DNA of 64,000 nt from Ogataea parapolymorpha DL-1. Its lineage: Eukaryota > Ascomycota > Pichiomycetes > Pichiales > Pichiaceae. Positions 1-64,000 of the stretch are shown here, piece after piece. The stretch spans positions 992,001-1,056,000 of the forward strand of contig NC_027861.1 of NCBI RefSeq assembly GCF_000187245.1. The letters are read 5' to 3'. The position numbers and the translations under genes are program-made. The notes beneath the pieces are model-generated. The model made no database searches. It had not been told where the DNA came from and worked only from the letters and a program-made list of their open reading frames with translations. How positions within the stretch are numbered: position 1 is the stretch's first letter; each line of letters opens with the position of its first letter.

Positions 1-300
1 ATACTCTCCTCAATTGATTTGAGAATTCAGTAGTTATTTATCAAGTAGTGACTAGCATCCGTTTTATTCCATTTAAAGTTGCAGCACAAACGCCCCCATA
101 TGAGCAAGGGCTTGGCTCTTAGCATTCAACGCTCTATACATTGAAACTTTATGCAGTAAGCTACAGTATCTGGCTATGCTATTCAGGGCTATCCAGACCA
201 GCCAGCTTCACAAGTGGTTATTTTTTAACGGATGATTCAATTTCAATCTCATTTCTGTATATCTGCAGTATGTAGTCAACCCCGTTGTCAGGTTCACTCC

Positions 301-320
301 ATATATATATATATATATAT
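301..320. repeat. (AT)10 microsatellite
   Basis: Ten uninterrupted AT units, followed by an imperfect GTATAT. It lies in non-coding DNA and is a simple-sequence tract likely to vary in length between strains. Confidence 0.9.
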
Positions 321-605
321 GTATATGAGAGTACATCATGATAAATGAGATACAGAGTATTGCAGGCAGAATGCATTGTGTACCTTTCTTACCTCAAAGT
401 TCATTTTAAATAGATGCGGATGTAGCACTACTTCAGCAAGTGGCTGCGTTCCACTCATGACAGCCTTTTTCGTGCCCTTCACTTCTTGTGGCTTACATGT
501 CCTCTATTGTCTCGTTGAAAACCACAAGATAGCCAAACCTTTGAAGCAATCTGAATGTAAGAGTGAGATGTCGCACTCTGGATGAGAGGGTAAGTACCAT
601 TCCCT

Positions 606-644
606 ATTGTATCCTATGTATTGTATCCCATGTATTGTATCCTA
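606..644. repeat. 14-bp tandem repeat, about 2.8 copies
   Basis: Units at 606-619 and 620-633 (ATTGTATCCTATGT and ATTGTATCCCATGT) and a partial third unit at 634-644 differ by single bases. It is a small minisatellite in non-coding DNA; no function is suggested. Confidence 0.8.
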
Positions 645-1416
645 AAATTGTGACCTTTGTCGTGAGACATCTTCATCAATTACTCCACACATGCCAGAGT
701 ATGTGATTGGTCATTTTACTGTTCCAGGGCGGCAGAAGGAATAAGAGATACCACGATTGTCTTTCGACCATACTGTCAAGATCTCCTTTTTTAAGGCTAT
801 TTTAAGTTCACTAATTAATTATCCCTCGTTTTTAATTATGTATTTTATCAGTAATCCATCATCCACCCTATATTTTGCTTAAAGTTAGCAACAGGGGTTT
901 TGATTCTTATAGAGCCATTACAGCAACACTTGCTTTCTTGGAGGTTGCGAATCAAACGATCTCCATATTCGTATCTGCGTGTATATACTATTCCTAGGTA
1001 AGAGATGAAAACCCATCTGGAACTTAAGAGCTCAGTATTAGCAATGTAAGTGGTGGATACTAGCAAATTCAGAGCTCGAATTCTTTATATCTTAGTAGTT
1101 AATATAGTTTTTGTTTACGTAAGTACTTATGGATTAGTATTTGCCCTGTGGATTTATTCTTCTATCCGGCCACAAAAGACTCTATCTCCCAGCTGTCATA
1201 TCTCCAAATCATAATTCAGATATCAGCAGCAGTTATCTTTCTTTGTTGGCATTTGTACAGTCTTATCACAACAGTTCCTCAGAGCTGAAAAAAGCTAGAC
1301 CTTGTTGAGAATACCAAAACATTTCAGTTTCCGGTGATTATCATCCAAGAATACAGAGGATAAGCACAAGTGTTCAAATTTATGAGAACCGTGATTTACT
1401 TCTACTTTTGAGTTTG

Positions 1417-3855
1417 ATGTACAATCTATTTGATGGTCAAACTGCTATCGGTGACATGCTCCTCTTCCTGGCTCATAATGACCCCGTTTCTAATGCACTG
1501 ACGGGAAATAAGATTTTGATAGGCTGTTTGGTCGGTCTGCTTTCCTCTGCTTGTCAATCCATTGGCCTCATTCTTCAGAGAAAATCGCATCTGGCAAATG
1601 AATCCGCGGCTGGGAGTGGCAATCAATTATCTGCATACAAAAGGTCGTTGTGGCATTTAGGATTTTTGTTGTTCATCATCTCTAATGTCTTTGGTTCTAC
1701 AATTCAGCTTTCTACTCTTCCTTTGATTGTATTAAGCCCTCTGCAGTCGATAGGTTTGGTGTTCAATACTGTATTTAACACTTTGATTTTACATGAGGAA
1801 TTTACTCGACAATCTTTTTATGGAACTGTATTGGTTGGTGTGGGAGCATTTTTGATCGCTCTATGCGGCGGAGGTATTGGTGAACCAGAATATGACCTTG
1901 CTGATTTCATCGTCCTTTTGAGTCAAAAGGAGTTCGTTGTCTGGATAAGTGTGCAATTTGGGGTAATTACGCTCATACTTTTTTGGATAATGGTATCCTC
2001 ATATGAAATTTCTCGCGAATCGAGACAAGGCCAGGTCAGCCCCTGTATACAGCTCCTTCACGTAATTGATGCGAATGTGAAAGAACGTCTCAGAAATGTT
2101 CAGGAAAATACGTCAAACAATGATTCAAATTTTCAGTTTTCAGCCAAGATGTTCAAGGAAAAGATGCTCCAGCTTGTATTATGGATTCTTCACTGCAACA
2201 CGTCTGTTTACAAATTTTTATTTGCATTTCCATTGGGGACTATAAAATCAATCCAAGGTATATCATATGGAGTTACTTCCGGTATACTTTCCGCTCAGTC
2301 TTTATTGCTCGCAAAATCCGCAATAGAAATAGCCCTTTTGACTCTTTCCAATCGTAACGTGAAACAGTTGAATAATTCAATGGTTTACCTGCTCGTGCTT
2401 GTTTTTCTAGTGCTGTGTTTGTCTCAATTATATCTGCTGAACCAGGGACTGAAACTTATTAGTACTTCCATCCTATACCCATTGGTATTTTGTGTTTACA
2501 ATATCTCAAGCATATCTAATGGGCTGACATTTTATAGGCAGTGGTCCCAGTTTCTTGGAGCAGCTGGATTTTTCATATTTCTGGGAACGATTCTGGTTGT
2601 GTTTGGCGTATTCATCTTGAGTGAATCATCCAAGCAGGCGGAAACTCGGTATTACGGCTCTTCCAGATCCAAGTCTCCTATCAGCCTGCCTTTAATGGAC
2701 TCAGAAATTCAAGAATATCAAAGTATAGCTCAAACAACTCCCAAGTCAAAGCATAGCAGAAAGTTGTCTCTTAAGGAAGGAATTATATCTTCTATGTTTT
2801 CTTTAACAGACCCCTCAGATCCCGAGAGTCCGTATTATGATCCACTGTGTGCTGATACGTCACCGTCTGGAATTTCAAACAGATCTTTGCCGGTGGACTT
2901 GATAAAACCAATTATCAAAAAAACAGGGATAAATATCAATAACGCTAGCAGAAAAGTATCGGGATTTTTTAGAAAGTCCATTGACAACATACAAACGACA
3001 CACACGAGCTCACCTGACCAATCATCCAATCAAGATCGGAGCACAATCTCCTTCGAAAATTATGGAGAAAGTCCTCAAAGATTTGATGCATGCTCTAAAC
3101 AAACGCAGTATGTGTCGTTCGATTCTCTGAAAGAGTTCAAAAATCAGAGTGCGATTACACATGCATCCGAATCTCTCAAGGACGGGCCTAAAGCTACCCC
3201 TAAAGGTAACAAACGATTACCCAACATTCATGAATCTGATTTTAGTTCTATAAGCTACGTTCCAATCTCGGAGAATTTTCAACTGACATCAAATATGTCA
3301 AGTGATAATTATGGCACTCGTCTGCGCTCCGATAAATCTGCTAGCCCTACGAAGCAAAGGAGAAGGCCAAAAATCAGAGAAAGATGGCTTTGGGGAAGCG
3401 AAGGGTCCCCCAAAACTCTCACCCACGAAAATCAGACTGAAGATACAACTATAAGCGAATCAGAGTCTCCGAAGCATGTAGACTCCCATTCTCTGCCTTC
3501 AGATGATGAGTACAATCCTCATAATGCTTTCAATTTTTCGCTAAATAATACGATTGATGAGATACAAAATCAGCTCAACGGTAACTCGGAAGAAGGGGCA
3601 ACATATACAAGTCCAAACTCAACCAAGTCTCTGTTTGACAATATTGATAATGACCAAAAGAACCTGGTTTTAGATTTGAATCAAGCAGATCCAAGAATAA
3701 CTTTTGCCACAAAAACAAGTACATATTCTAGTGCAAAAAGTGCACACAACAAGCTTTTGTGCACGAACAATAAATTGCATAGCTCTGTGGAAAATTGGAA
3801 AAGAGTCTATTCTTACGAACAAAAACGGGTACACGAAGAACTCACACAACCATAA
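1417..3855 (+). CDS. NIPA-family (DUF803) multi-spanning membrane protein, putative Mg2+ transporter
   Basis: The protein has 812 residues from the first ATG; an in-frame TTG lies at 1408. The N-terminal half (about residues 30-400) has eight or nine hydrophobic spans. It opens with a LIGCLVGLLSSACQSIGLIL-like first helix and a QRK loop, followed by spans near 80-100, 105-122, 137-153 and 173-195, as in NIPA/DUF803 proteins, several of which transport magnesium. Residues from about 403 to the end form a long Ser-, Thr- and Pro-rich hydrophilic tail, probably cytosolic and phosphorylated. Its stop lies only 13 bp from that of the convergent SHB17 homologue. The family call is fairly secure from the membrane core; substrate and membrane are inferred. 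Confidence 0.75.
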   Translation: MYNLFDGQTAIGDMLLFLAHNDPVSNALTGNKILIGCLVGLLSSACQSIGLILQRKSHLANESAAGSGNQLSAYKRSLWHLGFLLFIISNVFGSTIQLSTLPLIVLSPLQSIGLVFNTVFNTLILHEEFTRQSFYGTVLVGVGAFLIALCGGGIGEPEYDLADFIVLLSQKEFVVWISVQFGVITLILFWIMVSSYEISRESRQGQVSPCIQLLHVIDANVKERLRNVQENTSNNDSNFQFSAKMFKEKMLQLVLWILHCNTSVYKFLFAFPLGTIKSIQGISYGVTSGILSAQSLLLAKSAIEIALLTLSNRNVKQLNNSMVYLLVLVFLVLCLSQLYLLNQGLKLISTSILYPLVFCVYNISSISNGLTFYRQWSQFLGAAGFFIFLGTILVVFGVFILSESSKQAETRYYGSSRSKSPISLPLMDSEIQEYQSIAQTTPKSKHSRKLSLKEGIISSMFSLTDPSDPESPYYDPLCADTSPSGISNRSLPVDLIKPIIKKTGININNASRKVSGFFRKSIDNIQTTHTSSPDQSSNQDRSTISFENYGESPQRFDACSKQTQYVSFDSLKEFKNQSAITHASESLKDGPKATPKGNKRLPNIHESDFSSISYVPISENFQLTSNMSSDNYGTRLRSDKSASPTKQRRRPKIRERWLWGSEGSPKTLTHENQTEDTTISESESPKHVDSHSLPSDDEYNPHNAFNFSLNNTIDEIQNQLNGNSEEGATYTSPNSTKSLFDNIDNDQKNLVLDLNQADPRITFATKTSTYSSAKSAHNKLLCTNNKLHSSVENWKRVYSYEQKRVHEELTQP

Positions 3856-3868
3856 CTCTGCCTTCTTG

Positions 3869-4628
3869 CTACATACTTGAACTAATGTCATCCTCATTAA
3901 CGACGAAAGCCCCGGAGAGCGACAAGGCAGGTTCGTTGATGTTGTTGTGCTGATAACTGAGGACCCCAACCCCCCCAGCGTCTAAGATAAGCTGGGGGTT
4001 TTGGTTGATCTCTCTTTTCAACCAGCGAGCGGCAAAACACCTCAGAATATGCCCATGGCCGACAACAAGTACATCACAAGCTTGACCTGCTTCTAATGCT
4101 TTTTTGTGTACTGTACGAATCCGATCTATCACGGCGTCCACTCTCTTTGTAATCTGAATATAGTCTTCTCCGTTCTCACAACCCTTAGACCAAATATCCC
4201 AATCAGATCCGAGACCTCGACTTTCCCTCAATTTAAGTATCTCAGTTGTTTTCAGACCTTCATAATCACCGTAGTCCCATTCCCTGATATCATTGTCAAT
4301 ATCAAATTGGATGTGTGCCTTTTCATCGGAAGATAATGATTCTAGTAAGAGGTCACGAGTGTGAATCGCTCTGGTTCTGGGAGAGCTAATGACCAGTTTA
4401 AGATCTTGTGCCTGAATGAGATTTGAGGAATTGGTTCCAATCAGCGCCACACCAGTTGCCTTCATTTGCTTGATGCCATAATCTGTTAAATCGAGATCTG
4501 TGATTGACGTATACTGTCCTGATTTGGACCAAGAAGTTTGGCTGTAATGTTAGGATGTGGCTTCTGCGGTGGCACACTTACCCATGACGAATGATAATAC
4601 ACCGGGGTGTTTGAGCGTGAGAACTCAT
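3869..4628 (-). CDS. SHB17: Sedoheptulose-1,7-bisphosphatase, histidine phosphatase family (one intron)
   Basis: The gene has two exons on the minus strand. Exon 1 is 4628-4582 and ends inside the RHG motif; a 40-nt intron spans 4581-4542 (GTAAGT donor, CCTAAC branch point, CAG acceptor); exon 2 is 4541-3869. Splicing gives 239 residues with the catalytic RHG at 14-16 followed by QTSWSKSGQYT, then SPRTRA, the REWDYGDYEG block, the second catalytic segment VGHGHILR and the LDAGGVGVLSYQHNNIDEPAL-type C-terminus typical of yeast Shb17. Without the intron the frame would start at an internal Met and lack the phosphohistidine residue. In yeast the enzyme hydrolyses sedoheptulose-1,7-bisphosphate, feeding ribose-5-phosphate synthesis. 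It is the last gene before the gene-free region. Confidence 0.93.
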
Positions 4629-5459
4629 GAAAGACTTTTTCAGCTTTGCGCTTATGCCGAAGTTATTGATGAACTTGTAAAAGTTTTTTAGACAAATGGC
4701 AGATACGATTCCGCGGAAGGCTATTTGTAACACACAAAGCAAAATGCTAAATTGCAACGAATTATTATCGGGTTTTACATGAAACGTATATAAAAGGGAG
4801 TCGCTAGAAGCTAACTACAGGTTTGAAGCTGCTCGTAAGCTTCCAGATCGCGAATAATATGATCCAAACTTATATCTAGTAGGAAGTAAAGTTTATATTA
4901 CGTAATACATTAGCCAATAAATCTGATTATTCGAGAACTAAGTAATCATTCGTATAGCCGCAGTTCACAAGATTTATTTATAATCCAATAGTACCAGCAA
5001 TAGTGATGAGAATATTTGCAATAATAAAGAGACCGTTTCAGTTTGAATTCAAATAAACCTTTGAAGTTCTTACGAAAGATTTCTTACCTATACTACATAA
5101 AGCGTTGTCTGACGAGGAGCTAAACATTTGTTGCTCATACAATTTATCCTTGAGGGAAAACTTACAGCTTTTTAGCTCGTGCAACCAAGATTTCCAACAA
5201 ATGTGAAATAAAATTTTCACAAGAGACGTGTATGAACTTAGAATCTTTGTCAGACTCACCGGGGCCATCGTTCATATTCGGTGATCCAATCTTAGGGTCC
5301 AAATCAGCGTTCTTTGAACAAACTCCAAAACCAATTGGTCAACTATGAGTTCTCAAGTGTGGAATCCAGCGAGCTCATAAACAGAGCTTTAACCGTTAAA
5401 TATACATACATTCACTTCTTAGCTAGTAAGAATTTTCTAATAATCCAGAAAGTTGAAAC

Positions 5460-5742
5460 TGTTGAAACTTTGTTCTGATAAGTGAAATGTCTACAGTCAT
5501 TGCTCTTCCTTCAATAGTGTGACTATGTATCAGATAGTTAATATCTTTGATATACCTTAGTCCCTCTCTCATAAGTGGGATATGACACACCTTTATATAT
5601 TATTTGATTAGTCTCATATGTGATTCAGATTTGTTTCATCTGAATCTGATGCACATACTATGCATGTGCCAAGACCCACAAACCTTCACATCAGGATAAG
5701 CCGCACAGCCATGATATAATCTATGACTATCTTATCTCAACA
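5460..5742 (-). mobile_element. Solo LTR, copy A (283 bp)
   Basis: On the minus strand it begins TGTTGAGATAAG and ends AAGTTTCAACA, the TG...CA ends of a retrotransposon LTR. It is the same length as copy B and inverted relative to it. No internal retrotransposon coding sequence (gag, protease, integrase, reverse transcriptase) adjoins it, so it is a solo LTR. The left flank is GAAAC (5455-5459) and the right flank GGGAG (5743-5747); they do not match each other as a target duplication should, but the left flank is the reverse complement of the inner flank of copy B. Confidence 0.85.
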
Positions 5743-6371
5743 GGGAGGAGCTTGTTTCAACATTTATTTATCATTTCAAACACCGTACCTCGGAAAACAT
5801 AATATATAGTATATCGATCAGTATCTCTTAAAACAAATAAGCTCACCCTCAAAATCAACCTAGAAAGAAAGAGACTTTGATTGCTGTTCGGCTTTCGTTG
5901 ACGCAATTCGTGCTTTCTGAAGTACTAAAAATGAGTCCATCTGCTTTCGATCAAATCACCTTGGCTTTTTCACTCCTGTCCTTTCATGAATCAATTTCGA
6001 AAGTTAGTCACTCAACACTCAGTACTACATCATTGGTGAAGATTGTACAGGAAAAGGTGTTTTTCCCTTTTTTCTTTGAAGGAAGCATATTCTTGTGGTC
6101 CATAGTTTTTGTGCATACATTTTGTATGGCCATAGATGACTATTTTTTAACACTATTTTTAAACCGACAAAGTTGTCTCGTCTCGTAAATGAATTCCAAC
6201 AATGTGCTATGGTGGTAACTTCTATTATCGAAGACGGAAATGGACATATTCGAACTAATTCGAACTAGTTTCTTTCTTTATTTCAAGTCAATAGTAGGCA
6301 GGTAAAATCGACTTCTTATAACGAAGGTAACGTTTCTGCTTTGAGTTTCATTTGTGGATTTTAGTGGTTTC

Positions 6372-6654
6372 TGTTGAGATAAGATAGTCATAGATTATAT
6401 CATGGCTGTGCGGCTTATCCTGATGTGAAGGTTTGTGGGTCTTAGCACATGCATAGTATGTGCATCAGATCTAGATGATACAAATCTGGATCACATATGA
6501 GACTAACCAAATGATACATAAAGGTGTGTCATATCCCACTTATAAGTGAGGGCCTAAGGTATACTAAAGATATTAACTATCTGATACATATTCACACTAT
6601 TGTAGGAAGAATAATGACTGTAGACATTCCACTGATCAAAACTAAGTTTCAACA
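6372..6654 (+). mobile_element. Solo LTR, copy B (283 bp)
   Basis: Same family as copy A but on the plus strand, starting TGTTGAGATAAG and ending AAGTTTCAACA. Its first 96 or so bases are identical to copy A, after which scattered substitutions appear. The left flank is GTTTC (6367-6371) and the right flank TTTCC (6655-6659). It bounds, with copy A, a 629-bp segment that contains no recognisable gene. Confidence 0.85.
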
Positions 6655-9309
6655 TTTCCAACGTCACAGGTACTGCTTAGCATAAGCTCATTATTTATTC
6701 AGGAACCTTCGGGTCAGAAATTCATGATATATTTATGTTGGGATTTTCTGATAAGATTATCAAGATCAAGCGCTAGATAGCTCATATTTGAGAAATAGAC
6801 TGGTGAGTATTATTAGTGCAACTCTAATCTTCAGAAAGGGGATATTGAAGTAAAAACTTTCTCAATAAGTTTTTGCAAAAGTATCACTTTATATAGTGTC
6901 TTCTGACTACAAAAGCTCATGATGAATAATTATCACGAGCCGGAATCCTCTCAACTTAGAATAGATAGAAGGCATGACTGCATAACACAACAAGTTTTTT
7001 ACCTGAATGATCCTTAGGACAAGACCAGAAAGCCATCGGTTCACTCTAGATATCAGCTGACTATGAACAGACGAACTACTGTTTTCAAGCATTTTCATGA
7101 GTATTCAACTGCGACGTGATTAATGATTGCACAAAACCAAAACAAATTAACTGTTGTTGCTTTCTGACACACTATTGTCAATCTTACCCTTGAATATTGC
7201 GACAATTGGGCTTATTTCTATTTTGATGCAACTGTCTACTAATCCAGGTAAAGGCAAAGATTGATGCGCTTCCGATTAAGTTACAGTGTTTAGTAGTTTT
7301 TGATAGGCTATGAATCAGTATTCAATGAAAGTAATGGTAGCTTGCAATCTGAAGTGGGATATATCGAAACACTTGTTTTCTCAATGTACCTCAACGATGT
7401 GTTGGGGTCAAATCAAGAGTTAATTCAAAATGCACTTTTAAGGAGGTAATTAATAAGGTAAGGAAATACCAATATAATATAATGCTTTAGGCTAGAAAGT
7501 CTAAATAAATTTCAACGCTAGGGAGGATTGCTTTCAGATCATAGAATTCAAGACAAAAGCACAACTTCGAAACCTTACTTACTGCAGTCCATCTGCAAGC
7601 CTAAAAAGGGGTCTCCAAATATGTCAAATATGTATCTCTCGAATGCCAAGGAGTCAGACAAAAAATACCCTAAGTTCTTTTTTCCGTATAAGAAAGAGAG
7701 GATATAGATTTGTGTTTAATTTGCGAATGTGCGCCTAGAACTCAATTGAGTGTGACTGTTTTTTTATTGTCTTCGTGAACGAAGTAGGATGGGTAAGAGA
7801 ATTTCGAAGGTGTGGCACATTGTCACAGCCATAGTAGTCATACCTCTACCTCCTCATTTACCAATAAACAGTTTCAGTTGCTCAGCTGCCGCGTGATTAT
7901 TGTTTTGATTGGATTCCTTCCAAAATTACATATACAAAGCGGAAGCAGATATTTAAGGGTAAATCAAAATGTATTCTCAATCACATTGATACTGAGCAAG
8001 CCTGTTCCCTTCCACATAATGAAGGGGTAAACTCACTCTTCATAAACCCTTCATTCAACAATAGAGGATTAATCTGTGATAATAGAAATCTCGATCAACC
8101 TCTGTATCTGATCTTTGGTACTTGCACGACGATCTGTAACATCTTATTAGACCTTCTGGTAGCTAATGTACAAAACATCATATATGTTCAGTTAGGTAAA
8201 AGCAAGTTTTTAGTCCTGTCAGTCAATGTTGTGGCCTCATATTATGATGTGATGTTGATAGAAAGTTTGGACTCCTTCCTGATGAAAGGTCTCTCCAACG
8301 TATTCAAACCAAGTCTAAGATTTGGCCAGACCAATTTCATTCTTTTCGGCTCATTTTCAGTATGAAACGAATGTCTAATCTCTCAGCATTGGCAAGAGAT
8401 GATAACCACCTATCATGCAAGAAAGCAAATAGCAGTCAGACGGAGCCCTTGTGAGGTAGCCTCATTTGAAAAAGAAGAGGATAAACACTGAATGGCGATC
8501 GACCAGGCTATTCGCATGCATCTACAAGGATGCTAGACATTACGGGACATATAGAGGGAATCTTGTGGGCATCATGGCCAGAGATTTGGGAAATCGTGCG
8601 TATAGTCAGTCGTACGAAAACTCAGTCACGCGTATATTTGGGTATCTAGATAATGTGGTATGATAAAATTATCCGCATCCATCAGTTGTAGTTGAAAGAC
8701 TAATTAGCAGGAAGGATGGATAACTAACTACTATCAGAATTCGACAATGAGATACCGATACTCATATCACGGGAGTCTAATAGATCCAAAAGTCGCAGCG
8801 CTGAAAGGCGCAAAATATTTATTTGCTTTCACTTTTAAGAAACTTACTCCTGTTAAAATCTAGGCTTCCCATCCACATATTCATAGTAGCATAAATTCCA
8901 TCAAACCTTCTCTCAAGAAGCCCCACCTTCTAGCCTTTGGGAATCAAAATGCGACAGCCTCCATTGTTTTGCACACCAAAATGCATTGCACAAGCTCAGC
9001 TCATTTGAACAAATCACATATTAAGGGGACGAGGCTGATAAAAAAATGGTTAGAATGATTGGTGGTGATAATCGTGTTTAAGTGTATTGCTTTTGAGGCT
9101 TCCTTATCCGTACCGGTGGTAGTCGTGTATTGTCCAACGATAAGATCTCAAGTTTGATAAGAGGTTCCCTTCACACATTATTATTATAATGAGGATATAG
9201 AAAGGTTGGGGTGTTTGCTCTGTGATTTCCAGCGAAGCGGATATATACGATGTTTAAGCTAGCGATTGCCAATAAGTTTTGTTTAAATTTTGATTACCCG
9301 CTTCCAATC

Positions 9310-9343
9310 CACGAATGTAGTTTGTGCACGAATGTAGTTTGTG
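9310..9343. repeat. 17-bp direct tandem duplication
   Basis: The unit CACGAATGTAGTTTGTG occurs twice back to back with no mismatch. It is non-coding and probably a replication-slippage product. Confidence 0.85.
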
Positions 9344-9496
9344 GAAAAACTTCAGCAACTGGCTTTCAGCCTCATGGACTGCAATCTATTTGAACAATAA
9401 CTAGCCTGATTATAACACAAATCCAGACTTCCAATAGTATATTAGCACTTCCAGCTTATTTGTGCGCTTTAGCTTGCCACATTTGGAGGGCATATC

Positions 9497-9744
9497 TGTT
9501 GAGATAAGATAGTCATAGACTATACCATGGCTGTGCGGCTTATCCTGATATGAAGGTTTGTGGGTCTTAGCACATGCCTAGTATGTGCATCAGATCTAGA
9601 TGATACAAATCTGGATCACATATGAGATTAACCAAATAATATATAAGGGTGTGTCATATCTCACTTATGAGAGAGGGACTAAGGTATATCAAAGATATTA
9701 ACTATCTGATACATAGTCACACTTATCAAAATTAAGTTTCAACA
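9497..9744 (+). mobile_element. Solo LTR, copy C (248 bp, internally deleted)
   Basis: Plus-strand LTR of the same family, with intact TGTTGAG and TTTCAACA ends but about 35 bp missing between the CACAC and TATCAAAATTAAG segments near the 3' end. Its first 220 or so bases are essentially identical to copy D. The flanks are ATATC (9492-9496) and ATAGT (9745-9749). They do not match each other, but each is the reverse complement of a flank of copy D. No internal element sequence is attached. Confidence 0.85.
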
Positions 9745-10572
9745 ATAGTAGAGGGTTGCTGTTTTTTCACATTCAATAAGAGAGGAAGCCCAATGTCAAA
9801 TAAGGAATGAGAAATTTTTATTGACGACCGGTAACCTCAATTTAGTAATCACAAATGATTATTCATGATGTACTTTAAAATCTATCCCACATGGGAGCTA
9901 TTATTATTATCACTTGGGATTTTGCAGCCTACTGAATTATCTGAGTTTCACCTACCGGAGATATTATCATACATCCCTTGTATGTCTTTAGTTGGTTTCG
10001 CAATAACTAAGGGCAATAAAATTTACAGCATGCTTTTTTATCTTGTACCTCATACTCCCGTAACGTGGAGAAATTATGACTATTTTGTCTTAACACAAAC
10101 AGAAGATTAGATATAATGTTCGGGAACGGGAAGCTGGGAACAAAGCAACAATCTTTAAATTGGTAAGTCTGATAGAACTTGGCTCGTTCTTTAGCCGTAA
10201 CAATGAACATCAGTAAACACTACTTCGAACCTTAAATGAGTTTGCCTTTACGGGCAAGAGATCGTTGATTTAGTCAGACATCTTCAATGAAGAGGAGGCC
10301 ACCAATCAGTATCTATGCTCCTAAGATGAAACCAGTTCTTTAGAGGCTCTTGTAACTGCAACCTCAAAGCATCTGCCTTAGCAAATTAGATAAAGAACAT
10401 TCTCCTCCTCCAAAACCTTTGTAACGGTGTATACAGGTATCTTAAGCAAGTACAATCAACAATGTACTGTTGCATAGTTACTGACTGGGCTATAGTATGC
10501 TTGCTAATCATCAATATAACGCTATCTGTCAAGATGAGCTAATGACGTATTTAATCTCAATTTGGAAGATAT

Positions 10573-10853
10573 TGTTGAAACTTAATTTTGGTCAGTGAAA
10601 TGCCTACATTCATTATTCTTCCTACAATAGTGTGACTATGTCAGATAGTTAATATCTTTGATATACCTTAGTCCCTCTCTCATAAGTGAGATATGACACA
10701 CCCTTATATATTATTTGGTTAATCTCATATGTGATCCAGATTTGTATCATCTAGATCTGATGCACATACTAGGCATGTGCTAAGACCCACAAACCTTCAT
10801 ATCAGGATAAGCCGCACAGCCATGGTATAGTCTATGACTATCTTATCTCAACA
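10573..10853 (-). mobile_element. Solo LTR, copy D (281 bp)
   Basis: Minus-strand LTR nearly identical to copy C through its 5' part, but retaining the segment deleted in C. It has its own 2-bp deletion (CTGACATAG against CTGATACATAG). The flanks are GATAT (10568-10572) and ACTAT (10854-10858), the reverse complements of the outer and inner flanks of copy C. Copies C and D enclose 828 bp without a recognisable gene. Confidence 0.85.
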
Positions 10854-13455
10854 ACTATACTATATTAGTGAAGAATCTTTGAGGATCGTTCTTTGCTAGA
10901 ATAATGTCCAAGGAAGCAAATTTGCGGCTGTTCATGGTAATCGGAAAATATACTATATCCATATTGATCTCTGCTTCGAATCCACATACTTTGCGTATGT
11001 ACAGAATCTCTGCGAGAAAGAATATGTGTAGGCAACTGCAAGCTCAAATGGAGCCATATTCATTTTCCCGTTGATGTTACTTGCATAGATTTTTGATTCT
11101 TAATGAGCGGTAGCCAGCTAGTTGACCATCGTCCTATATTAGCTATTGAACTAATGAAAAAAATATTTGCTAATGATTCATTTCAAGTTAACATAGCACG
11201 AAGGATAATTGAGTTATAGTACTGTGAAAAGTTGTTTTTAGGTTTTCAGCATTGGATATTGCAATAGAAATTCTGATTTGAAACTCGAAGATGAATCGAA
11301 AATACAAATCAAGATGTTGTGTCGTACTGGAATTAAATTAGATTCCACATGTAGTACAAAAAGCAGGAAAACATGTAAGGTTTGATTTATGTCCCTAGCT
11401 GCATATTCTAGAGAATTGCCCAGCTAACTGTAATAAAAGTATTCTCAACACCTTCACACCTTCAATGGAAGAGCAAATGCACAGGTGATTCCCCACTCCC
11501 AAGTTTGAAAAAGCTTTTCTCTAGGAAGGTAGATCTTAACGTTAATTGTTGAAAGAATACAATCATGCATTCCATCCTGAACTGAAGGGTGTGTGGCTCA
11601 CATATTATAAGGTTTGATTGTGTGTCTAATAATCATGATACCAATCTGAAACACACCGTATACTACCTGAACTAAGATACAAGATCTCTTTACGTCGTTG
11701 GTGGAGAACCATATACACCAAAACTGAAAACCAAAGAAGCAAAAGATGAAAGAGCACTTGCTAGTCGCCAGGTGTATTAATGTTCAGAGTGTCAGCTTTT
11801 AATCTCTACAGTTATTCTATTTAGGGATTCCTGAATGATTTTTTTAAATGCCCAGAAATCCCAAGTTTGGCTTCTTTCATAGAATTTTGCCTCTTGTGGA
11901 CAATTATGATAGACGGTAGTTTATAAGCTTGAAAGCTACGCTTCAAAGCGGATGGATTCACTGCAAAACCATTCCAGCAATCGTTAATAAGGCGTACCGA
12001 TTTACAGCTGTACCTTCAATAATGACTTGGCTGACTTGTGGTACCTTCCGCTTTTGTTAGATTTGTTTGGATTATCAATATAAAATGGATATGTATCAAA
12101 GACTGACTTTTTTCACAGGCAAAAAGTAGACTTGAATAGCAGCATGTTTCAAAGGCACTCTATCCACAGTTCGAATATGTTGCTCCGGAGAATAACAATC
12201 ATGCTTTGTGACAAAGCTAAAGCTGTATTCTGGCATTGTAACTATGAGAATTAATACTTTATGGAGCCAGTGAGAATAATTGATTCGATAATCCCTGACA
12301 GAAACATTATCCAAAGGTCAACTGGTCAATTGTGAGCACCAGCTGTTTATTCTACCAATATTTTTTTTGACCACAAAACATGTAGCCGATGTTACAGATA
12401 TCTGAGTTTTTAAAGACCCGATATCAGAGGTGTACAGACTATGTAGTAGTACACTGCATATGTGTATACCGATAAGGAACTGGATTCAAAACAAAAAAGT
12501 TCTTTGATAAAGCCCGGGGTAACAAAACTTAACTAGTGACCAGTTGATCAGAAAGTATTCTCAAAGCTTTCTGCTTTTGTTCTCTATTCTTAAGTCTTTG
12601 AAGAGACTAACGTGTCGTACTGATTAGAGTCAGCTGTCTTCGTGGGCATGCTTGTAGACCTATGGTTTTACTTTACAAGGGTAGTTATCATAGGGTATGA
12701 CCTTCGAAGCTTGAATAGTAATTCAAGTATTTGAGGCTCGCTTTCAAAGGTTAGATCTTGAACCACATACCTTTTTAGCCACAATAAACTTAAACTGATC
12801 GAACCTCTCAGCGGATGAGATTCAAGAAATTTTATGTCTTCGTTCTTCAATGGTAATAAATTTTGTTCTAAGCCTCCGTGCTTTGAAAAAAATAGTGTAT
12901 CAAGCACGCAATCCCCAAAAGGTTGCTGAAGGTAGATCTTAAAATTAATTCATGAGTACATGTATTTTGAAAAATGGCCAGTGGTGTAGCAAAGTGTATT
13001 TTTACTTCAGTTACCTATGACATGATTCATGATAGAATTGGTAGTAAATGCAGTGCAAGAAAGACACAAACTGCTTTATAACTAAACTACTTTTGTCTAA
13101 AAGTTGAATTAGACTGGTCATCACAATAGCAAGCTGTGATGGGAATCTGCTAGAATTGGCTTTGGAAAAAGAAGGGCCAACGGTTAAAGATTTAATGTAT
13201 CTGTAAACTTCTATTATTGACTCAGAGACTTCTAAAATAGGTGAGGCTTCCAGGTTTATATAAAATATCCGACGTCAAACGGTTATGTCCGCTTGTCGAA
13301 TTGCTTCAACATGTTATGTCTGGTCCTTAAACGTTGCGACTCGGTTGAAGTAAATAGCTGAATCATCTGAACAGGTCACAAAACAGTATCTATCAATTTA
13401 CTGACTGCTTTTAGAGGAAGGTTGATGTCAAGAATATAATAATAAACTCTCAAAG

Positions 13456-13472
13456 AAAAAAAATTTAAAAAA
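13456..13472 (-). terminator. RNA polymerase III terminator of the left tRNA-Asp
   Basis: On the minus strand the tRNA 3' end is followed by a run of six T (13472-13467) and then eight T (13463-13456), the usual pol III stop signal. Confidence 0.8.
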
Positions 13473-13473
13473 T

Positions 13474-13545
13474 CTCCGAGACCGGGAATTGAACCCGGGT
13501 CTCCCGCGTGACAAGCGAGAATTCTAACCACTAAACTATCTCGGA
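13474..13545 (-). tRNA. tRNA-Asp(GTC), left copy
   Basis: This is a 72-nt tRNA without intron. The acceptor stem TCCGAGA pairs with TCTCGGA, the discriminator is G, and the anticodon loop CTTGTCACG carries GTC in a paired stem. The T loop GTTCAATTC and a D arm with A-box bases GTTTAGTGGTTAG are present. The length and sequence resemble Saccharomyces tRNA-Asp closely. It is identical to the copy at 14460-14531 but inverted. It lies at the right edge of the gene-free region, where tRNA genes in other fungi can act as chromatin boundaries (known for fission yeast, inferred here). Confidence 0.97.
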
Positions 13546-14459
13546 AATAACTTTTGTATTTGAAGATCCACGACTTAGGTATCCAAAAAAATCAAAACTT
13601 CTATATCAGATATAGCTACTTGTAAGCAGCGCCTCACGAGGCCCTTTTCATACTATTGTTAGTTCAATGACGGAGCGCGTTGCTCAACCTTTTCTTCACA
13701 ATGGCTCTCAGATTTATTTTAAAATCTTACAAATTTATTTTTGATAACTTATATTTGAAGAAACCTAATTAATTATACTTCTTCTCTTCAAATTATGTGG
13801 TACGCATGAATTACTTTCGGGGCTTCAGCGTATAGATGAGCAGTCTTGCTTTGCGGCTTTCGTGTCTCTAATTCAAGTCTCAGATTTACCTAAGTGTGTA
13901 AATAGTCGACGATCAATCCCAACTATGCAAATTCCTGGCAAAACTCCTCAAAATCCCAAATTTTGCAGCATCACCTGAATCTTTGATGTTCGCTAGTTAA
14001 TAGAGGACTAGCACTTTAAGCGAATTTGGAACCAAAGACGGTTTAGCCGTTTCGTCTCTTGAAACGGCTGCAGCTCAATAAATGTAGCCGACTATCGGAT
14101 TTGAAAATCTTACCATAATAAAAGTCAAAATAGATTTTTATTGAGGTGTTTACGACTGCAACAATATGTCATTAACACTAAACTCTCAAAGGAAGGGGTT
14201 TTTATTAAGTGAGTGTTTCAGTGGAAAATATATTCCAATCACTGGCAAGTTTACCAAACTGGTAATATGTACTCACAGCTGCAGCTGATGTCACGCAAAC
14301 AAAAAAAGCAAGACTCAGTGGCAGTTATTTAGACCACGAAAAAACGAAAAAACATGCACTCAGGTCTGAAGATGATTGATTACGCACAGACAAGTTACAA
14401 AATCCAGCGCCGTTAGATTAGTCCTGATTATTTTCGCCGGGTTGAGATATGCAACGAAG
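13546..14459. other. 914-bp spacer between the inverted tRNA-Asp genes
   Basis: AT-rich DNA without a supported gene. The 5' flanks of both tRNA genes face inward, so the spacer holds their upstream regions. The two flanks show no obvious similarity to each other beyond the tRNA sequence itself. Confidence 0.6.
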
Positions 14460-14531
14460 TCCGAGATAGTTTAGTGGTTAGAATTCTCGCTTGTCACGCG
14501 GGAGACCCGGGTTCAATTCCCGGTCTCGGAG
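14460..14531 (+). tRNA. tRNA-Asp(GTC), right copy
   Basis: This copy is identical over all 72 nt to the one at 13474-13545, in inverted orientation, with the acceptor stem, GTC anticodon, A and B boxes and G discriminator intact. No CCA is encoded, as expected for a nuclear eukaryotic tRNA gene. Downstream, a T7 tract ends transcription. Confidence 0.97.
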
Positions 14532-14544
14532 AGATTTTAAAAAC

Positions 14545-14551
14545 TTTTTTT
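14545..14551 (+). terminator. RNA polymerase III terminator of the right tRNA-Asp
   Basis: A run of seven T begins 14 nt after the tRNA 3' end. It is long enough to stop RNA polymerase III. Confidence 0.75.
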
Positions 14552-14905
14552 ATCCTGGACGATGGACTAATTGGAAAGTTGATTCAGAGATAGTGCACCG
14601 TGTTTTTTTTTTATTGTTTTTTTTTTCCCTGTAACTCAGAGCGAACACGACAATTCCTCAAAAATTATTTATAGAGGACACTTGCAAGTCCACATTACGC
14701 TTACTCATTTCTGGCCAAGATGAGCAGTTTACTGAGTGGGTATCCTAGTTTTGTGAAAAAAAAAGAGACCTCATTTGAAAAGAATCAGATTGTTACAGAG
14801 AAGTTCTGTGATGTCAAATTTTTTGGAGCTACAAATGGTATTAGGCGATGTCATATAATTGAACGGCGCAGTTGCCACGACTCAAAGGCCTTTTCTCGTG
14901 TCCCA

Positions 14906-15754
14906 ATGAGATGGGCAATGTACTTGTGCCTGCTATTACTATTTATAGGCCCCGTCAGCGCGCTTCGTTTCGGAGTCTGTATCCAACCCAGTGCAGGAAA
15001 CGCAATAGATTTATTTAAGACCGTCAATGATTACCAATCGCGCATTAATACAATGAACAAGTTAAACAATAAAGAAAGGCAGCTTTTAACGGAGCGATTC
15101 GAAACTGCCGTAACGAACTACATATCCTGCAATACCTGCCTACGCTATTATTTAAAAGATCATCTTGAGATAAGCATGGAAAACGATAAACCGTTCGAAA
15201 TGAGCAATATTTTGATCTCGTTAGATATCCATATCAATGAACCGATCGATGCTAAAATTCAGCAACTCAACCTAAATGTCATCGATCGACACGGAAACAC
15301 ATTGAGGCGCAAAAATAACCTGCAAGACCAGAACATACAGATGGTCGTTGATTTCCCTCTTTATGATCACAGGAATGACTATAAATTAGAATATCTAGAT
15401 CTCTGTTTCGAGAATATCAAGATTGATCAATCATGGAAATCAGTCCCGAAAGACATTGAAGCTTATATCACATTGAAATTTGGTGTACCGGAAATACTGA
15501 AAACATACCAAGAAAATTCGAAAGAGCTGCTGACAGTGAAGTCAAAGCTTTTTAAAATAGAGAATGAAGTGGATCAGATAATTACACAAATTAGACAAAT
15601 GTTGTCAGACGAGAGTAAGCTAAGAAATGTGAACGAAGCAATATTGAGCAACTTCTCATTATTCGGTATTCTCATAGTACTCATTCTCATACTATCTGGA
15701 GCAGTGCAGCTATGGTGGCTCATCAATTGTATGAAGCAGAAAAGCCTTTTGTAA
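14906..15754 (+). CDS. p24/emp24-type (GOLD-domain-like) membrane protein
   Basis: From the ATG at 14906 the product is 282 residues with an immediate signal peptide (RWAMYLCLLLLFIGPVSALR). A lumenal domain follows, with the p24 features of a Cys pair and the pattern LNLNVIDRHGNTLRRK then YKLEYLDLCFEN. Next come a coiled-coil-like stretch, a transmembrane span (about NFSLFGILIVLILILSGAV) and a short cytosolic tail. That is the layout of p24 proteins that sort cargo in COPI/COPII vesicles between ER and Golgi. The frame is open upstream to another ATG at 14720. That start would place 62 hydrophilic residues before the signal peptide, so 14906 is preferred. The sequence is divergent; it could be an RRT6-like rather than a core ERP gene. 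Confidence 0.65.
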   Translation: MRWAMYLCLLLLFIGPVSALRFGVCIQPSAGNAIDLFKTVNDYQSRINTMNKLNNKERQLLTERFETAVTNYISCNTCLRYYLKDHLEISMENDKPFEMSNILISLDIHINEPIDAKIQQLNLNVIDRHGNTLRRKNNLQDQNIQMVVDFPLYDHRNDYKLEYLDLCFENIKIDQSWKSVPKDIEAYITLKFGVPEILKTYQENSKELLTVKSKLFKIENEVDQIITQIRQMLSDESKLRNVNEAILSNFSLFGILIVLILILSGAVQLWWLINCMKQKSLL

Positions 15755-16107
15755 ACTGGCTGGACTCGCCAATAAGGAACAAAGATAGCTCGTTATATCA
15801 AAGAAAAGGAAAACTTTTTGAACTATAGAAGCGGTATGCTGTTCTGTAATTGATTGCACTCCAATACTGTAGGACTTTCAATCACCTACTCCAAAAATCA
15901 AATCTCACTTAGAGATTACCTACTGAACGAAAGCAGCAAATCTGTCAGTTGTAATTTCAAACAGGGTTGGTTACAAATCTACAAAGAAATAAGGAGTCTG
16001 TTGATGGCCACCAATCAATATTTCATTTGATCTCATATTAAGCGTTTTACCGCTAAAAGAGAGAGAGTTAAAAAGATTTTTTTTTCTCGTCTAATTTTTA
16101 GATCACG
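15755..16107. other. Intergenic region upstream of MRF1
   Basis: These 353 bp lie between the p24-like gene and the release-factor gene. No RNA gene or conserved motif was recognised apart from a T-rich stretch just before the MRF1 start. Confidence 0.5.
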
Positions 16108-17343
16108 ATGAAAAGACTCTATAACGAAGTACGTGGGCTGATTAATTCGCATGGTAGGCTAAAATTCATATCGATTCATAGATATGTTTCAACGGGAAAT
16201 AGCCAAGAGCAGACTGTCATTCATCCACTATTGTTAAAGCGGGCCGATTTGTTTAAAACTGAACTCAAACAAATTGGAGATAAAATGTCCTCCAGTGCGG
16301 CCTTCAATAGCAGCGAATCAAAGAAGCTTACGAGAATTACACAAGTGGTTGAACTATATGATCAATTCATGAAACAGTCCGACAATATCTCTGGACTAAA
16401 GGAAATTTTGAGTGAACCAGATCTGGATGAAACTTTGAAAGAGGAGGCTGAACTTGAACTCAAATTGAGTTACGAACAAATGATACATACATCGAATATG
16501 CTAAAAGCAAAACTGTTACCACCAGTCTTATATGCTGATCGTCCGTGTTTGATAGAGCTCCGCCCAGGGGCAGGTGGGCATGAAGCAAACATATTCACAA
16601 ACGACCTTTTGGAGATGTACATCAAATTTTGTCAGATCAACCATTGGCCGTTTGAAATTGTGTCCAAAAATGAGCATATTTCAGGGAAAGGGATTGTGGA
16701 GGCAACTCTGATGATAAATGAGAAGGGATCTTTTGATAGGATGAGGCACGAAGCCGGTGTCCACAGAGTTCAACGCGTGCCGGAGACAGAGAACAAAGGA
16801 AGAGTTCATACATCGGCAGCCGCTGTGATTGTTTTGCCTAAAATAGAAGCTGACAAAAGTGATCCTGAGTATAGAACGTTCAAAAGCGATGAATTACGAA
16901 TCGACGTAATGAGAGCTAGCGGCTCAGGAGGCCAACATGTTAACACAACGGAATCTGCAGTTCGCATCACCCACTTGCCGACTGGCATATCTGTTCACAT
17001 ACAGGACGAAAGATCACAGTTGCGAAACAAAGAGAAAGCAATGCAAATCCTGAGGGCCAGGCTTGCAGACCTTGAAATGAGACGCCGAATGGCTAGGGAA
17101 AGAGAACAACGAAATGAACAGGTTTCTTCTGTGGATAGAAGCGATAAAATAAGAACATATAATTTTCCTCAAAGCCGTGTCACTGATCATCGATGCAATT
17201 TTACACTTTATGATCTTGAAGGTTGTTTGTCAGGAGAACGCCTAGGTGAAGTGATCGATAATGTAGCTGGAAAGGAAACGAATGACCGAATAGCTGGACT
17301 CCTATCTACAATGGAGACAGACTCCTCGTTACAGTGTATATAG
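16108..17343 (+). CDS. MRF1: Mitochondrial peptide chain release factor 1
   Basis: The 411-residue protein is a class I release factor. The GGQ motif that triggers peptidyl-tRNA hydrolysis is at 274-276 (context [16 protein letters not shown]), and the RF1-type codon-recognition tripeptide PxT reads PET at 225-227 within [15 protein letters not shown]. It therefore should read UAA and UAG. An N-terminal basic segment rich in Arg, Lys and Ser and poor in acidic residues is a likely mitochondrial presequence. Length and domain order match yeast Mrf1. It is followed by RPN6 on the same strand, 148 bp further on. Confidence 0.95.
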
Positions 17344-17414
17344 ATATTATTATTTATCACTAACAAGGTAAGGTAAGACGACATGGCTACTAATAAGGTG
17401 GCTGTGCAGAGATG

Positions 17415-17423
17415 GGTGGCAAA
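17415..17423 (+). promoter_or_regulatory. PACE element (Rpn4-type site) upstream of RPN6
   Basis: An exact GGTGGCAAA lies 68 bp before the RPN6 ATG. This nonamer is the proteasome-associated control element bound by Rpn4 in Saccharomyces. The same nonamer lies upstream of RPN8, the other proteasome gene here, so coordinated proteasome regulation is likely. Confidence 0.8.
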
Positions 17424-17491
17424 TAGTTTTTTGAACAAAACACTTAAAAATATAAGTTGTCGATTTGAGAATAATCAGGATTTAGGGTACA

Positions 17492-18772
17492 ATGACACTT
17501 CCAAGGCTTGAGGATGCTCGCACAGCAGCAAGAAATGGAGACATTCGTAAAGCAGAGCAAATATATACAGAGATACTCGAATTGAAGTCTGCTGATACTT
17601 ACCACAGGAATGAAAAACTCATTGATATGCAAGAGATAGGCATCCAAGAACTTGGTGAGCTCTATCGTGATAACAACAATGAAGAGAAGTTGGTGGAGCT
17701 GGTTTCAAAAGCTCGTTATACCATGGGCGCCTTTGCAAAATCGAAAACAGCCAAAATCATTAAGAATTTGATTGACTTAATCGAGCATTCCAAATTCAGT
17801 GATGCACTTTCTGTAACTATCAAAACAACTCAGGAATGCATTGATTGGGCAATTGATGAAAAGCGTACCTTTTTGAGACAGGCATTACAAATTCGTCTAG
17901 CTTCTCTTTTTTACAAAAATAAAGAGTTCATGAAATCTCTCTCGGAGATATCCCCTTTGTTGAGGGAGTTCAAAAAATTGGATGACAAATCTTCGTTGGT
18001 TGAAGTTCAACTTCTGGAGTCAAAGAATCATTTTCAGCTGAAAAATCATGCAAAGTCGAAAGCTGCAATAACTTCGGCCAGAACCTCAGCCAACGCGATC
18101 TACTGCCCGTCACAATTACAGGCAGAGCTGGATTTGATGAGTGGAATTTTGCATGCAGAAGACAAAGACTTTAGTACAGCATTTTCATACTTTTATGAAG
18201 CATTCGAAAATTATCAGATTCATACAGATGAAGAGAAGACGATAAAGGTGCTGAAATATATGCTGTTATGCAAAATCATGCTGAACTCAATTGATGACGT
18301 CAACTCTCTTCTTAATAATAAGAACGTGTCGAAATATGCTCAAGGAAAAGACATAGAAGCTATGAAATCTGTCTCATTGGCACATTCAAATAGATCTTTG
18401 AAGGAACTTGAGGATTGTTTGAAATCGTATGTGACTGAATTAACCCAAGATCCGATTATAAGGTCACACCTAGCAGATCTTTATGACTCTCTATTTCAAA
18501 AAAATCTGTTGAAATTGATAGAACCTTATTCTTGCATCGAAATATCTCACATAAGTTCGATGATAGGGCTTCCTAAGAACATTATCGAAAGCAAACTGAG
18601 TAACATGATATTGGATAAAGTGTTTTATGGAGTCCTTGATCAGGGAAATGGGTGGCTTATAATTTATGAGGAGCCTCTTAAGGACGAGATGTATGATTTG
18701 AATTTGAACGTAATCAGAACTATGTCCAATGTTGTTGACTTGCTTTACGAAAAAGCTTCTCTTTTAGAGTAA
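17492..18772 (+). CDS. RPN6: 26S proteasome lid subunit Rpn6
   Basis: The 426-residue protein aligns throughout with yeast Rpn6 (PSMD11). Conserved blocks include the N-terminal helical repeats with FAKSKTAKIIKNLIDLIE, the segment LREFKKLDDKSSLVEVQLLESK, the block AELDLMSGILHAEDKDFSTAFSYF (split around residue 220), and the C-terminal PCI/winged-helix segment ending ILDKVFYGVLDQGNGWL. Rpn6 clamps the lid to the core particle and is essential for 26S assembly. A CTG codon at the invariant Leu of AELDLM supports CUG being read as Leu. An upstream PACE element indicates Rpn4-type control. It converges on NUP84 with 33 bp between stops. Confidence 0.97.
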   Translation: MTLPRLEDARTAARNGDIRKAEQIYTEILELKSADTYHRNEKLIDMQEIGIQELGELYRDNNNEEKLVELVSKARYTMGAFAKSKTAKIIKNLIDLIEHSKFSDALSVTIKTTQECIDWAIDEKRTFLRQALQIRLASLFYKNKEFMKSLSEISPLLREFKKLDDKSSLVEVQLLESKNHFQLKNHAKSKAAITSARTSANAIYCPSQLQAELDLMSGILHAEDKDFSTAFSYFYEAFENYQIHTDEEKTIKVLKYMLLCKIMLNSIDDVNSLLNNKNVSKYAQGKDIEAMKSVSLAHSNRSLKELEDCLKSYVTELTQDPIIRSHLADLYDSLFQKNLLKLIEPYSCIEISHISSMIGLPKNIIESKLSNMILDKVFYGVLDQGNGWLIIYEEPLKDEMYDLNLNVIRTMSNVVDLLYEKASLLE

Positions 18773-18805
18773 GACTATAATACATCAGTGCTACTTTCCT
18801 AACTA

Positions 18806-21205
18806 TCAGAATATGTAATTCTCACTGCTTACAGTAGCAAACTTTTTCAGAAACGATTTGAGTTTTTTAGCTGCTCTGAACACCTCATAAAGTCTAAACT
18901 CGTTTGAGCTTAATAAGTGGACTAGCTCCATTGCCTTTTTAATCAGCAAATCACTTGAATGTTTTTCGAAGGATATCAACAAGTTGAACGTCATGTCGAA
19001 TAAAGCAGGTATGTATAGCTGTCTCAGCTCACAATAGATTCTGCGGTCCTCAAGGGCAATGAACTGGTCGTTTGAAAGATCAAACAAAAACGACTTAATG
19101 AGCTGTTCTATAGAAGATGAAGTTATTAGCACATTTTCAATAAGAGCTTCAGACTTCATGCAAAGACTGTTCCGTTGAAATTCATTCAAACTCTTGAAAT
19201 TCTCCGCAAATATCTGGTACTGCATCAACTCATCAAGTTTGAAAGCTGGAATCACAAACAGTCCATGCGGAAGTTCATCGATTCCCTCCAATGATTCGAC
19301 CTTGTATTTGTATTCGCGAATAACATCAGATACGTTAAATGACTCAAGCATCTCAATAGTAGCTTGAACCTTTCCACATAATAATAGCCTTCTGAAAAGG
19401 GAAACCATAGATTCAATGCAGTCGCACAGCATACCAGCATCATGGAACCAGTAAACCGTACTAAACAATTTGCGATCACAATCGGCCACTTCCGAGCTTA
19501 GACAGATCTCTTGATCGTAAATATACATGTGCTTGGTGGATTTGAATAGTGTCGTTGCACTTTTTCTCAGTATTGATTCTAACGGCAAATTGAGCTGTCT
19601 AATAAGTTTGAGCTGTTTGACCCTCTCGCTTTTCTCAAATTGATAATGCGAAATCAAATGTGAATATATATCCACTAAATCTTCATCCTTGGGGATGAAG
19701 GAAATATAAATTGGAATCAAGTCATAATGCTTGTATAGAATCAGCCTTGAGATATAGGATCTCAGCAACTCAGTGTATTCGGTATTTGATATCAATTGAT
19801 CACCGAAAATCAGTTCCAGAACTATCGCGAAATGGACAAGAACCCTTAATAGATAAGCATCACTGGTGAGTTCAAACGAGTCGAATCCTCCTGCAGACCG
19901 TAGTAATAAACTTTGAAGTGAATCCAAACAATTTCTCATGAGAGTCTCAACGTTGTCGGACATTACAGACCCCATAAGAACACGAAGAGGATGCTGACTT
20001 TGATCTTTGATAGTTTGGTCTGAAGAAGATGCTATCATATTCAACGCATCAGTAATGGTTTCCACAACCTTTGGTGGTCGGGGAAGTCGAAAAGCACACC
20101 AATCAGATGTTGAATTTGAGCTCAAGGGATACTCTGATGCGACCATTGCTTGTTCTAGCTCATAAAGGAAAATATTGTTGAGGTAAATCAGCAATTTAGA
20201 TTCCCAGGAGCGAGCCTGCTGTTGGCACGATTCAACGTCTCCACAGAGAAATCCGTAGCACGCTTCCTCATATTTAGAAAGATTGTTGACTTGAGATAAC
20301 CTGTACAAAGAGCGTCTCCACAAAATTGTATTCTTCACGCCTACAGGCTTTGCAGCATTGTCATCCAGTTCAACTCTAGGGTCAATATAATCCTGCAAGG
20401 CTGTCAATATGAGCGAGAAACCCCAGTTATTTGTATTCTCACACAGTTGAAATAGCTGTTCTGTCTCTCCGGACAGAAGCAAATAGAAGCAAGCTTTGAA
20501 AAAAGTATCATTCTCACGTCTATCATCATCATGTAAATCATCGCTGGAGTTGCGCAGATAAAAATCGTCGTCAAGATACCCATGAGCATCTTTCAAATTG
20601 TTGGATTGAATTCGCATTTTCGTATTAAGCCATTTGGTTGCAGGCAATGAGCTCACATCAATTTTGTTGTCGTTATTAATAAGATCAAGTTTGAAGCTCT
20701 TCGAAAGCCAGTTCATCAGGAGGTAGATTCGGGACAGCTCAGAATTCTGCATCAGAGCATTGTCTGACATAATAGATCTGGAGGTAAATTTGTTGATCTT
20801 TTTCATCCTCAGAACCTCTTTATCACGATTAGATAAATCCTTGACAAATCTGTCTTGAAAAACTGTTTCTACCAAATCCCAAAATTGACTTTCCAAAATC
20901 CAATTTTCGACTATGCTTTGATCTGCATTCTGCTCGTAGGAACTCAGAAGTTCTTGGGCCGAGTACTTTCGGAAATCTTTGATTAGTTCGTTAACCAGAC
21001 GGTGACCGAAATTTACTCTAAAATCTTTCAAAACTTTTGCAAAGTGGATATGGACATTTGCATCTTCTACTTGAGGATCTAGTCGAGGAATTTTCTCAAA
21101 CGGATAACTTGTAGCGAGGTCCTCAGGGAAATCCGAATAGTTGAGAGACATGTTGTTGAAGGTACTGAATATTATTTGATCAAAATAATACACTTGCTTG
21201 CCCAT
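18806..21205 (-). CDS. NUP84: Nuclear pore Y-complex subunit Nup84/Nup107
   Basis: The first ATG (21205) gives 799 residues; an in-frame TTG lies at 21235. The protein is all-helical in appearance. It carries the Nup107 signature LSKYEEACYGFLCGDVESCQ followed by RSWESKLLIYLNN, where the family has a conserved CxxWEDxLWA region. Nup84 is a structural member of the Y-complex of the nuclear pore, needed for mRNA export and pore assembly. It is somewhat longer than Saccharomyces Nup84 (726 residues). It is divergent from CHS5, with only 79 bp between start codons, so the two share a very short promoter. Confidence 0.85.
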   Translation of the reverse strand: MGKQVYYFDQIIFSTFNNMSLNYSDFPEDLATSYPFEKIPRLDPQVEDANVHIHFAKVLKDFRVNFGHRLVNELIKDFRKYSAQELLSSYEQNADQSIVENWILESQFWDLVETVFQDRFVKDLSNRDKEVLRMKKINKFTSRSIMSDNALMQNSELSRIYLLMNWLSKSFKLDLINNDNKIDVSSLPATKWLNTKMRIQSNNLKDAHGYLDDDFYLRNSSDDLHDDDRRENDTFFKACFYLLLSGETEQLFQLCENTNNWGFSLILTALQDYIDPRVELDDNAAKPVGVKNTILWRRSLYRLSQVNNLSKYEEACYGFLCGDVESCQQQARSWESKLLIYLNNIFLYELEQAMVASEYPLSSNSTSDWCAFRLPRPPKVVETITDALNMIASSSDQTIKDQSQHPLRVLMGSVMSDNVETLMRNCLDSLQSLLLRSAGGFDSFELTSDAYLLRVLVHFAIVLELIFGDQLISNTEYTELLRSYISRLILYKHYDLIPIYISFIPKDEDLVDIYSHLISHYQFEKSERVKQLKLIRQLNLPLESILRKSATTLFKSTKHMYIYDQEICLSSEVADCDRKLFSTVYWFHDAGMLCDCIESMVSLFRRLLLCGKVQATIEMLESFNVSDVIREYKYKVESLEGIDELPHGLFVIPAFKLDELMQYQIFAENFKSLNEFQRNSLCMKSEALIENVLITSSSIEQLIKSFLFDLSNDQFIALEDRRIYCELRQLYIPALFDMTFNLLISFEKHSSDLLIKKAMELVHLLSSNEFRLYEVFRAAKKLKSFLKKFATVSSENYIF

Positions 21206-21284
21206 GACTAAATTTGACAGTTCTGATGTGTTCAAAGTTAATTAAGGTGTTTGGAAACTTTCATCCTTATAACGCTGCACAACA

Positions 21285-22859
21285 ATGGTCGAGGTCTCTC
21301 TTACCGTAGGAAAACTTGATGCATCGCTTGCATTATTACTCACACAGGATCATCACCTGATTGAGTTCCCTACTATTCTTCTGCCAGATGGAATATCGGC
21401 TGGATCTATCGTTAAGATCCACTGCGAAAGAGATCTCAAGCAGGAGGAAGCTGAGGATTCGACCTTTGATAGGCTGCAGGAAGAGATTTTCAACACTTTT
21501 GGCAAAAACGAACCAAAATGTCCTCAGCTCAAAATTGTTAACGTTACCCAAACATCCTGCGTTCTTGAATGGGAGTCATTGGAGCTCGGCACAGCTGAGT
21601 TGAAATCTCTCACACTGTACAAGAATGGAACAAAGATAGGGCAAATAAGGAGCCCTTTGTCAAAAAAAAACATCAAGTTAAGTGGGCTGCCGGTTGATAC
21701 CCAGTATAAATTTCATTTGAAGCTCGAGACCAGTGCTGGCAGCTACCTCTCGAACATTATTGAATTGAGAACTCACAAGATGACAGATTTGAGCGGTATA
21801 ACCGTTTGCATTGGGGAGATTGATTTTGATAGTGAGCCGTTTACTTTGCAAGACATAGAACAATCACTCAACAAAATTGGAGCAAGGCCGATATCGAGGG
21901 AGGTGAAAATTGATACGACGCAATTTATATGTACTCGCAAAACAGGTTCTGAGTATGAAAAAGCGAAATCACTCAACATTCCTATCGTACGTCCTGAGTG
22001 GCTGAAGGCTTGTGAACTGGAACGTCGGATTGTCGGTGTCAGCAAGTTTTATCTAGACTCTGAAAATCCTATTTGGAAGGAGAAAGAGTTTTGGGACTCA
22101 ACTAGATCTGAGGTAGACCAAAGCCAAAATAGGGTGCAGACTGACAGCACTAATGAAATCAATCCGAACTCAAGAGACAGGAATGGAAAGAACACAATCG
22201 ATCCTAGGGAGATGTTTGAGGAACGGCTTAATGAAGAGAAAGAACCAACTAGTTCGAAAGTCGACGTCGAGGGGACTTCAGTGGAGGCAGAAACTCTAGT
22301 AGAAGAAAAGGAGAAAGTACACGCATCAAAGCTCACTGAATCAGGCTCTCCTATTGACAATGATAACGGCTCAAATCAAGAGGAAACTGAAGAAGCTCAG
22401 GAAAAAGACAATTCTCATGATGCCAACGAGGTTTCTGAAGAGACGATGAAGTGGCATGACCATTCTTCTCTAGCAGAGTTACGAAATGAAGGCCTGAATC
22501 AATGCATACAAGAGGACAAAATGGAAGTAAACTCACGAGACATGAGTCAGACCTCATTGAATGATATATCAGAAGTGCCAGACACCGCTGTCTCTAACGA
22601 TCAGCATGGCATTTCTGATAATTTTGAGGGAGAAAATACTAAGTCTGTTGAATCTGTTTCTGAACAGGGCGCTATTGAAAAGCCCGAGTTCTCTGCCGAT
22701 GCAGAGACTACCAACCTACAAAGTAGTGGTTTAGAGTCTTCGCCTACGAAACTTGATCAAAAGCCATTAGAAGAAAATGAGCCGCAAGAATTATCCAGTG
22801 TCTTGTCAGAGAAGAAGAACATAGGCGGAAAGAGGAAGAAAAACAAAAAGAAAAGGTAA
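21285..22859 (+). CDS. CHS5: Exomer scaffold subunit Chs5
   Basis: The 524-residue protein opens with the Chs5 N-terminus (VSLTVGKLDASLALLLTQDH, then IEFPTILLP), which forms the dimerisation and ChAP-binding element. A fibronectin type III domain follows (about 75-165) and then a BRCT domain (about 170-255, with VRPEWLKACELERRIV). The second half is acidic, low in complexity and ends in a Lys-rich stretch. Chs5 is the core of exomer, which carries chitin synthase Chs3 and other cargo from the trans-Golgi to the plasma membrane. The coding run of nine A near 21662 is in frame, so homopolymers here are not generally mis-assembled. Confidence 0.95.
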   Translation: MVEVSLTVGKLDASLALLLTQDHHLIEFPTILLPDGISAGSIVKIHCERDLKQEEAEDSTFDRLQEEIFNTFGKNEPKCPQLKIVNVTQTSCVLEWESLELGTAELKSLTLYKNGTKIGQIRSPLSKKNIKLSGLPVDTQYKFHLKLETSAGSYLSNIIELRTHKMTDLSGITVCIGEIDFDSEPFTLQDIEQSLNKIGARPISREVKIDTTQFICTRKTGSEYEKAKSLNIPIVRPEWLKACELERRIVGVSKFYLDSENPIWKEKEFWDSTRSEVDQSQNRVQTDSTNEINPNSRDRNGKNTIDPREMFEERLNEEKEPTSSKVDVEGTSVEAETLVEEKEKVHASKLTESGSPIDNDNGSNQEETEEAQEKDNSHDANEVSEETMKWHDHSSLAELRNEGLNQCIQEDKMEVNSRDMSQTSLNDISEVPDTAVSNDQHGISDNFEGENTKSVESVSEQGAIEKPEFSADAETTNLQSSGLESSPTKLDQKPLEENEPQELSSVLSEKKNIGGKRKKNKKKR

Positions 22860-22950
22860 ATAGGTCATTATTTACAGTACAGACTTAAGTTCTCGCGAGT
22901 AACTCTGAGCTATTGGAATCTCACATATATTTGTGACAAGTAAAATGGGT

Positions 22951-23310
22951 CTATTCACCAAATAATCTTCTCACTCTTCTCAAGACTGAGTCTTTTTCGG
23001 GGTCATATGGGTGATCCTTGGAAGGTATTTCAAGTATGGCTGGAAAAGGATTTGTAAACATATCTATGAGTAACCTGATCCTCTCCGCAATATGCTGATT
23101 AATCAGAAGAATCGCAATATCATCTCTCTGAACAAATTGGTTGAAGTATAATTCGAGTTCTTCTTCTTTTGTGTTATCAGTGCAAACCAGGAAGTTTTTT
23201 TCTTTGTTCGGTTCGTTTGACACTTGCCCTATCCCCGCGAGCAACATGCCTGTGATGGTGTCCTCATCACCCATGACTGCGATCAACGTTCTGTTTTTAT
23301 TTGCCTCCAT
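22951..23310 (-). CDS. VMA7: V-type ATPase V1 subunit F
   Basis: The 119-residue protein matches yeast Vma7 (118 residues) over its whole length. It has [20 protein letters not shown], then a variable middle, then [16 protein letters not shown] and the nearly invariant end [20 protein letters not shown]. It is part of the V1 sector rotor stalk and is needed for vacuolar acidification. It is divergent from the DPC29/TACO1 homologue with 106 bp between starts. Confidence 0.97.
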
Positions 23311-23416
23311 AGCGAATGCTGTGACCTTACGTTATGAACAACGCTATCCGAGAAATTTGGCAGCCATATTTTTTTTTCTTTTTTACTTCTCTCTCGAAAT
23401 TACAACTGTAAGTTTG

Positions 23417-24238
23417 ATGTTTCGTTTATCTTCCAAAATCTACAAGAGGCTTGCTGAAACTAGCAAGACTCGAGGATTCCATTCATCGATTTATCCATTC
23501 GCCGGGCATAGTAAATGGGCAAATATAAAGCATAAGAAGGCAGCAAATGACGCCGCTAAAGCAGCTATTTCTTTCAAGATGTCATCGAAACTGACAATGC
23601 TTGCCAAAGTAGGCGGAGCAGACTTGTCGAAGAATATTCAGCTCAGTAATGCAATTGATCAAGCGAAATCCATGAACATACCTAAAAGAGTGATTGAGAC
23701 AGCCATAAAGAGAGGAACCGGAGAGCTCAAATCGCAGGATAAAATGGAGACGGTACTGTATGAAGGCATGGCACCTGGTGGGGTAGCAATAGTTGTCGAG
23801 GCAATAACAGATAACAAAAATAGAACATTGGGGTTCCTGAGGCCCTGTTTTAACAAATACGGCTTGAGCATGACTCCTACAAGCTATATGTTTGATAAAA
23901 AGGGAATGATTTTGATTGATATAGAGAAATCGGATTTTGATGCCGCTTTCGAGAAGATCTTAGAGCTGGGAGCCGAGGATATACAGGAAGTTGATGAAGA
24001 AAGTAACCTCGTAGAAGTTATTACTGATCCCGCAGAATTCGGAAGGATTGCAAATGAATTGAAAAGTGATTACAAGATTAAGGAGATGCAGATTGGTTTT
24101 ATGCCAAAAGCCGAAATGGCAACTCGCATTACCGATGGAGAGACCAGAACCGTTTACGAGAAATTTATCGCAAGTATAGAAGATCTTGACGACGTTACAC
24201 AGGTTTATACGAATTTGAAAGATGACGAGAGTCATTGA
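23417..24238 (+). CDS. DPC29: Mitochondrial YebC/TACO1-type translational activator
   Basis: The product is 273 residues from the ATG at 23417. The open frame runs further upstream to 23141 but would overlap VMA7 and is discarded. A short basic presequence (MFRLSSKIYKRLAET) precedes the TACO1/YebC hallmark AGHSKWANIKHKKAANDAAK. IPKRVIETAIKRGTGE and YEGMAPGGVAIVVEAITDN follow. Yeast Dpc29 and human TACO1 act on mitochondrial translation, the human protein on COX1. The family call is secure; the symbol is by orthology with the single yeast member. Confidence 0.93.
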   Translation: MFRLSSKIYKRLAETSKTRGFHSSIYPFAGHSKWANIKHKKAANDAAKAAISFKMSSKLTMLAKVGGADLSKNIQLSNAIDQAKSMNIPKRVIETAIKRGTGELKSQDKMETVLYEGMAPGGVAIVVEAITDNKNRTLGFLRPCFNKYGLSMTPTSYMFDKKGMILIDIEKSDFDAAFEKILELGAEDIQEVDEESNLVEVITDPAEFGRIANELKSDYKIKEMQIGFMPKAEMATRITDGETRTVYEKFIASIEDLDDVTQVYTNLKDDESH

Positions 24239-24333
24239 TGTTTGCTAATTTATACTGAACTAGATTGGCACATACCTAGGACACCTTGATATAGCATTGA
24301 TTCTAATGTATAAGAAAGTTTGCTTACAGTACT

Positions 24334-24598
24334 TCACTCTTGTTTGCTGATGACTTCCTCCAACTTGTCGTCAAACTTGGGGACCTCTCTCCCCAGCTTC
24401 AACGTCTTGTCTGTTCTCAATTTCTTGGAGGAGAAGTAGATGGCGGAAACGCATGCCATTCCGCAGGCTGCGAACAGCGGATATAATTCAACTGGAATAC
24501 TTTTAATAAAGGAGCTCGATTTCTGGATACGTTAGTCCATTAATAAATTTGGGAGGTATACTTACGGCAGCGTTGAATGTTGGATTGGTTGGTCTCAT
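24334..24598 (-). CDS. MIN8: Small mitochondrial inner-membrane protein, UPF0495/Min8-like (one intron)
   Basis: Exon 1 is 24598-24566 and encodes 11 residues (MRPTNPTFNAA). A 43-nt intron spans 24565-24523 (GTAAGT, GACTAAC, CCAG). Exon 2 is 24522-24334 and encodes 62 more residues. The 73-residue product has one hydrophobic span (LYPLFAACGMACVSAIYF) followed by KKLRTDKTLKLG. As far as recalled, this matches the yeast UPF0495 protein YPR010C-A (Min8), which is also about 72 residues and intron-containing. It was not detectable as a long unspliced frame. The gene model is well supported by splice signals and frame; the name is less certain. Confidence 0.75.
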
Positions 24599-24929
24599 TC
24601 TTGTGTCACTTCAATGCTACTTAAAGTCGCTTAATTCCTGTTGCTGATGAAAAAAACAAATCAGTCTATTATTGCACGATTCAACTTTATTGAAGGACCA
24701 ATCAGCAAATTTTAGTTAGTCTTAATTTTTTTGGTTATGAGCTCCGTTAAGGTGCTTGGAGGTCGAACGATGTTAGACGCGTCGATTACAGTGCACATAA
24801 CCTCATTACGTGCCAAGATTCAACGAGTCGAAAATTGAGGATAAGGAGTCTGTGGTAGTCCTATTAAGTTTCACTTTAGATACCAGTATTGTTCGATTGG
24901 ATTCATATTTTGGCTCATTCCAACCGTAG
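24599..24929. promoter_or_regulatory. Divergent promoter region between the MIN8-like gene and PBP1
   Basis: These 331 bp separate two divergent starts and must hold both promoters. No motif was recognised with confidence. Confidence 0.45.
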
Positions 24930-27196
24930 ATGACTTCAAGAGGCAGCCAGTCGAATAACCCATCTGGCTCCAAATTCACTGGAGGGAATCAGCACCGTCG
25001 TACAGGCTCGAAAAATTGGTCACATATCAATGTATCCTCAGCACCCAATTACAGTGCGTCCACGTTCGCGGCCAATGGAAGAAAGGCAAATAGCGCTGCT
25101 CAGGTGGGCACAACTCAAGGAAATCAACCTGCGTACCATCTGGCGAACTCAGCGCAGGACCAAGAAGCATCGTTGAGGCATATGAACGATCGATTATTGT
25201 TTGGACTTATCCGGAGTATTGGTTGTAAAAGTAGAATAACTACCAACTCCGGAGCTACTTATGATGGAATTTTATACACCAGTGGTGACATCACGGATTC
25301 AGGAGTTGGTTTAATTTTGAAATACCCGCAACTGAAAAAAGGTTCGTTTACCCCATCAGAAGAGGTCAATAATAAAGCTGAGCTTCCGGAGACGCTAATT
25401 TTTTCTGAAAAGGATATACTGAAGATGGAATTCGAAGATGTGGATTTCGAACCTATTCAGCAATCTGGAAAACCGAGATTGAATACCTCAGGCAGAAGTT
25501 TTAGGACAGACATCGATATATCGGCTAACTCTGCATTCCACGAGAGAGAATTGCAGAAATGGGTACCGGATGAAGATATTGATGCAAGATTGACCGAAGG
25601 TTTGGGGGACGCCGACTCAAACGTCCATTGGGATCAATTCGAAGTGAACGAACGTAAATTTGGTATCCAGTCCACGTACGACGAGGATTTGTACACCACC
25701 AAAATCTCTAAAAAATGCGCCAGACTACGAACAAAGGTTGAAGGAAGCTGAGAAAATAGCAAGGGAAATTGAGTCTCAAGGCCACAATGGTAATATACAC
25801 CTTGCTGAAGAGAGAGGTATTATAGTAGATGATAGCGGAGTTGACGAAGAAGACAAATATTCAGGTGTTGCCAGAGAGCCTGCCTCTCAAAACGAGGGCG
25901 ACGCATTACTACTCGGAATGTTGAGGGCTAACACCAAAGATCATAAGACTGAATTGAGATCGACTGCCACAGGGAAGTACGTACCTCCTAGACAGCGTGG
26001 TGCCAACTTTCATGGTGATCCTGCCATAGTTACCAGCTCAGCCACTGAACACAGAAAAGATGCTACTCTCGAGTCATCTGTGGGCTTGGATGCACATGAT
26101 CACGGCTCTAGTGACCACCAGACACATGCTTCTCACTCTGAGCGCCTGAAAAACACAACGACTGAAAGCCGGAAGTTTAATCACCAGAATGAAATCAATT
26201 CGTTACGGGAATTCTCGGCAACCTTCAAAGTGCCATCAAAGATTCCTCCAGATTTACTTCCTATACTTTCGAAAGATAAAGTAAAACAGAATGAGATAAT
26301 GAAAAAAGTCCGGAACAAAAGACAGCGAAAAAGTGCAGAAAAGTGAAGAAGAAGATGATCACTCGAGAACTGCAGACATCAATACCGATTCCAAGACCCC
26401 CACCCCTATTTTGAGTAAAAAAAAGATGGACCCAAGGACTGCTCCCACATTCAAGATGAACCCAAATTCAGTTCCCTTTTCTCCAAGCTTTTCGTCTTCA
26501 AGAAACTCTCCAGCTTTAAACTCCGGTGAGATAGTACAATCTCCGCAGCAGCGCAACAAGAAAGAAGCAGCATCTTTTTTCCCTACAGGTAAATCGCCAA
26601 AGGAGTTACCAATTCGTAGTACCTGTGGAAGTTTTTTCAACACCAAATTTAACGTGCTTATCAAGGCGCGGATCGAGTATGAGGAAAAGAACGAAACGAA
26701 GAATGTTCTTATAATTAATATCGAAAAACCTTTTGCGACGCCTCCAACTTGGCCATCGACCGTTGAGGAATCATACAAAATGGCATTTTCAAAACAGCCT
26801 GAGTGGATTGGGTCTCCAGCGACAATACCACCGATGCAAAAAAGGATGTATCAAGTCTCAGCTCAACCTTTCCCAATGATGGCTCCTCCACCTCAACAGC
26901 ATCCACCAGTGCCTCAGCCTGTAATGATGGCTCAGCCTATGCAAATGGATCCTCACAATATGCACATGCCCCAGCCCACATTTGTGGTTCCTCAATTTCA
27001 ACAGCCTCAATTCATTCCTTTTTACCAGCCGCCACCAAGCGTGCCACAGATGGCCTATGGAATTCCTCAAAACCAGAATCTTGCGAGTGGTGCTATACCG
27101 GTATCAATGAGACAGCAAGGGCATCGAAACTCAAGGAACCATTACAACACCCAGCAACAACTGAACGCTAGGGGCGGAAATGGTTACAAATTTTGA
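24930..27196 (+). CDS. PBP1: Ataxin-2 homologue Pbp1, interrupted by two frameshifts
   Basis: Three overlapping frames together give one ataxin-2 protein of about 750 residues. Frame one (24930-25751) has an Lsm-like domain (about 88-150, RSIGCKSRITTNSG) and most of the LsmAD domain (FRTDIDISANSAF, then HWDQFEVNERKFGIQSTYDE and YTTKISK). The homology continues in the next frame (APDYEQRLKEAEKIAREIES, then GNIHLAEERGIIVDDSG) from about 25714, and in a third frame from about 26303-26344 to 27196. The last part has a PAM2-like and Pro/Gln-rich C-terminus. Both shifts need one base skipped, and each lies at or near an A6 run (25710-25715; 26302-26307, or A5 at 26328-26332). No intron fits. Pbp1 binds poly(A)-binding protein and affects polyadenylation and stress granules. 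It may be a pseudogene, an assembly error or recoding. Confidence 0.85.
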
Positions 27197-27368
27197 AAAG
27201 CATCCAGGGATCATGTGATTTCATGCAGAGCGCTGGACTGGGAAACTAGCGCAAAGTATATGATCTTCATCAGAACGTTGTAGTAAGCAAGCACTAAGTC
27301 TGCAATAAAAAACCTTTGCCTTTTCGGGATAAAATTAATTTTTTGATTTTTTGAGACCTACTTACACA

Positions 27369-28391
27369 ATGTCAGTATACAGAATATTGGGGGGCATCTA
27401 CATAAGCTCGGTGGAGCCCCTTTACAAAGGTTTGGACATAAGAAATGACCACGGAATAGAGTATATTATCTCGGTACAGAAACAAAGTATACCTGAATTT
27501 TATACTAAGGATCCTTATCGTCACCTTCAAATTTCAGTGGACGATGATGAAAAGTCTAATATAATAGCTTTTTTTGAACAAACGAATCGTTTCATTTGCT
27601 TCGCCCTTTATGGAAATTCTGACCAGACACCCGATACCGCGAAAGCAGCGAAGCATAAATCTAACATTCTAATACATTGCAATGCTGGATGTTCTAGATC
27701 TCCAACAATTTTGGCAGCTTTTTTAATGAAATACTATCAGATGAGTCTAAAAGTTGCACTTTATGCAATGAAACGGGTTAAGTCAGACGTTTGCCCCAAT
27801 GATACCTTTCTACATCAGCTGAAACTATACGAAGAGCTGGGTTGTCAAGATAGTACGAAAATACTGGAGGGTATTCCAACATATAAACAAATGGTATTGG
27901 AACTTGGCTGCGATAATCATGAGGCTTTAGTTAAATCTGACGACTTATATGGAGACGATTCCACTAATATCAACGTATCGAGTGTTTTGAGGTGCAGAAG
28001 ATGTAGGGGTATGCTTGCAAATTCAACATCATTCATACCTCATGAACCACCATCAGGTGACAAAGATAAGCAAGCGTTTTTCGTTAAAAACGCTTTCAAA
28101 TCAAAAAGAGTGAGGAACATTCAGAGGGGCGCAAATGAGTGTACACATTACTTCGTCGAGCCGCTCAAGTGGATGCAACCAGAATTATCACTAAGCGAAT
28201 TGGAGGGTAAATTTCTGTGCCCCAAATGTAAGGCCAAAGTAGGAGCGTATTCATGGAGAGGCTCTCGTTGTAGCTGTGGAAAATGGATGGTCCCAGCAAT
28301 TCACTTGCAGAAAGCTAAGGTTGATGAAATAAGCCAGGGGAAATCCGAATCGCTTGTACGAAATCCTCTAGCTTCCTTGACGGATGGATAA
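27369..28391 (+). CDS. YVH1: Dual-specificity phosphatase Yvh1
   Basis: From the first ATG (27369) the protein has 340 residues; a TTG lies in frame at 27351. The phosphatase domain carries the HCxxGxxR signature as HCNAGCSR, with catalytic Cys104 and Arg110. The C-terminal zinc-binding region has CRRCR, CPKCK and CSCGKW pairs, characteristic of Yvh1. Yeast Yvh1 releases Mrt4 from pre-60S ribosomes through its zinc domain; phosphatase activity is not needed for that. Its TAA stop is directly adjacent to the stop of the convergent APC15-like gene, with no base between them. Confidence 0.95.
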   Translation: MSVYRILGGIYISSVEPLYKGLDIRNDHGIEYIISVQKQSIPEFYTKDPYRHLQISVDDDEKSNIIAFFEQTNRFICFALYGNSDQTPDTAKAAKHKSNILIHCNAGCSRSPTILAAFLMKYYQMSLKVALYAMKRVKSDVCPNDTFLHQLKLYEELGCQDSTKILEGIPTYKQMVLELGCDNHEALVKSDDLYGDDSTNINVSSVLRCRRCRGMLANSTSFIPHEPPSGDKDKQAFFVKNAFKSKRVRNIQRGANECTHYFVEPLKWMQPELSLSELEGKFLCPKCKAKVGAYSWRGSRCSCGKWMVPAIHLQKAKVDEISQGKSESLVRNPLASLTDG

Positions 28392-29399
28392 TTACTCTAT
28401 AGTCATGTCATAATCAGATGACCTGGTGGTGTTTGCATGAACATCTATTCTCAGCCCGGGGGACCTTAAACAGGGACTGTCTTGTAAATCAGCATGATCA
28501 TGCGAATGCATATATGGAGTTTGTGGAGAGGTGTCACCTGTTGCAGTCTCATCTCCTTCTCGACCAGCACGACCAGTTCTTATTTGGTTTGATGCAGACG
28601 TTTCAGTCGTCGCAGTTGTTGACGTAAGAGGCCCAGAATGGAGCAGTACATTATCAGTCGCAACATATGCGGTTGGGGGGTTTGAATCATTCTCGGTTGG
28701 GCAATTAATCGAAATGCTATGATCATCTTGATATTCCTCAGAGGCCATGAATGCTTCCGCATCATTAATGACAGCGTTGTCATCACGCATGATGCCAGCG
28801 CCGCCGTCGCTATCATCATCATCATCATCATCATCATTGTCAACACCACCACTATCAGTGTTGAAATCCAGAGAGTAGGCATCATTGTTTGGAATATCAG
28901 CATCAAGATCGGCTTCTGTATCATTGTTCAAATGAAGGGAATGAGTAAGCTCCTCAACACTATTACCAACAATGTTGTCCACCTCTTCGTCTTCGTCTGC
29001 AGCTGTAAACGCATCCCCACCTTCGAAGTTGATAGGATCATCATCGTGATCTTCCTCCTCAGATATTTGCTTCATGCTTTTTTCAAGTCCCATCGGTTTC
29101 AGGTAACTATAGCCAACTTTGCTGAGGTCGCTAAGATATGTCAAATCTTGGGATATGGAAGTTGCCAAATACTCTAACGTAGTATTGCTTGCTTGTTCTG
29201 ATCGTAATATTATCAACCCACTAGACGCGTCTGATATTCTGATCGGGGTTGGCAATGCAGGTGAATACGACGACAGAGGGGGAAATCGGCTTGCATTGAT
29301 ATCAGATCCTCTCTCCTGTGGTTTTGTGGATTGTCTTGTGTTAGACTCCAGCATCCATAAATGATGCGCATCACGGGGGATCAGATCTGGTAAATACAT
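28392..29399 (-). CDS. Acidic protein with Apc15/Mnd2-like N-terminus
   Basis: The first ATG (29399) gives 335 residues; an in-frame GTG lies at 29426. The start MYLPDLIPRDAHHLWML resembles the short conserved N-terminal box of Apc15 (human FPSLFPRVTETLW). As in Apc15, an acidic region follows (residues about 110-220 with EEEDHDDD, DEDEEVD and a run of Asp encoded by an ATC repeat). The remainder is Ser/Thr-rich and low in complexity. Apc15, called Mnd2 in yeast, is an anaphase-promoting complex subunit that modulates checkpoint control or Ama1. The assignment rests on about 15 residues plus composition, so it is tentative, and no symbol is given. Confidence 0.5.
   Translation of the reverse strand: MYLPDLIPRDAHHLWMLESNTRQSTKPQERGSDINASRFPPLSSYSPALPTPIRISDASSGLIILRSEQASNTTLEYLATSISQDLTYLSDLSKVGYSYLKPMGLEKSMKQISEEEDHDDDPINFEGGDAFTAADEDEEVDNIVGNSVEELTHSLHLNNDTEADLDADIPNNDAYSLDFNTDSGGVDNDDDDDDDDSDGGAGIMRDDNAVINDAEAFMASEEYQDDHSISINCPTENDSNPPTAYVATDNVLLHSGPLTSTTATTETSASNQIRTGRAGREGDETATGDTSPQTPYMHSHDHADLQDSPCLRSPGLRIDVHANTTRSSDYDMTIE
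28812..28838. repeat. (ATC)n trinucleotide repeat, coding poly-Asp
   Basis: Eight ATC units and a final ATT on the plus strand read as GAT codons on the minus strand and make a poly-Asp tract in the APC15-like protein. Such a repeat can change length without breaking the frame. Confidence 0.85.
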
Positions 29400-29519
29400 A
29401 AATGAAGAAGCCAAAATGATCAACACTTGAACAGGCGCTCAAAAAAAACCACAATATTCAGACATTTTATTTTTTTGAGGGTCTATTTACATGAGCTAAA
29501 CTAAACATCTTTGCACAAG

Positions 29520-30920
29520 TCAAGCTGTTAAATGTCTTTCTTCGCTTTGGAAAAATCTATCCCACTGTCCTTTTTTGTGAAGCATTGCCAAGACCAATAC
29601 CACAGGCAGTTGCCATATAGAGCTCCAAAAAGTCTTCTTAGCATAATAGTTGGCTAAATCGATAGCTTTTTGAGATGGGCCGCCGCTTTCTTGAACTTTA
29701 CGCGAGTAGTTCAAACGTTGTTGCCACCAAAATCTGAAGGACATGTATGCCATCCATCCATTCAAAACACTAGAGTCAAGCATAAACAGTGGATCGGTCA
29801 CGTTGTAGTAGCACAATCCAAAACAAATCAGAAACATCAGTATTGAGTACCTTAAGGAAACTCTGGCGTTCAATTTTGGATTCTCATAAGCGGCCATGAC
29901 ATAACCTGCACGCTTATATTCATCACGAATGTTATGACTTAGGGAGTTGAAGTGCGGGAATTGCCATGCGTACAACAGTAAAGCCAAACACCATGCGCCT
30001 GGATCACTCAAACTTGAACATGCGGCCCATCCCATTAAGGGCGGGATAGCCCCCACAACTGCACCAACCCAAGTGTTCAGGATTGACACCCTTTTCAAAG
30101 ACGTGTAGATCCATGAGTAGAGGACAATATTGGTGAGTCCCAATGCAGCAACTATTGGATTAACTCCATAATATAGAATTGTGCAACCAAGCAAGCCAGT
30201 CATCGATGCAAAGATGAAGGCCTCATTAGGTGTAACAGATCCATTGACAACAGGACGAGCTTGCGTTCTTATCATCAGCCTATCGAATTCGGGTTCTCTT
30301 CCCATGTTGATAGCATTAGCGCTTCCAGAAGCCATTAGCGTCCCTAGAGTTAAGCAAACAAATTCTGACAAACTTGTAGAATTAGGAGCTAAAGCATACG
30401 AACATATGGATGATAACATGATAAGGAATGTCAGTTGAGGTTTTGTAAGTGCCAAATACGGAGCGCACAGTTGTTTCAAATTCGGACTCTCGTCCTGTAA
30501 CACGCGTTGTAGAACTGAAGACTTCTTAGCAATTTCAGTTTTAGGTTTGACCTCAAATGGAATATGCGATATATCAGGTCGAGGATGGCAGGCCAAAGCC
30601 GACTTAGCGACTGATTTGATGACATTCGTAGAATCCTCAGAAGCCAAAGCGGGGATTGACTTCGATGTATACGGTAAATTTAACAGCTTGTAGTTTGGAT
30701 CAAACTGTAAGTTAAGTTTCTTTTTAGTTTTGCGCTGGACATCGTTACGGTCGAAATTTATAGCAACGTTATTCAACTGTTCGTTTGAGTAATAATAAAA
30801 TCTTCGTGATATTTTGGTGAATGGGGTTTTCATCGTCGAGTGGAACACAGTAATCGGAACCCAACATACGTTAGGATTTGAGAACAAAGGTATCCCCGAG
30901 ATTTGCATCTTCCACATCAT
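29520..30920 (-). CDS. COX10: Protoheme IX farnesyltransferase Cox10
   Basis: The first ATG (30920) gives 466 residues. The N-terminal 150 or so residues are basic and Ser-rich, consistent with a mitochondrial presequence and linker. The catalytic UbiA prenyltransferase core follows with SANAINMGREPEFDRLMIRT, then QARPVVNG, and multiple hydrophobic spans (GAVVGAIPPLMGWAA, then LLLYAWQFPHFNSL). Cox10 adds a farnesyl group to heme B to make heme O, the first step to heme A for cytochrome oxidase. The size matches the yeast protein (462 residues). The gene is followed by the APC15-like gene 120 bp downstream on the same strand. Confidence 0.96.
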   Translation of the reverse strand: MMWKMQISGIPLFSNPNVCWVPITVFHSTMKTPFTKISRRFYYYSNEQLNNVAINFDRNDVQRKTKKKLNLQFDPNYKLLNLPYTSKSIPALASEDSTNVIKSVAKSALACHPRPDISHIPFEVKPKTEIAKKSSVLQRVLQDESPNLKQLCAPYLALTKPQLTFLIMLSSICSYALAPNSTSLSEFVCLTLGTLMASGSANAINMGREPEFDRLMIRTQARPVVNGSVTPNEAFIFASMTGLLGCTILYYGVNPIVAALGLTNIVLYSWIYTSLKRVSILNTWVGAVVGAIPPLMGWAACSSLSDPGAWCLALLLYAWQFPHFNSLSHNIRDEYKRAGYVMAAYENPKLNARVSLRYSILMFLICFGLCYYNVTDPLFMLDSSVLNGWMAYMSFRFWWQQRLNYSRKVQESGGPSQKAIDLANYYAKKTFWSSIWQLPVVLVLAMLHKKGQWDRFFQSEERHLTA

Positions 30921-31015
30921 TCTTGATCGCAGAGGCTTAAGAGTGCCGAAGGACAATCAAAGTTAGGCCTGTTCTAAGTTTTGCAAGATATGCATTTTTT
31001 TCCAGGTTTCTTAGA

Positions 31016-31022
31016 CGGGTAA
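31016..31022 (+). promoter_or_regulatory. Reb1-type site CGGGTAA upstream of COX10
   Basis: CGGGTAA matches the core Reb1 site and continues as CGCG. It lies 96 bp before the COX10 ATG and between the COX10 start and the RPN8 stop. A 7-mer is expected several times by chance in this window, so the call rests on its promoter position. Confidence 0.35.
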
Positions 31023-31079
31023 CGCGACAAGATTACGATTACACAAGCAAAAGCAATGAAGTTTCATTACTATTTAATT

Positions 31080-32117
31080 TCAAGATTTGTCTATCTGAAC
31101 CCCTTCCATCACATTGTCATCAACATCATTAACCTCAGGTAAACTGGAATCTTTTAAATTCGCTTCATTTGATTTCTTATTTTGAATCTTGTTCTCGATC
31201 AGATCATTAAACGCTATGATTGATCTGACTAGGCTGCTTACATACAAAATCATAAGCTCGTCATTCGTTTTCACGTTGAAAGCAGTAGTGAGATGCTTGT
31301 TCTCCGACTCACCAGATTCCTGATCCAACAGGTCTGCGGAAAATGCGCTGATGTTTGGCAGAAGATTGAATATGTCTTGCAATTTACCCAAAATAACATG
31401 ATTGACAGGTAACTCTCCCGTTCTTATTTTGCTCAGATAACCAACAATGGTGAGGAGCCTTTCCTTGAGTGAAGAGAGTGACTTGAAATTATTTGTGAGC
31501 CTGATTGATAAATTCCCACAAGCCTGATCTCTGATATCTCTCAATAGATGCTCAACACCTATCTCCTCTGCTTCCTCAGCTAGAATAGTTGAAGGCAAAT
31601 GTATAAAGGTTTTTTCACTTGATGATCCGTCCTCCTTGATCTCTTCAATTGAAGTGTAGCAGTCAGTAGGAATGTCAATCTTGTCAGTCGAATTAACGTC
31701 TACAATCAGCAAGAGAGGAGAAGGTGTGAATTTCTTAAAAATCTCGTTTATTTTGAGATCGCTGCTTTTGAGTTTGGGACCAGAATGATACCATCCTATC
31801 AACTTCTCTTTGGCATTGATCTTTTTGAACATCTCAAGCATGTTTTCAATGAAATTGTGATCCAAAAACCAAATATCTGGGTTCTTCTCATCCTCCTCGA
31901 ATGGTATGGCAAATGAATTTGTGACTTTTAAAGAATGCTTTTGTGTATTATCGCCGAGAATAACACCCACAACTCTTTTTGTTGACCCCGATATTGAAGA
32001 TGCCGTGGATTTCATTACTCTTTCATAATGGTCCACCACAGATAAAAGCACTAACGGTGCTACAGACACTGTGGTCGAAAGCAAATTGGCCGAACTTGAA
32101 GACGAAACAGGGGACAT
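31080..32117 (-). CDS. RPN8: 26S proteasome lid subunit Rpn8 (MPN domain)
   Basis: The 345-residue protein has an N-terminal MPN domain starting [18 protein letters not shown], with [10 protein letters not shown] and the Rpn8 hallmark [20 protein letters not shown]. The JAMM zinc ligands are incomplete, as in all Rpn8 proteins, which are inactive partners of Rpn11. The C-terminal helices ([11 protein letters not shown], then [12 protein letters not shown] and the segment [20 protein letters not shown]) match yeast Rpn8 (338 residues). A PACE element lies 42 bp upstream of the start. RPN8 is divergent from PSD1. Confidence 0.97.
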
Positions 32118-32450
32118 CAGTTATGGGATGGTATAATATTTTTGTCTAAACGAAAACTGGTGGCAAAGCTTAATCTTATTAAAACATCCTTACACCACCA
32201 AAAACCAGGGAATGCTGGCTTAACGGCGGCGTCACAGCGTATCTGACAACCTATAAGGATACGCCTGACCCAAATGCCCTTGGCTCAGAATTAGTTTATC
32301 AGGTCTTACAACTACGCATCTCCCAGACATAGAGAAATATAGCAGAGAAATTTCCGGGAACCATGGGAACCAAACTCACATGCAAATTTATTCCAACAAA
32401 CGAAAAATCCTAGGGAGTTTTGTTAGCTTCTGATATCCACGATCACTAAA
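32118..32450. promoter_or_regulatory. Divergent promoter region of RPN8 and PSD1
   Basis: This 333-bp region separates two divergent start codons. It contains the PACE element at 32159-32167 close to RPN8. No other element was recognised. Confidence 0.6.
32159..32167 (+). promoter_or_regulatory. PACE element (Rpn4-type site) upstream of RPN8
   Basis: An exact GGTGGCAAA on the plus strand starts 42 bp upstream of the RPN8 ATG, in reverse orientation relative to that gene. PACE elements are known to act in either orientation. It matches the one before RPN6. Confidence 0.78.
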
Positions 32451-34028
32451 ATGTTTATAAAATCTAGAGCATTGACTGACAAACACAAGATCTTGAACAA
32501 GACACTGACGCGTGCATCATTGAATGCACTCAATCAGCAGCAGAAGGGCTTCAATTATAGTTTTGCCAAAATCCCCCGTCCTCATCAGAACGTACACTAC
32601 CCGAAAACGTCAATATTTGCAGCTGCCACAATTAAGGTGTCGCTACCGCGCTCATTCAGCACATACCATGGAGTTAGAAATGCCAACCTTATAGCTGGCA
32701 CCAGAGAACTGCTCAAAAAACGTCAATTTTCAACTAAAGCTAGATTTTCATCACGATTAAAACGCGTCAAGTTCCGCTCGTGGTTCACATTGACTTCAGT
32801 TTCTCTCATTTTTTTTGGTGTTGTATCCAGAAACTTCATTGAGGATGACGACACTCGAGAAGCAAAAGAGTCACAAGTAAAGAGATCTCACAACATAGGA
32901 TCGTGGCCCCTTTATATATATTCAAGACTTCCCTTGAATTCGCTTTCCAGGCTTTGGGGACAACTGAATAGCATTGACCTTCCTGTATGGTTGAGGGGCC
33001 CCAGTTTCAAGTTTTATTCGGTACTATTTGGCGTTAATCTGGAAGAAATGGCAGATCCTGATCTTACACACTATAAAAATCTAGCCGAGTTTTTCTGTCG
33101 CCCGATCAAACCAGAAAAAAGACCTGTCGACACCTCTGCAACGCTTTGTTCTCCATGTGATGGCAAGGTTTTAAAGTTTGGTGTCGTCGAAGAAGATGGT
33201 GGGATAGAGCAGGTGAAAGGAATAACGTACAAAGTTGATGCTTTGCTGGGCACGCACGATGCACCAAAAGTCGAAGCTCCTCCTCAACAATTCGATCTAG
33301 AAAGGACAGAAAAAGAGGCCCACTTTATTGACTTACATGGGGATATCAAGACTCTGACATATAAAAAGGAGGGCGATCAGTCTTTCGTTCATCCGTCGAC
33401 TTCGCGTATTTTGTCTGTTTCAAGAACTCTTGTCGGCGCTGAAGGGCACAAAGAATCCAATAAGTTGTTTTACGCAGTTATATACTTAGCACCTGGTGAC
33501 TACCATAGATTTCACTCGCCCGTTGAATGGGTGGCAACATTGAGGAGACATTTCGTTGGTCAATTATATTCAGTTGCACCATACTTTCAGCGGACTTTAC
33601 AAAACCTATTTATATTAAACGAAAGAGTTGCAATTCTTGGTTACTGGAAATATGGGTTTTTCAGTATGACTCCTGTCGGGGCGACAAATGTTGGCTCCAT
33701 AAAATTGAATTTTGACACCCATCTTGCAACGAATGAAGTTTACGAACATGAAATATATTCTAAAGACAAATTAAATGAAGCATTGACCGAGAAGTACAAG
33801 GTCCAGGAGCGCAAGAAGTTGAAGAGGGACACTTGTTATGAAGCAACTTATGCGAATGCGTCCAAGGTACTTCATGGAATTCCGTTATTTAGAGGAGAGG
33901 AAATGGGGGGCTTTAAACTTGGATCTACGATCGTATTGGTCTTTGAAGCACCTCCGAATTTCCAGTTTGATCTCCAGGAAAATCAGCAGGTCCTGATGGG
34001 ACAAGGCATTGGTAGAATAGAAAAATAA
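32451..34028 (+). CDS. PSD1: Mitochondrial phosphatidylserine decarboxylase
   Basis: The 525-residue precursor has a long basic mitochondrial presequence and a hydrophobic span around residues 115-130 (SWFTLTSVSLIFFGVVS) that anchors it in the inner membrane. The decarboxylase domain has LCSPCDGKVLKFG, LAPGDYHRFHSPVEW and the self-cleavage LGST motif at 490-493 in GGFKLGSTIVLVFEAP. Processing there makes the alpha chain with its pyruvoyl cofactor from Ser492. Psd1 converts phosphatidylserine to phosphatidylethanolamine. It is close in size to yeast Psd1 (500 residues). Confidence 0.97.
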   Translation: MFIKSRALTDKHKILNKTLTRASLNALNQQQKGFNYSFAKIPRPHQNVHYPKTSIFAAATIKVSLPRSFSTYHGVRNANLIAGTRELLKKRQFSTKARFSSRLKRVKFRSWFTLTSVSLIFFGVVSRNFIEDDDTREAKESQVKRSHNIGSWPLYIYSRLPLNSLSRLWGQLNSIDLPVWLRGPSFKFYSVLFGVNLEEMADPDLTHYKNLAEFFCRPIKPEKRPVDTSATLCSPCDGKVLKFGVVEEDGGIEQVKGITYKVDALLGTHDAPKVEAPPQQFDLERTEKEAHFIDLHGDIKTLTYKKEGDQSFVHPSTSRILSVSRTLVGAEGHKESNKLFYAVIYLAPGDYHRFHSPVEWVATLRRHFVGQLYSVAPYFQRTLQNLFILNERVAILGYWKYGFFSMTPVGATNVGSIKLNFDTHLATNEVYEHEIYSKDKLNEALTEKYKVQERKKLKRDTCYEATYANASKVLHGIPLFRGEEMGGFKLGSTIVLVFEAPPNFQFDLQENQQVLMGQGIGRIEK

Positions 34029-34225
34029 GTAAGTATCCTCTCAATTCCTTTTCAATACTACTACACACTATCTTTTTGAAAGTTTCAGCATATCTTCCTA
34101 ATAGGCAGTGCAACTTGGTTTTTTTTTATGCAGGCGAAAAGAAGGACGAATCCCGGAAAAATCAAGCGAGAATATTTTCAACTAAAAATTAGATACCGTT
34201 ACGCTCTGCTCACTGTACAATAACC

Positions 34226-35089
34226 ATGCTGCCATCGCTAGCACCGTGGAGTTCAGCATTTACCAGTGCAGTGGCTTCTGAATTAGAGTCGGAGCCATTT
34301 GTTCCATTTTCATTTTCCAATGTAGGTGAACATGGAATCCCTCACACCCGAACTTGTGTATTCAGGGGGTTCCTTTTCAACGATACCAGAACTAATGTTC
34401 TTCTATTCACTTGTGACAAGAGATCGGCAAAGTTTAAAGACCTCATCAAAAATTCCAATTTTGAGGCATGTTTTTATTTTCATAAGGCCCGCAAGCAATT
34501 TAGATTCAGTGGTGCGGCTAGGGTGATAACAAATGAAAGATACCCCATCATAGATTTGAGCAATTTATCTACGATATCGAATTCTGAAGATAAACTTTGT
34601 GAGTCAGAGATCAAGTTAAACGATGATGATCTTGTTGTGGAACAAGAAAACGATTTTTACTCCATTGGGCTTGGGAAAGTCGGAATTGATGAACCTTTAA
34701 TGTACAAAATTGTATCCCCTTCGCAGGCACAAAACATGAATGTGAGTACATTATCACTGGCTGACCTCAACATACCGATTCATGCTCCGACTGAGGAGGA
34801 ATGGAAAGCGGAAAGACAGAGATGTTGGAATGATCTCTCGAGAAGTCTTAAAAGATCCTTCAAAAGACCTCCACCAGGGTCATTGCTAACAAGCGAAAAG
34901 TATACACTGCTGGATTCTATCAATAGGGGTGTTGATGGAACATCATCAGGCCAGGAGAACTTTGTTGTGGTCTGCATGTTCGTGAAAGCTGTGGATCTGG
35001 TGGAACTCACAGGGGGCGTTGATAAACGCTACCTGTATAAAAAAAGTTACGACATCGATGTTTGGAAGGAATACGAGGTCTGCCCTTGA
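34226..35089 (+). CDS. Pyridoxamine-phosphate-oxidase-like FMN-binding protein (Alr4036 type)
   Basis: The 287-residue protein begins MLPSLAPWSSAFTSAVASEL. It has TRTCVFRGFLFN, LLFTCDKRSAKFKDL and ACFYFHKARKQFRFSG, the FMN-binding split-barrel pattern of the Alr4036-type PNPOx-like family. The C-terminal third has PTEEEWKAERQRCWNDLS and a final segment FVVVCMFVKAVDLVELTGG. Its likely relatives in Saccharomyces are the uncharacterised pair YLR456W and YPR172W, not the true pyridoxamine phosphate oxidase Pdx3. Substrate and location are unknown. It lies between PSD1 and UGA1 on the same strand. Confidence 0.8.
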   Translation: MLPSLAPWSSAFTSAVASELESEPFVPFSFSNVGEHGIPHTRTCVFRGFLFNDTRTNVLLFTCDKRSAKFKDLIKNSNFEACFYFHKARKQFRFSGAARVITNERYPIIDLSNLSTISNSEDKLCESEIKLNDDDLVVEQENDFYSIGLGKVGIDEPLMYKIVSPSQAQNMNVSTLSLADLNIPIHAPTEEEWKAERQRCWNDLSRSLKRSFKRPPPGSLLTSEKYTLLDSINRGVDGTSSGQENFVVVCMFVKAVDLVELTGGVDKRYLYKKSYDIDVWKEYEVCP

Positions 35090-35181
35090 TATTTAAATTG
35101 TTTGGACCTCTTTTCCGCGACGAGAAGCACTCATTTTCATATTCTCATACTCCAGAGTTACCCTGATACATGAAAAAAATA

Positions 35182-35266
35182 GCGGCTTGTTTGCTGCAGG
35201 TCCTTCCTATTTTATCATGCCGCTTGGATCCAAGTTGGACCATAGCCGCATTCTGGGTAATGCCGC
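35182..35266. promoter_or_regulatory. Cluster of GCGGC/GCCGC sites in the UGA1 promoter
   Basis: GCGGC at 35182-35186 and GCCGC at 35219-35223, 35245-35249 and 35262-35266 fall within 85 bp. They lie just upstream of a TATA-like TATATATATA (35282-35291) and 69-153 bp before the UGA1 ATG. CGG/CCG triplets are half-sites of Zn2Cys6 regulators; in Saccharomyces UGA1 is induced by GABA through Uga3, which binds a CGG-containing element. That these are Uga3-type sites is an inference. Confidence 0.45.
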
Positions 35267-35334
35267 TAGTTGAGATCTAGCTATATATATATTCTGAACT
35301 CTCAGCAACGAGGAGACGCAATCCAAAGTCAGCT

Positions 35335-36750
35335 ATGTCATATACAGATAAGTTCTTCCCTGAAGAACCGTCTGCCCCAAAGATTGTAACAGATAGCATT
35401 CCTGGTCCAAATGGTCAAAAAGCAATCAAATCACTTAATGAAGTATTTGATGCTAGATGCGTGTACTTCTTAGCTGATTACAAAAAGTCCATCGGGAACT
35501 ACATCGTGGACGCAGATGGCAATACTTTATTGGACTGCTACGCCCAAATCGCCTCCATTCCACTTGGATATAATAACCCTGAGCTCATTAAGGTTGCTAA
35601 ATCTGACGAAATGGTTTCTGCTATTGTCAACAGAGCAGCATTAGGAAACTTCACAGGAGTTGAGTTTGAGAAAATCCAACGAAGCCTTTTGAAATATGCA
35701 CCAAGAGGTCAAAGGTATGTGTGGAATGCTCTTTCAGGAGCAGATGCCAACGAATTGGCATTCAAGGCTGTCTTCTTCAATTACCAGTCCACGAAGAGAG
35801 GGTTCGAGAAGCCATTTTCTGCCGAAGAGGAACAGTCATGTATGGAGAACGAAGCCCCAGGTAACCCTGAGCTCGCAATTCTGTCTTTCGGAAGAGCTTT
35901 TCATGGTAGATTATTTGCTTCTGGATCAGTGACCAGATCCAAGCCGGTTCACAAGATGGATATGCCATCTTTCAAATGGCCAAAAGCAGAATTTCCTTCG
36001 TACAAGTATCCACTAGAAGCCAACGAGGAGTTCAATCAAAAGGAAGATGAAAGGTGCTTGTCCATTGTGGAGGAGTATTTCAAAACATGGCACTGCCCTA
36101 TAGCCGGTGTTATTGTCGAACCTATCCAATCTGAAGGTGGTGACAATCATGCGTCTGCTGTCTTTTTCCAGGGTCTGCGAGACATCACATTGAAGTATGG
36201 CGCTAAGCTGATTATTGATGAAGTCCAAACAGGATGTGGTGCTACAGGTATCATGTGGGAACACGAGAGATACAATATCACTCCTCCTCCAGACCTTGTT
36301 ACTTTCTCCAAGAAAATGCAATCTGCAGGATACTTCTTCAACGACCAAAAACTCATTCCAAATATGCCTTATAGACAATTCAACACTTGGTGCGGTGATG
36401 AAAAGCTGATCATGCTGGCTGCTGCCATCTGCAAAGAAATACAAGAAAAGAATTTACTGACTTCAATCAAGGAAACTGGCGATTTTTTGTACCAAAAGCT
36501 CGAGGATCTTCAAAAGAAATACCCTGATTTCCTGCAGAACTTAAGGGGGAAGGGAAAGGCTTGTTTCATCGCATTTGACATGCCGTCCTCAGAAAAAAGG
36601 ACGGAGTTCTTGAACAAGATGCGCATCTCGGGTGTCAATATCGGTGGCTGTGCAGACGTTGGTGTGAGACTTAGACCAACTTTGGTCTTTGAAAAGAAGC
36701 ATGCACAAATCTTGGTGGATGTCCTCCAAAAAGTTCTTGCAACTTTGTGA
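35335..36750 (+). CDS. UGA1: 4-aminobutyrate (GABA) aminotransferase
   Basis: At 471 residues it has exactly the length of yeast Uga1 and aligns from end to end. Landmarks include NALSGADANELAFKAVF, LSFGRAFHGRLFASGS, the segment VEPIQSEGGDNHAS, the PLP-binding segment IIDEVQTGCGATG and the lysine pair at 326-327 in FSKKMQSAGYFF, then RQFNTWCGDE. It is a class III PLP transaminase that moves the amino group of GABA to 2-oxoglutarate, giving succinate semialdehyde, so GABA can serve as nitrogen source. A CTG codon at the Leu of the conserved GLRDITLKYG supports standard CUG decoding. Confidence 0.97.
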   Translation: MSYTDKFFPEEPSAPKIVTDSIPGPNGQKAIKSLNEVFDARCVYFLADYKKSIGNYIVDADGNTLLDCYAQIASIPLGYNNPELIKVAKSDEMVSAIVNRAALGNFTGVEFEKIQRSLLKYAPRGQRYVWNALSGADANELAFKAVFFNYQSTKRGFEKPFSAEEEQSCMENEAPGNPELAILSFGRAFHGRLFASGSVTRSKPVHKMDMPSFKWPKAEFPSYKYPLEANEEFNQKEDERCLSIVEEYFKTWHCPIAGVIVEPIQSEGGDNHASAVFFQGLRDITLKYGAKLIIDEVQTGCGATGIMWEHERYNITPPPDLVTFSKKMQSAGYFFNDQKLIPNMPYRQFNTWCGDEKLIMLAAAICKEIQEKNLLTSIKETGDFLYQKLEDLQKKYPDFLQNLRGKGKACFIAFDMPSSEKRTEFLNKMRISGVNIGGCADVGVRLRPTLVFEKKHAQILVDVLQKVLATL

Positions 36751-36888
36751 CCACACATATATATATTATATATCGAGAACTGGAAATAGGTAGTGCTTTT
36801 ATTTAGTTACGATTTAAAAAAAAAAGGGAAGTATCCCTCAAGCGCCATCCTACTTAGTTTTATATCAGCATTATTTCAGTTTCAAGAG

Positions 36889-38261
36889 ATGAGGGAATAC
36901 ACTTTGTCAGATATACTTGTCTTTTTAACTCTAGCCTTCATCTATATGTCGTCAAATTATACCTTTGGCAATACAGTAAGGTTTTTTGTTGACCATTACA
37001 ACTTTTGTAAGTAAATCAAACCTTCGAATACTAATCTTTAGTTTTCAGCTTGGTTATTGAGATAATCGTGTACGGCTTCATAGAGCCACTGAATCAAAAG
37101 AACAAAGTTCACAGACAAGGGACCTTGAATCAATATGTGTTAGTAAGAGTTGTCAAACACTTCTTGCCAGAAATCACGGATGAGAATAATCCCAGCTACT
37201 CGTTGGTGGCAAACCTTGTCTGGAAACGTTTCTATAATTATCGTTCAATTGTCCAGGCTTGGAATGGGATTGAACTAAGCTTCTACGAAGAAGTCAGGGA
37301 AAACAACTTGAAAGGTAATTGGATCAAAAAAGTTCAATGTCAAAGCGAGACTTCATTGGAGCCTGATCTAGTGATATATTATATTCCAAACATCTTAATC
37401 ATGTCAAGCACTCCACATTTTTATACTGAATATTTGACCACATTGCATTCGCTACTGTTACTGCAGGGATTCAAAAATCCCCTAATTTTTGTTCCTCAGT
37501 TAAAAAATGTGCATAAATGTGACCTATCCGATCACCTATTCACAGTTGTACAAAATTGGCAAGAAATTACGACCAAGTATGAACAAGCCAAGTGGATAAT
37601 TGCAGGTGATTCGGCTGGCGCAAGTCTTGCCCTCAGCTTTTTACTGTTCAGAACCGATCCCGATTATAGTATTTTCAAAAGAGACAAAGAGAGCATTGAG
37701 GGAAATGAGGATATTGAGCAGAATTCTCAAGAAGTCAATAAGCCGATTTCTAAACCATTCGGTGCTCTATTAATATCCCCTTTATTAAAATACAAAGGAA
37801 TATCGAAAAGGACATCGGAAGATACTTGTCCCGACTTCTTGACAACAGATTTCATTAACCGGATCTCGCAACGTTACATACCGTCACATCTTCCAGAATT
37901 AGGTATCATTCATAGTCCTGGATTTTGCAATAATCCGAACACTTGGGAAAGAAGCTTTCCTGAGAAAGGTGTCATTTTGACTTGGGGAGCAGAAGAGCTT
38001 CTGCACGATGAAATCGAAGATTTTGGTAATACCTTGGCGATGGCCGGTAGCACGAAGTTGTGGAAAATGAAAGGCGGGATTCATTCATGGCCTTTCGCTT
38101 TTTTCTTAACGGAGGACGCTCAAGACGAAAAAGAAGATAGCTGTTTTGTTCTCGCAGGAATTATCTCGCGGATGACATTATGGCACACGACGTATTATCT
38201 TGATCCTGAAAAATCCCATGAGCCAATGAATTTGCTTACAATCGATGATAATCATCTTTGA
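36889..38261 (+). CDS. Membrane-anchored alpha/beta hydrolase, Say1-like (one intron)
   Basis: Exon 1 is 36889-37006; a 35-nt intron spans 37007-37041 (GTAAGT, TACTAAT, TTTAG); exon 2 is 37042-38261. Splicing gives 445 residues. The N-terminus has a hydrophobic span (SDILVFLTLAFIYM). The hydrolase core contains the nucleophile elbow GDSAGASLALSF with Ser230, a likely acidic residue in LTWGAEELLHDE, and the catalytic His in KGGIHSWPFAFF. This is the hormone-sensitive-lipase-like fold used by yeast Say1, the sterol deacetylase of the ER. The usual HGG oxyanion motif is not obvious. Family assignment is good; the Say1 link is tentative, so no symbol is given. Confidence 0.75.
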
Positions 38262-38506
38262 TTGTCATCACCCCCATCTTCCAGTGCTGAGAATTGAGAC
38301 GAAAACCATCTGTGGCGATATATATGACATACAAATAGCATCAATACCTGAATTATCTATGATTTTGTTTTGCAATGTGCGATGTGCGGCTCAACGAAAA
38401 TTTTTTATCCCTTAAATTTTTTTTTAAACTGAAATATCGAAAACTGTTAAAGAAAGTATTTGCTTCAGTTCTTCCCCGAGCATTCACACTGCAATAGATA
38501 GTCACT

Positions 38507-41500
38507 ATGAATTTCATAACTGCTCGCCAACAAGCCAAGCGATTATCAGTTTTTGCTTCAAGGGGTAGAAGATTTGTGGGTGCTACAAAATCACGGAAGG
38601 CGACGTCATACGCAAGTCAGGCCTTCGGGAAGGGCTCACATCAGACGACTGCTATCTTAAATTCTAACAAGGTTTTTCACGATCATAAATCAGACCTTGA
38701 AGAAATCCTGCTTTCGTCTTCAGTTGATAATGTGCTTACACCTAGCTCTAGTGAGTTTTTCAAATCTTGGAGTCTTTTTGAAGCCTGTTTGTTCTCTAAA
38801 GACTATGAAAGAGCTGATTTGATATTGCAGAGTCTGGCATCCTTGAATAACGCTTCAGATCCGAATAATCCGCACAAATATTTTCACGATGGAATATGTG
38901 AGTTTCTTGCTACATGGGGCCGCAGTGAAGATGTGTCAATGGCGGATGTGGAGTGTTGGCTAAACACATTTACTGCCTTTGACTCATCATTTAAAAACGA
39001 ACCTAGAATAATTGCTTGGATCATAAAGCTGAAGTTCGAAAAGAACGCTTCCCTTGCGGACATTTTTGAAGAATTTGATCAATACAACTTGAGGAAGTTT
39101 CGCAACAAAAGGGCTGATATTTTAAGATTCGTTGACGTGATTGGTGTTAACAACGTCAGGACATTACTTTCCGCAGATCCGACGTTGGTCAGCGAGCTTC
39201 CCTCAGAATATGAAAAGTTTTTTGGTTTATTGATGGGGAGGGATAATGAAGATGGAAGTACTGTTTCTGAAGACCACCCAATTGACACAAAGTTGGAATC
39301 ATTAGCAGAAGCAGATAATGATAATATAGAGAATCATCAGCACGAAAGGTCCGCTCAAAAGGACGCAGGAGAAGGCAGAGCACCAGCAATAGTGGACAAC
39401 CAAATGGATGAGCTCATGCCCGTTTCTTCATTCAATTTGAGGGCAATAAGACATACACTTTTAGGATTAGTGGATTCATACAGTGGGGATGGTCAATTTT
39501 TAGATAAGTTCTTTGCTCTCGCCAAGCAGGAGAAGCTGGACATCAATTATGAGAAATACGAAAACTTAGAAACGAAAGTTGATTTTTTTGAAATGAAATG
39601 CGCATTACCATTAGAGCAACACGAGAAATTTGATCTTATTTTAGATATTGTTTCTGAAGAGCGCCAGAAGAAAGTCGAGTCAAATAGTGTTGAAGCTGCA
39701 AGACTAAAATGGGAACATGAATTTGAAAATATAAAAGACAAGAGCATGCCAGCATCGATAGGATCATATTTGCATGACTGGCTCACCAACATGCAACCTT
39801 TGATTGAGCAAGAGATTGAAGAATATTGGGTTGCACGGAAGCTCGAGAAAGAAAATCAGCTCGAGGATACGTCGAGTTTTGATAAAGAGAGGTATTCTGA
39901 AAAACTGAAGCATGGTCCTTATTTAACGCTTTTGAAGCCTTCAAAGTCTGCAATCACGACTATATTAGAAGTCATTAAAACCTGCGTTTCTTCAGATCTT
40001 GCTCACGGGGCCCCGGTTTCCAAGGTCGTTATGGCAATCGGCCGTGCTATGGAATTGGAATTTAAAGCTCAAAGATTACTTGCTGCAGATATCGATGTTA
40101 ATAAGAATTTCAGGGCCATAAGGAAGACCCCTGAATTCAAGAAATTTGTCAGGGGCGCAAAAGCCTCTCAGTTGATTCGCGAAGCTGAGAAACGAGCTGA
40201 ATCTTCTGCTGGGCAATCGATTGCTTTCGTCAGCTGGGACACAGATAGCCGGTGCCGCGTCGGATCTGTTATGCTTTCTCTACTTCTACAGGTCGCGAAA
40301 GTCGATGTGGAAGGAACCGATCCAATCACTGGCGATACCAAGACTGCTTTGGCCCCTGCATTCTATCATACTTATGATTACCAAAATGGAAGTAAAGTGG
40401 GTGTCATCAAATTGAATACCAAGTTTGCTTCCAAGCTAGGCACGGAAAGAGTAGACAACACTCTCCAACCTCATTTCATGCCAATGATTGCAAAGCCACG
40501 TCCATGGACCACCCACAATGATGGTGGCTATTACCTGAAGAAATCCGCGGTGTTGAAGGCTAAAAATTCGCCAGAACAAGCCGCCTATGCACGTACAGCC
40601 GCTATTAAAGGTAAAATGGATACAGTTCTTCAAGCTCTAAACAATTTGGGGTCTACTGCATGGACCGTAAACAAGGAGGTGCTCAAGGTCATGATTCAGG
40701 TGTGGAATACAGGAGAGGAATTTTTGGATATACCTAAATTTCGGGAAACACTAAACTTGCCTCCTCAGCCTTCGACAGATGCCAGCCTGGAAGAATTTTT
40801 CAAACACAAGAGAAAGTGCCAGCTTATCTGCCGAGAGTTTTCGAAAGATCGCTCGATGAGATGTGATACCAACTATAAATTGGAAATTGCGAGGGCATAT
40901 GTTGGTGAACGAATTTACTTTCCTCATTCTCTCGATTTTAGAGGCAGAGCTTATCCGATGCCCCCATACTTCAACCATCTCGGAAATGATTTGTCGAGAG
41001 GCTTACTGAAGTTTTGGAACGGAAAACAGCTGGGTGAGGAAGGTTTGAGGTGGCTCAAAATCCACGTCTGCAATCTTATGGGATTTGATAAGTTATCGCT
41101 GAATGACAGAGTGAAGTACGTTGATGATCACCTGGACGAGATTTTTGAGTCAGCTAGGGATCCTTTGGGTGGTTCTAGAATGTGGGTGAACGCGGACAAG
41201 CCTTGGCAATTTTTGGCTTCTGCAATGGAGCTGGAACGAGCTTACAGATTACCGGATCCTACCCAGTTTATTTCTCATCAACCTGTGCATCAGGATGGAA
41301 CTTGTAATGGCCTTCAACACTACGCTGCGCTTGGTGGTGATATTGAAGGTGCCAGACAAGTCAATTTGGTGCCCGCTGACAAGCCATCTGATGTTTACAC
41401 TCATGTTGCTCATCTGGTGGAAAAGTCTGTTCAGGAAGATCTTGAGGCAGGATCGGAGGAGGCCAAATTAGTGAAGGACGTCATTAGCAGAAAACTTGTT

Positions 41501-42490
41501 AAACAAACCGTGATGACCAGTGTTTATGGTGTTACCTACGTTGGAGCGCGTGCACAAATTACGAAGAGACTGAAGGACATTGAATTTGATGAAAAGTATA
41601 TCTCCATGTCTTCGAAATACTTGACACAAAAAGTTTTCAAGGCTATCAGAGAGCTGTTTGACAACGCCCATGCAATCCAAGACTGGCTCATAATTGCCGC
41701 AAAGAGAATTAGCAAATCTGTTAGAACAGACATCGACATTCCTCAAGATACTGATTACATGTGCTCTGTTATTTGGACGACACCCATGGGATTGCCTGTT
41801 GTTCAGCCTTATAGAGAGTACAAGGGAAGGCCAGTGCAGACTACGATGCAAACAATCACAATTGTCGATCCTTATCAAGTGAAACGTGTCGATGGTCGTA
41901 AACAGGCTAGTGGGTTCCCTCCAAACTTTATTCACTCCTTAGATGCCACTCATATGGTATTATCCGCCAACAAATGTTCAGAGGCAGGACTTGTATTTGC
42001 TTCAGTTCATGATTCTTATTGGACTCATGCGTCAGATGTCTCAGTCATGAACAAAATTCTTAGAGAGCAATTCATCCATTTGCACACGAACAACCTGATT
42101 GAAAAATTGGATAAAGAACTTAGAATGAGATATGGTAAGAATTTGATGGTCATCGAGGTTAACAGTGCCAGCGATCTGGCAATGGAATATAAAAAATTCC
42201 GCCATGGCTTGCTTTCAGAGCTCAAGAGAAGCCCGACTCTGATTGACGAAGCAATGACGGAGAGAAAGAGACAGTTATTATTGCAGTCCGGTAATAAGGA
42301 TGATATTGAAAGAGCGCAAAAAATGGTCACGCCGGTGACCATCGCTGAAAAATGCAACTATAAAAACGCACTTGGATTTGAGGGTAAGAATGGCACCTCG
42401 ATTTTAGTCCCCTTTGACTTGCCACCTATCCCTTTGAAGGGTGAGTTCGACGTGAATGTGGTCAGAGATAGCCCATATTTCTTTTCTTGA
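38507..42490 (+). CDS. RPO41: Mitochondrial DNA-directed RNA polymerase
   Basis: The 1327-residue protein is a T7-type single-subunit polymerase. The N-terminal third is the mitochondrial extension with a basic presequence ([20 protein letters not shown]) and PPR-like helices. The catalytic part has [16 protein letters not shown] with metal-ligand Asp930, the fingers segment [20 protein letters not shown] with its Lys and Tyr, and motif C [13 protein letters not shown] with Asp1169. It transcribes mtDNA and primes its replication. Its length is close to the 1351 residues of yeast Rpo41. It converges on MOB2. Confidence 0.97.
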   Translation: [1327 protein letters not shown]

Positions 42491-42593
42491 TACATGTACG
42501 CCTTGTATATATATATATGACGAAGGATATATATTAAATTATATTAAATTATAGCCTAGTGTTCGTAGTTTCGATCATGGTATGTGGGATGTC

Positions 42594-43503
42594 CTATAGA
42601 GTATCCTTACTAAATGGTATAATTTTCCCCTGTGTTTCCAAGTTGTCAATTAGCATTCTCAGAGGTTCAAGTTCATGCTTATCGATTAAGTCAAATTCAA
42701 TGACAAACGAAATGAAATGAGCAAAATACGAGTTCCAATGTGCTTCTAGTGACAGATGGACCAACTTGTCAAAGTGATTGTGAAAGATGTGCGCAATAAT
42801 TCTGAACATTTGAATGTATATCCCCTTAATTTCCTTCAAAAAGGAAGGAGGAAATGCCATTCCTGATTTTGTTGGAAATATTGTCTGGTCGTTGATTTTA
42901 TTGTTCATCCATGTCAAGGCATGATCAATATATTGATTCGCAGGAAGAGAGACGGTTTTGCCGTTAGGCATCATCCAGACGTATTCAGTTTTTGAATCTG
43001 CGGTCATAATCGGGTAGCGGTCAGGAGTCACGTATTCGGCTATCACTCCATAAAATTTGTTCAGATGATTAAATAGTTCAAAAGTGTTTAGGGCTAACCA
43101 CTCATGATAATCCACATATTTCGGTAGTTGAACGATGGTTTTGTATGAGCCTTTAACAAGCGCAATTTTTACAAATGGCTCACAAATGAAAAGCGGCTTT
43201 GGTGCCTGTTTGCTTGGTTGCTGGCGAGTCTGGTTGGTGGATTTAAGCGATCTGACAGATTGCTTGGATGGTGAATGCGTCCTTCTTAGGGAAAGCGAGG
43301 ATCCATTGTTATTTGAATATATTGACGCCTGCGTGTTTTGGTTGTAATTTAGCGATGTGGATGAGTCGTTGTTCAAGTAAAGTTCGTTATAATTGTTACC
43401 CAGCTTATTTTGGTTTTTCTTCTTCGAACTCCTCGTAAAACCCCTTATTGTTAGAAGATCTTCACGACTCCTCTACTTACTTAATGGTGCTGAAGAACGA
43501 CAT
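42594..43503 (-). CDS. MOB2: Mob2, activator of the Cbk1 NDR kinase (one intron)
   Basis: Exon 1 (43503-43481) encodes MSFFSTI plus two bases. A 37-nt intron spans 43480-43444 (GTAAGT, TCTAAC, TAAG). Exon 2 (43443-42594) continues KGFTRSSKKKNQ. The 290-residue product mirrors the Saccharomyces Mob2 N-terminus and size, and that gene also carries an intron near its start. The Mob domain has LVKGSYKTIVQLPKYVD, IAEYVTPDRYP, SLPANQYIDHALTWMNNKI and HNHFDKLVHLSLEAHWNSYF. Mob2 binds and activates Cbk1 in the RAM network for polarised growth and daughter-specific Ace2 activity. Unspliced, the frame has no ATG before the Mob domain. It is divergent from APC1 with 119 bp between starts. Confidence 0.95.
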
Positions 43504-43559
43504 ATTTGTTTGGAACTAGATTGTTTTTGATCAGTGTGGACATGTTTTTGATTCGACTC

Positions 43560-43566
43560 CGGGTAA
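43560..43566 (+). promoter_or_regulatory. Reb1-type site CGGGTAA in the MOB2/APC1 divergent promoter
   Basis: CGGGTAA is followed by T-rich DNA, roughly midway between the MOB2 start (43503) and the APC1 start (43623). Reb1-like general regulatory factors often sit in divergent promoters next to T tracts and clear nucleosomes. The same motif is in the NOP8/CTR9 divergent promoter. Confidence 0.45.
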
Positions 43567-43622
43567 TTTTTCAAACGCGCATCTACTGCGAATAGATCAA
43601 AAGGTTTAATTAACAATAACAA

Positions 43623-46600
43623 ATGGTCAACCTAGCGAAGTCGGACTTAGATCTTGACTCTAGGCGGGTCCCTGCGTTCAATCTTTATACAGATTTTAGT
43701 GATGCCTGTTTGGTGCGCGAATTCAACAATTACAGCGTTTACTTGACAGGCGACAATGAAAGTCTTCTCTCTGGCGAGAGGGCTATTCTTTGGCTGAAAG
43801 GAGGGATCGTGACAAGGAATCTGAAATTCGACTCCCAGGTGATTAATTGCTTTTTTACCAGACTAAATGGAGACCGTGCTAACAATCGATCTGAAAGAGT
43901 TTTGGTTGTAGTTTTGAAAGAGCAAATATGTGTTTATGAAAGAGGAGGACGTTCCCAAATTGTGAGTTTCCCATTCCATATTCGTAAAGCATTTGGCTTT
44001 GAGAACGGGTTAATCATCAGCAAAGAATTTGAAAGTCCCGTATTGGTTTCAGGTGACCCAAATCAAGCTTCCTCGTCCCCTCTCCTGTATGCAAGTGGCA
44101 TTCCCCCAATATCAGCTGCATCCAGTACAGCTGGATCAAACGAGAGCAATTTCCTGACCCTACTTGACACCTTGGGTGAGCTGGGGTCTATCGTATCGTC
44201 GTCTACCACGTCTTTTTCCTTGAAAGAAGAAATCATTTCATTTCCCTCAACTTCAGTTCATTCCATAGCTACAACATACAATCCTGTTGAGAAGGCAATC
44301 ACAGTCTATAACACAAGGTTTTTGCACAGAAATAGAAGCTCAAAAATGAACTCGTTATCATATCAGAGTCTTAACAGGAGATCAAGCAAGAAAATTTATG
44401 TCAGCAAAAGCCAAACCAACCCCTCAACTATTAACGCTTCTGGGTCCGCTACCGGTGGTAGTTCTGGGCCGAACACGGCATCGAATGGCCCCAGAATCCT
44501 CGACGATCAGACTCTTGACACTAAACAAACACGATCGACCTCTGACGCAATGTCCTACGATAGAATGGCATCCGGGAGCGAGTTCAATAACGACTCAAGC
44601 AGCTTTTTCATGTCAGCAAATCATCAGCAAATAGAAACGGCCCGCTTGCGAAAGGATATAATATTTACGAAGCTGACCTCAATAGAGTTCACGGATGAAA
44701 CTGAATATTTGAAGATATTCAACATTTCGTACACTGACAAAGAAGCCCTTGTGGTGTGCAACCAGAAATCACACACAATCGAATTCTTTATTTTCAGCAA
44801 TCCGGGGACCCCAGTCAGCTTGCCCTCGCTAAAGTCAACATATTCCGTGAAAGGATTGGATGCTGTATCTTTATCTACGGTCTCCAAACATTCGGGATAC
44901 ATTATATTGCTATACGATCTATCGCACGTTATCCTAGTTAACCCGTTCCTGGGACTTTTGTCATCAACAATCGATCTTTCTTCGCATCTACCGCCTATTA
45001 GGCTTCTCGACGACTGTTTCGGTCCTAGCCTTTCTGTACGTTGCGTGAATGACAAACACTATACGATCCAATTGGTTTTACAACCACAAGACAAGCTTGT
45101 TGAGACTTTCATTGAACTACTCAAATACCTTGCTAATTCTTACACCTATGAATACTTTTGGCTTCAATGGTGCGCCAATTGCTCACTGGATATACCCCAA
45201 AACAATGACTGGAAAACATTCATCGTGACTTTACTTTCACTTGCACTGCCAGATGACTTTGAGCTTGGCAGCGAGCTTAATGATAAGAACCTGGTGTGCT
45301 CCCTACTACCTTACGCACAGTTGGCAAAACGGAACATCGAAAATATGTCCACAGCATCCCATTCTAGAGGAGCATACATGCTTACAGATTTATTGCCGTC
45401 AATATTCTTATCCCTTCATCTCATTAGAGAGGAGCTCAAGCTCAATATACTGGCAACAGAGAAAATTGAACAGCTTTCAGTTCTGCTGGCTCAGCTCTGT
45501 AGCTGGATGGGGTGGACCGACAACTGGTTCAAATACTACATGCAGGACTCTAGAACCATTGATCGCACCACCAAGTTTTTGACGGCTCAGCCATTAGTGT
45601 CACCACCGAACCTTTTTCAATCGCTGGCTAGCTTGTTTTCGAGCTCTATTGTCCCGTATGTGACTTTCTCTCAGATTGCCGAAGAAGATGAGACAATTGA
45701 CGAGTTAGTAACTCCACGCACATTTTACATTTTGCGATTATTTGAGGCACTCATCTCGCCGGAGTTTCAACCCGCGGATGTTGTCAATATGATGGTGGAC
45801 TATAATATTGATGCTGCTATGCTAGAGTCATTCCCACCGGGTGTTTATCTGCCATTGAAAAATGCTATAATTAACTGCAGCGAGTCCGCTTTCCATTGGA
45901 ACACTGGTGTCGATGAGCTTGAGTTGATAGGACGGAAGGACCTTCTGGCATTTACTCAAAATCTAGCCAAAGAAACCTCAAGTACAAGACATGACTACAC
46001 AAACGTTCCACAAAAAGATATGATGCAGATACTCAAGTTTGTCAATGATCATGAATCAATAAGTGCCTGGGATGGTCAAGCAGAGGCTGATAGATTCCAG
46101 GTCACTAAATTGATATATCATGAGGATCGCAGATTTTACGAACTGACAAAGCTTCTGCAAACATCTCGTGTACAAACTGCGACGCTGAGACCTGACGACA
46201 AAATGGATGAACATGAAAAGCTTGTCAGGCAGCGTGCTCTAGGAGCAAAGGTGGCTTTGCGAACATTGACCATGCCTCTGGGCAGGGGTGCTGTCTTCAT
46301 TTCAAGTAGGAAACCCTTGATGACGGAAAGGTTCCCTATACCTAAGATGAATTTTAATGCTTTGATTTTACCGGACATGATCAACGTCAGCTTAGAGAAA
46401 GACTCAATTGACCAAGAAATGTACAATTGGGGATTCTTCCACAATGGTGCATCCTCAGGACTGACAATTTCTAGGGAATCTACGCAAATTAATGGAAGTT
46501 GGATTGTATTCAATCGTCCACCAACTTTGAATGCACAACATGCAGGATTCCTTCTCGGACTTGGCCTCAATGGCCATTTGAAGAAATTAGAGGAATGGCA

Positions 46601-48530
46601 CATCTATAATTACCTGGGCCCAAAACACAACTTTACAAGCGTCGGCTTACTTCTTGGAATGGCTGCTAGTCTTAAGGGAACAATGGATATCAAATTAACA
46701 AAAGTACTATCGGTGCACGTTGTTGCATTATTGCCTCAAGGATCAACAAATTTAAATGTCCAGTTACCAGTTCAAACAGCAGGCTTGATTGGAATAGGTT
46801 TGCTTTATTTGGAGACACAACACAGAAGGATGACCGAAGTCCTGCTCTCTCAGATCAATGCAACCCTTACTTATAATGAAAGAGAACTTGTCAGCGAAGG
46901 ATATCGGCTTGCGGCCGGTATAGCACTAGGCTATGTCAATTTAGGACAAGGCGAAAGTCTCAAAGCTTCTAATGATACTCATGTCATTGACAAATTGTTT
47001 ACAATGGCTGTCTCAGTGAGGGATATACAGACCATCGAAGAATATGATAAATCATGTGGGGGTGCCATTTTGGCACTTACCTTCATGTTCCTGAAAACCG
47101 GTAATTGTGAAGTTGCCTCAAAGCTTGCTATACCGCAAACAATGCAATTGCTGGATTACATTAGACCAGATTTCCTGATGCTAAGGTGTCTTGGGGCAAA
47201 TTTGATTATGTGGGATCAAATTCGAGATCACAGAGAATGGGTCGAGGCGCAAATTCCTCTTTGTGTGTCTGAAACATACAATGTTGAAACGATACGCGAT
47301 CTTGATAGCGATTTCCTTCCTTATCTAAACATTTTAGGGGGAATATTGCTTTCAATCTCGTTGAAGCACGCATCATCTGGAAATACTGAGGCCAAAGATA
47401 CGCTTCTCTACTACTTTGACAGACTAATGAGTATATGTGCTTTAGAGCCTAGGAATTATGATGAACGTGTGGCATTGATTGGTGCCCGAAATATCATGGA
47501 TGTTGTGATTCTCGGGCTTTCTATTATATGTGCTGGAAGTGGAGACTTGGACATTTTCAGACGTTTGAGGTTTTTGCAAGGCGTGGTTGACGAGTCAATG
47601 AATTATGGGAATTACATGGCAATCAATTGTGCGCTTGGTTTTCTGTTCTTAGGCGGCGGTCAGAAAGCTTTCCGGAAGAATGATTTTGGAATTGCTGCTC
47701 TTGTAACCGCTATCTACCCTGTTTATGGAACTAACAATTACAACAATGGCAGTGAATGTTCAGAAATCCATCTGCAAGCATTGAGACACTTTTGGGCCCT
47801 GGCAGTGGAAAACAGGTGCCTTAACGTGCGAGATGTGAATACAAAACAGCCCATCAAAGTCGATGTGCAGATAGAAACAAACCTTGGATCGCTGATCAAT
47901 CTCCAGACACCTTGTCTGATTCCAGAGCTCGATAGCATTGCGAGAATTTCTGTCGTCAATTCGGAAAAGATTTATTTTCCGGTGACACTCGATTTCAGGG
48001 AGCCAGGCACATTGGATTTATTCAAGCAGGCTCACTTGAATATATTTGTGTATCGCAAAAGGGACTACCAAAATTTGAGGCTTTCCTTTGACGATATAGT
48101 CAAGCAGATTGAGACAGATCAACAGATAAGCGATGATGTTGATTGCATGAAAGAGCTGGAGAATCTTAACATATTCAAGAACTTGACTCGTTTCGAGAAA
48201 GCAACAATGGTCGACAACAAAAATAAAGATCACACAAAGAACTCTACGGTTCTGGACTTTAAGCTTGAGGTCGAAAGACTGGTAAGACGTCCGCAAAACA
48301 TGGAAGATTTGTGGAACCTTAAACTGCTTTTTAATTTCGTTGAAAAGCTACAAGGAGCCGAAGTTTACGAAGGTTTCAAGGAACCGAGTGAAATGTCAAT
48401 CTCTGAGAAGTCAGATAACTTTACAGAGAGAACGCAAACCGAGCTGAGCTTCTTAAATATGAAGTTCATTGAAAAATTGAAAAACGATTTATGGTCGTGC
48501 ATACAAAATTCAAGCAGCTGGTCTGGCTGA
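43623..48530 (+). CDS. APC1: Anaphase-promoting complex subunit 1
   Basis: The 1635-residue protein has a variable N-terminal half and a conserved C-terminal PC-repeat half. Blocks include AGFLLGLGLNGHLKKLEEWH, YNYLGPKHNFTSVGLLLGMA, the segment KGTMDIKLTKVLSVHVVALL and QTAGLIGIGLLYLETQHRRM, typical of Apc1/Tsg24. Apc1 is the scaffold of the APC/C ubiquitin ligase platform. The length is near the yeast protein (1748). The long Ser-rich section around residues 150-330 is a probable phosphorylated loop, known in other species to control Cdc20 binding. The gene pairs with MOB2 in a short divergent promoter. Confidence 0.95.
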   Translation: MVNLAKSDLDLDSRRVPAFNLYTDFSDACLVREFNNYSVYLTGDNESLLSGERAILWLKGGIVTRNLKFDSQVINCFFTRLNGDRANNRSERVLVVVLKEQICVYERGGRSQIVSFPFHIRKAFGFENGLIISKEFESPVLVSGDPNQASSSPLLYASGIPPISAASSTAGSNESNFLTLLDTLGELGSIVSSSTTSFSLKEEIISFPSTSVHSIATTYNPVEKAITVYNTRFLHRNRSSKMNSLSYQSLNRRSSKKIYVSKSQTNPSTINASGSATGGSSGPNTASNGPRILDDQTLDTKQTRSTSDAMSYDRMASGSEFNNDSSSFFMSANHQQIETARLRKDIIFTKLTSIEFTDETEYLKIFNISYTDKEALVVCNQKSHTIEFFIFSNPGTPVSLPSLKSTYSVKGLDAVSLSTVSKHSGYIILLYDLSHVILVNPFLGLLSSTIDLSSHLPPIRLLDDCFGPSLSVRCVNDKHYTIQLVLQPQDKLVETFIELLKYLANSYTYEYFWLQWCANCSLDIPQNNDWKTFIVTLLSLALPDDFELGSELNDKNLVCSLLPYAQLAKRNIENMSTASHSRGAYMLTDLLPSIFLSLHLIREELKLNILATEKIEQLSVLLAQLCSWMGWTDNWFKYYMQDSRTIDRTTKFLTAQPLVSPPNLFQSLASLFSSSIVPYVTFSQIAEEDETIDELVTPRTFYILRLFEALISPEFQPADVVNMMVDYNIDAAMLESFPPGVYLPLKNAIINCSESAFHWNTGVDELELIGRKDLLAFTQNLAKETSSTRHDYTNVPQKDMMQILKFVNDHESISAWDGQAEADRFQVTKLIYHEDRRFYELTKLLQTSRVQTATLRPDDKMDEHEKLVRQRALGAKVALRTLTMPLGRGAVFISSRKPLMTERFPIPKMNFNALILPDMINVSLEKDSIDQEMYNWGFFHNGASSGLTISRESTQINGSWIVFNRPPTLNAQHAGFLLGLGLNGHLKKLEEWHIYNYLGPKHNFTSVGLLLGMAASLKGTMDIKLTKVLSVHVVALLPQGSTNLNVQLPVQTAGLIGIGLLYLETQHRRMTEVLLSQINATLTYNERELVSEGYRLAAGIALGYVNLGQGESLKASNDTHVIDKLFTMAVSVRDIQTIEEYDKSCGGAILALTFMFLKTGNCEVASKLAIPQTMQLLDYIRPDFLMLRCLGANLIMWDQIRDHREWVEAQIPLCVSETYNVETIRDLDSDFLPYLNILGGILLSISLKHASSGNTEAKDTLLYYFDRLMSICALEPRNYDERVALIGARNIMDVVILGLSIICAGSGDLDIFRRLRFLQGVVDESMNYGNYMAINCALGFLFLGGGQKAFRKNDFGIAALVTAIYPVYGTNNYNNGSECSEIHLQALRHFWALAVENRCLNVRDVNTKQPIKVDVQIETNLGSLINLQTPCLIPELDSIARISVVNSEKIYFPVTLDFREPGTLDLFKQAHLNIFVYRKRDYQNLRLSFDDIVKQIETDQQISDDVDCMKELENLNIFKNLTRFEKATMVDNKNKDHTKNSTVLDFKLEVERLVRRPQNMEDLWNLKLLFNFVEKLQGAEVYEGFKEPSEMSISEKSDNFTERTQTELSFLNMKFIEKLKNDLWSCIQNSSSWSG

Positions 48531-48803
48531 AAAATATCACCAGCCCACTTTGGCATTGCCATTTTTTTTGTGGGGTAAATATGTGCCCGCATCGTCGCTG
48601 CCCATTTTTGAAGTAACCCGGTGACATTTCACGAGTTTGCTGCTCCGTGGGGAGATTTTATTTTCACGCCGTAAATTTTCGGCCCCTCCCTGAAATTTGC
48701 CGATAAACTCCAATTTTTTACTGCTTTGCTTGCTGCAAGTAGGAGAATCAAAAAGGGATAAATTTGCATTATTCTAGAAATAATATATTATTTTTGGTTG
48801 CTC

Positions 48804-49553
48804 ATGGTTCAGCTTTTCGTCGTTCACCCTGATCTTCAAGTCTCTAACTGCGATGACTGCCCGTCCAAGGAATCTCTGGGAAAGAAGAAGGACGCTTATG
48901 TCAACAGTTACAAACTCTATAACAAACTAATTAGACAGCTCTCTTCCAATCCAGAAGTCACGGAACTACCAAATTGGTGTTTGACTAAAAATGCTGAACA
49001 CAACGTACGGAAGATACTTGAGCACGCTCGCGACGAGGATGTCTCCGTTGATCCGGAGACGATAAATGAGCTCGATGCTATTGACAATATGGACGATCTC
49101 AAATTATCGTCCTTCAAAGTGAGCGATGCCGATTTTTCGAAACAATCATCCTTGAAGGAAAAAACTTTGTCGTTGACACAACGTTTGGACCTTCCAGATA
49201 ATCTAGACAAGGACCTGACGGATCAAAAGACGAATAGCTTCCTGGCTTTCAAGTACCTTCAGATCGTGATGGACCTTTCTCTAATCGAGTACAAATATTT
49301 GCAAGTTTACTCTAAGATCAATACCGCGATCAAAAAGTACTTCTCATCTCCAGAATTGACGCTTGATATGGAAGAAGAGGGATGCAGAATAGTGAGCACT
49401 CAGATGGACTTTTTCAAAAAACTAGAGGTGCTCCTGAAAAAACTCAGCTCTGTAAAAGCAGAGTTTGAGAAAAAGATCCTTCTTCCAAGAAAGGACGTTA
49501 TGCAATTGGTTCAAGGCTACAGTTCCTCTCAGAAGCAAGAGGTTGTGGGGTAG
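48804..49553 (+). CDS. Unrecognised 249-residue protein
   Basis: The first ATG is at 48804, in frame after a TTG at 48798. No family was recognised. The protein is hydrophilic, mixed-charge and mostly helix-like, without a signal peptide or membrane span. A short N-terminal segment has a CDDC pair (residues 17-20). An acidic, Ser-rich stretch lies around 75-130, and the C-terminal half (about 140-240) has heptad-like spacing of Leu and Ile (LSLIEYKYLQVYSKINTAIK, then FFKKLEVLLKKLSSVKAEFE) suggesting a coiled coil. Codon use resembles neighbouring genes. It could be a rapidly evolving subunit of a coiled-coil complex; that is only an impression. Confidence 0.7.
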   Translation: MVQLFVVHPDLQVSNCDDCPSKESLGKKKDAYVNSYKLYNKLIRQLSSNPEVTELPNWCLTKNAEHNVRKILEHARDEDVSVDPETINELDAIDNMDDLKLSSFKVSDADFSKQSSLKEKTLSLTQRLDLPDNLDKDLTDQKTNSFLAFKYLQIVMDLSLIEYKYLQVYSKINTAIKKYFSSPELTLDMEEEGCRIVSTQMDFFKKLEVLLKKLSSVKAEFEKKILLPRKDVMQLVQGYSSSQKQEVVG

Positions 49554-49862
49554 CTAATGGATAGTATATATGGGTATAATTTTTATGCTTGGATTATCTA
49601 AGCGCGATTATTTATGTTTTTAATATCAAACACGGAACACGGTGCGGTGCATATATAAGAAAATATTCATTTTTCCAAGAGAATTTGTGTGAATGGAAGG
49701 AGCAGGAAATTAAATTTCATAATTCTCCTTTGTATCCACATTAAATCAAACTTGAGTACGATTTATCGGACGCAGAACAGCTCTATTCCACATAGACACG
49801 AGCTCTCTTGTTTTTTTGCATCAATTAAACACTCATAGGCATTGTTTTGATTCACTCATTTG
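49554..49862. other. Intergenic region upstream of HSL1
   Basis: These 309 bp are AT-rich and hold the HSL1 promoter and leader. A TATA-like TATATAAG lies near 49652. No RNA gene was recognised. Confidence 0.5.
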
Positions 49863-52800
49863 ATGACATCCGTGGCACCGCAGAGAGTTTCCTCGTTTGC
49901 ATCTAAGGCTGCCGTTGCAGCCACGGGCCAACATAACACTAACAGAGCTTTGACTGGCTCAGAAAGGCAGATAGATCGCGTCGTGGAAAGTGTGGCCAAC
50001 GCTAATAAAAGGCTTTCTCAGACGTCCACTACATCCAACAGCAAACGGAAAGCTGAAAATAGAATTGGTCCCTGGAAACTGGGCCGGACATTAGGACGAG
50101 GCTCTACCGGAAGGGTCAGATTGGCTAAACACTGTGTCACTGGTCAGTTATCTGCTGTCAAAATCGTCCCCAAAGCGGCCCCAGGTACAGTCACGCACTA
50201 CAAGAATGGTAAGGGTCCTAAAATTGATGCAAACGGCTTGCCGTACGGCATAGAAAGGGAAATTATTATCATGAAGCTTATATCGCACCCAAATATCATG
50301 GCACTTTATGATGTTTGGGAGAATGACAACGAGCTTTATTTGGTTTTGGAGTATGTGGAGGGAGGTGAATTGTTTGATTTTCTAATTAATCATGGCCGTC
50401 TTACGGAACAAGAAGCTGTGGGATATTTCAAGCAAATCATCAAAGCAGTTGAATATTGCCACAAATTTGACATCTGTCATCGTGATTTGAAGCCAGAAAA
50501 TATATTGTTGGACAAAAATCATAATATCAAGATTGCTGATTTTGGTATGGCCGCTCTAGAAACCAAACATAAGCTGCTTGAGACATCGTGCGGATCCCCT
50601 CACTATGCTTCTCCAGAAATTGTTGCCGGAAGGACATATCATGGTTCTCCAAGTGATGTGTGGTCATGTGGAATTATCTTCTTTGCATTACTTACTGGTC
50701 ATTTACCTTTTGATGACTCCAACATTCGCAAACTGCTGCTGAAAGTCCAGACTGGAAAGTTTCATATGCCAGTCAATTTGAGCAGCGAAGCTAAGGATTT
50801 AATTTGGTCTATGTTAAGGGTCGACCCGCGCGATAGAATATCTATTCATGACATCTTGAACCACCCTTTGCTGAAAAAGTATCCAGACACAGGCGATGAG
50901 ATCTTCATAGCCCAGGAGGCTGACTTGAAAATGACGAAACCTATCCTTAATATCGACCCCGACATATTGCATAACCTTCAAACCTTGTGGCATGGAATTC
51001 CAATCAATGAGCTTGTGAGAAATCTTCAAAGCGAGGATCAGAACTCCGAGAAAATGTTTTACTACTTGCTGGAAAAGTATAAGGAATGTCATGCTCAAGA
51101 TTCTGATGAAGAACAAACACATTCGAAAACGCGGAAGCGCCCGCCATCTCCTGCAAAGTCCGCAAAGCTAGGAATCCCCAAATCAACCAGTATTCGTACC
51201 ATCATCCAAGATGAGCATGGCGAGGTGCTCAAGATGTCCACTAGAGAAATTCCTTCAACAACCAACAAAGTTCTCCAAAGAAGACCGGCAAGGTCCACAA
51301 GTATCAACAAGAACAAAGCTCCTGCAATGATAGTCTCTTCTTCGTCTCGAAAATCTGTTTCTTTCCGCAGACATAACAGTCAGAAGTTGCCAAAAGATGA
51401 ATCCAAGCCGTCTCGTTCAAATTCGCCTGCGAGATCAAAGAAACTTACCGTCAACCCGAAAGATCTGCCTAAATTACCAGAGGTTGACCTCAGCGACTTC
51501 ACCTATTTGGTTGACGCCGTCTTTACAGAAGACAAGGTTGACATCGATTTGAAGTTTGAGATATTCGAAGATAAAACTGACCTTATTCCAGGAAACAAAG
51601 GTTCCTTGAATGGTTCTCCTCGGAAACCAGATGCTAGGGAGACTTCCAGTGAGAACACTACAGTGGAGGAAAGGAATCTGCATTCTCTCGATCCCAAGAA
51701 AAGACGCCCTCCACTTAAAGATTCAAACTCGGCTTCTATTCGTAAGACGAGCAATGTCCTACAGAAATTTGGAGTGCGTATGAGTAGACTCGATGATCTC
51801 GATTTCAAGGAAAACAATGATGATAAAAGCTTTCCAAAAGCTCCGCTGAGAAAAGCATCGATTGAAAGCTCGCACTCGTCAATTAGGAATTTGTCGTCTT
51901 ATTTGGATCCTCAGAATGATATTAGTTTGAATGACTACAACAAGCGCAGCAAAAAAGAGAGACCTCCGTCAAGAAAACTGCCACCAAATCTCGCAACAGC
52001 AAAGGCGAAAACCCATAAAGCCGATGTTTCTGTTGACGAATCCTTAATATCATACGACAATTCGTATAGTCTACATTCAGCGATACAGATTCCTATTCTC
52101 ACTCCTCAAGAGGAACAATTCAAGATACCGCCCCTGGACCAGGACAAATTTGCTGACGCAGACTCTGAGAAGAATGCAAAGTTTGTTTCCTCGCAGTCGA
52201 ATTGTTCCATCATCAAAACACATCACAAGGTCGAATCGGCAACTTCTCAGGACTCTCAATTGAACAAGTTTGTTCAACAACCTTTCCCAACGATTCGATG
52301 CTCTTTGCTGGCCAATTCCAATTATGACATGCCTCCTGAGGAAGCTCATCAAAGAAAGCGGATGACTCTCACTCCTGAAAAAACGAAGAAGATCGAGACT
52401 GTCGTTGAAGAGCCTGCGAGGGCTTCTGTTTTTGCTGATCCTGAGGTGGAGCTGCCACTCGTTGTGAGGGACGAGACAACCATTTTCGACGACGAGACCA
52501 CAGAAAAACGAAAGTCGTCGCGCCCGTATCCTATCGATGTGACTAGAACAAAAGAAAGAAGAACCCCGGGATCCCAAGTTAAAGCTAGACTTTCTTCTCT
52601 TATCTCAAAACGAGACTCCGCGCCGATTTTCCAAATTGAAAACTCCCCTGTGGATCCCGATTTCAAAGAAAGGGAGATAAGAGAACGCCAAGCCCAGGCA
52701 TTTTCTGTGAGTCCGCAGAAGCGGCCAAATTGGTTTAAACGACTACTGGGCACCATCGAGAAACAAGTTGATAGTCCGCATGTGAGAAGACAGGCTACGA

Positions 52801-53141
52801 GATTTAAGAGCTCTCAATTCTGGAAAAAACAACATATCATTGAGACAGACGTTCTCTCTTGCGAGCAGGTGATTGAGGGTTTGTGCTTGAAGCTGGATCA
52901 CCAGAACTCGATCAAGCTTCGTCCGGGTCGAATGTCGACTGCTTTGAATGTGGAGTACGTGGGAGACTCTAAAAAAAATAGCCTCAATGTGACTGTGGAG
53001 ACAGAACGACAAGACGGCTACGAATACGGGTTTTCAGGGTGTGTTGTTAGACTGATGAAGAACTCGGGGTCCACGAAGATGTTCAAGCTTTCGGCTTCGA
53101 TGGTGGAGCAGATTATCCGCGATCTGGAGTTGACTATATAA
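49863..53141 (+). CDS. HSL1: Hsl1/Nim1-family morphogenesis-checkpoint protein kinase
   Basis: The ATG at 49863 gives 1092 residues. The kinase domain (about 68-350) starts IGPWKLGRTLGRGSTGRVRL and has AVKIVPK, the catalytic loop HRDLKPEN, IADFGMAA and HYASPEIVAG. The segment before it (VVESVANANKRLSQTST) matches Saccharomyces Hsl1 better than Gin4 or Kcc4. A long Ser-rich middle contains a KEN box at 649-651. The C-terminus has a KA1-like membrane-binding domain (about 970-1092). Hsl1 sits at the septin ring and promotes Swe1 degradation, linking bud formation to mitosis. It is shorter than the yeast protein (1518). By family knowledge it is also an APC/C substrate. Confidence 0.93.
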   Translation: MTSVAPQRVSSFASKAAVAATGQHNTNRALTGSERQIDRVVESVANANKRLSQTSTTSNSKRKAENRIGPWKLGRTLGRGSTGRVRLAKHCVTGQLSAVKIVPKAAPGTVTHYKNGKGPKIDANGLPYGIEREIIIMKLISHPNIMALYDVWENDNELYLVLEYVEGGELFDFLINHGRLTEQEAVGYFKQIIKAVEYCHKFDICHRDLKPENILLDKNHNIKIADFGMAALETKHKLLETSCGSPHYASPEIVAGRTYHGSPSDVWSCGIIFFALLTGHLPFDDSNIRKLLLKVQTGKFHMPVNLSSEAKDLIWSMLRVDPRDRISIHDILNHPLLKKYPDTGDEIFIAQEADLKMTKPILNIDPDILHNLQTLWHGIPINELVRNLQSEDQNSEKMFYYLLEKYKECHAQDSDEEQTHSKTRKRPPSPAKSAKLGIPKSTSIRTIIQDEHGEVLKMSTREIPSTTNKVLQRRPARSTSINKNKAPAMIVSSSSRKSVSFRRHNSQKLPKDESKPSRSNSPARSKKLTVNPKDLPKLPEVDLSDFTYLVDAVFTEDKVDIDLKFEIFEDKTDLIPGNKGSLNGSPRKPDARETSSENTTVEERNLHSLDPKKRRPPLKDSNSASIRKTSNVLQKFGVRMSRLDDLDFKENNDDKSFPKAPLRKASIESSHSSIRNLSSYLDPQNDISLNDYNKRSKKERPPSRKLPPNLATAKAKTHKADVSVDESLISYDNSYSLHSAIQIPILTPQEEQFKIPPLDQDKFADADSEKNAKFVSSQSNCSIIKTHHKVESATSQDSQLNKFVQQPFPTIRCSLLANSNYDMPPEEAHQRKRMTLTPEKTKKIETVVEEPARASVFADPEVELPLVVRDETTIFDDETTEKRKSSRPYPIDVTRTKERRTPGSQVKARLSSLISKRDSAPIFQIENSPVDPDFKEREIRERQAQAFSVSPQKRPNWFKRLLGTIEKQVDSPHVRRQATRFKSSQFWKKQHIIETDVLSCEQVIEGLCLKLDHQNSIKLRPGRMSTALNVEYVGDSKKNSLNVTVETERQDGYEYGFSGCVVRLMKNSGSTKMFKLSASMVEQIIRDLELTI

Positions 53142-53300
53142 GAAGACTTACAATTCAAAATGATATTCGCAACCTGTCAGCTAAAAATTGAGAAAAAGAA
53201 ATAAATTGTCACGAAACGGTTTTTCTGCAAGATAGGTAGGTTGACAGGAGATCAACAAAAAACCGTTTACAAAAACTAAAATTTAGCGTATAACTAAAAT

Positions 53301-54062
53301 ATGTTTATGGTACGTGGATCCAAAATACATAGCGTTACTAACGGTTAGGAAAGCAAACCTGTCAGAATCAGCGTGATGGGGCAGCTGGGAAGCGGCAAAA
53401 GTACTTTAGTCTTGCAATATGTGCAATCGCAATTTGTTGAGGAGATTGATTCGAACGTTCAGGATCTGTACAAGAAAGAGGTGGTAATAGATGGCCAGCA
53501 TTACCAGCTGAACATCCTGGATATTGTCGATACTGACTATGGACTTGACCTAAAAACAGAAAATATGCTACGGGAGTCACAGGTCATCCTCATTGTGTAC
53601 TCTGTCGTGAGCGAAACCTCTTTTGATTCCGTTCTAATGCGAGTTGTGCACGTTCGCTCTATTCTTGAAGGAAGACACGTGCCTATCATCTTGGTGGGAT
53701 CGAAGGCTGATCTCGAGAACAGCCGCCAAGTTTCTTCATCTTCAGGGTTGCAACTTGCCCGTGAACTTGGCTTATCAGCGTTTCTGGAATGCAGCGCCAA
53801 GACAAAATACCAGATCAACGAAGTTTTCGAAACGGCTGTCCGACAAGCGCTCGCCGAGGTGGTAGAGCCAACTAGATCTACAGAAGCCGATTCTCAGCGG
53901 GATACAGAACAGCCGAGGGAAAGTAGTATTCCCGAGGCTGCTGAAGGACAAACAGAAGCTGGAATTCAAATTGAACCATTAAACGCTGTGCAAGAAGCCA
54001 ATCCGGCTTCCAGGCCTGCTGCTCGTGCCAGCAGCTCTAATAGATGTTGTATAATAGTATAG
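53301..54062 (+). CDS. Atypical Ras-like small GTPase with CAAX box (one intron)
   Basis: Exon 1 (53301-53309) encodes MFM. A 39-nt intron spans 53310-53348 (GTACGT, TACTAAC, TTAG). Exon 2 starts ESKPVRISVMGQLGSGKST, restoring the first strand and the full P-loop (GQLGSGKS, residues 14-21). The 240-residue product has G4 as SKADL and G5 as ECSAK. Strand two aligns with Ras (VVIDGQHYQLNILD), but the switch regions are unusual: the Thr35 position is Asn (DSNVQDLY for DPTIEDSY), and G3 is DIVDTD instead of DTAGQE, so Gly60 and Gln61 are missing. The C-terminus RCCIIV has a CAAX box with an extra Cys for palmitoylation. Plasma membrane or endomembrane location is likely. The regulator or effector role is unknown. 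Confidence 0.8.
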
Positions 54063-54674
54063 TGAATTTAGACTGTGGATACTTTGCCCGAACACCCGTA
54101 CACCGTACCGATTAGCCGACAGATAGCGCAAGGAATTATTTTTCAGAGCCCGCTCGGGTATTCAAGGTTAACATTTAAGGCTGTAGCTAAAGGGACGGCT
54201 TTTATATAAGATAAACCCCGGAATTTTACTTGAATTGTAGGATCAGCACATATACACAGGAAATGAACTGAGCCGCCTCTACTATAGTGTTTATCGGATG
54301 CTCGGTGGTCCGGCGTCCTCTGCCTCACCACCGGCACGCTTGCGGGAAAAATTTTACCTATTTAGTCATCTATCCGGAAAAGAGGGTGAGAACGGCCCTG
54401 TACCGGGCATACTATCGAGCCCCAACAAAACCTGTTCTTGGCTCATAATAGAGCAGTGATCGGCAACAGGCTTAGCATAGACAGTCTAGGGAAGCGGTTG
54501 ATTGTTCTGCAGGCTGCTTTTGTGAATCTCTTTGTCAGACAAAAAAGAGTGGGCCCTATTTCTTGTGTCGTCTAAAATCCTGTTATCAAGGACCTGTGAC
54601 AAATTTTGAGTTTTTCTCGCAGATAAAATAAGATCGGCCGTCCCCACATCCTGTTGCAATTCTTCTCTTTAATC
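54063..54674. promoter_or_regulatory. Upstream region of the DAL5-type transporter
   Basis: These 612 bp carry no supported gene. They contain four HGATAR-type sites: AGATAA at 54209-54214 and 54621-54626, and the reverse complements TTATCG at 54291-54296 and TTATCA at 54583-54588. In Saccharomyces, GATA factors drive DAL5-type permease genes under poor nitrogen supply. A few such sites are expected by chance, so nitrogen control is suggested, not shown. Confidence 0.35.
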
Positions 54675-56195
54675 ATGTCTTCTATTCCCAGCTTAGAGAA
54701 GAAGTACGAGCTCGACGAGAATATAGTCTCGGATGAAAAGCAGTCTCACGACTCCGTGCTTTCTGAGTCCGAGATGGACCAAAAGGTGAAGCTTCTTGCT
54801 GAGGAGCACAACATCAACCATAAAAAACTGATGTGGAAGATCGATCTTTGTGTTGTTCCTCCATTCTGTCTGCTTTACTTCTTGGCTTTCTTGGACAGAG
54901 TCAACATTTCGAACGCCAAGATTTACGGAATGCAAGCTGCCCTGAATTTGCAGAAGCAGCAGTTCAACACGGCTTTAACAGTGTTCTTCGTTCCCTATAT
55001 TGTCTTTGAAGTGATATCCAACTATTGCCTCAAAATCGTGAAGCCTCACGCCTGGATGAGTACCATGATCGTGTTGTTCGGTGTGGTTACCATTGGAACC
55101 GCATTTGTCAAGACTTTTGGAGGTTTGGTGGCCACGAGAGTTCTCCTTGGTATTTTCGAGGCCGGAAGTTTCCCAGGTATTTTCTACATCCTTGCCAACT
55201 TTTACACCAAGCGCGAAGCCCAGCGAAGATTCAGTATTTTCTTCAGTTGCACGTCGGTTGCTGGTGGCTGCGGTGGAGCTATTGCTTACAGACTATACGA
55301 TTTGAACGGTGTTCACGGTCTTTCGGCTTGGCAATGGATTTACGTTGTCGAGGGTACTATCAGTGCAGGTCTTGGAATTATCCTGTACTTTTTGATCACG
55401 GACTTCCCTGAGGATGCCAGATATTTGAGCAAAAACGAAACAACTTTCCTCAAAAAAAAGCTAGAGGTCTACTCTGGAAATTCGGGCTTCGAAATCAAGC
55501 AAACTTTCAAGGACGTTCTGGAGGTTTTCAAGGACCCAATGCTTTATCTCGGTGCTTTGATTTATTTCTGTCTTATTGTGCCGTCCTATTCTTACGCTTA
55601 CTTCGCTCCATCCATCATCAAATTACTTGGATACACCGCGATGAATGCCCAGGCCCACTCCATCTACCCGTGGCTCGCATCCCTTGGCTTCTCGATCATT
55701 TTGGCCTTCATTTCCGATTTCCACGGAATCAGATTGCCGTATGCGATTCTCGCGGCATGCGTGGCCATCGCCGGTCTGGCTATGATTCTGGGCGGCGGAG
55801 AACATCTGCACGTCAAATACGGCGGCTGTTTCCTGGTTGCCTCGGGTCTTTACACATGTATGCCTATTGTTGTGTGCTGGATCAGTCTCAATTTCTCTGG
55901 ACACATACGAAAATCCGTGGGGACTGCATTTGTGATTGGATTTGGTAACATTGGAGGAATCATTGCGTCGTTCATTTTCCCTGACAACGAGGCTCCAGAC
56001 TACAAAAAAGGATTAGGCATTTGTATTGGATTCGCTGGTCTTGCGATCTTCTTCATCCTCGCCTACTTCGCAATTTTGGTTCACCGTAACCGCAATAAGA
56101 TGACGGCAGCTTCGCTTGCAAAGTGGGAATCATACGACGAAAGAACTCGAATAATGAAGGGAGACCTGAGCCCTTACATTAAATATTTGTACTAA
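54675..56195 (+). CDS. Major facilitator, DAL5/anion:cation symporter family
   Basis: From the ATG at 54675 the protein has 506 residues; an in-frame TTG lies at 54654. About twelve hydrophobic spans follow a charged N-terminus. The family signature is clear: FCLLYFLAFLDRVNISNAKI in the first span and loop, GIFEAGSFPGIFYILANFYT in the fourth and fifth, and WQWIYVVEGTISAGLGI before the sixth. Yeast relatives carry allantoate and ureidosuccinate (Dal5), nicotinate (Tna1), pantothenate (Fen2), biotin (Vht1) and others; the substrate here cannot be told. Base composition is more GC-rich than in genes left of 49 kb. Confidence 0.9.
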   Translation: MSSIPSLEKKYELDENIVSDEKQSHDSVLSESEMDQKVKLLAEEHNINHKKLMWKIDLCVVPPFCLLYFLAFLDRVNISNAKIYGMQAALNLQKQQFNTALTVFFVPYIVFEVISNYCLKIVKPHAWMSTMIVLFGVVTIGTAFVKTFGGLVATRVLLGIFEAGSFPGIFYILANFYTKREAQRRFSIFFSCTSVAGGCGGAIAYRLYDLNGVHGLSAWQWIYVVEGTISAGLGIILYFLITDFPEDARYLSKNETTFLKKKLEVYSGNSGFEIKQTFKDVLEVFKDPMLYLGALIYFCLIVPSYSYAYFAPSIIKLLGYTAMNAQAHSIYPWLASLGFSIILAFISDFHGIRLPYAILAACVAIAGLAMILGGGEHLHVKYGGCFLVASGLYTCMPIVVCWISLNFSGHIRKSVGTAFVIGFGNIGGIIASFIFPDNEAPDYKKGLGICIGFAGLAIFFILAYFAILVHRNRNKMTAASLAKWESYDERTRIMKGDLSPYIKYLY

Positions 56196-56295
56196 GCTAA
56201 CGAACGACCTAACGAATTAGGGCTGTGGCTATAATAATACCTGTTATCTAAATTTTTTTCTTTCCTGTAACTTAAAGATACTTACCTTTAGCCTT

Positions 56296-57261
56296 ATGTT
56301 TTCGCCTGATGACCTTCCATACTTCGATCCCCATACAAAGCGACGCGTTTGCTTCATCTCTGGAGGCAACAGCGGCATAGGCTATTACACGGTTCTCCAC
56401 CTGTACTTGCACGGCTACGTTGTGTATCTGGGTGGCCGTAACAAGAACCGCGTGGAAACCGCAATACAATCGCTGAAGCAGGAGGCATTGACACGCAGAA
56501 AAGATCCGCGCCAGGCTCTTGGCGAGCTCTACTTTCTGGAAATCGATCTGCTCAACCTCAGCTCTGTTGAGAAAGCAATGGCAGAGTTCAAAACAAGGGA
56601 GAAAACCCTTCATCTGCTCATCAACAATGCTGGCATCATGGCCGTACCATTTTCGCTTACCAAAGATAACTTTGAAATCCAACTACAAACAAACTACATC
56701 TCGCATTTTCTCATCACCAATAGGTTGCTTCCATTGATGCTAAACCCATCTCTTGTCCAAGACCCCAGAATTATCTACATAAGTTCTGTCGGCCACTGGT
56801 TCACTTTCTTCCCTTTCAAGATGGACTACCAGTTCAACTATCGTCCTAATATCATTTTCACGTGGTTCAGATACGGTCTGGCGAAGACTGCTGGGATGCA
56901 GTTTATCAACAGGGTTGCAAAAATCCACCCGCAAATTCTTTGTGTCTCTGTACACCCTGGTTTCGTCATGAACACAAATCTCTTCAGCCACTTTACGCGA
57001 TTACCATTTATCGGATTGCTATTCTGGGTTTTCTTCCAGATATTTGGCTACTTTTTCGGTATTTCAAATGAGGAAGGATCTTATGCAACACTAAAATGTG
57101 CGCTGAGTGACGAATTGACACCACAGAAAGATAACGAGAAATTCTTTGTTTCCTATGGAAAAGAGCACCAACCTAGCTATCTCGCAAAAAGCTCTTACTA
57201 CGCCGCAAATAATTGGGCCTGGACAGTGGCAGAGCTAGAAAAAAGAGGCATCAAAATCTGA
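56296..57261 (+). CDS. ENV9: Short-chain dehydrogenase/reductase Env9
   Basis: The 321-residue protein has the SDR cofactor motif SGGNSGIGYYTVLHLYLHG, the NNAG motif in LLINNAGIMAVPF, QLQTNYISHF, and the catalytic Tyr and Lys in FRYGLAKTA. The segments VHPGFVMNTNLFSHFTRLPF and FGYFFGISNEEGS match yeast Env9 (330 residues) closely, and the hydrophobic stretch between them probably binds the lipid-droplet or ER membrane. Env9 is a lipid-droplet oxidoreductase linked to vacuole morphology. It converges on CDC60 with 54 bp between stops. Confidence 0.93.
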   Translation: MFSPDDLPYFDPHTKRRVCFISGGNSGIGYYTVLHLYLHGYVVYLGGRNKNRVETAIQSLKQEALTRRKDPRQALGELYFLEIDLLNLSSVEKAMAEFKTREKTLHLLINNAGIMAVPFSLTKDNFEIQLQTNYISHFLITNRLLPLMLNPSLVQDPRIIYISSVGHWFTFFPFKMDYQFNYRPNIIFTWFRYGLAKTAGMQFINRVAKIHPQILCVSVHPGFVMNTNLFSHFTRLPFIGLLFWVFFQIFGYFFGISNEEGSYATLKCALSDELTPQKDNEKFFVSYGKEHQPSYLAKSSYYAANNWAWTVAELEKRGIKI

Positions 57262-57315
57262 TATTCGCAATTCCATTCGATTCGCTAATAATGTATTTAT
57301 TCACCGCTGTATTTA

Positions 57316-60300
57316 CTAAACATTCTTGATGGAAATAGCTGGCTGTCCTGGAACAGAACTCTCCAGAATCTTTCCTGTAGGAATCTCAACAGTCTCGCCG
57401 GTGAAGACGTCTTGACCGGATGTGCTCTTGCTATCAATTGGGACGGCCTTGACGTCCACAACATTGCAAATGGCAGCAGCTTTCTTGATGACATCCTTGG
57501 CCACTTTCACAGTGTCAAGCTCGCTGAAAGACAGCTCTCTATTGAACACGGACTCGGGAGACTCGGTAGCAAGTCTTTTCTTCAACGAAGAGACAAATGG
57601 CATGGCTTTCTTCATATCTCTTCCGTCGATGTTGGCTTTGATCTCGTTGTTGTCGTCAAGTTTGTGCTCCTCGAAGAGTCGTCTAACAAGCTCAACGTAG
57701 TTTTTCTGCCACTCAGGGAAGCTTGCTGAAATGTACAATGTCAAGACACAAGGCTTGTCCTTGTCCAAATCTGCAGGCTTGCCCTTCTTCTTCTTGAGAA
57801 GCTGACCTTCGGTCTCTCTGATAGATCTAGCCAGAGTCCTGATATATGTCAATGCATCGGTCAACGGAGTCGAGATAGGCTCCTTTGGAGTTGGCCATCT
57901 GGCGTTCAAAATGGACTCTTTGTGACCCAGGACGTCTCTATATATGTACTCCGCAAAGTGAGGAGCGATTGGCGACACCAAGAGAGCCTGGGTTTCTAGG
58001 TATTTGAGGACCAGGTCCCTGTGCATACCCGGGCCGATATTGCTGACTTCTCTGTAGTAGTCTCTGGCGGTTTGATAGTCGAATAGACCACTCTTCAAAC
58101 CACCCTTGAAATGAGTTGCATCAAACTGTTTGTACGTCTCGTTGATCAAAGCGTTCATCTCATTATCAAAGGCTTTGTCAAAGAAATTGTACTCGCCGGT
58201 TCTGAAAGAGTCAATGGTTTTGATCGTTTCCTCAGCCCATTCCCTCAATGTGTACATTCTCAGAATGGCTGCATTAGCGTTGCTCTCCTCGAAGTTGGCG
58301 TCTTCAACACTGTCACCTGCATCTGCAAGAGCAATTCTCGAAGCGTCGGCTCCGAATTTCTCCACCATTTGCTCCAAAGTCATGAAATTACCGGTAGACT
58401 TCGACATCTTGGCATTATTCAGCATCAAGTGTCCATTGCATCTAATTCCCTTAGGCCAGAACTGCTTCTTGAACAGAGCAGTATGGCAGTAGATGAAGAA
58501 AGTCAAGTGGTTTGGAATCAGGTCCTTTCCAGACACAGACATGTCTGTAGGGTAGAAGTACTCAAACTCTCTCCTCATCAGGTCCAGATGCTCCTGAGGA
58601 ATGCTGCTGTCGACCTTGTCAGCGTTGCAGAAAATGTAGTCCCAGACTTCGTCGGTCATCTGTTCTGGCTTGATACCAAGAGGACCAGTAACCTTACCAT
58701 AGAAATCTTCGTGTAACAGATGAGCCACTGTGTAGTAGGCATGGTAGATAGTGGAGTCCGACAGAGACTCGACAAGATACTTTGGATCCCAAGGAATCCT
58801 TGTGCCCAAACCATAACTTCTGGAAACAGCCCAGTTTTTCAGCCAATTCAGAACACCTTCAAAGGCATTTTTGACCTCTGGACTGTAAGCGTTCAGTTGA
58901 GAAAGACATTCCAATGCTTGTTCTTTCCATTTTTCTTCACCATAGTCCAGATACCATTGGTCTTCGAGAGAAACAATACACTCGTCTCCAGATCTGGAGA
59001 TGACCAGTGACTCAGGCTCACTGTAGGCGAAGGCGTCGCCCGAAGCAATCAAGTCCTTCTTGACCTTCTCCTTGGCATCCTGGACCTTTTGACCAGCATA
59101 TTTGCCAACGATCATGGTACCATTGTAGAAACCCTCCTTATAAGCCAATTCCTTAGCCGTGGCAAGAGGAACGGTGTCTTTGGACGAGTTAATCTTCAGC
59201 TCCTTAACAAGATACTCTGCACATTTGTCACCGTACTTTTCTGTCTTGATGACTGGGAGGATGTCGGTGATGACCCAATCCTTATTAATTCCGTAGAAAT
59301 CGGCCTTATTGTGCAAGTCTCTCGTCGTAGCATAATCGTCTGGAGAGTCGGACGGAACACACGTAACCACGCCTGTTCCCTTGGACTCTAGGACGGTCTC
59401 CATAGGAAGCACTCTCAAGTTCTTGAACACTGTGAGCGGAGCGTCGATCTTGGAACCTATCAGAGAAGCACCGTTGATCTTCAAAATTGGCTTGAAGTCT
59501 CCTCTCCTAGGAGTCAGCTTCTGGTAGCTCATGTTCTTGAACGATCTCTCGGTGCAGATGTAGTAGTTCCCATTTCCGGCGTCAAACAAACCATAGTTGA
59601 TTTTTGGAGAAACAAAACAGCACGTCTGGCCGTACATGGTTTCCGGTCTCAAAGTGGCTGCCACCAGAAACACCTTTTTGCCAGCGAGATCAAAGTTCTC
59701 GTTTTCGAAAACCTCTTGTGCTTTTTCAGCAAACTCGGTGATCTCGATCTTCAATCCAGTGTACTCTTGAGGCAGAACAGCCTCTCCCGACTGTCTGTCG
59801 TGATCCATACATGGCTGGCCGTCCTTGACGGAGTAGATGGTGTATCTTTCACCGAACTTGATTTTGTTCTGCTCTCTCAGCCTGTTCATCTGCCATCTAA
59901 CAAACGAATCGTAGTAGCTATTAAAATCTGTCGTGACCGTCGATCTTCTCCAGTCAACCTTACCTCCAAAAGCCGTGACATCTTTCTCAACAAGAGGAGG
60001 GAAGAAAGTCACCCAGTAGTAAGGGTCAGCAAATTTCGAGATCTCGGATCTTGGGATCCCGAGCTGCTCCATGATCTCAAACTGGTATTTTCCACGGCCC
60101 TGCTTGGCTTGAACCTTGGACTTCTTGGCATTGAATTTGGTCACATCTTCCTTCTTGGTAGCTGTCTTTGCCTCCTCCTCGGGCTGTTCGTCTTCTGCAG
60201 GCACCTTCGAGAAGTCCTCACCAAACATCTCGATCTCTCTCTTGAGCTTGTCGGCAGCAGCACAAATAGGCATTCCTGTACAGTGGAATCCAAGAGGGAA

Positions 60301-60597
60301 AATCACCTTCACGCCCTTCAGTCTCTCGAAAGAAGCTGTGAATTCACTCTTCGAGAGCGTGAAACTGTGTCCGGCATGAAGAACACCGTTCATGTATGGA
60401 TATGCCATCGTGGTGAGAAATTTAGGGTGCTTTGCGTGAAGTTCCTCCCAAGAAGTGCCGTATGGCACTTCCTCGTTGGTTGGAGCGTTCACTTCAAACA
60501 CCTTTTCTTCCTTCCAGACCTGCTTGTACTTCTTCTCAACAGCGATGAGGGCATCACGCCGGCTCGTGTTCTCGAGAACTATCGGTTTAGCCTCCAT
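57316..60597 (-). CDS. CDC60: Cytosolic leucyl-tRNA synthetase
   Basis: The 1093-residue protein is a class I synthetase of the archaeal/eukaryotic LeuRS type. The HIGH motif is HAGH at 74-77 in PYMNGVLHAGHSFT, and the KMSKS motif is exact at 730-734 in NAKMSKSTGNFM. The editing domain between them contains LRPETMYGQT and a threonine-rich GTGVVTCVPSDSPDDY block. The C-terminal extension (after about 900) is the tRNA-binding region. The size matches yeast Cdc60 (1090). It charges cytosolic tRNA-Leu and in yeast also senses leucine for TORC1. Confidence 0.97.
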   Translation of the reverse strand: MEAKPIVLENTSRRDALIAVEKKYKQVWKEEKVFEVNAPTNEEVPYGTSWEELHAKHPKFLTTMAYPYMNGVLHAGHSFTLSKSEFTASFERLKGVKVIFPLGFHCTGMPICAAADKLKREIEMFGEDFSKVPAEDEQPEEEAKTATKKEDVTKFNAKKSKVQAKQGRGKYQFEIMEQLGIPRSEISKFADPYYWVTFFPPLVEKDVTAFGGKVDWRRSTVTTDFNSYYDSFVRWQMNRLREQNKIKFGERYTIYSVKDGQPCMDHDRQSGEAVLPQEYTGLKIEITEFAEKAQEVFENENFDLAGKKVFLVAATLRPETMYGQTCCFVSPKINYGLFDAGNGNYYICTERSFKNMSYQKLTPRRGDFKPILKINGASLIGSKIDAPLTVFKNLRVLPMETVLESKGTGVVTCVPSDSPDDYATTRDLHNKADFYGINKDWVITDILPVIKTEKYGDKCAEYLVKELKINSSKDTVPLATAKELAYKEGFYNGTMIVGKYAGQKVQDAKEKVKKDLIASGDAFAYSEPESLVISRSGDECIVSLEDQWYLDYGEEKWKEQALECLSQLNAYSPEVKNAFEGVLNWLKNWAVSRSYGLGTRIPWDPKYLVESLSDSTIYHAYYTVAHLLHEDFYGKVTGPLGIKPEQMTDEVWDYIFCNADKVDSSIPQEHLDLMRREFEYFYPTDMSVSGKDLIPNHLTFFIYCHTALFKKQFWPKGIRCNGHLMLNNAKMSKSTGNFMTLEQMVEKFGADASRIALADAGDSVEDANFEESNANAAILRMYTLREWAEETIKTIDSFRTGEYNFFDKAFDNEMNALINETYKQFDATHFKGGLKSGLFDYQTARDYYREVSNIGPGMHRDLVLKYLETQALLVSPIAPHFAEYIYRDVLGHKESILNARWPTPKEPISTPLTDALTYIRTLARSIRETEGQLLKKKKGKPADLDKDKPCVLTLYISASFPEWQKNYVELVRRLFEEHKLDDNNEIKANIDGRDMKKAMPFVSSLKKRLATESPESVFNRELSFSELDTVKVAKDVIKKAAAICNVVDVKAVPIDSKSTSGQDVFTGETVEIPTGKILESSVPGQPAISIKNV

Positions 60598-60832
60598 GAC
60601 GAGAATACAAAAAGAATATTTTTCGACGAAAAATAGTCATCATTGTGTACACGACTATTATCATCAGACTACTAGACACGCTCGGGCTGAAAACTGCCGT
60701 CTACATGGACTCCTTTTCAAGTCAGCAATCAGCTTGTGTCTCTAAAGCTCTTAATTCGGTTCAAACTCCAGCGTTCTTGCTTAATATATTCGTCAATGCT
60801 CTCTATATATGCAAGGCAGTGCAGATTCTGAA

Positions 60833-62095
60833 TTAAATCAGTGGTGCGCGGCCTCCTTTCTTTGCCTGCCGAAGAACGTCCCTGCGCCGTCTCCTGAAGT
60901 ATCTATTCAAATCTCCACGATTCTCCCAAAACCATTTGTCATATTCTTCTCCAATCTCGACGGTCTTCAAAGTAGCGAGCTGTGTCTGGGCACTCAGGAA
61001 GGGTGACTTTGAGTGCGAGAAAAAGAGCCCGTATTTTTTGGAACTAGTAACGGGAGCTGCCATCTCGGGCTCCATGTATTCGGGCTCTTTGACCGGCTCT
61101 GTCGGGTTCAATAACGTTCTCAGAACTTCGGTGGTTTTGTTGGAAGCAGATGGCTCTTCCTTCTGTTCAACTGGCTTTGCTTTTTGCAAGAAAGAAGGCA
61201 AAAACTCGGTATCCACATCCTCGTCCTCATCTTTCTGCTCGTTTGAGGCTTGTGGGACTGTATCCTCTTCATCAAAAACGACCACCGCCGGCTCTTTGTC
61301 AACAGGCTCATCCATAGCCTGGTTTTCGCGATCTCTGGAAACAGACATGTTTTTAAGCTCTTCGTCGTCACTAAGATCAACCGGCTTATTAAAATCAAAA
61401 GAATCCATCCAGGACTCCAACATTTTGGTTGTGCGCTCTTTCTCCTCTATGATTTCCTTCTCTGTCTCTCCCATAGTGAAATCTGTCTTCACTTTCTCCA
61501 CGGTATGATCATTACCATCTCTCCATTCGCCGTCAATGTATCTCCAAACAAGATCCACGGGATGCTTGTTTTTGTTGTAGCCCCATACCTTGGTTTTGCG
61601 GGCCCTCACAATCTTGAGCGTGCCCTTGATGTTCGCTCTCATAGACAATTTGGCTAAACTTGTCTTTCTAGGAGTCCGTCTCAATCTTCCTTTCTCTGTG
61701 TTTGAGAGCTCAAAAGGATTGGTATCTCTTTGAGCAATTCTCTCTAGACGGCATTGTGCTATGCGCTCTCTGATTTGTCTATCTTTGATCTTGGTATCTT
61801 GTCTGCGGTTGTCCTTGAGCCATCTTTCTTTGTAATCCGGTTTAGCTTCCTGTATGGCAAGCTTTGATCCCTTGTATGTGACACCATTAAATGAGCGCTT
61901 AAGCTTCTTGAGCTGATCCTCGGGTATTTGCAATGTAATGTATCCATAATAGTAGTCTAGCACTTCTTTATGGTGGATTTCAAAGCCACGGACTACTTTC
62001 CCAAACTTCTCAAATCGCTGTTCCAGGTCACGCGGATTTTCCGCAAGCGACTTAGACATCGATCCTACGTATATTCGCCGCTTATCGTCTGCCAT
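60833..62095 (-). CDS. NOP8: Nop8-like nucleolar RRM protein (60S biogenesis)
   Basis: The first ATG (62095) gives 420 residues. An N-terminal RRM (about 5-85) has RIYVGSM as RNP2 and a weaker YYYGYITLQIP as RNP1, followed by LKKLKRSFNGVTYKGSKLAI and EAKPDYKERW as in yeast Nop8. The middle is acidic (DEEDTVPQ, DEDEDVDTEF). The C-terminus (FFSHSKSPFLSAQTQLATLK, then WFWENRGDLNRYFRRRRRDV) fits the conserved Nop8 tail. Nop8 is needed for an early step of large ribosomal subunit assembly. It is divergent from CTR9 with 127 bp between starts. Confidence 0.85.
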   Translation of the reverse strand: MADDKRRIYVGSMSKSLAENPRDLEQRFEKFGKVVRGFEIHHKEVLDYYYGYITLQIPEDQLKKLKRSFNGVTYKGSKLAIQEAKPDYKERWLKDNRRQDTKIKDRQIRERIAQCRLERIAQRDTNPFELSNTEKGRLRRTPRKTSLAKLSMRANIKGTLKIVRARKTKVWGYNKNKHPVDLVWRYIDGEWRDGNDHTVEKVKTDFTMGETEKEIIEEKERTTKMLESWMDSFDFNKPVDLSDDEELKNMSVSRDRENQAMDEPVDKEPAVVVFDEEDTVPQASNEQKDEDEDVDTEFLPSFLQKAKPVEQKEEPSASNKTTEVLRTLLNPTEPVKEPEYMEPEMAAPVTSSKKYGLFFSHSKSPFLSAQTQLATLKTVEIGEEYDKWFWENRGDLNRYFRRRRRDVLRQAKKGGRAPLI

Positions 62096-62159
62096 TGTGA
62101 GAGTTGATCCTGCACACACTAAAGATTATATTTACAAGATCTATTTTTTTTTTTTCGCC

Positions 62160-62166
62160 CGGGTAA
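62160..62166 (+). promoter_or_regulatory. Reb1-type site CGGGTAA with adjacent T tract, NOP8/CTR9 promoter
   Basis: CGGGTAA begins just after a poly-T tract (about 62143-62155) in the 127-bp divergent promoter, 57 bp before the CTR9 ATG. Reb1 site plus poly(dA:dT) is a common nucleosome-excluding arrangement in yeast promoters. Confidence 0.5.
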
Positions 62167-62222
62167 TTGACACTTTTTGGCTCCTGGAAAAACTTCAAAA
62201 GATATACGTTCTTGTTCTCAAA

Positions 62223-64000
62223 ATGCCAGTCCAGGAAGATTTGAACTTGGCAACTGAGGAGTCGGTTCCTTTGAATGCCGACTACTATTTGAGCCACCTG
62301 GATGAGAAGCACAAGGAGGCATATATATCGAAGAATATCACCATTCCATTGAAGGAAGAAGGCGAGGAGGTTGTTATTGACACTATCAGCGATCTTCCAG
62401 AGGACTCCAGCGAATTGTGTGCTCTGTTGACCAATGAGGAGTCTAGCACGAAACATTGGCTGGTTGTGGCCAAAGCGTACGCCAGTCAAGGAAAAATTGA
62501 TGAGTCGCTCAATGTCATCAAAAATGCTCTCGACTCGCCTACGATCATGGACGCCACGGGAGACGTTCAGTCCACATTGCATGGATTTTTGGCATGGCTA
62601 TATCTCACCAGAGAGGGCAAGAATAGCGGATTGATTTCGTACGAATTGGCCACGAAAGAAACTGAAACTGCCTTGTCACTAGATCCAACCAACGAGCTCA
62701 CACTCATGTCCCAAGCCTTGCTGCTTCTTTCTTCTGACAAGCAGAAAAGCAAACAGACGAACTTTGAAAAGGAGTCAAGATTGTTGGACAGCTTACTGAA
62801 GAAAAACCCGAAGAATTGTTTTGCCTTGATGGCCAAGGCCAAGATCTTCTTTTACAAGGAAAACTATGTGGCTGCGCTCAAGGTTTTCCAAAGATGTCTT
62901 CTGCTTAACCCCCTTCTCAGGCCTGACCCCAGAATTGGTATTGGTATGTGTTACTGGATGCTGGGCAGGAAAAAGCTTGCCAACCAAGCCTGGCAGAACT
63001 CTATTCAGGTGAACCCCGAAAAGAATCTCGAGGCCAAGATTCTCATTTCGATTGCCAAATTTGACGATTGTTTCACCAACTCTGTTTCTGATGCCGACTT
63101 CAAAGAGAAATACGCTTTGGCCTTGGAGTTTACCAAGGCTTCACTGATTGACGACCCGACAAACGGTGTGATTTTGTTGATCTTGGCCTCATTCTATTTC
63201 TCCAAACAGGATTATGCACTTGTTCAGAAAATCTGCGACAAAGTTTCCAAAGACACAAGGTTTTCTAATCGGATCAAAAGTGACGCTTTTCTTTGGCTCG
63301 CCAGGTGCAAGTTTACACAAAATGACGTTCTAGAGGCTCAAAAGCTATTCAGCAGTTCCATCAAATATAATGAGAATAATTTGCTCTCCAGGTACGGTTA
63401 TGGTCAGTGTCTGATTGTGAGAAATCAAATCAACGACGCCATCAGAGCGTTTGAGAAGCTGCAGGAGTCTCACCCTCGTGTATTGGAGGTCACTCTCGCG
63501 CTTGGTATGCTTTACAGCAGGAATCCAAAACAAACCGACAAGGCTACAACATTTTTGGAGAAGTACGTTTCTCTTGCAAAAGAACACAAAGAGCCATTGA
63601 ACTCCGCAGCCCTGATCACCTTGGCTAGAATATACGAGGAGAAAGATATTTCGCAGTCTTTGAAATACCTTATGATGCTGAAAGATCAGGAAATCAGCTC
63701 TGGGAAAACGGAGTCGGACTTGTCTTATGCACTACTTAATAATATTGGAGTGCTAGGACTTTTGAAGAATGAAGGTGACTCTCTGTCGTACTTTGAAAAC
63801 GCTCTCAAAGCATTGGAGTCTCAAAAAGAGGAAGGAACTCCAAGAAATGCCATCAAACTCATTCTCGAATACAACGTTGCTCGTTGCAAGGAGTCCCAAA
63901 ACGAAGTCGAAACTGCCAAGACCATGTATCAGAAGATTCTGCAAGAGTGTCCTGGTTACAACAGCGCCAAACTCAGATGGCTTCTTCTGACTTGTTTGTC
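62223..64000 (+). CDS. CTR9: Paf1 complex subunit Ctr9, 5' part, runs off the window
   Basis: The frame opens at the ATG at 62223 and stays open for 592 codons to the window end without a stop, so the gene is truncated only by the window. The N-terminus (ITIPLKEEGEEVVIDTISDL, then HWLVVAKAYASQGKIDES) matches Ctr9. TPR units follow throughout (for example KNCFALMAKAKIFFYKENYV, RPDPRIGIGMCYWMLGRKKL and the segment RYGYGQCLIVRNQINDAIRA). Ctr9 is the TPR scaffold of the Paf1 elongation complex, which supports H2B ubiquitination and H3 methylation during transcription. Yeast Ctr9 is 1077 residues, so a little over half is visible. Confidence 0.93.
   Translation, partial: MPVQEDLNLATEESVPLNADYYLSHLDEKHKEAYISKNITIPLKEEGEEVVIDTISDLPEDSSELCALLTNEESSTKHWLVVAKAYASQGKIDESLNVIKNALDSPTIMDATGDVQSTLHGFLAWLYLTREGKNSGLISYELATKETETALSLDPTNELTLMSQALLLLSSDKQKSKQTNFEKESRLLDSLLKKNPKNCFALMAKAKIFFYKENYVAALKVFQRCLLLNPLLRPDPRIGIGMCYWMLGRKKLANQAWQNSIQVNPEKNLEAKILISIAKFDDCFTNSVSDADFKEKYALALEFTKASLIDDPTNGVILLILASFYFSKQDYALVQKICDKVSKDTRFSNRIKSDAFLWLARCKFTQNDVLEAQKLFSSSIKYNENNLLSRYGYGQCLIVRNQINDAIRAFEKLQESHPRVLEVTLALGMLYSRNPKQTDKATTFLEKYVSLAKEHKEPLNSAALITLARIYEEKDISQSLKYLMMLKDQEISSGKTESDLSYALLNNIGVLGLLKNEGDSLSYFENALKALESQKEEGTPRNAIKLILEYNVARCKESQNEVETAKTMYQKILQECPGYNSAKLRWLLLTCL

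Follow-up and report, generated by a model that had tools for sequence, protein, structure and literature searches.

The LTRs of chromosome 6 and their genomic setting

The analysed window is a stretch of 64,000 nucleotides from contig 6 (chromosome 6) of Ogataea parapolymorpha (Hansenula polymorpha) DL-1, whose assembly comprises seven contigs with 8,874,589 bases. The window encodes a CHS5-family protein (Pfam) with 88% identity to its Ogataea polymorpha counterpart. It also contains long terminal repeats (LTRs) of one family, here named A to D. The LTRs C and D lie in opposite orientation on either side of a short segment, and each LTR is bordered by the following 5-bp flanks (X and Y denote the two insertions).

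5460..5742, minus strand: LTR A, same family; flanks CTCCC/TTCTG, no matching duplication
6372..6654, plus strand: LTR B, same family; flanks GTTTC/TTTCC, sharing the 4 nt TTTC with a shift of one base
9492..9496: ATATC, 5-bp flank; outer duplication copy belonging to insertion X
9497..9744, plus strand: LTR C, 248 bp, TGTTG...CAACA
9745..9749: ATAGT, 5-bp flank, the reverse complement of ACTAT; inner duplication copy belonging to insertion Y
9745..10572: inverted segment between LTRs C and D, 828 bp, 63.5% A+T
10568..10572: GATAT, 5-bp flank, the reverse complement of ATATC; inner duplication copy belonging to insertion X
10573..10853, minus strand: LTR D, 281 bp
10854..10858: ACTAT, 5-bp flank; outer duplication copy belonging to insertion Y

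The original prediction had read ATATC/ATAGT at C and GATAT/ACTAT at D, cross-matched as reverse complements, and the flanks extracted from the window are exactly these. It had further claimed that turning the 828-bp segment around restores two perfect 5-bp duplications. The inversion carried out in silico indeed yields ATATC/ATATC at one LTR and ACTAT/ACTAT at the other. The region forms an inverted repeat of 218 nt with 99% identity (C on the plus, D on the minus strand). The first 213 nt of both LTRs are identical, and a pairwise alignment shows no substitution in 245 aligned positions. The LTRs differ by a gap of about 36 bp in C near the 3′ end and by two smaller indels at the same place. 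Because there are no substitutions in the 245 aligned positions, parts of C and D cannot be assigned to parent copies, as would be required for recognizing chimerism.

The 828-bp segment contains two short open reading frames of 81 and 67 amino acids, which were not judged to be genes; it has no Rfam match and no other match in the genome. This content speaks against a programmed inversion like mating-type (MAT) switching, for which one would expect genes with orientation-dependent expression in the segment, and a function of the inversion is not indicated.

With LTR C and LTR D as queries at least 31 genome matches each were found, arranged as one cluster per contig on all seven contigs, and among the matches listed none lies outside these seven clusters, which together make up 0.68% of the genome. 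In the genome description such clusters are the putative centromeres of DL-1, as inferred from their being AT-rich LTR clusters, and roughly half of the Ty/copia sequences of DL-1 are placed in them (PMC3866509). One LTR cluster per chromosome, taken together with this published inference, points to a putative centromere at each cluster.

The LTR family is Ty5-like (Ty1/copia). Two full-length elements are present in the genome, on chromosomes 1 and 3, and the one on chromosome 3 contains a Ty5 Gag domain (PF17241, E 2.8e-40) as well as a copia-type reverse transcriptase (PF07727, RVT_2, E 8.2e-87). After the 5′ LTRs of the full-length elements the sequence GGTTATGAGCCC is found, which presumably corresponds to a tRNA sequence. 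Related elements of O. polymorpha CBS4732 have been classed as Ty5-type, and the DL-1 LTRs are described there as 282 bp long and distinct from those of the CBS4732 elements (PMC9019687).

Target-site duplications in the seven clusters

We surveyed the flanks of the 29 LTRs of the seven clusters, which correspond to 27 insertions since two elements are full-length. For 8 of the 29 LTRs the end found by BLAST was shifted to the evident terminus, and in two cases a tandem 5′ piece was merged. A perfect 5-bp duplication is present at 15 of the 27 insertions (three of the 15 depend on moving the BLAST-found LTR end by 1–5 nt), which supports the premise of the original prediction that an insertion carries the same 5 bp on both sides. 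As the 15 duplications are 15 different 5-mers, there appears to be no strong target preference. One further insertion has a near-duplication with one base different (GGCTT/GACTT), and LTR B has the shifted 4-nt match listed above. No duplication is present at ten others, namely C, D, the chromosome-7 pair discussed below, LTR A, the LTRs C3 915402, C4 444577 and C5 448888, and the two full-length elements. The end flanks of the latter are mismatched and read GCTTC/GTCTA and GAGAT/TGGAG on chromosomes 1 and 3. A second, young LTR element has two copies, both with perfect 5-bp duplications.

Two random 5-mers from the clusters are equal with a probability of 0.00134, so that a double match has a probability of 1.8e-6 per pair. 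The 351 insertion pairs allow 702 comparisons of a left flank with the right flank of the other insertion, and in these we observed 3 matches, with 0.94 expected. All three fall into two pairs that lie on the same contig and on opposite strands: two matches belong to C/D and one to the LTRs 565361(+) and 569802(−) on contig 7. A full exchange at the canonical ends is seen in one of the 351 pairs, C/D alone. By chance 4.8e-5 double exchanges would be expected among the 27 pairs on the same contig and opposite strands, and 6e-4 among all 351. The odds of one in a million named in the original prediction are thus about right for a single pair, but become about 5 in 100,000 once the eligible pairs are counted.

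A probable second inversion on chromosome 7

The LTR 565361(+) has CCAAG at its left side, and the LTR 569802(−) has, in LTR orientation, AATCT and CCAAG. The 5-mer CCAAG is exchanged exactly between the two LTRs. The 3′ end of LTR 565361 reads ...AAAACAAATCTCAACAAAACT. This end may have lost about 10 nt before AATCT, in which case both duplications would be exchanged; the 10-nt terminal deletion was chosen post hoc and AATCT is present in 6.8% of random 35-nt windows. Since about one chance match is expected in 702 comparisons, the match of CCAAG counts mainly through the empty sites described in the following.

When the LTRs are masked, the clusters 2, 4 and 7 have homologous non-LTR blocks in common. 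Clusters 4 and 2 run uninterrupted through the empty site of one chromosome-7 insertion (...GAAGCCCCCAAGTGTGAATTGTAGGG...; ...CTTAAGACTGAAGCCCCCAAGTGTGAATTGTAGGGTACG...), the halves of which are split on chromosome 7. There the left half of the empty-site sequence ends in CCAAG, directly next to the outer end of LTR 565361. The right half lies on the opposite strand at a distance of 4.4 kb, where it begins with CCAAG directly next to the inner end of LTR 569802. Clusters 2 and 4 thus provide a paralogous empty site for one of the two chromosome-7 insertions, and this shows that the flanks of that insertion used to be adjacent. For the other breakpoint pair on chromosome 7 no paralogous empty site was found. 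Compared with clusters 2 and 4, cluster 7 is also rearranged in further ways. Judging from the exchanged CCAAG and the empty sites, the LTRs 565361(+) and 569802(−) probably underwent an inversion like that of C/D.

We looked for paralogous empty sites of C/D in the same way, using the joined flanks and the segment. The seven clusters gave no convincing match (best E 0.11, over 24–32 nt), and none was found elsewhere in the DL-1 genome. Cluster 6 shows a weak blastn similarity to the block shared by clusters 2, 4 and 7 (58–72% over 53–223 bp, E 2e-5 to 0.06), and nhmmer detected no match between cluster 6 and this block. The similarity appears too poor for ordering C and D. As a paralogous empty site is lacking for C/D, the case for this pair rests on the ten exchanged bases and the near-identity of the LTRs.

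Divergence of the LTRs

In pairwise alignments none of the 406 LTR pairs is less diverged than C/D (0 substitutions in 245 positions), and the chromosome-7 pair comes second with 4 in 280. The next pair has 5 substitutions in 283 positions, and the median divergence over the 406 pairs is 7.7%. The two exchanged pairs also have the longest identical tracts, 256 nt for the chromosome-7 pair and 213 nt for C/D, followed by a tract of 143 nt that both LTRs of a full-length element share. Such near-identity fits a homogenisation accompanying the crossover, as in the flip/flop region of Saccharomyces (PMC9731477), and for C/D it could also reflect two recent sister insertions. The near-identical exchanged pairs are at the same time those that an assembler confuses most easily.

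More generally, 12 of the 29 LTRs have their nearest relative on their own contig, with 3.7 expected, a value reached by 8 of 5000 label shuffles. The mean divergence is 0.089 within and 0.107 between contigs (difference reached in 3 of 5000 shuffles). These figures, those on nearest relatives included, were computed from a multiple alignment that misplaces the tail of C. A GENECONV-like run test with column shuffling had seemed to favour conversion between C and D but was dropped as invalid for this pair, because the MAFFT alignment had put the tail of C into wrong columns, and pairwise alignments were substituted. Among the 406 pairs the run test singled out 21 at p≤0.001 without correction; 11 of the 21 were pairs within a single contig, with 13% expected.

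A short motif in the LTR clusters

Comparing the masked clusters we spotted a short common sequence outside the LTRs. A motif profile was built from six copies located in the clusters 2, 3 (twice), 4, 5 and 7. The copies left out of the profile are recovered by it, those of cluster 6 with E 7.5e-10 and 1e-6 and those of cluster 1 with E 8.5e-7 and 1.2e-5, whereas 44 kb of window sequence beyond the cluster yield nothing better than E 0.23. Weaker profile matches were left out of the copy counts. A 26-nt pattern, composed after the copies had been seen, gives 13 matches in the whole genome when up to 3 mismatches are allowed. All 13 lie in LTR clusters, and all seven contigs are represented; the reversed pattern gives no match in the whole genome. 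A shorter, looser core of 15 nt lacks specificity, giving 85 matches when up to 2 mismatches are allowed and 64 in the control; of its 6 exact matches 5 are in clusters. A BLAST-type search with a 106-nt region of one motif copy found only the region itself, and across the 14 copies the conservation drops to about background beyond roughly 30 nt. Three of the copies lie in one paralogous block and are therefore not independent. The copies in cluster 6 are the following.

6937..6962, minus strand: motif copy (C6:998937), 3 mismatches
11574..11599, plus strand: motif copy, profile E 7.5e-10 over 11557–11617, outside the 13 pattern matches

Both lie outside the segment between C and D and are therefore left unmoved by its inversion. 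The clusters 1, 2, 4 and 6 have two copies each in opposite orientation, cluster 3 has three (−,−,+) and cluster 5 has one. Cluster 7 has two copies, which point the same way in the assembly and opposite ways once the inverted segment is turned back; this agrees with the chromosome-7 inversion and is weak evidence for it.

The idea that the motif is an LTR relic was not upheld: 2 of the 29 LTRs score above the 99% level of a shuffled LTR, and one LTR is matched by the profile (E 0.019). We also scanned the window with a CDEIII-like pattern of point centromeres, which gave 18 matches with 14.9 expected. A scan for the pairing of CDEI and CDEIII gave a single poor candidate in cluster C3. From its distribution over the clusters we regard the motif of about 26 nt as a candidate centromere sequence element.

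Discussion

The duplications exchanged between C and D, the near-identity of both LTR pairs and the empty sites at one breakpoint pair of chromosome 7 are observed in the assembly. We read the exchange of ten out of ten bases as ectopic recombination, since exchanged duplications are taken as its mark in the work on Galileo (PMC2775673). Two Ty5-like elements would have inserted independently and in opposite orientations into the putative centromeric cluster of chromosome 6, creating the duplications ATATC and ACTAT, and both insertions would have been reduced to solo LTRs. A crossover between the inverted LTRs, or between full-length precursors before their collapse, would then have flipped the 828 bp and exchanged the inner duplications, with an odd net count of flips from insertion to the present. 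We consider it quite probable that a homologous crossover between C and D inverted the segment in this manner, and that the chromosome-7 pair arose likewise. What we infer is that a crossover took place, when it happened and which exact substrate it used.

In a variant of this scenario, which keeps the inversion, the crossover took place while both inverted Ty5-like elements were still full-length, and they were reduced to solo LTRs afterwards. A homology of 4.6 kb would be a larger target, and both full-length elements have mismatched end duplications, as expected of recombinants. Moreover, the two LTRs of the chromosome-1 element are dissimilar, measuring 242 and 339 bp, as in recombinant elements. 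This variant by itself, however, leaves the high likeness of the C/D and chromosome-7 LTR pairs unexplained, and we consider it unlikely.

Our strongest reservation about the word "prove" in the original prediction is that a segment mis-oriented in a 454 assembly would look identical. The true order would then be the un-inverted one with perfect duplications, and the segment between the near-identical LTRs would have been placed the wrong way round. The shotgun reads averaged 326 bp, and an 8-kb paired-end library such as the one used cannot easily orient 828 bp (PMC3866509). The exchanged pairs being those with the longest identical tracts is in line with such an error. Misassembled LTR elements have been described in the related NCYC495 assembly, and the DL-1 reference was called incomplete with many errors at the chromosome ends (PMC9019687). 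On the other hand, by our estimate the 424 Mb of shotgun sequence should include some 12 reads that span the 213-nt tract and some 8 that span the 256-nt tract, requiring 20 nt of unique sequence on each side and assuming a standard deviation of 100 for the read length; the order should therefore have been resolvable. In addition C and D differ near one end, and chromosomes 6 and 7 are single contigs in the published assembly (PMC3866509). Altogether an assembly artefact seems distinctly unlikely to us.

A coincidence, in which the four 5-mers match by chance or through target preference and no inversion took place, gains something from the fact that an unmatched LTR is not rare, 12 of the 27 insertions being without a perfect duplication. 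Against it stand the very small number of double exchanges expected among the 27 eligible pairs, the diversity of the 15 perfect duplications, which speaks against a strong target preference, and the finding that no LTRs resemble each other more than those of the exchanged pairs. Coincidence is thus very improbable. Still less probable is a single composite insertion that brought in both inverted LTRs together with captured DNA in the middle. The near-identity and inverted orientation of the two LTRs would suit it, but a single event would give equal outer flanks and the outer flanks ATATC and ACTAT differ. An inversion at C/D is therefore well supported by the exchange, by the chromosome-7 case and by the affected pairs being the most alike, and to this extent the original prediction stands. 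"Prove" is also too strong because the duplications report parity only: they tell of an odd number of flips and do not imply a single one.

Meiotic recombination is suppressed near the centromeres of S. cerevisiae (PMC8496258), and despite this the mark of an inversion is found in two of the seven LTR clusters of Ogataea parapolymorpha. In addition the likeness of the LTRs to their neighbours on the same chromosome exceeds chance. The bookkeeping of 5-bp duplications would make an LTR-cluster centromere a record of rearrangements that is legible from one genome, and the motif offers a concrete candidate element for centromeres which the available descriptions present just as LTR clusters. One may speculate that these centromeres are prone to flipping, that their neighbouring inverted LTRs are homogenised and recombine repeatedly, and that the orientation of centromere segments therefore changes with time, so that both orientations may coexist in a culture. 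The motif has one to three copies per cluster, forming a single inverted pair in four of the seven, and on chromosome 7 the probable inversion would have flipped one copy. If the motif recruits the kinetochore, LTR-mediated inversion would be a way to make and unmake inverted-pair centromeres. As a whole this picture is tentative, and we hold it to be rather less than an even chance.

Clusters of Ty5-like LTRs have been described at the centromeres of O. polymorpha, Cyberlindnera sargentensis and other yeasts (PMC12711049). The main text of that paper does not contain the terms "target site duplication" and "gene conversion", and its account of O. polymorpha mentions no shared centromere motif. 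In the mainly open-access literature covered by our search, neither an exchange of duplications at the centromere of a yeast nor a motif common to Ogataea centromeres was found to be described.

The Galileo inversion 2z3 of Drosophila buzzatii resembles the C/D case in that inverted copies of an element lie at the ends of the segment and the target-site duplications are exchanged (PMC2775673). In contrast to C/D, Galileo is a DNA transposon with 7-bp duplications and the inversion is polymorphic. The un-inverted chromosome and chimeric copies have been demonstrated for it (PMC2775673), whereas C/D is known from one assembled order. Within the same genus, mating-type switching of Ogataea polymorpha likewise proceeds by recombination between inverted repeats beside a centromere. 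This inversion, however, is programmed and comprises 19 kb between 2-kb repeats (PMC8496258), whereas the segment between C and D gives no sign of regulation and no gene was found in it. The flip/flop region of Saccharomyces chromosome XIV is similar in that homogenised inverted repeats repeatedly invert DNA near the centromere. There, gene repeats of 4 kb enclose a segment of 24 kb with 15 genes, and both orientations occur in strains (PMC9731477). The Ogataea parapolymorpha pairs, by comparison, consist of LTRs of about 0.25 kb with 0.8–4.2 kb between them, and one orientation is seen. The mechanism of inversion is thus a known one, and two such events, the second of them probable, in a yeast genome with putative LTR-cluster centromeres are a new instance of it.

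Cluster-specific sequence motif

A motif of about 26 nt is present in two copies in the window, both of them outside the LTRs:
6937-6962, minus strand, motif copy
11574-11599, plus strand, motif copy

A genome-wide scan with the pattern ATCCYRAGYTSARAGGTWTGCGGCTC, in which up to three mismatches were allowed, gave 13 matches, all 13 of which are located inside the seven LTR clusters (one Ty5-like cluster on each of the contigs C1-C7), while the reversed pattern, used as a control, gave none. The motif is a candidate for an element of the centromere.

At the right border of the gene-poor region of the window lie two tRNA-Asp genes in mutually inverted orientation:
13474-13545, minus strand, tRNA-Asp gene
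14460-14531, plus strand, tRNA-Asp gene

Rearranged and full-length elements

A second LTR pair with exchanged duplications was found at C7:565361-570082 with a spacing of about 4.2 kb between the two LTRs. The exchange of CCAAG is exact, and AATCT is exchanged as well once an end deletion of about 10 nt is inferred. The pair encloses one LTR with an intact duplication and one copy of the motif.

The centromeric clusters of C2, C4, and C7 have about 2.5-3.0 kb of non-LTR DNA in common (85-95%), the order of which is rearranged in C7 compared with C2 and C4; in the C2 copy no stop-to-stop frame exceeds 114 aa, the length of the longest one.

Full-length elements were found at these places:
C1:318406-322987, main family (that of LTRs C and D)
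C3:920303-924866, main family
C2:345826-350477, second LTR family
C5:453859-458510, second LTR family

At the 3′ end of three LTRs (C6:997460, C1:314115, C4:444577) a second GTTTCAAC follows 9-11 nt past the first.

The end duplications are mismatched in both main-family elements, and the C1 element has differing LTRs (242 vs 339 bp, the 339-bp LTR starting with a tandem piece of about 71 bp), which suggests that both elements are recombinant. The second-family element has terminal repeats of 264-266 bp and perfect 5-bp duplications in C2 and C5 alike, and its two copies are 99.98% identical over an aligned stretch of 4652 bp; this element is young.
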